Below, one piece after another: positions 1 to 43,122 of a stretch of DNA of 43,122 bases. How positions within the stretch are numbered: position 1 is the first letter of the stretch; each line of letters opens with the position of its first letter. A model generated the notes under the pieces. That model had not been told where the DNA came from. It was given only the letters and a program-made list of their open reading frames with translations, and did not search any database. Origin of the DNA: Hyphomicrobiales bacterium (GTDB taxonomy: Bacteria; Pseudomonadota; Alphaproteobacteria; Rhizobiales; Xanthobacteraceae); the NCBI GenBank assembly GCA_027307405.1, contig DAHUXA010000009.1, positions 1 through 43,122 on the forward strand, in the 5' to 3' direction. Position numbers and translations under genes: made by a program.

Positions 1-141
1 GACGCACATACGCCGTCTCGTCGTCATACTGAATTGCCAGCGCGTGAACCGCGTGGGCCTCACCACAGACGAGGCAAGCGAAAGCCGCACCGCCGCGATC
101 GGTCGGGCGGCCCGCGTCCAAAGCATCCGAGGCCGCGATAA
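1..141 (+). CDS. 3' end of a pseudouridine synthase (RluB/RsuA-like), basic C-terminal tail only (partial)
   Basis: Frame 1 is open from base 1: DAHTPSRRHTELPAREPRGPHHRRGKRKPHRRDRSGGPRPKHPRPR*, with TAA at 139-141 overlapping the rsmD ATG. An Arg/Lys/Pro-rich tail directly before rsmD is typical of alphaproteobacterial RluB-type enzymes; no catalytic domain is visible. Confidence 0.5.
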   Translation, partial: DAHTPSRRHTELPAREPRGPHHRRGKRKPHRRDRSGGPRPKHPRPR

Positions 142-695
142 TGCGAGTCGTTGGCGGCAAACTCCGCTCGCGCCCCCTCGCAGGCCCGAAATCGGACACG
201 GTGCGTCCCACCACCGACCGGCTGCGTGAGGCGCTGTTCAATATCCTCGCCCACGCCTACGCCGACCCGGTAACTGGCGCTCGCGTGCTCGACCTCTTTG
301 CCGGCACCGGCGCGCTCGGCATCGAAGCCATATCTCGCGGCGCGGCGTACGCGCTGTTTGTGGATGAAGGCGTGGAGGCGCGCGCGCTGCTGCGCGACAA
401 CGTTGAGGCGCTTGGCCTCGGAGGCGTCACGCGAATTTTCCGGCGCGATGCAACCAAGCTTGGCCCGGCGCATCCGCTTGAGCCGTTTTCACTCGTATTT
501 ATCGATCCGCCCTACGGCAAGGGCCTGGCGGAAAAGGCGCTCTTTTCCGCACGCGAGGGAGGATGGCTTAAACCAGGTGCGCTGATCGTGGTGGAGGAAG
601 CGGCCGACGTCGCCTTCAAGGTACCGGAAGGATTTTCGGAATTGGAACGCCGCCGCTACGACGACACAGAGTTCATCGTTATGCAGCTGAGCTAG
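141..695 (+). CDS. rsmD: 16S rRNA (guanine(966)-N(2))-methyltransferase RsmD
   Basis: MRVVGGKLRSRPLAGPKSDTVRPTTDRLREALFNIL; SAM motif VLDLFAGTGALGIEAISRGA; catalytic FIDPPYGKGL. Confidence 0.95.
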   Translation: MRVVGGKLRSRPLAGPKSDTVRPTTDRLREALFNILAHAYADPVTGARVLDLFAGTGALGIEAISRGAAYALFVDEGVEARALLRDNVEALGLGGVTRIFRRDATKLGPAHPLEPFSLVFIDPPYGKGLAEKALFSAREGGWLKPGALIVVEEAADVAFKVPEGFSELERRRYDDTEFIVMQLS

Positions 696-696
696 T

Positions 697-2499
697 TCAT
701 CGGCGTCCGAACAGACGCTCGATGTCGGAAAGTTTCAATTCCACATAAGTCGGGCGACCGTGATTGCACTGACCGGAATTGGGCACGGCTTCCATCTCTC
801 GTAGAAGCGCGTTCATTTCCTCCGGCTTGAGCCTGCGGCCCGCGCGAACCGACCCGTGGCAGGCCATCGTTGACGACACGTGTAGAAGACGGCGCTCCAA
901 CGGCAACGAGTCATCCCATTCCGCCATGTGCTCGGCGAGGTCAATGACCAATCCCCTCACGTCGACTTCGCCGAGTAATGATGGCGTTTCGCGCACTGCC
1001 ACCGCGCCTGGACCGAACGTCTCGATGATGAGGCCAAAACGCGCGAGTTCGTCCGCGCGCGCAGCGAGTCGCCCAGCATCGGTCTCATCGAGTTCTACAA
1101 TTTCCGGGATGAGCAGAATCTGTCGCATGACGCCGGTTTTTTCGATCGCGGCTTTCATACGCTCGTAGACAATCCGTTCGTGCGCGGCGTGCTGATCGAC
1201 GATTACGAGTCCGTCGCGTGTTTGCGCAACGATGTAGGTCTCGTGCACCTGTGCGCGTGCTGCGCCGAGGGGCCGGTCGATCTGATCGGCAGCCGGCTCA
1301 AGACTTGCTATCGCGGCATCCGCGGCCGGTTCGCCGACATCAAAGGCAGTCTGTGCGGGCTCTGCCAAACCGACTGCAACGCCGCCACGAATCGGCGCCA
1401 ATCCAGCCGGCCGCGCCGGCGATCGTCGCCAGTCATATGTCCCGCGACGCGGCGAGGCCGCCGGGCGAAATGTTGCGATGGTTGCACTGCCGCCGGTTGT
1501 CGACGCGCGCTGGCCTTCGCGCGTCAACGCTTCTTTTAGTGCATGCACGATCAGCCCGCGCACCAGTGCGCCGTCGCGGAAGCGTACCTCGGTCTTGGCC
1601 GGGTGCACGTTGACGTCCACTTCTCGTGCATCAAGCGCTACAAATAATGCAAGCATTGGGTGCCGGTCGCGCGGCAGATAGTCGGCATAGGCTGCACGGA
1701 CCGCACCGTACAAAAGCTTGTCGCGCACAGGCCGCCCGTTGACGAACAGATATTGCCCGAGCGAATTGGCGCGAGACAGCGTCGGCAGCCCGGCGAATCC
1801 GGTCACGCGCACGCCCTCGCGTTCGGTATCAATGGCTATGGCATTGGCACGGAAGTCCGCGCCAAGCACGTCGCCAAGTCGCGTGATCTGGTCATTTTCA
1901 GCAGCACCCCAAGTCACTGGCGCGCGCTCCTCGCCGGCAAGCGTGAAGGAAACATCGGGCCGGCTCATGGCCAGCCGCCGCACGACCTCTCGCACCGCCT
2001 CCGCCTCACTGCGATCGGCTTTCAGAAACTTCAGCCGCGCAGGAGTGGCATAGAACAGGTCGCGGACCTCTACGCTGGTGCCCTGCCCGAGGGCGGCCGG
2101 TTTCACGTCCGACTTCTCGCCTGCCTCGACGGTGATGCTCCAGGCATGCGGCTCGCTGGCGTGCCGTGTGGTGATGGTCAGCCGGGCCGCCGCACCGATG
2201 GAAGGCAGGGCCTCGCCGCGGAACCCGAGGGTGCGGATCGACAACAGGTCATCGCCGTCAAGCTTCGAAGTCGCGTGGCGCTCGATCGCGAGTTCAAGAT
2301 CGGCGCGTGTCATACCCTCGCCGTCGTCGGTCACCCGGATCACCCGCCGGCCTCCGCCGTCTGTGAGTACATCAATGCGGTGAGCGCCAGCGTCGAGCGC
2401 ATTCTCGACCAGTTCCTTCACGACGCTCGCCGGCCGCTCGATCACCTCGCCGGCTGCGATGCGATTGACGACGGCCTCGGATAACTGGCGGACGGGCAT
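697..2499 (-). CDS. mutL: DNA mismatch repair protein MutL
   Basis: GHKL ATPase N-terminus ([36 protein letters not shown]) and C-terminal dimerisation domain with [12 protein letters not shown]...[11 protein letters not shown]. Confidence 0.97.
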
Positions 2500-2602
2500 G
2501 ACGTTTTCTGGTGGAGACGCTTCCTCGAATCGAAGCGACTGTACCTGACGGCCAGCAGCCCCTGCGAGACAGGGCCGGAATCTGCCCCCGTTATCCCAAG
2601 GC

Positions 2603-3025
2603 CTAATCCCAGCCCGGCTTGCTCCGCCGGAGGCTTTTGATGCCGGAACGACGTTTCTTGGCCTCCAGCCTCTCCCGCCGCTGTGATTTCGGGACTTTCG
2701 TGGGCCGGCGTGGCGTTGGCTTCACCGCGGCCTGTCGAATCATCGTGAACAACCGGTCGCGTGCGCCCTCGCGGTTGCGTTCTTGGGTGCGGTGCTGCTG
2801 CGCAATGATCACGATGACGCCTTCCTTGGTCAGTCGCTTGCCAGCAAGTCGCATCAGTCGAAGGGCAACATCGTTCGGCAACGACGGCGACTGGCGCACA
2901 TCGAAACGAAGCTGCACGGCGGACGACACCTTGTTGACGTTCTGGCCACCCGGCCCCGAGGCGCGCACGAAGGATTCCGAAAGCTCGGATTCGTCGATGG
3001 CGATCGTGTCGGTGATACGGATCAT
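2603..3025 (-). CDS. arfB: Alternative ribosome-rescue factor / peptidyl-tRNA hydrolase ArfB (YaeJ)
   Basis: Release-factor-like GGQ motif ([23 protein letters not shown]) and basic C-terminal tail ([26 protein letters not shown]), 140 aa. Confidence 0.93.
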
Positions 3026-3041
3026 GATCCGGCAATGCGTA

Positions 3042-4358
3042 TCAGGACATCAGATAGGACTTTGCAAGCACCTTACCTTGCTCGACCGCCGGTTGGTCGA
3101 AAGCATCGATACCAAGGAGATGCGCGGCGATGATGGTTTCCAACATGAAATGCATCATGAGCTCGCCGAGACTTTCTTCATCGAGCTTGCCGATATGGAT
3201 CGTCCGCACCGGGCAGCCATTCTTTGCCAGCGTCTCCGATGTGGCGCGGCCTTCCGCCGCCACAAGATCGCCAATGGTCTTGCCGCCAAATCCGGCCTCG
3301 CCCGCAAGTTTGGCAAGTTCACCATCAATACGCGGCCCAAGGCCGGCGCCGTCGACCGTAACGACAGTGAACAGCTTGTCGCGCGGCCCTCCGATGAACA
3401 ATTGCAGCTGGCTATGTTGATCTACCGGTCCGAGCGCTGCCAATGGCGTGGTGCCCTTTCCATCTTTGCCCAGACTCTCGGCCCACAGCTGCACATACCA
3501 ATGCGTGAAGCGCTGCAAGCGGTCGCAATAAGCCATCAGGGCGCTGATCGATTTTCCCTTGCTCTCCGCCAGCGCGATCGACAGCGCGGCGCCGATTGCG
3601 GCCGGCACCTGAGTCACCGGTTTCTTTGACAGCACAGGCGCCAACGCAAGGCCGGCGCCTTCACGTATCGCCGCGATGTCGAGGCCCAACATCGCGGCCG
3701 GAAGCAAGCCAACGTTGGTGAGCGCAGAGTAACGACCGCCAACGCCAGTGTCGTGATCGAGCATAGGCACGCGATATTTGCCCAGGAGATCGCGCAAGCC
3801 ATTCGCTTTGCCGGGCTTGGCCGGCTCGCTGATGCCCAAGAAGATATCGGGGATGCGCGTCTGCAATCCTTGACCCATCACCGCTGACAAGGCGGCGATG
3901 GTCTGCATCAATGTTTCCGCTGTCCCCCCGGATTTGGAGATCGCGACGAAACGCGTTGTCGCATGCGGCAGCTTCGCAAGCATAGTTCCAAAGCTGTCGG
4001 GATCGAGGTTGTCGATGAAATGTAGATGCGGTGGTACGCGCAATGCGCCGACGCCCGGGATGGCGAAGCCCGCGAGCTGCGCCAGCGTCTGCCCGCCAAG
4101 GCTGGAGCCGCCCGTGCCGAGGATAACGATATCGGTCGCCCTGTCCGCAAGCTGACGTGCCGCATTCCGGATTGTTTCCAGATCGCCGTGAGCGTCTGGC
4201 AGGCGCAGCAGCGGCAGACTGCGGTCTGCGTGGCGGGCACGGAGCCAATCGAGGGCATTTTCGGCCCGCTGCAGAGCGGATTTCAACGTACCCGCACTGA
4301 TGCCGTGCGGCCCGATGTGTTCTTCGCGCGCGTTGTCGATCGATTGGACAATGCTCAT
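3042..4358 (-). CDS. pgi: Glucose-6-phosphate isomerase
   Basis: SIS/PGI features: VILGTGGSSLGGQTLAQL, FVAISKSGGTAETLMQ, GGRYSALTNVGLLPAAMLG, DQHSQLQLFIGGPRDK. Confidence 0.88.
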   Translation of the reverse strand: MSIVQSIDNAREEHIGPHGISAGTLKSALQRAENALDWLRARHADRSLPLLRLPDAHGDLETIRNAARQLADRATDIVILGTGGSSLGGQTLAQLAGFAIPGVGALRVPPHLHFIDNLDPDSFGTMLAKLPHATTRFVAISKSGGTAETLMQTIAALSAVMGQGLQTRIPDIFLGISEPAKPGKANGLRDLLGKYRVPMLDHDTGVGGRYSALTNVGLLPAAMLGLDIAAIREGAGLALAPVLSKKPVTQVPAAIGAALSIALAESKGKSISALMAYCDRLQRFTHWYVQLWAESLGKDGKGTTPLAALGPVDQHSQLQLFIGGPRDKLFTVVTVDGAGLGPRIDGELAKLAGEAGFGGKTIGDLVAAEGRATSETLAKNGCPVRTIHIGKLDEESLGELMMHFMLETIIAAHLLGIDAFDQPAVEQGKVLAKSYLMS

Positions 4359-4410
4359 GCCGGTATTTGCCTAGAATCGCGCGCAAGGCGCAACGGCAGA
4401 AACAAGGCCG

Positions 4411-5742
4411 CTATTCTGTGGTTTCGCTCGACGTAAGCCCCTTTGGCCGGCCGGCAACGGTTACCAGCATGCCCCCGCCATAAAGGCGGCGTGCCACCCG
4501 CTTTGCGTCCTCGATAGTCACGGCGTCGATCATGGCACCGCGACGTTGAATATAGTCGATGCCGAGATTGTCGATCTGGATTTGGGTCAGCTGCACCGCA
4601 ATCTTTCCCGAAGTATCGAGCGTAAGCGCGTAGGAGCCCTTGAGAAACGATTTCGCGGCCGCGAGTTCCTCCGGCGTTGGGCCTTCATCGGCCATGCGCT
4701 TGATCTCGTGCTCGATCACCGCGAGCGCATCGGCAGTACGGTCGGCACGGGTAGCCGTCCCGCCCAGCACAACCGCGGCACTCCGGAACCAGACGAGGCT
4801 ATCCGACACGCCGTAGGCCAAGCCCCGCTTTTCGCGCACCTCTCGGTAGAGACGCGAGGAGAAACTGCCGCCACCCAGAATATGATTGACGATATACGCA
4901 GCCATAAAATCGGGATCGTGTCGCGCGATGCCCAGCCCGCCGAAGGTGACCACGGCCTGCGGCACATCGACATTGATCACGATACGGCGGCCAAGCCCGC
5001 TCGGCGTCGCGTTTGCTACCGCCTTGAGATCGTTTTTCGCCGGCAAGCCGCCGAACGCACGGTCGATAAGCGCGCCGGCTGTTTTGGCATCGACATCGCC
5101 TACAATTGAAACCTTCAGTTCATTGCGCGCGAACACGCGACGCACATAGTCGCGCAGATCGGCGGCTGTAATGCGTGGCACTGTCTCCAACGTTCCCTTG
5201 GTTTCGCGACCATAAGGATGGCCGGGGAACGCGGTTTGCCACCAGCGGCGGCTGGCGAGATCATTGGGATTGGTTGTATCGCGTTGCAATGCAGCCAGCT
5301 GTTGTCCCCGCACGCGCTCGACCGCGTCGGCGTCAAAACGCGGGCTCGAGAGGGCCAGGCGCAACAAATCGAAAGCTTCGTCGCGGTGCTCGTTCAGCGT
5401 TCGCAACGATCCATGGATGTAGTCGCGACCCACCTGGAAACCGAGTTCGATGGCATGATTTTCCAGACGCTCATGATACGCCTTGCTGTCGAGATTGCCG
5501 GCGCCCTCATCGAGCAGATCGGCGGCCAGATTGGCAGTACCGGCCTTGTCCGCGCCGTCCTGGGTGGCGCCGCCATGAAATGCATAGTTGAGCGTGACCA
5601 ACGGTACGGCCTTTTCGCGCACGAGCCAGGCTTCAATACCGGATGGGCTGACGATCTTTTCAATTGTCATCGCCGATGCGGTACCTGCGCAGCCAATCAG
5701 AGCGACTACGCCGCAAAGAATTGATGCAACGAGCCGGGTCAT
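4411..5742 (-). CDS. M16 family peptidase, non-catalytic (HXXEH-lacking) subunit, secreted
   Basis: Signal peptide; M16 fold with SRLYREVREKRGLAYGVSDSL; no HxxEH zinc motif in the N-terminal domain. Overlaps the upstream M16 gene by 4 bp. Confidence 0.9.
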   Translation of the reverse strand: MTRLVASILCGVVALIGCAGTASAMTIEKIVSPSGIEAWLVREKAVPLVTLNYAFHGGATQDGADKAGTANLAADLLDEGAGNLDSKAYHERLENHAIELGFQVGRDYIHGSLRTLNEHRDEAFDLLRLALSSPRFDADAVERVRGQQLAALQRDTTNPNDLASRRWWQTAFPGHPYGRETKGTLETVPRITAADLRDYVRRVFARNELKVSIVGDVDAKTAGALIDRAFGGLPAKNDLKAVANATPSGLGRRIVINVDVPQAVVTFGGLGIARHDPDFMAAYIVNHILGGGSFSSRLYREVREKRGLAYGVSDSLVWFRSAAVVLGGTATRADRTADALAVIEHEIKRMADEGPTPEELAAAKSFLKGSYALTLDTSGKIAVQLTQIQIDNLGIDYIQRRGAMIDAVTIEDAKRVARRLYGGGMLVTVAGRPKGLTSSETTE

Positions 5743-7085
5743 GACCGCTTCTCCGCTTGCGGGCTTACATCCTTGATCAGATAACCGGTAGCCGAGCGCC
5801 GCTTATCGAGCCATTGCCGGGCGGCGTCCCGCACCTGATCGGCTGTGACGGCCCGGATCCGGTCCGGCCAATGCCGGACATCATTGACGGATCCGCCGGT
5901 GGTCAGCGCAGCGCCATACCAGCGAGCCATGCTGGCCTGGTTATCCTGGGCATAAACAGCGTCCGCAATCAGCCGGGTCTTGGTGCGCTCAAGCTCTTCT
6001 TCCGTGACGCCCTTGTCGATGAGTTGGGCGACGACCGCGTCGATTTCCGCTTCAAGCTGGGGCAGCGTCGTTCCAGGGCGCGGCGAACCGTAGATGCCGA
6101 ATTTTGACATATCCAGCGCATTTGAGTCGTACCAGGCTTCGGCTACGACGGCGACCTGCTTTTCGACAGCGAGTGCGCGATATAGACGGCTGTTGGAGCC
6201 GTTACCGAGAATATGGGCGAGCACTTCGAGCGCTTCAGACTCGCCACGCTTTCCCGTGGCGAATGACGGCACGAGATACTCCCGTTGCAGAGTGGGCATC
6301 TCGACCCGAGCATCGGCAAGTGTGAGCGACCGCACCGCCACGGGCGGTGGCTCTTGTGCTCGTACGCGCGGCCCCCCTGTGGCGCCATGACGGGGTACCT
6401 TGCCGTAAGTCTCCTCAGCCAGAGCACGCGCCTGTGCCGGATCGACATCCCCGGCGATCACGACCACTGCGTTATTGGGCGCATAAAAGCGGCGGTAGAA
6501 TCCGATTGCGTCATTGCGGGAAAGCTCTTCCATCTCGTGACGCCAGCCGATCACCGGCTTTCCGTAGGGGTGATTGAGATAAAGTGCAGCATCGATCTGT
6601 TCGGCCAGGCGTGCGCGCGGATTGTTTCCAACGCGCTGGTTCTGCTCCTCGAGAATGACATTGCGCTCGGGCAAAACGACGTCATCGGTGAGCTGGAGGC
6701 CGGTCATGCGGTCGGCCTCGAACTCCATCACCGTCTTGAGCTGCTCGCTTGGCACGCGCTGGTAGTAGCCGGTGTAGTCCTGCGAGGTGAAGGCATTCTC
6801 CTGGCCGCCGATGTGCGCAACCACTTGCGAGAATTTGCCGGCCGGGTTCTTGGCGGTGCCCTTGAACATCAGGTGCTCAAGGAAATGTGCCAACCCCGAT
6901 TTGCCCGGCGTCTCATCGGCGGCCCCGACCTTGTACCAGATCATATGCGTGACCACCGGTGCACGATGGTCGGGAATGACCACCATTTCCAATCCGTTGG
7001 CCAGCGTGAAATCGGCAATTTCCGGACCCGCCTGCTCGGCGGCAAGCGAAGAAGAGGCAAGCGCGCTAGCAAGCGCGATGATCAT
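5739..7085 (-). CDS. M16 family zinc metallopeptidase, catalytic subunit, secreted
   Basis: HFLEHLMFKGTAKNP (HxxEH) and VILEEQNQRVGNNPRARL; signal peptide starting MIIALASALASSSLAAEQ. Start set to 7085 rather than the ORF-track 7199. Confidence 0.92.
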   Translation of the reverse strand: MIIALASALASSSLAAEQAGPEIADFTLANGLEMVVIPDHRAPVVTHMIWYKVGAADETPGKSGLAHFLEHLMFKGTAKNPAGKFSQVVAHIGGQENAFTSQDYTGYYQRVPSEQLKTVMEFEADRMTGLQLTDDVVLPERNVILEEQNQRVGNNPRARLAEQIDAALYLNHPYGKPVIGWRHEMEELSRNDAIGFYRRFYAPNNAVVVIAGDVDPAQARALAEETYGKVPRHGATGGPRVRAQEPPPVAVRSLTLADARVEMPTLQREYLVPSFATGKRGESEALEVLAHILGNGSNSRLYRALAVEKQVAVVAEAWYDSNALDMSKFGIYGSPRPGTTLPQLEAEIDAVVAQLIDKGVTEEELERTKTRLIADAVYAQDNQASMARWYGAALTTGGSVNDVRHWPDRIRAVTADQVRDAARQWLDKRRSATGYLIKDVSPQAEKRS

Positions 7086-7201
7086 GACGTTTATCTTTGC
7101 GAGCACGGTGTTGGACCTGGATATGTTGCGATCGTGCCGCAGCACGAGATTCGGGTTACGCCGCCAGCCACGCAACAAAGCTAGGTCGACGGTTAACACG
7201 C

Positions 7202-7909
7202 TTATCGAGACAGTTCGCTGCGTGTGGTGTAGTTGTCAGTCGGCTTCGGGGGCGCCGCTTTGCCGATTCCGTAGGGCTGATCCGGCGACGGAGTTTGATA
7301 ACCGGGCGGAGGATCGGTTAGCGAGGCGCGCGGCGGTTCGCCGGTAAATTTTGCCGTTTCTTCTTTTTTACCGCCGAACATGGAGCTGAATACGCTGCCG
7401 GTGCTGGAGCCAAGCTGGGATGGCAGTAGTTGGCTGCCGAAACCAGAGGCTGGCGTATCATAGCCGTCATCTTTCCGTGCCTGCTTTTTCTTGGCCTGCG
7501 AGCGGGCTCCAGGCGCCAGTTGCTCCGGTCGCAGTGGATTCTGGTCGCGCTCCCGCTCATCGCTGACATTGCGATCTCGCTCCGCTGCCGCTTCCGCTTT
7601 GCGACGGGCGACGTCCGGGTCCTTCGGCCAAGCCGGATTATTTGCGGTGATAGCGTCGCTCTGCTCGGGCGGCGGCAGGTCACGGCTGGGCGGGAGCACA
7701 AGCGGCGCGCGTTCTTGGTAGTTGATCGTCGCCTCGCCGTCGCGCTTGAAGCCAAGCCCTTCCATGATGCCGCGCAAAAATTTCTGATCGACCGGGACGT
7801 CGTCGTCAGCTGCACGTGCGGGAGCAGGCGTCAGAATAGCAACCGCGCCGAGCGCCAGGCCCAAGGCAGCGCTCGCGCTGAAGACGTTTGTCAGACGTGT
7901 CGTGCTCAT
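7202..7909 (-). CDS. Secreted protein of unknown function, Pro/charged-rich
   Basis: Clear signal peptide (ALGLALGAVAILTPAPARAADDD) followed by a low-complexity Pro/Arg/Lys-rich body; no family recognised. Confidence 0.7.
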   Translation of the reverse strand: MSTTRLTNVFSASAALGLALGAVAILTPAPARAADDDVPVDQKFLRGIMEGLGFKRDGEATINYQERAPLVLPPSRDLPPPEQSDAITANNPAWPKDPDVARRKAEAAAERDRNVSDERERDQNPLRPEQLAPGARSQAKKKQARKDDGYDTPASGFGSQLLPSQLGSSTGSVFSSMFGGKKEETAKFTGEPPRASLTDPPPGYQTPSPDQPYGIGKAAPPKPTDNYTTRSELSR

Positions 7910-7958
7910 CCGGAAACGGACCCTGGAACCTCTGAATTGTCACGACTCTTGCGGCGGA

Positions 7959-8468
7959 TCAGGGCGCTTTTGCGGCGTGATCCGCAGTCAGAGACTCATA
8001 CAACAGCCCAATAACCCCGGCAACGATGGCCACATCGGCCAGGTTAAAAACATACCAGTTGAACTGCCAATTCGGTGTGGAAATGTGAAAAAAGACGAAA
8101 TCGGCCACCCAGCCATAGGCTAGACGGTCGATGGCGTTGCCGACGGCCCCCCCAATGACCAGACCGAGCGAGAGCGCTGTGAGCCGGTCCTTTGCACGGG
8201 CAAGCCAGAACCAGAGCAGCGATACGGCGACCGCCTTGAAGGCCAGCAGGACCCATTGGCCGAGCGGTCCCTGGGTTTGGAACAGACCGTAACTGATACC
8301 TGTATTGCGAGCGAGAATGATGTCGATGAAGGGGCCAATGCGTACCGGCCCATTGGCCGCAAGATCAAACACGAACAGGAGATAGACTTTAAAAGCCTGG
8401 TCGAGAAAGCAGGCGACCGCTGCAACGGCAAGTCCGAAGCGCGTTTGCGGGCCGGCGAAGTAAGACAC
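7959..8468 (-). CDS. lspA: Lipoprotein signal peptidase (signal peptidase II)
   Basis: Four hydrophobic segments; conserved RNTGISYG, GGAVGNAIDRLAYGWVADF and FNLADVAIVAG motifs. Confidence 0.96.
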   Translation of the reverse strand: MSYFAGPQTRFGLAVAAVACFLDQAFKVYLLFVFDLAANGPVRIGPFIDIILARNTGISYGLFQTQGPLGQWVLLAFKAVAVSLLWFWLARAKDRLTALSLGLVIGGAVGNAIDRLAYGWVADFVFFHISTPNWQFNWYVFNLADVAIVAGVIGLLYESLTADHAAKAP

Positions 8469-8471
8469 GGA

Positions 8472-11400
8472 CTACTCCGCCGCCTTACGCATGGCTTCCC
8501 ATTCGCGCAGCGCCTGCGCGTCACGCGGCGAGACATCTGGATATTGGGGATCGGCGCCGATGGTCGTGAGGATTTTCCACGACCGCGCGCATTTTTTGCC
8601 TTCGGCGAGATTGGGGACGACCGCTACGCCTGCGATGTCCGGAATACGGAACGCACTAGCGGGCCCTTCGTCCTGAACGAGCGTTGCCGCAGATGTAATG
8701 CACACTTCGGCCAGATCGCAATCAACCACCGCCTCATAGAGCTCCGCGTTCGACACGTGCACGATCGGATGCGCCTCGAGCGACGAGCCAATACGCTTTT
8801 GCGCTCGCTCGATTTCCAAAGCGCCGGTAACTACACGCCGTACGGTGCGAATCTTGCGCCATTTTTCGGCCAGTTTGTCATCGCGCCAGGAGGCCGGCAC
8901 TTCAGGGAAAATCTCGAGATGCACGGATTGCGCGGCGTCGCCATAACGCAAAAGCCATGATTCTTCCGCCGTAAAACAGAGCATGGGTGCAAGCCAAGTC
9001 ACCGTGCAGCGGAACAGGTGATCGAGCACCGTCAGACACGCCTTGCGTTTCACCGAGGAGAACGGATCGCAATAGAGCGTGTCCTTGCGGATATCGAAGT
9101 AGAATGCAGACAGGTCGGAGGTCATAAAACTCGATAGCGCCGCAAATATGCGCTTGTAGTCAAAATCGGCGTAGGCCTTGCGCACCAGCGCGTCGAGTTC
9201 GGAGAGCCGGTGAAGCATCAGACGCTCGAGCTCCGGCATCCTGTCGAGTTTGACACGATCCTCTTCGCGGAAATGCGCAAGGCTGCCAAGCATCCAGCGG
9301 ACGGTGTTGCGCAGTTTGCGATAGGTCTCGACGGTGGTCTTGAGAATCTCAGGGCCGATGCGCAGATCGTCGGCATAGTCCGACGCGCAGACCCACATGC
9401 GAAGGATATCGGCGCCGGATTGCTTGATCACGTCCTGCGGCGCAGTGACGTTGCCGAGCGACTTCGACATCTTGCGGCCGTCCTCGTCGAGCACGAAGCC
9501 GTGGGTCAGCACAACGTCGAAGGGCGCTCGCCCGCGCGTACCGCAGCTCTCCAAAAGCGAGGAATGGAACCAGCCTCGGTGCTGATCGCTGCCTTCAAGA
9601 TACATCACCGTATCTTTGCCGCCATCCATTTTGCGCTTGATGCCGGCGAGCGCCGGGAAATGTACCGGGTCTTCGAGCACGAAAGCGTGGGTGGAGCCGG
9701 AGTCGAACCAGACGTCAAGAATATCGTCGACTTTCTTCCACGAATCGTTGGCGAGCTTGCCAAGGAAGCGCTCCCGCGCGCCCGGCTTGTACCAGGCGTC
9801 GGCACCCTCTTTCTCGAATGCTTGCACGATGCGCAATTCGACATCGGGATCCTGAAGGATGTCGACTGAACCGTCCGGCTTTTCCTTGACGAATACCGCG
9901 ATGGGCACGCCCCAGGCCCGCTGACGGGAGATCACCCAATCGGGACGACTCTCAATCATGCCGGTGATGCGGTTCTCGCCCTGCTCCGGCACCCAGCGTG
10001 CGACCTTGATGGCTGACAGCGCGCGATGGCGGAGCGTGTCGCCCTTCTTGGCGATGTCCTTATCCATCGCAATGAACCACTGCGGCGTATTGCGGAAGAT
10101 GATGGGCTTTTTCGAGCGCCAAGAATGCGGATATTGGTGCTTCAAGCGCCCGCGCGCGATCAGCATGCCGGCTCCGATCAAGGCTTTGATCACCGCCTCG
10201 TTGGCGTCGCCCTTCTCACCTTTGTCATTGATAACGCGTTTGCCGGTGAAGCCGGGCGCCTGCTCGGTAAAGGCGCCATTCTCGTCGACGGTGTAGGGAA
10301 TCGACGGATTGACGCCGCGCTTTTCCAATTCACGCCTGTTTGCAATCCAGATCTCAAAGTCGTCTCGTCCGTGTCCCGGCGCGGTGTGCACGAAGCCGGT
10401 TCCGTCTTCGTCGGTGACGTGCTCGCCGGCGAGCAAAGGCACCGAAAAATCGAAACCGCTGGCCTTCAGAGGATGAGCGCAAGTCATGCCGGCAAGGACG
10501 CTGCCGCCGATGGCTCTCACTTTTTCGAATGTCATGACGCGAGCTTGCTTGAAAACAGCCTCGGCCAGTTTGTCGGCAAGGATAAGAAGATCACCATTTT
10601 TCGCCCAGTTGTCTGCAGGTGCGTCAACGATCTTGTACAAGCCGTAGGAAATCTTCGGCGAAAAGCTGATCGCGCGGTTGCCCGGTATCGTCCAGGGCGT
10701 CGTGGTCCAGATCACGACGGATGCATTGCCAACAAGGTCGAAGGCCGCTGCGATATCGTTTTTATTGTCGCCTTCGAGCGAAATATCCGCGACTGGAAAT
10801 TTCACCCACACCTGGTCGCTCGTATAGTCCTCGTACTCCACCTCCGCCTCGGCAAGCGCGGTCTTCTCCACCACGCTCCACATCACCGGCTTCGAGCCGC
10901 GATACAAAAGGCCGTTGACAGCGAACTTCATCAGCTCGCGCGCGATCTGCGCCTCGGCGAAGAAATCCATCGTCGTATAGGGATGCGCCCAATCGCCCTC
11001 GACACCCAGACGCTTGAATTCCTCGCGCTGCACATTGAGCCAGTGGTCGGCATAGGCGCGGCATTCCTGCCTGAATGCGACCATCGCCGCCGGATCCGAT
11101 AAATTCGGCTTCGTCTTATTCTTCGAGCGATAATTTTCTTCCTCGATCTTCCATTCGATCGGCAGCCCGTGACAGTCCCAGCCCGGCACATAATTGGAAT
11201 CGAAGCCAAGCATCTGCTGGCTGCGCGTCACCACGTCCTTGAGAATCTTGTTGAGCGCATGCCCGATGTGGATGTTGCCGTTCGCGTAGGGCGGGCCGTC
11301 GTGCAGGATGAATTTCTCGCGACCCTTCGCTGCCGCACGCAACTGTTTGTAAAGGTCGCCCTTCTCCCAACGCGCCAGAATCTGCGGCTCGCGCTGCGGC

Positions 11401-11474
11401 AGGCCTGCGCGCATCGGAAATTCCGTCTGCGGGAGAAACAGCGTCTCGGAATAGTCGCGCTCGGGCTTCGACAT
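8472..11474 (-). CDS. ileS: Isoleucyl-tRNA synthetase
   Basis: 1000 aa class I synthetase; HIGH-type [27 protein letters not shown] ([11 protein letters not shown]), [14 protein letters not shown]. Confidence 0.98.
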
Positions 11475-11500
11475 GGCGGGCTATCTAGCAGGCTGATCGG

Positions 11501-12490
11501 CTAAATGTCACCCAGCGCCGGAAACGCATTGCCCGCGCGCTTGAGCGCATCGCGGGCCTGGGCGACATCCGCCATCATGTGGCGTTTGAGCGTCTCAATC
11601 GATTCGAATTTCTGCTCGTGGCGGATCCAACCGATAAAGGCAACATCGATCGCCCGTCCGTAGAGGTCCCCATCAAAATCGAACAGAAACACTTCGAGGA
11701 GTGGCGCGCCATCGTCGAACATCGGACGGCGGCCAAAACTCGCCACACCCTCATGATGCTTCCCCGCAACGGCAATGCGCACCGCATAGATGCCGTGATA
11801 GAGGCCGCAGGTGGGGTTGAGCTTCAGGTTGGCGGTCGGAAAGCCGAGCTCGCGACCGCGCTTGTCGCCGTGAATGACCTCGCCGGAAACGAACCACGGC
11901 GCGCCCAGAAGTTCCGTCGCCTCCACGACCCTGCCGGCTGCCAATGCGGCGCGCACTGCGCCGGACGAGACCGGCCGTCCCTCGTCTTCGAGCGGCGGCG
12001 CAACATCGACTGCGAAGCCAAGCCGCGCGCCCTGCTCGGCCAGGAAGCTCGGCGAGCCGGCGCGGCTTTTGCCGAAATGAAAATCGAAGCCGATGGCCGC
12101 GCCGCCGATTCCGAGAGCGCCCACGAGAATCTTCCCGATGAAATCCTCCGCGGAGGTCGCTGCAAGCGAGGCGTCGAACGTCATGACGATGGCGCCGTCG
12201 AGGCCGGTCGCCGCCAACAGACGCAGCTTGTCGCGCTCGCTGGAAAGCTCGAACAGGGTTTCTTGCGGCCGCAGGAACAATCTCGGATGCGGCGTAAAAG
12301 TGAGCGCCGCCGCCTTGCGCCCAAGCTTGCGTGCACGGGTCAGCGCGGCACCGATCACGGCCCGATGACCGCGATGCACGCCATCGAAATTGCCAATCGC
12401 CACCACGGCGCCGGCAAGCGGACCGCTATCGATGCCCTGCGCACCGCCGTGCGCAATATGGAAGTGTTTTTCCGGCACAGGCTTGCTCAT
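11501..12490 (-). CDS. ribF: Bifunctional riboflavin kinase / FAD synthetase
   Basis: AVVAIGNFDGVHRGHRAVI and GEVIHGDKRGRELGFPTANLKL; start MSKPVPEKHFHIAHGG chosen over the longer ORF. Confidence 0.95.
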   Translation of the reverse strand: MSKPVPEKHFHIAHGGAQGIDSGPLAGAVVAIGNFDGVHRGHRAVIGAALTRARKLGRKAAALTFTPHPRLFLRPQETLFELSSERDKLRLLAATGLDGAIVMTFDASLAATSAEDFIGKILVGALGIGGAAIGFDFHFGKSRAGSPSFLAEQGARLGFAVDVAPPLEDEGRPVSSGAVRAALAAGRVVEATELLGAPWFVSGEVIHGDKRGRELGFPTANLKLNPTCGLYHGIYAVRIAVAGKHHEGVASFGRRPMFDDGAPLLEVFLFDFDGDLYGRAIDVAFIGWIRHEQKFESIETLKRHMMADVAQARDALKRAGNAFPALGDI

Positions 12491-12573
12491 TGGATGTGCA
12501 GGCGAATACAGGAAATTGCGGTTGTTGACTTGCACATATTTTCGTCGGGGGAACACTTGGCTCGCTGCTACGG

Positions 12574-12588
12574 TTACCGCGCCGTTAA
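12574..12588 (+). promoter_or_regulatory. Candidate CtrA-like box (TTAC-N7-TTAA) upstream of cheY
   Basis: TTACCGCGCCGTTAA: one mismatch to TTAA-N7-TTAA, about 90 bp upstream of the cheY ATG. Confidence 0.35.
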
Positions 12589-12678
12589 CAAACTTTCAAA
12601 TTAACGGGTTATTCAAGGGCCACTGGTATTTATCGCCACCTTTGTTGGGGGAGAGCCCGCGGTGCGGGCAGAGGCGTG

Positions 12679-13086
12679 ATGGCTGTCGATCTGACCAAGC
12701 CGGTTCTCGTCGTGGACGACTACAACACGATGATTCGCATCATGCACAACTTGCTCAAGCAGCTCGGCTTCGAGCATGTCGACGATGCAAACGACGGCTC
12801 GACAGCGCTCACCAAATTGCGCGCCCGCGACTACGGTCTGGTCATTTCCGACTGGAACATGGAGCCGATGACGGGCTTTGCTCTGTTGCAGGAAATGCGC
12901 TCCGACCCTTCGCTGGCCGAAATTCCATTCATCATGGTCACGGCGGAATCAAAGACTGAGAACGTGATCGCGGCGAAGAAGGCAGGCGTGTCAAACTATA
13001 TCGTCAAGCCGTTCAACGCACAGACTCTCAAGAACAAGATCGACGCGGTATTCGGCGAGGTCGAAGCCTCCGCTCCCGCGGCCTGA
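12679..13086 (+). CDS. cheY: Single-domain response regulator, CheY-like chemotaxis protein
   Basis: VLVVDDYNTMIRIMHNLLKQLGF, VISDWNMEPMTGFALLQEMR, FIMVTAESKTENVIAAKKAGVSNYIVKPF. Very close in pattern to E. coli CheY. GTG at 12676 is an alternative start. Confidence 0.92.
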   Translation: MAVDLTKPVLVVDDYNTMIRIMHNLLKQLGFEHVDDANDGSTALTKLRARDYGLVISDWNMEPMTGFALLQEMRSDPSLAEIPFIMVTAESKTENVIAAKKAGVSNYIVKPFNAQTLKNKIDAVFGEVEASAPAA

Positions 13087-13089
13087 GTA

Positions 13090-13959
13090 CTACCACCTCA
13101 ACTCGCGCATCACAGCTTTGGGTATGCCGCCGGCGGCGGTGAAGGTTGCCGTGAGCGCCGCGCTGTCGGGCCGCTCGCGACTGCCCAGCTCTTCGGCGTG
13201 AATGCCTGACGTCACGAACAGGAAATCGACACCGACCGTACGGGCGCCTTTCAAATCCGTGCGCACGGAGTCGCCAACCGCAAGCACCCGGCTGAGCGCG
13301 ATCTTGCGCCCTGCTGCCGATTCCGCCTTTGCCAGAGCCCTGTCATAGATCGGCCGGTAGGGCTTGCCGGCATAAAGCACTTCGCCGCCCATGGTCGCAT
13401 AGAGGTCGGCGATCGCGCCGGCGCAATAGACCAGCGTTGAACCGCGCTCCACCACCACGTCCGGATTGCCGCACACCATGAACAATTTGCGCGCCAGCAT
13501 GGCTTCGAGCCGCGCGCGGTAGTCGTCCGGGGTCTCAACTTCGTCGTCTTCCAGACCCGAGCACACGACATAGTCGGCGGTCTCGGGCGGGGCAAAGTGC
13601 ACGTCGAGCCCCTTGAATATCGAACGGTCGCGCTCGGGGCCGAGGTGATAGAGCGTTTGGCCGCGCCGTTCCACAATCACGCCGCGCGTAACATCACCCG
13701 AGGAGACGATGGCATCATAGGTCTCGCGCGGAACATGCAGCCGCTCCAGCTGACGCGCCACGATCTCGCTCGGGCGCGGCGCATTGGTGACCAAAATCAC
13801 GACGCCCCCGCGTGCCCGCATCCGCATCAGGGCGTCGCAGGCGTGCGGAGAAGCGGCGAGGCCATTGTGTATGACCCCCCATACGTCGCACAGCAGCACG
13901 TCATAGGCGGGCGCAAGCGACGAGAAGTTCGGGATCAGGGGTGGCGAAGCGGGGCTCAT
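13090..13959 (-). CDS. HAD superfamily hydrolase, class IIA (NagD-like, TIGR01459-type)
   Basis: DVLLCDVWGVIHNGLAASPHACDAL, VILVTNAPRP, GKPYRPIYDRAL, RVLAVGDSVRTDLKGA. Confidence 0.88.
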   Translation of the reverse strand: MSPASPPLIPNFSSLAPAYDVLLCDVWGVIHNGLAASPHACDALMRMRARGGVVILVTNAPRPSEIVARQLERLHVPRETYDAIVSSGDVTRGVIVERRGQTLYHLGPERDRSIFKGLDVHFAPPETADYVVCSGLEDDEVETPDDYRARLEAMLARKLFMVCGNPDVVVERGSTLVYCAGAIADLYATMGGEVLYAGKPYRPIYDRALAKAESAAGRKIALSRVLAVGDSVRTDLKGARTVGVDFLFVTSGIHAEELGSRERPDSAALTATFTAAGGIPKAVMRELRW

Positions 13960-14044
13960 GACAGACCTTCTCGGTCATTGCGCCGGACAAGCAAACCCGC
14001 AATGCCGAGGCGAAGGTAGCGCATCGATGACCGAAAGGAAGATG

Positions 14045-15394
14045 TCAGCTGGCAGCCAGTAAAGCGCCCGGACTTTCGTCCATATCCGGCTTTGCAGCCC
14101 CGGTCGCGGTCCCCTGGAGGGCTTCGGCCCGCACCGGCCGCGGCGGCGAGAACAAGAAACCTTGTCCGAAACGCACGTCATAGTCGAGCAGATCGACAAC
14201 CGTCGTCTCGGTCTCTATCCGCTCAGCTATCAAGTCGATGCCGGAACGCGCCAGCAGGTCGGCAAGGTCTTCCGGATCGATGTCATTCTGTGTCGCGGCC
14301 ACCCTGTTGAACAGCAGTTTTGCCGGCACCTTCAGGAAGCGGAACGAGCGGTCGGCCAGTTCATTCGGCTCCACGTGCAGGTCAGTTACATGGTCCATCG
14401 AAAAGCGGAACCCGCGCTGGGCAAGCGCAGCCAGGCTTTCGTGCTCGATCGGTCCGAAGCTGCGATAAGCTTCTTGCGTGAATTCGAACATCAGCGAGGA
14501 CGCAAGCGCGCGATTGGCATCCATGAAGTCCAGGAATTGCCGAAACATCAGCGCGTCGGTCAGAGTTGCGGCACTGAGGTTACAAAACAGCCCGACATCG
14601 CGGCTTTTCAGCAGCAGGCGCCTTGTCACCTGCACGCAGCGGAATACCGCGAGATTGTCGATCTTTGGCATAAGGCCGATGCTCTCGGCAACGTCGACAA
14701 AGTCGACGGCGGGAATGACGTCGCCGTCTTCGGTCCGCAGGCGCGACACGGCTTCGTAATAGCGCACCTTACGCTGCGGAAGCGTGACGATGGGTTGCAG
14801 ATAAAGGTCTATGCGGTTTGCGTCGACGGCCTTGGAAATCAAGTCAGCGATGCTCTCGCGCGACAACCCGCGGAAGCGGTCTAGGCCACCGATCGCACTG
14901 TTCTCGCTAAGCGCCAGCGTCCCTTCAACCGGCCGCACAGCTTCAGGCTTCGGCGGGCTGGCTACGGCCCGGCCCGACAAAGCACCCTGCTTCTGCAAAG
15001 CGACGGCGTGCGCGGCGACAGTCTCGGCGATCTGCTTCACGAGACCACCAAGCTCGCCGATCTCTGTGGCTAGTGGATCGGCTGCTGCACGCGCCCGATG
15101 TGCCGGTGAAGCTATCTTGATTTCTGCCGCGTTTAGACGGCGCGAGACTTCCGCGACCTGGCGTGCGAGATCGGCCGTGCCGCGCGACAGATCGGCGATC
15201 TGGTCGCCGAGATCAGTGCGGTCGCGCAGGCGGTTACTGACCGTATTGAACAGCGCCATACCGGTCAGAGCAGCCAGCGCTACGATGGCCGAAGTGCTGG
15301 CATCGACGCTAAAGCCGAGATAGAGCACCGCACCGATGGAGCCGGCGGTAAGCACGACGCAGACCGCAATGAAGATGGCGCTGATGCGACGCAT
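14045..15394 (-). CDS. Membrane-anchored coiled-coil EAL-domain protein with degenerate catalytic motifs, TipF-like
   Basis: Two N-terminal TM segments (ISAIFIAVCVVLTAGSIGAVLYLGF; AIVALAALTGMALF), coiled coil, then EAL fold (IDLYLQPIVTLPQRKVRYYEAVSRLR, FCNLSAATL, LIAERIETE, GQGFLFSPPRP). EAL reads EAV and the DDFG-equivalent reads MDHVTD. Confidence 0.8.
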   Translation of the reverse strand: MRRISAIFIAVCVVLTAGSIGAVLYLGFSVDASTSAIVALAALTGMALFNTVSNRLRDRTDLGDQIADLSRGTADLARQVAEVSRRLNAAEIKIASPAHRARAAADPLATEIGELGGLVKQIAETVAAHAVALQKQGALSGRAVASPPKPEAVRPVEGTLALSENSAIGGLDRFRGLSRESIADLISKAVDANRIDLYLQPIVTLPQRKVRYYEAVSRLRTEDGDVIPAVDFVDVAESIGLMPKIDNLAVFRCVQVTRRLLLKSRDVGLFCNLSAATLTDALMFRQFLDFMDANRALASSLMFEFTQEAYRSFGPIEHESLAALAQRGFRFSMDHVTDLHVEPNELADRSFRFLKVPAKLLFNRVAATQNDIDPEDLADLLARSGIDLIAERIETETTVVDLLDYDVRFGQGFLFSPPRPVRAEALQGTATGAAKPDMDESPGALLAAS

Positions 15395-15546
15395 GCAGTT
15401 TATCCTGTACCGTCCGCGGGGACCGGAGCAACACCGCCAAGACGGTCCGATTCGCTTAGTCCGATACCAATGTTCATGAGGCCGCGGCTCCGCGCAACTC
15501 GAAGTCCTGCTATGGTAGCGCGAATTCACCCGTTATTCGCAGGAAC

Positions 15547-17103
15547 TTGAAGCTATTGTGGACCGCTAACCTGATGCCGGCGTCCCGTCGTTTTTCCGTA
15601 CAGGCCCGGATCGCCGCCGCTCCGGCGCGGGCTTTGGCCGCCATCTTGTTCCTGCATGCAGCAGTGTGGACGGCCCTTCCGACCCTGCTTTATGCCAATT
15701 TGCCGCTCGATCTGATCGAGGCGCTGGTCTACGGCCAGGAGTGGCAGCTCGGTTACGACAAACTGCCGCCATTGCCTTGGTGGCTGGTCGAAATCGTGCA
15801 TCGGTTGGTCGGTTACAATCTCGCATATTATTTGTTGGCGCAAATCGCAGTTGTGGCGGCCCTGTGGCTGGTCTGGCTGACGGCTCGGCCGCTAGTCGGC
15901 CCCCTCGGCGCACTAGCGGCAGTGCTGATCGTCGATGGCCTGCACTATCTGAACTACACGTCTGCCAAATTTAACCACGACGTCATCCAGCTGCCTTTCT
16001 GGGCCCTCGCTGGGTTTGCCTTCCATCGCGCTCTTCGCGGCGGGTGGATCGGACATTGGCTCCTGCTCGGCCTGGCGCTGGGAATGTCGCTGTGGGCGAA
16101 ATATTTCGTGGTCGTGCTGGCGGCGCCGCTCGCACTGTTCATCCTCTACGATCGGGACGCGCGCAAAGTGCTGGCAACGCCCGGACCCTACGTGGCGGCT
16201 GTGGTGGCGCTCGTCACCATGGCGCCGCACATCGTCTGGCTCATTCAGAACGATTTCCTGCCCTTCACCTACGCCGAACATCGCGCCCTGCCCTCGCGCG
16301 GATTGATCGACCACGTCTTGCATCCGCTGGAATTTGGTATCGGCCAGGCCTTTTTTCTCATTCCGTCTCTTTTGATTGCTCTGCCGCTGTTTTTCCCCCG
16401 GCAGGGCGGCAATCAGATCAAGCTTGACCCAAATGGCTTCGATCGCCGCATCGTAACCTGGCTCGCCTTTGGACCAATGGCGACTGTCCTGGTGATGTCG
16501 GCGATCAGTGGCCGTGGCACCGTTGCAATGTGGGGCTATCCGCTGTGGCTCTTTCTCGGCGTCCGGATCGTAATGGCAGCGAAGGCATTCGATGAATCGC
16601 GCGTTGCACGCGTGACCCTGATTTGGGCCGCGGTATTCGGATGCCTCGCGCTCGCGTTCATACTGAACTACGCCGTGCTGCCAAACTACGATCACCGCTA
16701 TCGCGCCGTTTTCTTTCCCGGCAGTGACTTGGGGCGCGAACTGTCGCAACGCTATCATGCGGCGACGGGGCGTCCGATCAGTTATGTGATCGGCAGCATG
16801 TGGGACGGCGGCAATGTGGCGCATTACGCGCCTGACCATCCGCGCGTGCTGATCGATGGCAGCCCCGAGCGCGCGCCGTGGATCGATCTCGCTGACCTCA
16901 GAACGAAAGGCGCGGTCGTGGTCTGGACCGCTGGCGACTTGACCGTCGTGCCACCGGGATTGCGATCCGTTGCGGCAGATGCCGCAGTGCAGCCGCCATT
17001 CCAATTGCACTATCTGCGTGGAGACTCGAGCGTCCCTATCGGCTGGGCGATCCTCTTCCCGAGACCATCTTTCGCCGCCGGACCGCTCAAGCCACCGCTT
17101 TGA
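15547..17103 (+). CDS. Polytopic glycosyltransferase family 39 (PMT/ArnT-like) membrane protein
   Basis: Multi-TM; N-terminal LIEALVYGQEWQLGYDKLPPLPWWLVEI and YTSAKFNHDVIQLPFWAL typical of bacterial GT39/PMT_2 proteins. TTG start at 15547; ATG at 15574 is an alternative. Confidence 0.82.
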   Translation: MKLLWTANLMPASRRFSVQARIAAAPARALAAILFLHAAVWTALPTLLYANLPLDLIEALVYGQEWQLGYDKLPPLPWWLVEIVHRLVGYNLAYYLLAQIAVVAALWLVWLTARPLVGPLGALAAVLIVDGLHYLNYTSAKFNHDVIQLPFWALAGFAFHRALRGGWIGHWLLLGLALGMSLWAKYFVVVLAAPLALFILYDRDARKVLATPGPYVAAVVALVTMAPHIVWLIQNDFLPFTYAEHRALPSRGLIDHVLHPLEFGIGQAFFLIPSLLIALPLFFPRQGGNQIKLDPNGFDRRIVTWLAFGPMATVLVMSAISGRGTVAMWGYPLWLFLGVRIVMAAKAFDESRVARVTLIWAAVFGCLALAFILNYAVLPNYDHRYRAVFFPGSDLGRELSQRYHAATGRPISYVIGSMWDGGNVAHYAPDHPRVLIDGSPERAPWIDLADLRTKGAVVVWTAGDLTVVPPGLRSVAADAAVQPPFQLHYLRGDSSVPIGWAILFPRPSFAAGPLKPPL

Positions 17104-18430
17104 TGATGTTTGCGAGCTTGTCGAATATCTCGCCAATCTGACTTTCACTCACAATCAACGGCGGGCTGAGCGCCAGCGTATCGCCGACGGCACGGAACAT
17201 GACATCGTGTTCAAAAAAGCCCAGTTCGAGCGCCTCCATGCCGCGCTTGCCGACCGCATCGGGCTTGCTGGCGAGATCAATGCCGACGGTCAGCCCCACA
17301 GGGCGAATGTCGAGGATATTCGGCAAGCCTTTGAGGCCCATCGCTGCCTTCGCCCATGGGGTCTCCAGTTTGCGCGCACGTTCGAACAAGCCTTCCGCGC
17401 GGTACAGATCGAGCGCGGCGAGGCCGGCTGCGCAGGCCAGCGGATGGGCCGAGTAAGTATAGCCGTGGAACAGCTCGATGACGTGCTCGGGTCCCTTCAT
17501 GAAGGCGTCGTAGATGCCCTTGCGCACCAACACACCACCCATCGGCACCGCACCTGACGTGATGCCTTTCGCAAAGGTGATCATATCGGGGATCACGCCA
17601 TAACGTTCGGCGGCAAACGCATAGCCCAGCCGGCCATAGCCCGTGATCACCTCGTCAAAGATCAGCAGGATTCCATGCTTGTCGCAGATGGCACGCAATC
17701 GTTCGAGATAGCCTTTAGGCGGCGCGAGTACGCCAGTAGAGGCGGCCACCGGCTCGACGATCACTGCGGCAATCGTTGAAGCATCGTGCAGCGCAACGAG
17801 ACGATCGAGTTCATCGGCAAGATGCGCGCCCCATTCTGGCTCGCCAATGCTGAAGGCCTGCTTCTCGCGATTGTAAGTCGTCGGCAGATGATCGACGCCG
17901 GCAAACAGTGCGCCGAATTGTTTGCGGTTGTTGACGATGCCGCCGACCGCAATGCCGCCGAAACCGACGCCGTGATAGCCGCGTTCGCGCCCGATCAGAC
18001 GCACGCGCGAAGCGTTGCCTCGCACATTGTGATAGGCGAGCGCTATCTTGAGCGCGGTATCGACCGCCTCAGAACCGGAATTGCAGAAAAACACATGATC
18101 GAGATCGCCGGGCGCTAACGCGGCGATCCGGCTTGCAAGCTCGAACGCTTTGGGGTGACTGAACTGGAAGGCCGGCGCATAGTCGAGCGTTGCCGCTTCG
18201 CGCTGGATTGCCGCCACAATGGGTTCGCGGTTGTGGCCGGCATTGGTGCACCACAAGCCGGCCGCGCCGTCGATCAGCTTGCGCCCGTCACTTGCGATGT
18301 AGTGCATGTCCTTGGCGCCAACGATCAGCCGTGGCCGTTTCTTGAAGGCTCGATTGGCCGTAAATGGCATCCAATAAGGTTCAAGGTCGTTGGGGACCGA
18401 CGACGCTGCCAAAGCCATCTGATGCCTCAC
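17087..18430 (-). CDS. Class III aminotransferase (omega-amino acid/beta-alanine:pyruvate type)
   Basis: LIDGAAGLWCTNAGHNR, HVFFCNSGSEAVDTALKIA, LLIFDEVITGYGRLG, MITFAKGITSGAVPMGGVLV. ATG at 18418 is an alternative start. Confidence 0.93.
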   Translation of the reverse strand: MRHQMALAASSVPNDLEPYWMPFTANRAFKKRPRLIVGAKDMHYIASDGRKLIDGAAGLWCTNAGHNREPIVAAIQREAATLDYAPAFQFSHPKAFELASRIAALAPGDLDHVFFCNSGSEAVDTALKIALAYHNVRGNASRVRLIGRERGYHGVGFGGIAVGGIVNNRKQFGALFAGVDHLPTTYNREKQAFSIGEPEWGAHLADELDRLVALHDASTIAAVIVEPVAASTGVLAPPKGYLERLRAICDKHGILLIFDEVITGYGRLGYAFAAERYGVIPDMITFAKGITSGAVPMGGVLVRKGIYDAFMKGPEHVIELFHGYTYSAHPLACAAGLAALDLYRAEGLFERARKLETPWAKAAMGLKGLPNILDIRPVGLTVGIDLASKPDAVGKRGMEALELGFFEHDVMFRAVGDTLALSPPLIVSESQIGEIFDKLANIIKAVA

Positions 18431-18547
18431 TTCCTGCCGCTTACCGTAAAGGGTATTCAGACCATTTGATTATCCGCTTTCGCCGATAATGACAAAGCGG
18501 GAAACGGCTGCTACCACGCGACCATTGTCAATTTTCGCGACTCGCCG

Positions 18548-19987
18548 ATGGCCAAGCCAACCAAACTCAAAGCCCGCCTGCCGCGCGGCCTTGCCGACCG
18601 TGGGCCGGCCGAGATTGCGGCCACTCGCCACATGGTCGAAGCAATCCGCGTGGTGTTCGAGCGCTATGGCTTTGAGCCAATGGAGACACCGGCGATCGAA
18701 TATACCGACGTTCTCGGCAAGTTCCTGCCCGACCAGGACCGGCCAAACGAAGGCGTCTTTTCGTTTCAGGATGATGATGAACAATGGCTCTCGCTGCGTT
18801 ACGACCTGACCGCCCCGCTTGCGCGTTATGTGGCAGAAAATTTCCAGAACCTCGCGCTGCCGCACCGCTCGTATCGCTATGGTTGGGTATTCCGCAACGA
18901 GAAGCCGGGGCCGGGGCGCTTCCGCCAGTTCATGCAATTTGACGCGGATACGGTCGGGGCCGCTTCGATGGCCGCCGATGCCGAAATGTGCATGCTCGCG
19001 GCGGACACAATGGAAGCGCTCGGCATCCCTCGCGGCAGTTATGTGGTGAAAGTGAACAATCGCAAAATTCTCGACGGCGCGATGGATGCCCTCCAAATTC
19101 CAGCGGAAAAACACCTCACCACAATGCGCGCTATCGATAAGCTCGACCGGCTCGGTGTCGACGGCGTCAAAATGCTGCTTGGCAAGGGTCGCAAAGACGA
19201 GAGTGGCGACTTCACAAAAGGCGCCGAGCTCGCGGATTCGCAAATTGCTGGTCTCGTCGCCGCGATCACCGGGAAAAGCGACGGCGCGAGTGCCGCGACA
19301 TCAACAGCGGGTGAACAAGAGCTTGCGGAGATTGCTGCAATTGTGCGAGCAGCCGGATACGATGATCGTGTTCGCATCGACAAGACCGTTGTGCGTGGCC
19401 TCGAATATTACACTGGCCCTGTTTACGAGGTCGAACTCACCTTCGAGATCAACGATGAGAAGGGTCGCCCCGTGCGCTTCGGTTCGGTCGGCGGCGGCGG
19501 ACGTTACGACGGACTAGTGTCCCGATTCCGTGGGGAGCCAGTGCCGGCGACCGGTTTCTCTATTGGCGTCTCGCGCCTGCAAGCCGCCCTCACCCATCTC
19601 GGCAAGATCAGCGAGAAACCTGCTCCCGGGCCGGTATTGGTGACCGTGTTCGACCGCGACCGTGTTGCCGACTATCAGCGCATGGTGTCGGCGCTGCGTG
19701 CGGCCAACATCCGTGCAGAGCTTTATCTCGGCAATCCGAAGAACAATATCGGCACGCAGCTCAAATATGGCGACAAGCGCGGCTCGCCCTGCGCCATCAT
19801 TCAGGGTGGCGACGAAAAGGCGCGCGGCGAGGTCCAGATCAAAGATCTGATCCTCGGCGCCACACTGACCGGCATCAAGGACCGTGAAGAATATTTGAAG
19901 AAACAGGCCGAGGCACAGTTTGCAGTCAAGGAAGACGCGCTGGTTGAGGCCGTCCGGAACCTGCTCGCCCGGCACAAGTTGGCCTAA
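18548..19987 (+). CDS. hisS: Histidyl-tRNA synthetase
   Basis: Class II motifs: [68 protein letters not shown]-terminal anticodon-binding domain. Confidence 0.97.
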
Positions 19988-20142
19988 AGCAACGCACGAC
20001 ATTGGCGAATGAAGCGGGCAACAGCAAGACAACAGCAACAGCGGGACAGCGGCGCATGATGGGTGCTCCGAAATGAATCCGATGATGATAATATGCTACG
20101 GTACGGGTGACATCTATGGACACCGCGGCGGCGACAACGCCG

Positions 20143-20397
20143 TCATATAGTGACTATGTTACCATCCACCCGATAGCCATCATAAGCGTCAAGGCTGTAG
20201 CCAAGCATCTGCTCGACAGCATCGAAACTGTCGATGATTGACACATAGTCGATAACTTTTTCGTCGCGGAATTGAATGAAATGCGCGATGCCTTAACGAC
20301 CGCGCGCGGGACCTGTTTGCTCATCGGGTTCGTCTCCAGGCGCCAGTCAATCTTGGTTGTATTGAAATTCCCTTACCCGTTCTGGGACATATGGTAA
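20143..20397 (-). pseudogene. Decayed SnoaL-like / nuclear-transport-factor-2 (ketosteroid isomerase-like) gene remnant
   Basis: Minus-strand reading gives ...NG*GNFNTTKIDWRLETNPMSKQVPRAVVK(frameshift)GIAHFIQFRDEKVIDYVSIIDSFDAVEQMLGYSLDAYDGYRVDGNIVTI*. The block IAHFIQFRDEKVIDYVSIIDSFDAVEQMLG is the characteristic C-terminal half of SnoaL-like proteins. One in-frame stop and one frameshift; no recognisable N-terminal half. Confidence 0.7.
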
Positions 20398-20587
20398 GCC
20401 TGTCCTAACCTGGGCCGTACCGGCCGCTGGCGACGGCTGGGCTGGCGCTGCAAAATTTATTAACGACGACAAACATTTGACGGCTCTGACCGTTAAGCCC
20501 AGCACTCGAACGTCGTCGAATCCTTAAGGCCGGCATGCTAAAGGCCGGCCCGCAAACCCCGGATTTGCAGTTGTTTTTGGAACCGCA

Positions 20588-21742
20588 ATGGACGCGAGCG
20601 TGACAACGCAAAGGCAACAGCCCGACACGCGGGCCGAGGCGCTGGTCGCTTCCTATGAGCGCGCGGGCTATGTCCGTGTTGCGCCCGCGCTGTTGCAGCC
20701 AGCGGAGCCGTTCCTTGACCTGTCCGGCGAAGACATCCGTCGGCGCATGTATCTGACGACTGCGCCGGACGGCGATGAGTTCTGCCTTCGTCCGGACCTC
20801 ACCATTCCCGTGTCTCGCGACTATCTCGCATCATCCGCCGCAGGAAAGCCCGCGAGCTACTGTTATCTCGGTCCGGTATTCCGTCATCGCAGGGACGCGG
20901 CCGCAGAATTTTTGCAAGCGGGCATTGAATCGTTTGGCCGTGCCGACAAAGCGGCCGCCGATGCTGAGATGCTGTCGCTTGGCCTGGAAGCGACAGCGCA
21001 CTACGGCGTCGCCGCACCCGATATCCAGATCGGCGACGTCACACTGTTCGCGAGCCTCATCGCGGGACTTGACCTGCCACCGGCCTGGAAGCGCCGGCTG
21101 ATCAAGGATTTCAACCGCAAGACCAATCTGGCGCAGGATCTCGATCGACTCGTGCTCGGTGGCAACAATGCACGACCCGAATATCAAGGCGTATTGGCCG
21201 CGCTTGCCGGTTCCGATCCGAAGGGCGCGCACGCACTGGTGACCGACCTGTTGTCCATCGCGGGCATCAACGCAGTCGGGGGACGCTCAGTCGGCGAGAT
21301 CGCGGACCGCTTTCTCGAACAATCCGCGCTCGGCGCCAGCGCCAAGCTGCCGCGCGAGGTACGCGGATTGATTGAGCGCTTTCTTGCCATTCAAGGTAAT
21401 CCGGACGAGGCCGCTGCTGCTCTGCGCACGTTGGCGCGTGAAGCCAAGATGATGTCTGCACTCACGCCAGCGCTCGATCAGTTCGAAAGCCGTACCGGAT
21501 TTCTCGAGGCCCGCGGCGTCGACGTGAAACGAGTTCATTTTTCGACCGCTTTTAGCCGCGGTTTCGATTACTACACCGGTCTCGTCTTTGAACTGACTGA
21601 TCCGAAGCGCACCGGCGATCCCCTCGTCGCTGGCGGCCGTTACGACGAGTTGCTCACGCGCCTCGGCGCGGTCAATCCGATTCCAGCTGTTGGTTTCGCT
21701 GTTTGGATCGAGCGGCTGGCTGTCTACGGAGGCGCGTCATGA
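20588..21742 (+). CDS. hisZ: ATP phosphoribosyltransferase regulatory subunit HisZ
   Basis: HisRS-paralog: [73 protein letters not shown]; overlaps hisG by 4 bp. Confidence 0.93.
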
Positions 21743-22710
21743 GTGAGCCTCTGGTGCTTGCCGTTCCGGCCAAGGGCCGCCTGCAGGAAAACGCGGAAGC
21801 ATTCTTTGCGCGCGCTGGGCTAACGCTCATCAAGCCGCGCGGCGCGCGCGACTACCGCGGTGCCGTCGCCGGTCTGGACGGTGTGGAGGTCGCGTATCTA
21901 TCGGCATCTGAAATCACCAGTCAGCTCGCGGCGGGTGCTGTACATCTTGGCGTCACGGGCGAGGATTTGGTTCGTGAGATGATCCCTGACGCAGACAAAC
22001 GTGTGATACTCATCGAAGGCCTTGGCTTTGGTTTTGCCAATGTCGTGGTCGCAGTGCCACAGGCTTGGATCGACGTGCGCACGATGTCCGATATCGACGA
22101 CGTCACCACGTCCTTCCGTCAGCACCACGACCGCAAGATGCGGGTGGCGACCAAATACGTCAATCTGACGCGAGATTTTTTCTCCTTGTGCGGCATCGTT
22201 GATTACCGCATCGTCGAGAGCTCGGGCGCGACTGAAGGCGCGCCTGCCGCCGGCACCGCCGAGATGATCGTCGACATCACTACCACCGGCACGACGCTTG
22301 CTGCCAACGGCCTGAAAGTCGTGGAGGATGGCACCATCCTGCGCTCGCAGGCAAACCTCGTGGCGGCGCGCAGCGCCGCGTGGGGCCAGAATGAACGCGA
22401 CCTCGCTCGCATAATCCTTGACAGGGTGGCCGCACAGGCGCGCGCACGCGCCTTCCGTGAGGTTCGCGCACGATTTGCCGCCGGCACCGATATGTTGGTC
22501 GAAAACGCCAAGCGGAAATTCAATATCGAAGCGCCATTCGGTGGCCCAACAGGAGCGGGCGTGTTGACGCTGCACTGCCCGCCGGATCAGGTCTACGCGC
22601 TGACCAGCTTCCTGCGCGAGAACGGCGCTGAGGCGGTCGCGGTAGCCGAACTCGGTTACGTGTTCTCGCGCGACAACCCGCTCTACGCGAAGCTCGAAGC
22701 GGGGCTTTAG
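21739..22710 (+). CDS. hisG: ATP phosphoribosyltransferase HisG
   Basis: [85 protein letters not shown]. Confidence 0.95.
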
Positions 22711-23948
22711 AACAATTCAAAGTCAATCGGTTTGTGCCGGTCGAGCGTGCGATGCACGGGTGGCAGCGGGTATTTCAAGCCGCTGGCACAGTTAAACAAC
22801 ACGACCTGATCGGTGCGCTTTACGCGTCCATCCGCAAGGCTCTGCTTATAAGCTGCATAGGTTGCTGCACCTTCCGGGCAGATGAGAAAGCCCTCCTCGC
22901 AAGCCATTTCCTCAAGTGCAGCGCTGATTGCCTCATCAGGTATCGCGATGGCAAAACCGCCGCTCTCACGTACGGCGCGCAGGATGAGGAAGTCACCGAT
23001 AGCCTGCGGCACGCGGATGCCGGAAGCGATTGTGTGCGCGTTTTCCCAGCGGGGCGCGTGTTCTTGGCCCGCCTCGAAGGCGTTCACCATCGGCGCGCAA
23101 CCGGTGGCCTGCACCGCGACCATGCGTGGACGCTTCTTGCCAATGAAACCAATGGCCTCCAGCTCGGCGAAAGCCTTCCACATGCCGATCAATCCCGTGC
23201 CACCCCCCGTCGGATAGAAGATCACGTCCGGCACTTGCCAGCCGAGCTGCTCGGCGAGCTCGAGGCCCATCGTTTTTTTTCCTTCGATCCGGTACGGCTC
23301 CTTCAAGGTAGACGTGTCGAACCAGCCAACTTTCGCTTTCCCTTCCCCGACAATCTTGCCGCAGTCGTCGATCAACCCGTTGACGCGATAAACAGTCGCT
23401 CCTTGCAATGCGATCTCGCTGACATTCACCTCCGGCGTGTCCTCCGGACAAAAAATAGTGGTCTTGATGGCGGCACGCGAAGCATAGGCAGCAAGCGCCG
23501 CGCCGGCATTGCCATTGGTCGGCATCGCCATGTGCTTGATGCCAAGCGCCTTGGCCATCGAGACTGCCATCACCAGCCCGCGCGCCTTGAACGAACCCGT
23601 CGGCAAGCGGCCTTCGTCCTTCACGAGGATTTCGCCGCCGCCAAGCTTCGCGGAAAGGCGCGGCATGCGCACAATCGGCGTCATCACTTCGCCCAAGCTG
23701 ACGATGTCCACAGCTTTGCGAACCGGCAGTAATTCGCGATAGCGCCAAAGATCGGGGGCGCGCGCCGCAAGGGTTTCCTTGTTCAGCGCTTTGCGAACGC
23801 CTTCGAGATCATAGCGAACCAACAGCGGCTTTCCTGCTCTCGACAAGTTGTGCACCTGATCGGCCTCGTGGCGCTCGCCGGTCATCGCGCATTCGAGATA
23901 CGTGACAAAGCACGGAAGCTTGGCCGTCAAGTTGTCATCGTGGTGCAT
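22707..23948 (-). CDS. Threonine synthase (fold-type II PLP enzyme)
   Basis: PLP lysine [49 protein letters not shown]. Start [25 protein letters not shown]. Confidence 0.85.
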
Positions 23949-23979
23949 AGTCAGACTCAGTTTCCGCACGGGGCAAGAG

Positions 23980-24441
23980 TCAGCTGGCGTCACTGTCCGG
24001 CTGGCGTACACGGAATACTACGAAGTGCGAAAGCGAGAAATTGACGACGAAGCTCGCCAAGATAGACACTAACTTCGCAAACAGTACTGGCAGGAGGTAG
24101 GAAAGGGCGAACAGAATTGCCGTGCTTGACACCATGCCGGCAACGCCCGAGGCGGCAAAGCTTGTGTAGTCGCGCCAACGCAGAACGCGTCCCGATTCTG
24201 GACCGAAGGTAATGAAGGAGTTCATCACATAGGAGCATGTCACCGCCACAAGCCATGCCAAAACGTTTGCCGGCACCAATGGCCAGTGCAGGTAGGTGGC
24301 AGTTGTCCAAAAAACGCTGAAATCAATGGCAGTATTGACAACGCCGACCAGCGCGAAACTCACGGCCTTGAGCGCAAGAGCACGCTCGTGCCAGGCCACG
24401 ACGAGACGGTCGAAGATGTTTTGCAGGGGCGCTGGGATCAT
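23980..24441 (-). CDS. GtrA family small membrane protein (putative polyprenyl-phosphate sugar flippase)
   Basis: Four TM segments with GtrA signature FALVGVVNTAIDFSVFW and SYVMNSFITF. Start MIPAPLQNIF; longer ORF to 24546 possible. Confidence 0.88.
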   Translation of the reverse strand: MIPAPLQNIFDRLVVAWHERALALKAVSFALVGVVNTAIDFSVFWTTATYLHWPLVPANVLAWLVAVTCSYVMNSFITFGPESGRVLRWRDYTSFAASGVAGMVSSTAILFALSYLLPVLFAKLVSILASFVVNFSLSHFVVFRVRQPDSDAS

Positions 24442-24550
24442 CGTCCGCTTTCGATTAGCACGGCAAATGATGTCCCGGTAGGCCGGGCGCGACAGCGCCA
24501 TTCCGGTGCGGTATAGATCGCCAGAAAATGAGGGTGGCAAGGTCAATCAT

Positions 24551-25591
24551 ATGGCGGTGAAACCGACCAAAGCAGGCACACGCACGCGTCCAACGTCCAC
24601 GCCGACGCTGTCGGTCGTCGTGCCTTTGTTCAACGAGGCCAAGGGTCTGCCGGCCTTGCATGAGCGTATCGCCGAGGTCGCGCGTTACTTACAGGTCAAG
24701 CGCGGGCTAAACCTCGAAATAGTGTACGTCGACGATGGCAGCAGCGATGGGACGAGCGACGTCGCCAAATCCTTGCCCGCTATACCGCTCGACATTCAGG
24801 TGGTCACGTTATCGCGCAATTTCGGTAAGGAAGCTGCCTTGCTCGCCGGCCTCGATCACGCTCGTCCAGGCGCCGTGTTATTCATGGACGGCGACGGACA
24901 GCATCCCCCGGATTTGATCGACACTCTGGTCGCACGCTGGCTCGATGATAGTTACGACGTGGTCTACACTGCCAAGGCACACCGCGAGAACGAGGCCTTG
25001 TTAAGACGGATTGGCGTTCGGTTATTCTACGCACTGCTCAACTGGGGAGCACGCCACAAAATTCCGGAAGATGCCGGCGATTTCCGCTTGTTGTCGGCGC
25101 GTGCCGCAGAGGCGATGCGTCAGATGCCGGAACGCAACCGGTTCTTTAAGGGACTGTCGAGCTGGATCGGTTTTCGTCAGGTGCGCGTAGACTATGAGCC
25201 GGCAGCGCGCAAACATGGTGCGACAAGCTGGAACGTGCGGATGCTGGTGGGCCTCTCAATCGAAGGACTCACGTCGTTCTCTGTGGCACCACTGCGCGTC
25301 GCCAGCCTGCTGGGCGTATTGCTGGCCTTGACCGCTCTCTTTTTCGGCAGCTGGATCGTGTTGGAAACGCTTCTCTACGGCAAAGACGTGCCAGGCTATC
25401 CCTCGCTAGTGGTCAGCGTGATGGTGATCGGCGGCGTGCAGCTAATCCTCATCGGCGTATTGGGCGAATACGTCGGCAAGATGCTGTCCGAGATCAAAGG
25501 CCGGCCGGTCTATTTCGTCGCCGAACACAGCGTGAAGCGCGCGAGTGAATCGGCCAAGGCCCGGCCGGTAACATCTCGCGCGGCTGAGTAA
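24551..25591 (+). CDS. Glycosyltransferase family 2, DPMS/GtrB/ArnC-like polyprenyl-phosphate sugar transferase
   Basis: LSVVVPLFNEAKGLPALHERI, VDDGSSDGTSDVA, LSRNFGKEAALLAGLDHA, MDGDGQHPPDLI; two C-terminal TM helices. Confidence 0.93.
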   Translation: MAVKPTKAGTRTRPTSTPTLSVVVPLFNEAKGLPALHERIAEVARYLQVKRGLNLEIVYVDDGSSDGTSDVAKSLPAIPLDIQVVTLSRNFGKEAALLAGLDHARPGAVLFMDGDGQHPPDLIDTLVARWLDDSYDVVYTAKAHRENEALLRRIGVRLFYALLNWGARHKIPEDAGDFRLLSARAAEAMRQMPERNRFFKGLSSWIGFRQVRVDYEPAARKHGATSWNVRMLVGLSIEGLTSFSVAPLRVASLLGVLLALTALFFGSWIVLETLLYGKDVPGYPSLVVSVMVIGGVQLILIGVLGEYVGKMLSEIKGRPVYFVAEHSVKRASESAKARPVTSRAAE

Positions 25592-25602
25592 CTCGGCCCA
25601 TC

Positions 25603-26469
25603 ATGCGCACGGCACTTCGCCGCATTTGGCTGTGCGCCGATGACTACGGTATTTCTCCAGGCGTCAACGCCGGCATTCGCGAGTTGATCGTACGCGGACG
25701 TATAAATGCGACCTCGGTCATGGTGGCAGCGCCGTATTTCAACAAGGATGAAGTAGCCGCGCTCGATACGCTCAATTCAGGCAAAAAGCGCGCGGCTGTC
25801 GGATTGCACGTGACACTCACCGCGCCGTTCAAGCCATTGAGCGCGAATTTTGTGCCCGCGCGCGAGGGTCGATTTTTACCCCTCAACAATATGTTGCGGG
25901 CGGCGGCCACTCGACGGCTGAAGTCTGAAGCGCTGGTGATCGAAATCGCGACACAACTAAGGACATTTATCGAGGCCTTTGGCCAGCCGCCGGATTTTCT
26001 TGACGGCCATCAGCATGTGCATTTGTTCCCCCAAGTGCGGGACGCGTTCCTGCAAGTCGCCGCGCGTGGAGCACCCGACGCCTGGGTGAGGCAGTGCGGC
26101 CGTTCGCGTCCCAGCCGGCGCGTGCCTGATCGCAAGGCGCTAACGCTCGATATTTTGAGCATTGGTTTTCGCCGCAAGGCGAAACGAATGGGAGTTCCGA
26201 CCAACCCGGCTTTCGCAGGAACCTACGCTTTCAACGCCAAGGCCAATTTCGCCAAAATATTTCGGAGCTTCCTGCCAGGCCTGCCCGACGGCGGTCTAAT
26301 TATGTGTCATCCTGGCTTTGTCGATCCCGAGTTAAGAGCGCTCGATTCGCTGACGATGCTACGCCAGCACGAATTTGCCTTCTTTAATTCCAATGCTTGC
26401 CCGGAGTTGCTGGCCGAACACGGCGTCGCGCTTGGGCCCCCCACTGGCAAAAATGGCGGCGGCGCCTAG
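25603..26469 (+). CDS. ChbG/HpnK (YdjC-like) family carbohydrate deacetylase
   Basis: LCADDYGISPGVNAGIRELIVRGRINATSVMV, VGLHVTLTAPF, FLDGHQHVHLFPQVR, MCHPGFVDPELRALDSL: all four YdjC metal/catalytic motifs present. Confidence 0.92.
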   Translation: MRTALRRIWLCADDYGISPGVNAGIRELIVRGRINATSVMVAAPYFNKDEVAALDTLNSGKKRAAVGLHVTLTAPFKPLSANFVPAREGRFLPLNNMLRAAATRRLKSEALVIEIATQLRTFIEAFGQPPDFLDGHQHVHLFPQVRDAFLQVAARGAPDAWVRQCGRSRPSRRVPDRKALTLDILSIGFRRKAKRMGVPTNPAFAGTYAFNAKANFAKIFRSFLPGLPDGGLIMCHPGFVDPELRALDSLTMLRQHEFAFFNSNACPELLAEHGVALGPPTGKNGGGA

Positions 26470-26500
26470 ATAACAGCGCCGACGGCCATGGGAGGACATC

Positions 26501-27190
26501 ATGACGCCGCAAGAACGCCAAATGGTTGATGATCTGTTTGACCGGCTCGCACGGCTGGAAACAGCCCCACGCGATGCAGCAGCCGAGCGCGCGATCGCAG
26601 ACGGCCTTGCCAGTGCACCGCACGCGATTTATCCGCTCGTCCAGACTGTGCTGGTGCAAGACGAGGCGCTCAAGCGCGCCGACGCTCGCATCCGCGAGCT
26701 CTCAGGTGAGGGTTCCGGCAAACCTACGGGCAGCTTTCTTGATAGCATGCGTCAGGCGCTGACCGGACGCGCATCTGTACCAAGCGTGAACCCGAACACG
26801 TCAGTGGAACCCGATCCGCGCTGGAACAGGGACGGTACTGTTGGTGCAGCCGCAGGCCCTTCGCCGGGAGGCTCCTTCCTTGGCACCGCTGCGGCATCCG
26901 CCGCCGGAGTGATTGGCGGCGCTCTGTTGCTCAATTCGATCAGCTCGATGTTCGGCCATCACGGCAGCAGCGCGTTTGCGGCAATGCCGCCGACCGGCTC
27001 GCCGTGGGACAATAGTGCCGCTGGTAGCGACCTCGCGCGCGAGGCGGGTCTCAATGACATCGAGAGCGGTGCGCGCGGCGACATACAGCCAGCTGGGCTT
27101 TTTGATGATGACGAAGCTGGCGATGTATCTGATCTTGGGGATTTCGGCGGCGACGTGGGTGGAGATTTCGGCGGCGGCGACAGCGCCTGA
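26501..27190 (+). CDS. DUF2076 domain-containing protein with acidic/Gly-rich tail
   Basis: MTPQERQMVDDLFDRLARLE...AERAIADGLASAPHAIYPLVQTVLVQDEAL; C-terminal GDFGGDVGGDFGGGDSA. Confidence 0.87.
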   Translation: MTPQERQMVDDLFDRLARLETAPRDAAAERAIADGLASAPHAIYPLVQTVLVQDEALKRADARIRELSGEGSGKPTGSFLDSMRQALTGRASVPSVNPNTSVEPDPRWNRDGTVGAAAGPSPGGSFLGTAAASAAGVIGGALLLNSISSMFGHHGSSAFAAMPPTGSPWDNSAAGSDLAREAGLNDIESGARGDIQPAGLFDDDEAGDVSDLGDFGGDVGGDFGGGDSA

Positions 27191-27195
27191 GCCAA

Positions 27196-27963
27196 TCATA
27201 ACACCACAACTTTTGTACCGACCTTCACACGATCGTACAGATCGATGACATCCCCATTACGCATGCGGATGCAGCCTGATGACACATTTTGGCCGATTGT
27301 CCAGGGCTCGTTCGAACCGTGGATGCGATACAGCGTCGAGCCGAGATAGAGCGCGCGCGCGCCTAATGGATTATTCGGACCACCAGGTACGAAGTGAGGC
27401 AAATAGGGCTGGCGCTGAAGCATTTCGTCGGGCGGCACCCAATCTGGCCATTCCTTCTTGCCCGACACCGCGTGTACGCCGGACCACGTGAACCCCGGGC
27501 GGCCGACGCCGATGCCGTAACGCATCGCCTTGCCATCAGGTTCAACCAGATAGAGAAAATGATTTGGCGTATCGACAACAATGGTGCCCGGCGATTCCTC
27601 TCCGTTGTACGCAATCTGTTGCCGCAAGAAACGTGGATCTGTGCGGTCATCCGATCGCTGCGATCCCCGCATGGGATCAAGCAGTGATGAGTTGGCATAA
27701 GTTGGCGGATCGACTCGCTCCCCGCGATAATAATCCTGCTGCGGCGGCGGACCATACCATTGCTGTGACTCACGCTGAGGTCGCTGCGCTGAATCGCCAA
27801 ACAAGAATTCGATGAAACCGATGCCCGGCTTGGGCTGCATCTGCGATTGCGCGGACACGGCGCCCATCGACGAAGGCTTAGAGGGCGCGACCGAGACCGG
27901 TTGCGCAAATGCAAGATTGGACAATGAGACTGCTGCAAGCACCAATATAAACGAACATCGCAT
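27196..27963 (-). CDS. L,D-transpeptidase (YkuD domain), secreted
   Basis: Signal peptide MRCSFILVLAAVSLSNLAFAQP; YkuD motif YRIHGSNEPWTIGQNVSSGCIRMRNGDVIDLYDRV. Start trimmed from ORF-track 28296 to 27963. Confidence 0.93.
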   Translation of the reverse strand: MRCSFILVLAAVSLSNLAFAQPVSVAPSKPSSMGAVSAQSQMQPKPGIGFIEFLFGDSAQRPQRESQQWYGPPPQQDYYRGERVDPPTYANSSLLDPMRGSQRSDDRTDPRFLRQQIAYNGEESPGTIVVDTPNHFLYLVEPDGKAMRYGIGVGRPGFTWSGVHAVSGKKEWPDWVPPDEMLQRQPYLPHFVPGGPNNPLGARALYLGSTLYRIHGSNEPWTIGQNVSSGCIRMRNGDVIDLYDRVKVGTKVVVL

Positions 27964-28022
27964 TGACGCACCTTGAATGTCGTCGAATGCCACGGAGTAA
28001 AGAACCAAACGCACACCGATTG

Positions 28023-28037
28023 GTAAATCGCCGTTAA
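28023..28037 (+). promoter_or_regulatory. Candidate CtrA-like box (GTAA-N7-TTAA) between the L,D-transpeptidase gene and cheZ
   Basis: GTAAATCGCCGTTAA: one mismatch to TTAA-N7-TTAA; shares CGCCGTTAA with the site upstream of cheY. Confidence 0.3.
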
Positions 28038-28137
28038 ACAAGATTCGACATGGTAAACGAGTGGTTTCCACGTGCACGCAACGCAGCGTTAATGCTGCCT
28101 CGGTAAGAACATCGGCCGTAATGCGTGGGGCATAGGT

Positions 28138-28770
28138 GTGCAGCGCAAAGTATTTCGTATCGAACAGATGGTCGGAGGCGGCAGCGGCACGAGTGTCGCG
28201 GGACAACATGTCCACAGCCAGCCTGATCATACCAGCGAGGCACATTCCCGGAAGGAAGAGCAATCGACAGCGGCGCACGAGCTTGCAGCCATTCACGCTG
28301 CGATATCCTGCAACATGCGTGAACTTTCGGCACTCATCAACGACGGTAATGAACGGCGAATGACGCGCGCGGCTGGCGAACTTGGCGCCGCCGTTGGGGG
28401 AATGGAGACCGCCACACAGAAGATCTTGGCCTCGGCTGAGGTTATCGACGACTGCGCACGAGCCCTCGCCGCGGCCCTAAACAACGACTATCACCATGGC
28501 CTAGCGCAGGACCTGCAGGACCATGTGGTCCGCATCTACGAAGCCTGCAATTTTCAGGATCTCGCCGGCCAGCGGATCGGCAAAGTCATCGCGATGCTCG
28601 TCATGATCGAGGAGCGACTTATGGCCATGATCCAACACCATAGCGGGGCGAACGAGCAACGCGCTAAAGCGACTAAACCTTCGTCTGCCGGCGACCTTAT
28701 CAATGGTCCTCGACTTGACGGGGCTGCTGGCCACGCTAGTCAGCATGACATCGATGTGATGTTTGCCTAA
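28138..28770 (+). CDS. cheZ: CheZ-like chemotaxis protein phosphatase
   Basis: Long helical protein with the CheZ active-site helix VRIYEACNFQDLAGQRIGKVIAMLVMIEERLMAM (D and Q of FQDLAGQ conserved); N-terminus MQRKVFRIEQM. Confidence 0.82.
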   Translation: MQRKVFRIEQMVGGGSGTSVAGQHVHSQPDHTSEAHSRKEEQSTAAHELAAIHAAISCNMRELSALINDGNERRMTRAAGELGAAVGGMETATQKILASAEVIDDCARALAAALNNDYHHGLAQDLQDHVVRIYEACNFQDLAGQRIGKVIAMLVMIEERLMAMIQHHSGANEQRAKATKPSSAGDLINGPRLDGAAGHASQHDIDVMFA

Positions 28771-29957
28771 CCCGGCCGACGGATCGCGACGAAACAGATC
28801 AGCGCAATCGATGCAAACCCGGCAGCGAGAGCCAATGCCGCCGGGTCAGACGTGTATTCGACCACAAACGCCATCACCAAAGGTGCGGCCGATTGCACCA
28901 GCAGGAATGGCGCCGCAAGCCGACCCATGAGACGCCCATAGCCGGACGCACCAAACAGCGCCAGTGGGACCGCGCCGCGCGTAATGGTGACCAAGCCGTT
29001 GGCGCCGCCGAACATGAGCGCGAATGCCGCTGCCGTGCCGGTCGATATGCCCAATAGCGCCAGCATGACGAAAGCACACAACAATGCGCTAAGCGCGAAA
29101 CGTACGACCCATAGCGGGTGCAGATTGCGACCAAAAGTGAATTCGATGAGCCGCGCGCCAACCTGCGCTGGTCCGAACAATGCACCAATCCAGACCACCG
29201 TCCCGGCATCAATGCCGGTCCGCGTGAATATCGCCAGCAGGTGGGCTGAGAGGCCGGAGGGGACGAACGCATACGATGCAAATGCCGAGGCGACGAGTAT
29301 GAAGATTAAGCCGTGCGGTGGCAGGACCTTGATTGGTTGTTCCTGCCCGTCTGACGTTGGCACATCCGCTTCGAAACGAGTTCGTGGCAAGGCGAATGCG
29401 TGTAGGGGCGCTGCGACGCATGCGAGGAGCAGGGCATACACAAGATAAGTGCCACTCCACCCAACGCTTTCGATCAGAAAATGAGTGACCGGCCAACTCA
29501 CGGTCGACGCAAAGCCACCAGCAAGCGTGAGCGCTGTAATCGGCCGGCGCGCGCTAAACCCGAATATACGGCCAAGTGTAGCAAAAGCTGAATCGTACAA
29601 GTTTGCCGCCCTCGCGACACCAAGCACCATCCAAATGGCATAGTAAGCGACCGGCTGGGCGGCATGTACAATCAGAAAAAGACCGAGCGCCCCGATCAGG
29701 GAGCCGATCGTCATGACGACATGACCGCCGAAGCGATCGATCGAGCGGCCGACATAAGGCGCAACCAGCCCGGCGACCAAAAGCCCGACCGAAAACCCGC
29801 CCATGGTGAAGGAGATCGACCACCCACGATCAGCCGCAATCAACGGAACGATCAACACCGGTGTGTAGAAGATCGTGCCCCAGGAAAGAATTTGCGTGAC
29901 GCCAAGGACGGGCACAGCACGCCACGGGCCCTCGATGAAGTCACGTGAAGAACTCAT
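28767..29957 (-). CDS. Major facilitator superfamily transporter
   Basis: About 12 hydrophobic segments; GFSVGLLVAGLVAPYVGRSIDRFGGHVVMTIGSLIGALGLFLI MFS motif. Confidence 0.88.
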   Translation of the reverse strand: MSSSRDFIEGPWRAVPVLGVTQILSWGTIFYTPVLIVPLIAADRGWSISFTMGGFSVGLLVAGLVAPYVGRSIDRFGGHVVMTIGSLIGALGLFLIVHAAQPVAYYAIWMVLGVARAANLYDSAFATLGRIFGFSARRPITALTLAGGFASTVSWPVTHFLIESVGWSGTYLVYALLLACVAAPLHAFALPRTRFEADVPTSDGQEQPIKVLPPHGLIFILVASAFASYAFVPSGLSAHLLAIFTRTGIDAGTVVWIGALFGPAQVGARLIEFTFGRNLHPLWVVRFALSALLCAFVMLALLGISTGTAAAFALMFGGANGLVTITRGAVPLALFGASGYGRLMGRLAAPFLLVQSAAPLVMAFVVEYTSDPAALALAAGFASIALICFVAIRRPG

Positions 29958-30040
29958 GTAGCGGTCATCGCGGACAACGATGGCTGTACCTTTAACAGGC
30001 CGGCGCAGTTGAACTCACGCGTTCTACAGCGTGCAGGCAA

Positions 30041-30607
30041 TTACTGCGCAGGTCTTGGTGGCGGCGGTGCCGTTCTCGGCTTCGGTTTTGGCTTAGTCGC
30101 GGCCGGCTTGGCGCCTGCCGTCCCGCAACGGACATAGACCATAGTGCCATAGCGGCCCTGCACTTCCGAATCCATCCAGCGGAGGATGAGTATGCGGCCG
30201 TCAAAAAGAACCACTTCCCGGTCCTGAGCGCCGCCCGCCTCGCCGTCGGCTGGCCCGATGTAGGTTTTGCCGCCGGGGCCTCCTTTCAGGCGCAGCTCGG
30301 TTGGCGTCGCCTCATCGGCGAGGTGCATCATGACGCCACCGCTCGGGCCAAGCGTAATCACGTAAGGCTGCTTGCACTGCCCGGCCGCCGCCGTTTCAGT
30401 CCGCGCGCGGTCCTCTTCCTTGTGATAGGCCGCAAGCCCCCACCGCCCAACAATATCCTGCGGCGGGAAGGCTGGTGGGAGGACCGGGCCCCTAGCCGGC
30501 ACACCCGGTTGCTCGACTTGCGGCCCGGTTGCGCAGCCGGAAAGCCCGAGTGCGAATACGCCGAGGGCGATTGCAACGGACAACGCGCGGCGATTGGGAG
30601 GGTTCAT
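30041..30607 (-). CDS. Lipoprotein of unknown function (possible AprI/Inh-like beta-barrel)
   Basis: Lipobox ALGLSGCATGP; DIVGRWGLAAYHKEEDRARTETAAAGQCKQPYVITLGPSGGVMMHL; Pro/Lys-rich C-terminus. Family only tentative. Confidence 0.7.
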   Translation of the reverse strand: MNPPNRRALSVAIALGVFALGLSGCATGPQVEQPGVPARGPVLPPAFPPQDIVGRWGLAAYHKEEDRARTETAAAGQCKQPYVITLGPSGGVMMHLADEATPTELRLKGGPGGKTYIGPADGEAGGAQDREVVLFDGRILILRWMDSEVQGRYGTMVYVRCGTAGAKPAATKPKPKPRTAPPPPRPAQ

Positions 30608-30707
30608 TCCGGCTCCTCGGGAAGAAAGCCCCAAGACTTTGGAGTGCATCAGCGGACAGCGCAAGCACGGTTTCACGAACCGCGTCCGTATTTTACCAAC
30701 CCTTACC

Positions 30708-30736
30708 TTGACACCCCGGCGCGAAGGCAATATTTC
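30708..30736 (+). promoter_or_regulatory. sigma70-like promoter of groESL
   Basis: TTGACA (30708-30713), 17-nt spacer, TATTTC (30731-30736), immediately upstream of CIRCE. Confidence 0.7.
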
Positions 30737-30747
30737 CCGGTCAGCGA

Positions 30748-30774
30748 TTAGCACTCCTTTGGTGCGAGTGCTAA
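30748..30774 (+). promoter_or_regulatory. CIRCE element (HrcA operator)
   Basis: Perfect TTAGCACTC-N9-GAGTGCTAA. Confidence 0.97.
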
Positions 30775-30835
30775 ATGACTGAAAAATAGTTACTTTTTGT
30801 TTCACGGAGACGCGGGTTCGCGCAAGAGGAAGCCT

Positions 30836-31132
30836 ATGGCCAAAACTAAATTCCGCCCCCTACACGATCGCGTGGTTGTGCGCCGTATCACCGCCGAAGA
30901 GAAAACTAAAGGCGGCATCATCATTCCCGACACCGCCAAGGAAAAGCCCCAGGAAGGCGAGGTTATCGCTGTCGGGCCTGGTGGCCGCGACGAGAGCGGC
31001 AAGCTGATCCCGATCGACGTCAAGCCGGGCAGCCACGTGCTGTTCGGCAAGTGGTCGGGCACCGAAGTCAAACTGGATGGCGAAGAACTCCTGATCATGA
31101 AGGAGTCCGACATCATGGGCGTGATCGCCTGA
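30836..31132 (+). CDS. groES: Co-chaperonin GroES
   Basis: [49 protein letters not shown]. Confidence 0.98.
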
Positions 31133-31158
31133 CATCTTTTCCAAATTCAACGGAGTAA

Positions 31159-32802
<1,644 letters not shown>

Positions 32803-32828
32803 GCCAGCCCGATTGGCCACAAAACTTG

Positions 32829-32857
32829 AGGGCGCGGCCCAGGCCGCGCCCTTTTTC
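32829..32857 (+). terminator. Intrinsic terminator of groESL
   Basis: Perfect 11-bp stem AGGGCGCGGCC-CA-GGCCGCGCCCT followed by TTTTT. Confidence 0.9.
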
Positions 32858-32877
32858 ATGTCTTTATTACGCACAGA

Positions 32878-33306
32878 TCAATGATCGCTGACCCGAAATT
32901 TAAGTGGCTTGGGTCCCTCCAGCACGATGCCTTCTTCTACCCGGCGCCACCCGATTATCTGGCCAAACGTTGCGAGTAAGTCCTCGTCCGCCTGCATACG
33001 TTCGTGCGTGCATTGCCCGATGCTCATCATTTCCGGCTGGCCTTCCGGCAATGCGCCGGTCTCAATCTTCATGGCTTCATCGGAAATTTCTATCCGTGCA
33101 GACACGGTTCTGCACCACAGGTCTATTTTCGCATTTCCGTTCGGCTCGACGGTAAGAAGCGGCATCCGTTTGCCTGGCCGCATCGGTGGCGCGTCGAGCA
33201 AGAATTCCTGATCGAATGGAAACGAATCAGCGGAAATGGCTGTCCCAAACGTCAGCAACACCAGAACGGCGGCGGTAGCGCCGCGCATAAGAGCGTGCCA
33301 CGTCAT
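32878..33306 (-). CDS. Secreted META/HslJ-like domain protein
   Basis: Signal peptide, then short beta-rich domain with MMSIGQCTHERMQADEDLLATFGQIIGWRRVEEGIVLEG resembling the META-domain C-terminal half. Confidence 0.55.
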   Translation of the reverse strand: MTWHALMRGATAAVLVLLTFGTAISADSFPFDQEFLLDAPPMRPGKRMPLLTVEPNGNAKIDLWCRTVSARIEISDEAMKIETGALPEGQPEMMSIGQCTHERMQADEDLLATFGQIIGWRRVEEGIVLEGPKPLKFRVSDH

Positions 33307-34646
33307 TCTGCCTCGGCGAGTTGCTCTACAAGAGCGCGCGCGGTGCGCAGTAGCCGTTCATCACGCCCAGGTGCCCCAACCAGTTGTACACCAATCGGAA
33401 GACCATCCGCGTTCGCCAGAAGCGGCACATTGAGCGACGGAAATCCGGTCAGGGTCCATAGCGTACAGAATACGGGATCGCCAGTCGCCTCGATGCCCAG
33501 TGGCGCAACGCCCCTGGCAGACAGGGTAATGATCGCGTCGGCCAGTTGCTCGAAAATGTTTGCCATGCCATCGGCATAACGTCGCGCGTCGCGTATTGCG
33601 GCCAGATACTCAGTTGCCGTTACTTTGCGACCCTCCGCGATGAGTTCGCGGAAAGTCTTGCTGGCCTCGCCGCCATTGTCGACAAAGTCGCCGAGATTGT
33701 GGGCCATTTCAACGGCCATGATCGCGCGCAACCCGCTCCAGGCGTCACGATAGGCGTCCGGCAGATCGACCTCGCGCGCGCCCAACTCCTTGGCGAGATC
33801 TTCGACGGCGCTACGCGCATCGGCATCGGCCTTCTCCCACATCGGCGTGCGCACCAGCGCAAAGCTCGGAGGAATCGGCGGTGGCTCAGCCGCGCTGACG
33901 CGGAATTTCGGCGAGGCATAGGGCCGCGAGTCAGGGTCGGCGGAATCCTGACCAACGAGGACATCAAGAACCAGCGCGAGATCGTCAATCGAGCGCGCAA
34001 ATGCGCCGACATGATCCAATGTGCGAGATAGTGTCAGCGCGCCGCCGCGAGAAATCAGACCATGGCTTGGCTTAACACCGAATACGCCGCAAAATGCGGC
34101 TGGCCGGATCATTGAACCATTGGTCTGCGACCCGAGCGCCAGCGGCACCATGCCGGCTGCCACCGCCGCGGCCGAGCCCGAGGACGAGCCCCCGGGCGTT
34201 CGATTCAGGTCGCGGGGATTTCGTGTCTTGCCCGGATTGAAATAGGCAAATTCAGTTGTCACCGTTTTGCCGATGATGACCGCACCGGCTTCGCGCAGCT
34301 TGCGGACAACGGTGGCGTCGGCAGTCGGCCGACGGCCCGCAAAGATCGGCGAACCATATTCGGTCGGATAGTCGGCGGTATCAAAGATGTCCTTGATCGC
34401 GACCGGAATGCCATGCAACGGCCCAATCCGGTCACCCTCGGACTTGAGGCGATCGAGCACGCGCGCCTGTTTGAGCGCATACTCCGGATCAAGATGAGCG
34501 AAGGCGTGGACTTCGCTTTCGGCTGCTGCGATCCGTTCCAGACAGGCGGCCGTATAGTCCTCGGCCGAAAACCTTCCGCGTGCGATTTCCGATGCAGCTT
34601 CGATCGCGGTCAGCGCAGTTAGGTCGGGACCAGACAAGGCGCACAA
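33303..34646 (-). CDS. Amidase signature (GatA-like) family amidase
   Basis: GIPVAIKDIFDTADYPTEYGSPI, NRTPGGSSSGSAAAVAAGMVPLALGSQTNGSMIRPAAFCGVFGVKPSHG. Confidence 0.93.
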   Translation of the reverse strand: MCALSGPDLTALTAIEAASEIARGRFSAEDYTAACLERIAAAESEVHAFAHLDPEYALKQARVLDRLKSEGDRIGPLHGIPVAIKDIFDTADYPTEYGSPIFAGRRPTADATVVRKLREAGAVIIGKTVTTEFAYFNPGKTRNPRDLNRTPGGSSSGSAAAVAAGMVPLALGSQTNGSMIRPAAFCGVFGVKPSHGLISRGGALTLSRTLDHVGAFARSIDDLALVLDVLVGQDSADPDSRPYASPKFRVSAAEPPPIPPSFALVRTPMWEKADADARSAVEDLAKELGAREVDLPDAYRDAWSGLRAIMAVEMAHNLGDFVDNGGEASKTFRELIAEGRKVTATEYLAAIRDARRYADGMANIFEQLADAIITLSARGVAPLGIEATGDPVFCTLWTLTGFPSLNVPLLANADGLPIGVQLVGAPGRDERLLRTARALVEQLAEAE

Positions 34647-34711
34647 TCCTTAGAGGACAAACGCGCCAATGAAATCATCGTCGGCGCGCTTAGTGGATTG
34701 CTGCCATCGCA

Positions 34712-36460
34712 TCAGACGCCATACAGGTAGTTTGGCAACCACAGAGTCATCCCCGGCCAGAAATACATGATGACCATGCAGACAACCACGATCAGCATAT
34801 ACGGCATCATGCCGCTAAAGATCTGGTTGAGGGTGACGTGCGACGGCGAAACGCCCTTCAGATAGAAAGCGGACATCGCGACTGGCGGCGACAGGAACGC
34901 TGCTTGCAGGTTCACAAATACCAGCGTGCCCCATAGTACGGGATCGATATGGAAGTGCCTGAGCAGCGGCAGGAAAATCGGCACGAAGATGACGATGATT
35001 TCGGTCCATTCCAGCGGCCAACCAAGCACGAAGATGATTGCTTGCGACAGGATCATAAACTGGATGGGCGTCATGTTGAGCGACAGCACCCATTGCTCGA
35101 CCAACGCCTGCCCACCGAGGATCGCAAACACCCCCGAGAACAATGCCGAACCGACGAACAGCCAGCACACCATGGCGGTGGTCTTCGCTGTCAGAAACAC
35201 CGCTTCCTTTGTGCGCTTCCAGTCGAGCGTCCGCGCCTGAATGGCCAGCAAGAATGCGCCTGCTGCGCCGACACCCGCCGACTCGGTCGCAGTCGTTATG
35301 CCGAACAGGATGACGGCCAGCACGACGACCGTGAGGATGCCGAGCGGCATGATCGACGTTGACAACAGCTTGATGACTTCAAGCCGGTCGGCGTCAATCC
35401 GCCAGTAGTAGCGAAGCTGCCACAGCGCGCAGATCGCGACGATGATGCCGAAATAGAGGTAAAAGCCCTCCGGCGGCCCGAGTTCGGCGGCGGTCGCGGG
35501 CCCTTTGGCCAGGTCGGGCGTGCCCAGCTGCTGCACACCGGTGACGACGGCTTCCGGTGCGATCTGCTGGTGAATGACGACATACCAATAGGTCAGCCAC
35601 AGTGTGCCGCCGACCAACATGAAGGGAACCAGCGCAGCGACCAGGTTTGTGAGAAGAGTCGCGTAAGTGACCCGGCCTTTTCCGGTGTCTATCGACAGCG
35701 CGCGCGACGGTGCCACAAGCGCTTTTAAAGTGCCGACAAAGACATTCTTTCCGTAGGCCGCCTGAAACTTGCGCATCCACTCGGGCACCGGTACGCGCTG
35801 TTGGTCCTCAGGCAACGGCGGCGCGATCTTCGGATTAATTATCGCCCAGCCGATGATGTAGACAAGGTAAAGGAACGAGAGGAAGAAGCCGGGAAACATT
35901 GCGGCTGCGTAAAGCTTGACGACCGACTGTCCGGCCACCGCCGCGTACACGATGATCATCACAGACGGCGGGATGAGAATGCCGAGTGTGCCACCCGCGG
36001 TGATGACGCCAGAGGCTAGTTTCACGTCGTATCCCGCTTTGAGCATGGGGTTGAAGGCGATAACGCCCATGAGCACCACCACCGCGCCCACCAGGCCGCT
36101 GGCGATGCCCCAGAACGTGCATACGATCAGCGTGGCGACGGCGAGCGAGGCCGGCACTTTCCGGAACGCGAGTTGGATCGAATAGAACATCTTGTCGACC
36201 AGCGCGCCGCGCTCCATAACGTAACCCATCAGCACGAACAGGGGTATCGAGATGAGCACGTCATTGGTCATCGCACCGTAGGTGCGCTGAACCATCAACT
36301 CGAACACTTTGTTATCGGTAAACAAGTGCGTCGGATCGTAGAAGGCGATGAAGCCGAAGAACATCCCGAGGCCCATCAGCGTGAAGGCCGTCGGAAAGCC
36401 CATCATGATGACAACCACGATGAGCGCGAGCATCGTAAGGCCGAGTGCGGGGTCGCTCAT
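34712..36460 (-). CDS. dctM: TRAP transporter large permease (DctM), extended form
   Basis: DctM motifs GVIAFNPMLKAGYDVKLASGVITAGGTLGILIPPSVMIIVYA, LGWPLEWTEIIVIFVPIFLPLL, PPVAMSAFYLKGVSP; 582 aa with a large central insertion. Confidence 0.92.
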   Translation of the reverse strand: MSDPALGLTMLALIVVVIMMGFPTAFTLMGLGMFFGFIAFYDPTHLFTDNKVFELMVQRTYGAMTNDVLISIPLFVLMGYVMERGALVDKMFYSIQLAFRKVPASLAVATLIVCTFWGIASGLVGAVVVLMGVIAFNPMLKAGYDVKLASGVITAGGTLGILIPPSVMIIVYAAVAGQSVVKLYAAAMFPGFFLSFLYLVYIIGWAIINPKIAPPLPEDQQRVPVPEWMRKFQAAYGKNVFVGTLKALVAPSRALSIDTGKGRVTYATLLTNLVAALVPFMLVGGTLWLTYWYVVIHQQIAPEAVVTGVQQLGTPDLAKGPATAAELGPPEGFYLYFGIIVAICALWQLRYYWRIDADRLEVIKLLSTSIMPLGILTVVVLAVILFGITTATESAGVGAAGAFLLAIQARTLDWKRTKEAVFLTAKTTAMVCWLFVGSALFSGVFAILGGQALVEQWVLSLNMTPIQFMILSQAIIFVLGWPLEWTEIIVIFVPIFLPLLRHFHIDPVLWGTLVFVNLQAAFLSPPVAMSAFYLKGVSPSHVTLNQIFSGMMPYMLIVVVCMVIMYFWPGMTLWLPNYLYGV

Positions 36461-37125
36461 GTGTTCAAGTCCCCACCCATGCCGCGCTGGCGCGCGGTTT
36501 CGTCTATTTCCTTGGCGCGTTCGATAGCGATCTTGCGCGACTCCTCATCGACATATTCGCTGTGCGCAAGCTGCTCCTCGATCACGTCGGTCTCGGCGAC
36601 GTCGGCAAGCCGGCTCGGCCATACGCCGGTCTTCAGGCAGACGACAGCGCGGACGATTTCGGCAATGCCCTGGAGCATGACCAGTGCGCCCGCGATCGGG
36701 ATGACAGTTTTAAAATGATAGACCGGCGGACCGTTGGCGGTGACATTCGAATGCTCGGCGATGCGCCAGGAGTCCGCTGCGTAATCGGCGCCAGCGTAAA
36801 TCAGCGCAGCAATGCCCGGGATGAAAAACACTATGTACAGCACAAGATCGAGCCCCGCCTGGGTTCGGGGCCGCATCGAGCTGTAGAGAAAATCACCGCG
36901 GACATGAGCGTTTTGCGCGAGCGTATAGGCTCCGCAGAGCATGAACAGGGTGCCGTACATCATGTTGTCGGCATCGAAAATCCATGCCGTCGGGGCGTTC
37001 AAAATATAGCGCTTGAACACCTCGATGCAGACAACCGTCATGAGAAGTATGATGAGCCAAGCCGCAGCCTTACCGACCCACGTGCTGATACCGTCGATAG
37101 TATGAAGAACGCTTTGCACGTTCAT
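36457..37125 (-). CDS. dctQ: TRAP transporter small permease (DctQ)
   Basis: Four TM segments; VFKRYILNAPTAWIFDADNMMYGTLFMLCGAYTLAQNAHVRGDFLYSSM; 4-bp overlap with dctM. Confidence 0.9.
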   Translation of the reverse strand: MNVQSVLHTIDGISTWVGKAAAWLIILLMTVVCIEVFKRYILNAPTAWIFDADNMMYGTLFMLCGAYTLAQNAHVRGDFLYSSMRPRTQAGLDLVLYIVFFIPGIAALIYAGADYAADSWRIAEHSNVTANGPPVYHFKTVIPIAGALVMLQGIAEIVRAVVCLKTGVWPSRLADVAETDVIEEQLAHSEYVDEESRKIAIERAKEIDETARQRGMGGDLNT

Positions 37126-37168
37126 TGTTGGCAGATCCCCTGTATTCGCGAAGCTGATTTAGCAAGAA

Positions 37169-37206
37169 CAAAGCACCATCCCGTCGCCCTGCGGAATGGT
37201 GCTTTG
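37169..37206 (-). promoter_or_regulatory. Intercistronic stem-loop between dctP and dctQ
   Basis: Perfect 11-bp inverted repeat CAAAGCACCAT ... ATGGTGCTTTG with 16-nt loop; minus-strand transcript continues TTCTTGCTA. Confidence 0.75.
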
Positions 37207-37222
37207 CCGATTTAGTGCGCCT

Positions 37223-38356
37223 TCAGATGGGCGATTTCGCGTTAGGACCGAAGTAGTGGTCGAAGGCCATTTTGCGCGAAACAATATAGTCCTGCTCCCA
37301 TTGCACCGCACGTTTAGCAAACGCGAGCTGCGACGCGATGATCTCCTTGAACAGCGGATTGCTCGCAATGTACTTCTTGGTGATCTCGTCATACAGATCG
37401 AGCTGCGTGCGCAGGATCGCGTCAGGAGTCTTGTAGAACTTCACCTTGTCCTGAGTTTGCAGCGTGATGTAGTCCTGCGAGTTCCGATCGATCGCCTTCC
37501 ACTGCATGTCTTGAGAGCAGGCTTCGACGGCGCCCTCGATGATCGCCTGGAGTTTCGGCGGCAAAGCCTTGAACTTCGTCTTGTTGAAGCTGATCTCGAG
37601 CTGCTCGGCATTCTGGTGATAGCTTTGCAGCATGCAGATCTTGGACACGTCGGCGAAGCCGAGCGCGCGGTCGGACGAGGCGTTGTTGAATTCCGCCGCG
37701 TCGAGCAGGCCGCGGTCGATGGCTGCAACGATTTCACCGCCCGGAAGCGCATTGACAGCGGCGCCCATCGCGGTGAAGAGGTCAATCGAAATTCCGACAG
37801 TGCGGTATTTCAGACCCTTGAAGTCATCGGCGCTCTGCATCGGCTTCTTGAACCAGCCCAGCGGCTGCGTATAGAGCGGCGCGTAGGGGAACGACACAAC
37901 GTCGGCGCCGATCTGCCCGAAGATCTTCTCGAGTAGCGCTTTGCCGCCGCCGTACTTGTGCCACGCGAGCAACATGTTCGCATCCATGCCGTAACCTGGG
38001 CCGGAACCCCATAGCGCGAGCGCGGTGTTCTTTCCGTAATGATAGACGAGCACACCGTGACCACCGTCAAGCACGCCCTTTGACACCGCGTCCAGCAGAC
38101 CGAAGGCCGGCACCACGGCGCCGGCGGGCAGCACCTCGATCTTGAGGTCGCCGCCGGTCATATCGTTGACCCTCTTGCCAAAATCTTGCGCGTACTCATG
38201 GAAGATGTCCTTCGACGGCCACGTACTCTGGAACCGCATGGCGATCGGGCCCTGCGCCTTGACGACGCTTGGTGCCACAACGGCTGCGCCGGCGACGGTT
38301 GCGCTGGTCAGAAATTTGCGGCGTGTAGAAGCCGCGGACAGTTTGTTATTGGGCAT
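37223..38356 (-). CDS. dctP: TRAP transporter substrate-binding protein (DctP/TakP-like), Tat signal
   Basis: Tat-type leader STRRKFLTSATVAGAAVVAPSVVKA; FQSTWPSKDIFHEYAQDFGKRVNDMTGGDLKIEVLPAGAVVPAFGLLDAVSKGVLDGGHG; AEFNNASSDRALGFADVSKI. Confidence 0.93.
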   Translation of the reverse strand: MPNNKLSAASTRRKFLTSATVAGAAVVAPSVVKAQGPIAMRFQSTWPSKDIFHEYAQDFGKRVNDMTGGDLKIEVLPAGAVVPAFGLLDAVSKGVLDGGHGVLVYHYGKNTALALWGSGPGYGMDANMLLAWHKYGGGKALLEKIFGQIGADVVSFPYAPLYTQPLGWFKKPMQSADDFKGLKYRTVGISIDLFTAMGAAVNALPGGEIVAAIDRGLLDAAEFNNASSDRALGFADVSKICMLQSYHQNAEQLEISFNKTKFKALPPKLQAIIEGAVEACSQDMQWKAIDRNSQDYITLQTQDKVKFYKTPDAILRTQLDLYDEITKKYIASNPLFKEIIASQLAFAKRAVQWEQDYIVSRKMAFDHYFGPNAKSPI

Positions 38357-38399
38357 GTCGATGTCCCTCCCTTGGATCACTACCCCGTGAACATTTTTC

Positions 38400-38435
38400 G
38401 CCGGGTCTTATTCCACGACCCGGCCTTTGGCCGGG
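38400..38435 (-). promoter_or_regulatory. Overlapping alternative hairpins in the dctP 5' leader
   Basis: Minus strand: CCCGGCC-AAA-GGCCGGGTC-GTGGAATAA-GACCCGGC. The middle segment can pair with either flank (7 bp or 8 bp). Confidence 0.55.
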
Positions 38436-38661
38436 ATCAGGTAAACCCTTGAAGATGTAATCGTACGGGCTGTAGCGACCAGACGCAACATTGGGCAGCA
38501 TTTGGGCCACCGACGTGCTGCACTTGAGGGCGCCCTTGATATGCCCTTTTTATACGCGAATCCGGCAAAACCGATCGAATTCCGCACGGCACCAGCCATT
38601 AGCAGATAGTGCCGACCACATATAACCTTCACCGCTTTCCGATTCCGACAGGAGACCTCCC

Positions 38662-40422
38662 GTGAGAGGCATATTTTCGACGCTCGCCATCGTATGGCGA
38701 ATTGCCAGCCCTTATTTCAATTCCGAGGATCGTTGGCCTGGCCGCATCTTGCTAGCGGCGGTGATTGTGATCGAACTGTCGATCGTTGGCATCAATGTCT
38801 TGCTCAATTCGTGGAACAACACGTTTTACAACGCGCTGCAAGATAAGGATTGGAATGCGTTCATCTATCAACTCGGCTACTTCTGCGTCCTTGCGACCAT
38901 TTATATCTTCCTCGCTGTTTACCAGCTTTATCTCAATCAATGGCTTCAGATCCGTTGGCGGCGCTGGCTAACGCAAGCCTATCTCGATCGGTGGCTGGCT
39001 GAAGCCAATCATTACCGTATGCAATTGCTGGGTGATGCCGCCGACAATCCAGACCAGCGTATTGCCGAAGACGTCAAGGAATTCATCGATTCCGGCACAA
39101 CTGGAGTTGGGATCTTACCGATTGGCCTCGGCCTGCTGAATTCGGTGGTGACGCTCGGTTCCTTTGCAATCATCCTATGGAACTTGTCGGGAACTGCACC
39201 CCTGCACCTTTTCGGCACGACATGGGCGATTCCAGGCTACCTGTTCTGGGCAGCGCTGTTTTACGCGGTCATCGGCACGCTGCTCACCCATTTGGTCGGC
39301 CGGGCCCTGACTGCACTCAACTTCCAACAACAGCGCTACGAAGCGGACTTCCGCTTCAATCTGGTGCGTGTTCGCGAGAATTCCGAACAGATCGCCCTCC
39401 TCGACGGCGAGCAGACCGAGTGTAACCGGTTGCTGGCCCGGTTCGGCAATATCGCGGGAAATTGGCTCGCGATCATGTCGCGCCAGAAAAAGCTCACCTT
39501 TCTGACGGCCGGTTACGGACAGGTATCTTCGGTTTTTCCCTTTGTCGTCGTCAGCCCTGCCTATTTCGCCGGCGCGATCCAGCTCGGCGGCCTGATGCAG
39601 ACGGCCTCGGCCTTCGGCAGTGTGCAAGGCGCTCTCTCGTTCTTCGTGACGGCCTATCGGTCGATCGCCGAGTGGCGAGCGGTCATCGAGAGGCTCGCGG
39701 GTTTCGATGAGTCGATCGCCACAGCGAGAGCAGCCGCGACCCGGCCACCCGTCATCGCGCTTGCACCAAGCGATGCAGGTATCGTCAGCTTCAAGGATCT
39801 GGCGGTACAGCTACCGAATGGCGCGCTGCTGGTGAATGCCAACGATCTATCGATCAAGCTTGGCGAGCGCGTGCTGGTGAGCGGACCGTCCGGCTCCGGC
39901 AAGTCGACGCTGTTTCGTGCCTTGGCCGGCATTTGGCCGTTTGGCAAAGGCACAATCACCGTGCCGAAAAATGCGCGCGTGATGATCCTGCCGCAGCGCC
40001 CCTACTTTCCGATCGCAACGCTTGCCGCCGCGGTCGCTTACCCGGCTGAGCCTGACAGCTTCGATGCCGGCAAAGTGGCGGAGCTGATCGAAGCGGTCGG
40101 TTTGTCTGCCCTCGCCTCTCGCATTGAACAAGAAGCGCATTGGAACCGCATGCTGTCGCTTGGCGAGCAGCAACGCCTAGGAATCGCGCGCGCGCTCCTC
40201 TATGCGCCCGACTTTCTGTTCCTGGACGAGGCCACGGCTTCGCTCGACGAGCCGGCCGAGGCCGCGCTCTATCAATTGCTGGAGCGCCGGCTTGCACGCG
40301 CCACGATTGTGTCGATCGGCCACCGGGCGACCCTTGCGGCGTTTCACGAACGCCGGCTCGCTTACAGCCGGGACGGCGATCATTACACCGTGCGGGAGGC
40401 AAGCCTGGCGCCCGCCGAATAG
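38662..40422 (+). CDS. ABC transporter, fused permease/ATPase (YddA / SbmA-BacA-related, ABC_membrane_2 type)
   Basis: NSWNNTFYNALQDKDWNAFIYQL, QIRWRRWLTQAYLDRWL, NPDQRIAEDVKEF; Walker A GPSGSGKSTLFRALAG, signature LSLGEQQRLGIARALL, Walker B FLFLDEATASLD. GTG start with AGGAG upstream. Confidence 0.92.
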   Translation: MRGIFSTLAIVWRIASPYFNSEDRWPGRILLAAVIVIELSIVGINVLLNSWNNTFYNALQDKDWNAFIYQLGYFCVLATIYIFLAVYQLYLNQWLQIRWRRWLTQAYLDRWLAEANHYRMQLLGDAADNPDQRIAEDVKEFIDSGTTGVGILPIGLGLLNSVVTLGSFAIILWNLSGTAPLHLFGTTWAIPGYLFWAALFYAVIGTLLTHLVGRALTALNFQQQRYEADFRFNLVRVRENSEQIALLDGEQTECNRLLARFGNIAGNWLAIMSRQKKLTFLTAGYGQVSSVFPFVVVSPAYFAGAIQLGGLMQTASAFGSVQGALSFFVTAYRSIAEWRAVIERLAGFDESIATARAAATRPPVIALAPSDAGIVSFKDLAVQLPNGALLVNANDLSIKLGERVLVSGPSGSGKSTLFRALAGIWPFGKGTITVPKNARVMILPQRPYFPIATLAAAVAYPAEPDSFDAGKVAELIEAVGLSALASRIEQEAHWNRMLSLGEQQRLGIARALLYAPDFLFLDEATASLDEPAEAALYQLLERRLARATIVSIGHRATLAAFHERRLAYSRDGDHYTVREASLAPAE

Positions 40423-40440
40423 GAAAACCGGCAGGCCGGC

Positions 40441-40480
40441 AAAAGAGAAAGGGCGGCAACCGATCGCACGGCCGCCGCCC
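40441..40480 (-). terminator. Intrinsic terminator of the outer-membrane protein gene
   Basis: Minus strand GGGCGGC-N16-GCCGCCC followed by TTTCTCTTTT, just past the stop at 40506. Confidence 0.65.
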
Positions 40481-40505
40481 CTTCCGGGACAGACGTAGGT
40501 CAGAC

Positions 40506-41510
40506 TTACTTCAGACTGCCGAGCGTCAGGTCAGCCGACAGTTTCGCGACGAAGGCCGCACCGCACCAGCTGGAGCTCGGCCCGCCGTTAATCGCATTCA
40601 GGCCGGCGGTGCCAGTTGCGGTCGGGTCGCTGGTGAAAGCATTGCAGTCACCCTTGCTCAGATCCGTATCGTAGTAACGCAAATCGAGGGTGAATACCTT
40701 CCAGGTCAGGCCCAAGCCGACGTTCCAGGTATTGTAGTCGGCATACGGGATGCCATTGGGGTTGTTAGCCAAGCAGAACCCACCATTCGCTATCGACTTA
40801 CAGCCATAAAACGCATCGCTGGTGCCCAGCCATTGATGGCCGAACTCACCCGACACGTACCAGCCTAACGGACCAAGGGCCATCTTCTCTGGCGCGGTGA
40901 ACTTGATCGTGCCGGAGAGATATTCGCCGTCCGCGCCAAGGTTCAAGAAATTCGGCGAGTAGTAGAAGTTCGCGCCGAAGACCCAGTCGGTCCAGGTGTA
41001 AGCAACCTTGCCGTAGATTTCGTAGAAGCTGGCGACTTTCTTGGCGACGTTGCCGTTGGTCTGAATCGGGCCCACACAACCCGGATCGAAGCTCTGCGTG
41101 GGGCCGGTGCCGTAGCACTGGCCACCTGGGTAGTAGTAGTACCAGTAGCCAATGTCGAAGGCCAAAGGACCGAAGGTCGGGCGTACGCCACCGTAGAAAT
41201 CGATTTCGGCCGCCGCGTTGTTGGCGAACTTGATGCTCTCGCCGGAGAGACCAGCATAGAGCTGCCAGTTCGAATTGATGTTGTAGCGCGGCTCAAAGTA
41301 AGCCGCGACCGATCCCCTGTGCCCCGATTGTGTGACACCGCGGAAGATGTAGTCATTCATGATGGCCGCACCGAAGGCGATATCCCACGGGCTCGGCGGT
41401 GGCGCCGGAGCGACCTTGGGAGCCTTCGACGGCATGTCAGCCGCAAATGCTGCGGGCGCAACAGCCGAAACCGCGAGCGCCGCGACAACCGACAACACAA
41501 CTTTCTTCAT
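40506..41510 (-). CDS. TIGR02001-like outer membrane protein
   Basis: Signal peptide; WDIAFGAAIMNDYIFRGVTQSGHRGSVAAYFEPRYNINSNWQLYAGLSGE...AEIDFYGGVRPTFGPLAFDIGYWYYYYPG; amphipathic beta-strand pattern. Confidence 0.87.
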   Translation of the reverse strand: MKKVVLSVVAALAVSAVAPAAFAADMPSKAPKVAPAPPPSPWDIAFGAAIMNDYIFRGVTQSGHRGSVAAYFEPRYNINSNWQLYAGLSGESIKFANNAAAEIDFYGGVRPTFGPLAFDIGYWYYYYPGGQCYGTGPTQSFDPGCVGPIQTNGNVAKKVASFYEIYGKVAYTWTDWVFGANFYYSPNFLNLGADGEYLSGTIKFTAPEKMALGPLGWYVSGEFGHQWLGTSDAFYGCKSIANGGFCLANNPNGIPYADYNTWNVGLGLTWKVFTLDLRYYDTDLSKGDCNAFTSDPTATGTAGLNAINGGPSSSWCGAAFVAKLSADLTLGSLK

Positions 41511-41675
41511 TGAGTCTGCCCCTTTAATTCGATCGGCCTATGGGTTGTGGCCGATCCCCTTTTTGCCCGTCAGTCCGCGTACAGAACCGTGGAATTCCCC
41601 GGATGCGATCGACCGGTACGCGATTTGGCGTGCATTGCGGTAAATTTAGACCCGTGACCGTCCGTCGCGGAAGCC

Positions 41676-41706
41676 AAAAACGGCAGCAATTGCCGCCTTT
41701 TTAGGC
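41676..41706. terminator. Terminator-like hairpin (either orientation)
   Basis: AAAAA-CGGCA-GCAAT-TGCCG-CC-TTTTTT. Position best fits the minus-strand gene 41853..42929. Confidence 0.45.
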
Positions 41707-41852
41707 GAATCCGGCTTCTATCGACAGAATGATGGCAGTTGTTGCGTGAATGTCACAAATTCGGCCCGCCAAGCATTACTTCGGTGCTACATGCGATCGG
41801 CGCGACGACCTGCCACCCCAGTTGTCCACATCCTCCGCCCGCTGAGTCGGAC

Positions 41853-42929
41853 TTAGGCCGCTGCCGCTTTCTTGCGGTTGGCCTCGAGACGCGAGTCGAC
41901 CAAGGCGACGATCCCATCGATCACCGGATGGCTGAGGCCCTTCTGCTTGGCGATGAGCTGCACCAGCTTGTCGGCGCGTTCGATATTGGGCGCACCGTTC
42001 TGCAAGGCGCGCGCGGCCGAGGCCGGGCGCGTGAGACTTTGCGCCGCGGCAGCGTATTTCTCGAACGGCACCAGATCGCTCGGCGCAGCGCCAAGCTTGA
42101 CGCAGAGGTCGAAGACGAAGTTGTAGACCGAACGCGACTCCTCGATGTTCGAATGCACAGCTTCTTGCGCCGTGCGCATGCCATCCTTGGTAATGCAACG
42201 ATAATTACCCGCCAACAGCATCGACCATTTGGCGAGCGGCACGAAAATCGAATCGTGCACACGCAATTTCACCGGCAACTCGATTTTGCCCTCCGGTGCG
42301 TCGAAGCGAACGGCATCAATGTCCTTTTCCAGCTGCCGCAGAATGCCGGTGTGCATATCGTTGTCGAACCTGGCCACCTTGAAATTGGTCGGCAACGTCA
42401 CTTGCAGCACGTTGACCTTTTCCTCGGGCGGACGGATCGCCTGCGGGTCCGGGCTGCACAAGGTCAGCAATCCCGGTTCGAAATTGTCCCACACAGTCGG
42501 GTCGGTATATGCCGGCTTGAGCGCATCGTAATTGAGCCCAGGAATGCGCTTCACGTAGGGAAGCGGCGGCATGTTCATGATCGACATGCAGGGCACTTTT
42601 GATTTCGCCACCGCGTCGAGCAGCTCGCGTACCCCAGGTGAGCGATATTGTGGTTCCTGCATGGCCAATCCGACGAGGTCGTAATTCTTGGGATTGACGC
42701 CCGCTGCGCCGCCGGCGCTGACCTTGCCGGGCAACTTGCGCGAGTCGATCTCGATCTGGTCCTTGCGACCTTTGACCGGCATGCGCACGCGGAAGCCTTC
42801 CGCATTGATGAGATCCGCCTCGGCCGGCAGACAAACCAGATGCACGGAATGCCCGCCGTACAGGATCTTGGAGGCGAGCAGCGATCCGTAGGACGCGCCC
42901 ATGATCAGAATTTTGTATGTCGCCGGCAT
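41853..42929 (-). CDS. Ketopantoate reductase (PanE/ApbA)-family oxidoreductase
   Basis: N-terminal Rossmann MPATYKILIMGASYGSLLASKILYGGHSVHLVC; C-terminal helical domain PLAKWSMLLAGNYRCITKDGMRTAQEAVHSNIEES. Substrate cannot be assigned. Confidence 0.72.
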   Translation of the reverse strand: MPATYKILIMGASYGSLLASKILYGGHSVHLVCLPAEADLINAEGFRVRMPVKGRKDQIEIDSRKLPGKVSAGGAAGVNPKNYDLVGLAMQEPQYRSPGVRELLDAVAKSKVPCMSIMNMPPLPYVKRIPGLNYDALKPAYTDPTVWDNFEPGLLTLCSPDPQAIRPPEEKVNVLQVTLPTNFKVARFDNDMHTGILRQLEKDIDAVRFDAPEGKIELPVKLRVHDSIFVPLAKWSMLLAGNYRCITKDGMRTAQEAVHSNIEESRSVYNFVFDLCVKLGAAPSDLVPFEKYAAAAQSLTRPASAARALQNGAPNIERADKLVQLIAKQKGLSHPVIDGIVALVDSRLEANRKKAAAA

Positions 42930-43122
42930 TGCCGCCTCCCTTACTCGTTACATCCGCAAAATTTGAAAGAGTTCCGGCCCTTAGGGGCCATTAATCTCAT
43001 GGCTGGCATGCTATGCGGCCCGCATTGTCGATGCAATCGGGCGCGGTTTGCCCGAGTATCATGGCAAGGCAAGCGTCATCACCCGTATTTTTTGTCGAGG
43101 CCCCGGGTAGGCCCGTCTTCCG

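Follow-up and report, generated by a model that had tools for sequence, protein, structure and literature searches.

A conserved GT2-YdjC gene pair as a candidate undecaprenyl-phosphate-hexosamine donor module with a dispersed transferase

Background

A GT39 transferase, a GT2 glycosyltransferase, a GtrA protein and a YdjC-type deacetylase together make up the gene content of Bordetella lgm and, without GtrA, that of Francisella flm/naxD. The window (the whole 43,122-nucleotide stretch of DNA analysed) carries gtrA, GT2 and YdjC genes side by side and a GT39 gene 8 kb away. It comes from a soil bacterium with a 4.1-Mb genome in 459 contigs, whose nearest named relatives are Pseudolabrys. The original prediction joined these four genes in an Flm/Lgm-like pathway decorating lipid A or another envelope glycan with a free aminosugar. 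Does the locus encode such a pathway and, if so, which protein transfers the sugar, and to what acceptor?

Gene content of the locus

All four genes are present and belong to the families first assigned to them (Table 1). In Pfam profile searches, the GtrA protein matches PF04138 (80 bits, 2e-22), the GT2 matches PF00535 (98.8 bits, 4e-28) and the YdjC protein matches PF04794 (181 bits, 5e-53). Gene calls near the locus were made with a codon-usage caller, as longest-ORF calls are misleading in this high-GC DNA. Homology in GtrA extends from residue 64 of a 188-aa ORF onward, and the start in Table 1 follows the coding potential. The most likely GT2 start is the ATG at 24551 rather than the GTG at 24506. 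With these corrected starts, gtrA and GT2 are divergent over approximately 109 bp and so do not overlap. The divergent arrangement first described therefore stands, with both start sites moved on the basis of homology and coding potential. The 11-bp gap between GT2 and YdjC was confirmed.

Table 1. Positions of the features discussed in the text (unprefixed positions refer to the window; prefixes denote loci or contigs elsewhere)
Feature	Position	Strand	Remarks
gtrA	23980..24441	-	GtrA/DPMS-type small membrane protein, four TM helices predicted; candidate lipid-linked-sugar flippase
gtrA-GT2 divergent intergenic region	24442..24550	.	starts from homology and coding potential
GT2	24551..25591	+	PgfS/GtrB/ArnC-like polyprenyl-phosphate glycosyltransferase, two C-terminal TM helices
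YdjC-family deacetylase	25603..26469	+	candidate undecaprenyl-P-N-acetylhexosamine deacetylase
PMT_2/GT39 transferase (window GT39)	15547..17103	+	PF13231 (98.2 bits, 7.5e-28); not assigned to the module
Type-B GT39 of the host	G000:C412:12574-14226		other contig, beside sodB
GT2-GT39 fusion	L242:6788-9619	-	divergent from YdjC, overlapping the YdjC start
Multi-TM proteins, genus g33	L206:7921-9471; L208:8218-9834		516-538 residues; encoded upstream of GT2 within the YdjC cluster
GT39 orthologue with its own GT2 paralogue, genus g38	L044:13925-16561; L045:14256-16879		divergent
GT2-GtrA fusion beside GT39	L086:4911-7590 (G061); L093:4951-7736 (G104); L092:4512-7262 (G166)		

Conservation of the GT2-YdjC pair

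YdjC is encoded by 188 of 200 genomes of the family Xanthobacteraceae/Nitrobacteraceae (156/160 among good genomes). A GT2 orthologue (60-77% identity in relatives) is found in 26 of 27 mostly complete genomes, and the exception, G152, also lacks YdjC. Within genus g23, eight genomes have both genes and three (G104, G152 and G166) have neither; two of these YdjC-negative genomes keep only GT2 paralogues of 30-31% identity. At 60 of 98 loci the two genes overlap by 4 bp, a spacing of -4 bp. Much of the family retains the order hisZ-hisG-GT2-YdjC-DUF2076-L,D-transpeptidase-groESL, and so do most of the 80 named Pseudolabrys, Rhodoplanes, Rhodopseudomonas and Bradyrhizobium loci. Because GT2 and YdjC are syntenic across the family, their pairing is not due to chance, and the two genes constitute one unit.

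At distant homologous GT2-YdjC loci, no his, DUF2076, transpeptidase or gro genes were recognised, so these genes probably reflect local synteny only. This may apply to window positions 26501-28296, where the DUF2076 and L,D-transpeptidase genes follow YdjC as in most family members, but the DUF2076 gene lies 32 bp downstream of YdjC on the same strand. Elsewhere in the window (38662-40422) is a homologue of SbmA/BacA-like and peroxisomal-type ABC transporters, for which the best NCBIfam models score under their cut-offs. Genes related to this one also lie close to YdjC in several of the more distant relatives.

GtrA as an optional partner

The window gtrA encodes the only GtrA found in the host genome. 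A gtrA gene diverges from an adjacent GT2 at each of the six long Pseudolabrys loci and, counting every lineage, at 31 of the 65 long loci, but lies beside GT2 in only 1 of 26 long Bradyrhizobium and Rhodopseudomonas loci; GtrA is absent at the locus in Bradyrhizobium and in most Rhodopseudomonas. GtrA thus seems to be optional for the GT2-YdjC module. Independence from the deacetylase, named beforehand as a finding that would speak against the prediction, was accordingly found for one protein of the two: GtrA is dispensable, whereas GT2 is kept with YdjC.

In many complete genomes that lack a local gtrA, the sole GtrA is part of a frame of approximately 400 residues adjoining a different GT39. 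At the two loci read (L086 and L093), this frame joins GtrA to another, distant GT2; L092 carries GT2, GtrA and GT39 together in one 917-residue frame. The same pattern was seen by coordinates in G024, G043, G065, G096, G109, G141, G154, G170 and G199. The GT2-GtrA fusion and its GT39 are a second, independent lipid-linked sugar system, which possibly mannosylates Bradyrhizobium lipid A. Where a local gtrA is missing, the flippase step of the YdjC module would be carried out by another protein or by this fusion protein.

The candidate transferase

No GT39 gene adjoins GT2-YdjC in the host genome or in the 80 named loci. Where such linkage does occur in the family (g23: L205, L207 and L268), the GT39s are of a type, here called type B, that belongs to a different clade from the window GT39. 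The linked GT39s of L198, L199 and L263 are also type B. Locus L242 (G371) encodes a 944-residue protein, next to YdjC, in which a GT2 (residues 44-363) is followed by a type-B GT39 (residues 403-941); this naturally occurring fusion links the two enzymes directly. The only type-B GT39 of the host is encoded beside a gene that, from its own sequence, we take to be an Fe/Mn-superoxide dismutase (sodB), an arrangement common to many relatives. Its AlphaFold2 model (pLDDT 81.8) is closest in structure to ArnT. PDB sequence searches with the window GT39 and the type-B GT39 gave no match for either.

Type-B GT39s are found at E <= 1e-30 in 134 of 160 good genomes, compared with 156 for YdjC, and a few YdjC-negative genomes carry one. 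The host protein falls in an unlinked type-B subclade, beside rather than inside the linked subclades. Type B was rejected as a strict co-occurrence partner, with no one-to-one match to YdjC in the 200-genome search, and the case for it therefore rests on linkage, fusion, clade and shared absence from three genomes belonging to one genus. On these grounds the type-B GT39 beside sodB is considered, at roughly even odds, the most likely transferase of the host, ahead of the window GT39; other transferases account for most of the remaining probability.

The competing reading that survives best is that the donor is made as described but that another GT-C protein, or several lineage-specific ones, transfers the sugar to LPS core, O-chain or another glycan. 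Across the family no single GT39 family tracks YdjC, and the GT39s linked to YdjC derive from several clades. At two loci of genus g33 (L206 and L208), moreover, the neighbours are multi-TM proteins with no match in Pfam, possibly an undescribed GT-C type in place of GT39. Type-B linkage and fusion nevertheless recur in several independent lineages, and this alternative is considered unlikely.

The window GT39, 8 kb away, was originally proposed, speculatively, as the partner of the pair. Close orthologues are found in five of the six Pseudolabrys tested (host included), and others in one g26 genome (48% identity) and in g38 (40-41%). It is missing from G128, also a Pseudolabrys, and from the majority of the family, even though these genomes carry GT2-YdjC. 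In g38 the orthologue lies approximately 10-14 kb from GT2-YdjC and is divergent from a GT2 paralogue of its own, which is 32-34% identical to the window GT2. At this position the paralogue was either lost by, or never present in, the host and its close relatives. In some genomes, betaproteobacteria-like ones and others, the YdjC-linked GT39s (L253, L254, L256-L258, L260 and L265) fall into a superclade with the window GT39 (SH-aLRT 95), so that protein type alone is compatible with a role for it. Across the family, the expected co-occurrence of the four genes holds for GT2 and YdjC only, GtrA being optional and this GT39 absent from most genomes. The window GT39 was rejected as the best guess on phyletic and linkage grounds, and it is improbable that it is the transferase of the module.

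The acceptor

Lipid A, named as one possible target in the original prediction, is a doubtful acceptor. Bradyrhizobium lipid A is a diaminoglucose disaccharide carrying galacturonic acid and a mannose disaccharide (PMC6102379) and has no phosphate (PMC7663294), while that of Oligotropha carries two galacturonic acids (PMC7663294). No added hexosamine is found on the published lipid A of either Bradyrhizobium (PMC6102379) or Oligotropha (PMC7663294). The reference list of PMC7663294 cites work on a neutral lipid A of Bradyrhizobium elkanii; B. elkanii WSM2783 has GT2-YdjC and lacks a local GtrA. A literature search found no lipid A structure for Pseudolabrys and nothing usable on GtrA in connection with Bradyrhizobium lipid A. 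With no lipid A phosphate in Bradyrhizobium, some relatives, at least, do not offer the Bordetella-type acceptor, and for the family as a whole a role of lipid A phosphate as acceptor is unlikely. The acceptor may instead be LPS core, O-chain, another envelope glycan or a form of lipid A made under other conditions.

The pathway as first proposed, with the same donor, the window GT39 as transferase and lipid A as acceptor, draws on the location of that GT39 in the same replicon region, its Pseudolabrys orthologues, the betaproteobacterial superclade and the finding that several Pseudolabrys with the window-type GT39, Pseudolabrys sp. Root1462 among them, have only weak type-B matches. Against this stand its absence from G128 and most of the family, the adjoining GT2 in g38, the type-B identity of those GT39s that are linked with GT2-YdjC within the family and the published lipid A of relatives. 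The combination is quite improbable.

The YdjC deacetylase

The YdjC protein has the motifs ADDYG, GLH69, DGH136QH138 and CH236PG. The metal-binding motifs are complete, as first described, and 37 homologues with identities down to 35% all conserve H69, D134, H136, H138, H236, D241, R254 and E257. Its AlphaFold2 model (pLDDT 94.3) matches EF3048 (2i5i), ChbG (7vi8) and CmCBDA (8jqe) in Foldseek, with ArnD as a distant structural match. In a tree of 60 proteins, it falls in a 51-member clade (SH-aLRT 100), of which 43 members are encoded directly beside a GT2, five within approximately 1-4 kb of one and three without a GT2; one of the five (L276) has a very long branch and an unsure placement. 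Several members belong to compact GT39-GT2-GtrA-YdjC clusters (in L205, L257 and L263 the GT39 and GtrA were checked with Pfam), including betaproteobacterial operons with this gene content. From the comparison with these unnamed, lgm-like betaproteobacterial operons, the window protein is a putative orthologue of LgmC and NaxD. Together, the clade, the adjacency to GT2 and the complete operons support undecaprenyl-P-hexosamine synthesis.

A broad family such as YdjC, with a fold shared with ChbG and CmCBDA, also allows a substrate that is not polyprenyl-linked, such as a hopanoid glycoside (as for HpnK) or a chito-oligosaccharide (as for ChbG), next to a GT2 by chance. This is very improbable. 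The protein scores 64.2 bits against the HpnK model TIGR03473 (cut-off 232.6) and 99.5 bits against the ChbG model PRK02134 (cut-off 227), and the HpnK (L271 and L277) and ChbG (L275) proteins recognised by NCBIfam fall outside its clade; the pairing with GT2 is, moreover, obligate across proteobacteria. HpnK and ChbG were both rejected as identities, and the clustering with HpnK that would have spoken against the original prediction was not seen. From its sequence, the deacetylase is neither an HpnK nor a ChbG and is assigned to a GT2-linked (Lgm/Flm-like) clade.

The GT2 glycosyltransferase

The GT2 is a polyprenyl-phosphate glycosyltransferase of the ArnC/GtrB kind. It has the catalytic motifs DDGSSDGT (61) and DGDGQ (113) in addition to the two C-terminal TM helices originally noted. 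It scores 248 bits against the equivalog model PgfS and 147 bits against ArnC, both under cut-off, and the nearest solved structures are Sll0501 (3e-77) and then ArnC (2e-37). For a second GT2 of the host genome (contig C417), the neighbours checked were TctA/TctB transporters, which are uninformative.

An RgtE-type role, in which the GT2 would synthesise undecaprenyl-P-GalA for the galacturonylation of lipid A, might be supposed from the GalA on lipid A and the RgtE-like GT2 of the relative Oligotropha (PMC7663294), but it was rejected as the least probable reading of all: the Oligotropha rgtE homologue clusters with lpxE and rgtF (OCA5_c19730-19750) at a separate locus for which YdjC is not reported, no PAP2 or rgtF-like neighbour was seen for the window GT2, which adjoins the deacetylase, and GalA has no N-acetyl group to remove, yet the YdjC-GT2 pairing is obligate.

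Proposed model

The proposed model is as follows. At the cytoplasmic face of the membrane, the GT2 would use a UDP-sugar to load N-acetylhexosamine onto undecaprenyl phosphate. The YdjC protein would then deacetylate the product, forming undecaprenyl-P-hexosamine whose amine is free. GtrA, encoded divergently, may help this lipid-linked aminosugar across the inner membrane. On the periplasmic side, a GT-C transferase, most likely the type-B GT39 beside sodB, would add the aminosugar to an envelope glycan. The model builds on the observed gene content, conserved pairing, clade membership and intact active-site motifs; the substrate (HexNAc on Und-P), the sequence of reactions, the role of GtrA and the choice of transferase are predicted. 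The proposal as a whole is given a probability of about 0.68; the choice of the type-B GT39, taken by itself, stands at roughly even odds.

The host module is thus best read as an Flm/Lgm-like aminosugar pathway in variant form, with the transferase gene placed elsewhere in the genome. Of the earlier interpretation, the part that concerns the donor is well supported: the GT2-YdjC pair, the divergent GtrA (in Pseudolabrys and some others) and the YdjC clade all fit it. The window GT39 and lipid A do not.

The most interesting feature is that a large family of soil bacteria and symbionts has a near-universal aminosugar donor pair with no obvious destination in its published lipid A, which points to an unrecognised envelope modification. 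Tentatively, an undescribed and nearly universal aminosugar modification may be common to Bradyrhizobium, Rhodopseudomonas and Pseudolabrys, with some envelope glycan, not lipid A phosphate, as its target. A dispersed pathway with a type-B transferase would make it from lipid-linked hexosamine. Free aminosugars alter envelope charge and hence sensitivity to cationic peptides, including those that some legumes use on Bradyrhizobium. The concrete candidates are one donor pair, one optional flippase and one transferase subfamily.

Comparison with known systems

Like Bordetella lgmABCD (PMC4993483, PMC11895810), the host system appears to be a multi-gene pathway with a transferase, a GT2 and a YdjC-type deacetylase. 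In Bordetella, the presence of glucosamine on the lipid A phosphate requires lgmA-C but not lgmD (PMC4993483); GtrA is likewise seemingly dispensable in the window-type module. The host differs in that its GT39 is outside the cluster and the likely transferase belongs to another clade, and Bradyrhizobium lipid A lacks phosphate. The Francisella FlmF2/NaxD/FlmK and Acinetobacter NaxD systems, which place galactosamine on lipid A, similarly combine an ArnC-like GT2, a YdjC-type Und-P-HexNAc deacetylase and an ArnT-like transferase (PMC8149597, PMC10927774), and NaxD is reported to deacetylate Und-P-GalNAc (PMC10927774). The likely host transferase, in contrast, is unlinked, and the likeness is one of description rather than of named sequences.

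The ArnC-ArnD-ArnT pathway follows the same logic of a lipid-linked sugar, N-acyl removal, flipping and GT-C transfer; the GT2 resembles ArnC and the type-B model resembles ArnT. Unlike YdjC, however, ArnD belongs to another deacylase family, and the Arn sugar is formamido-arabinose.

The GtrA/GtrB/Gtr serotype-conversion and CsbB/GtcA/YfhO systems use a GtrB/PgfS-like GT2, a GtrA flippase and a GT-C transferase. The host locus shares the GT2 and GtrA with these systems, and the closest solved GT2 is Sll0501/GtrB. They have no deacetylase, whereas the host module has YdjC.
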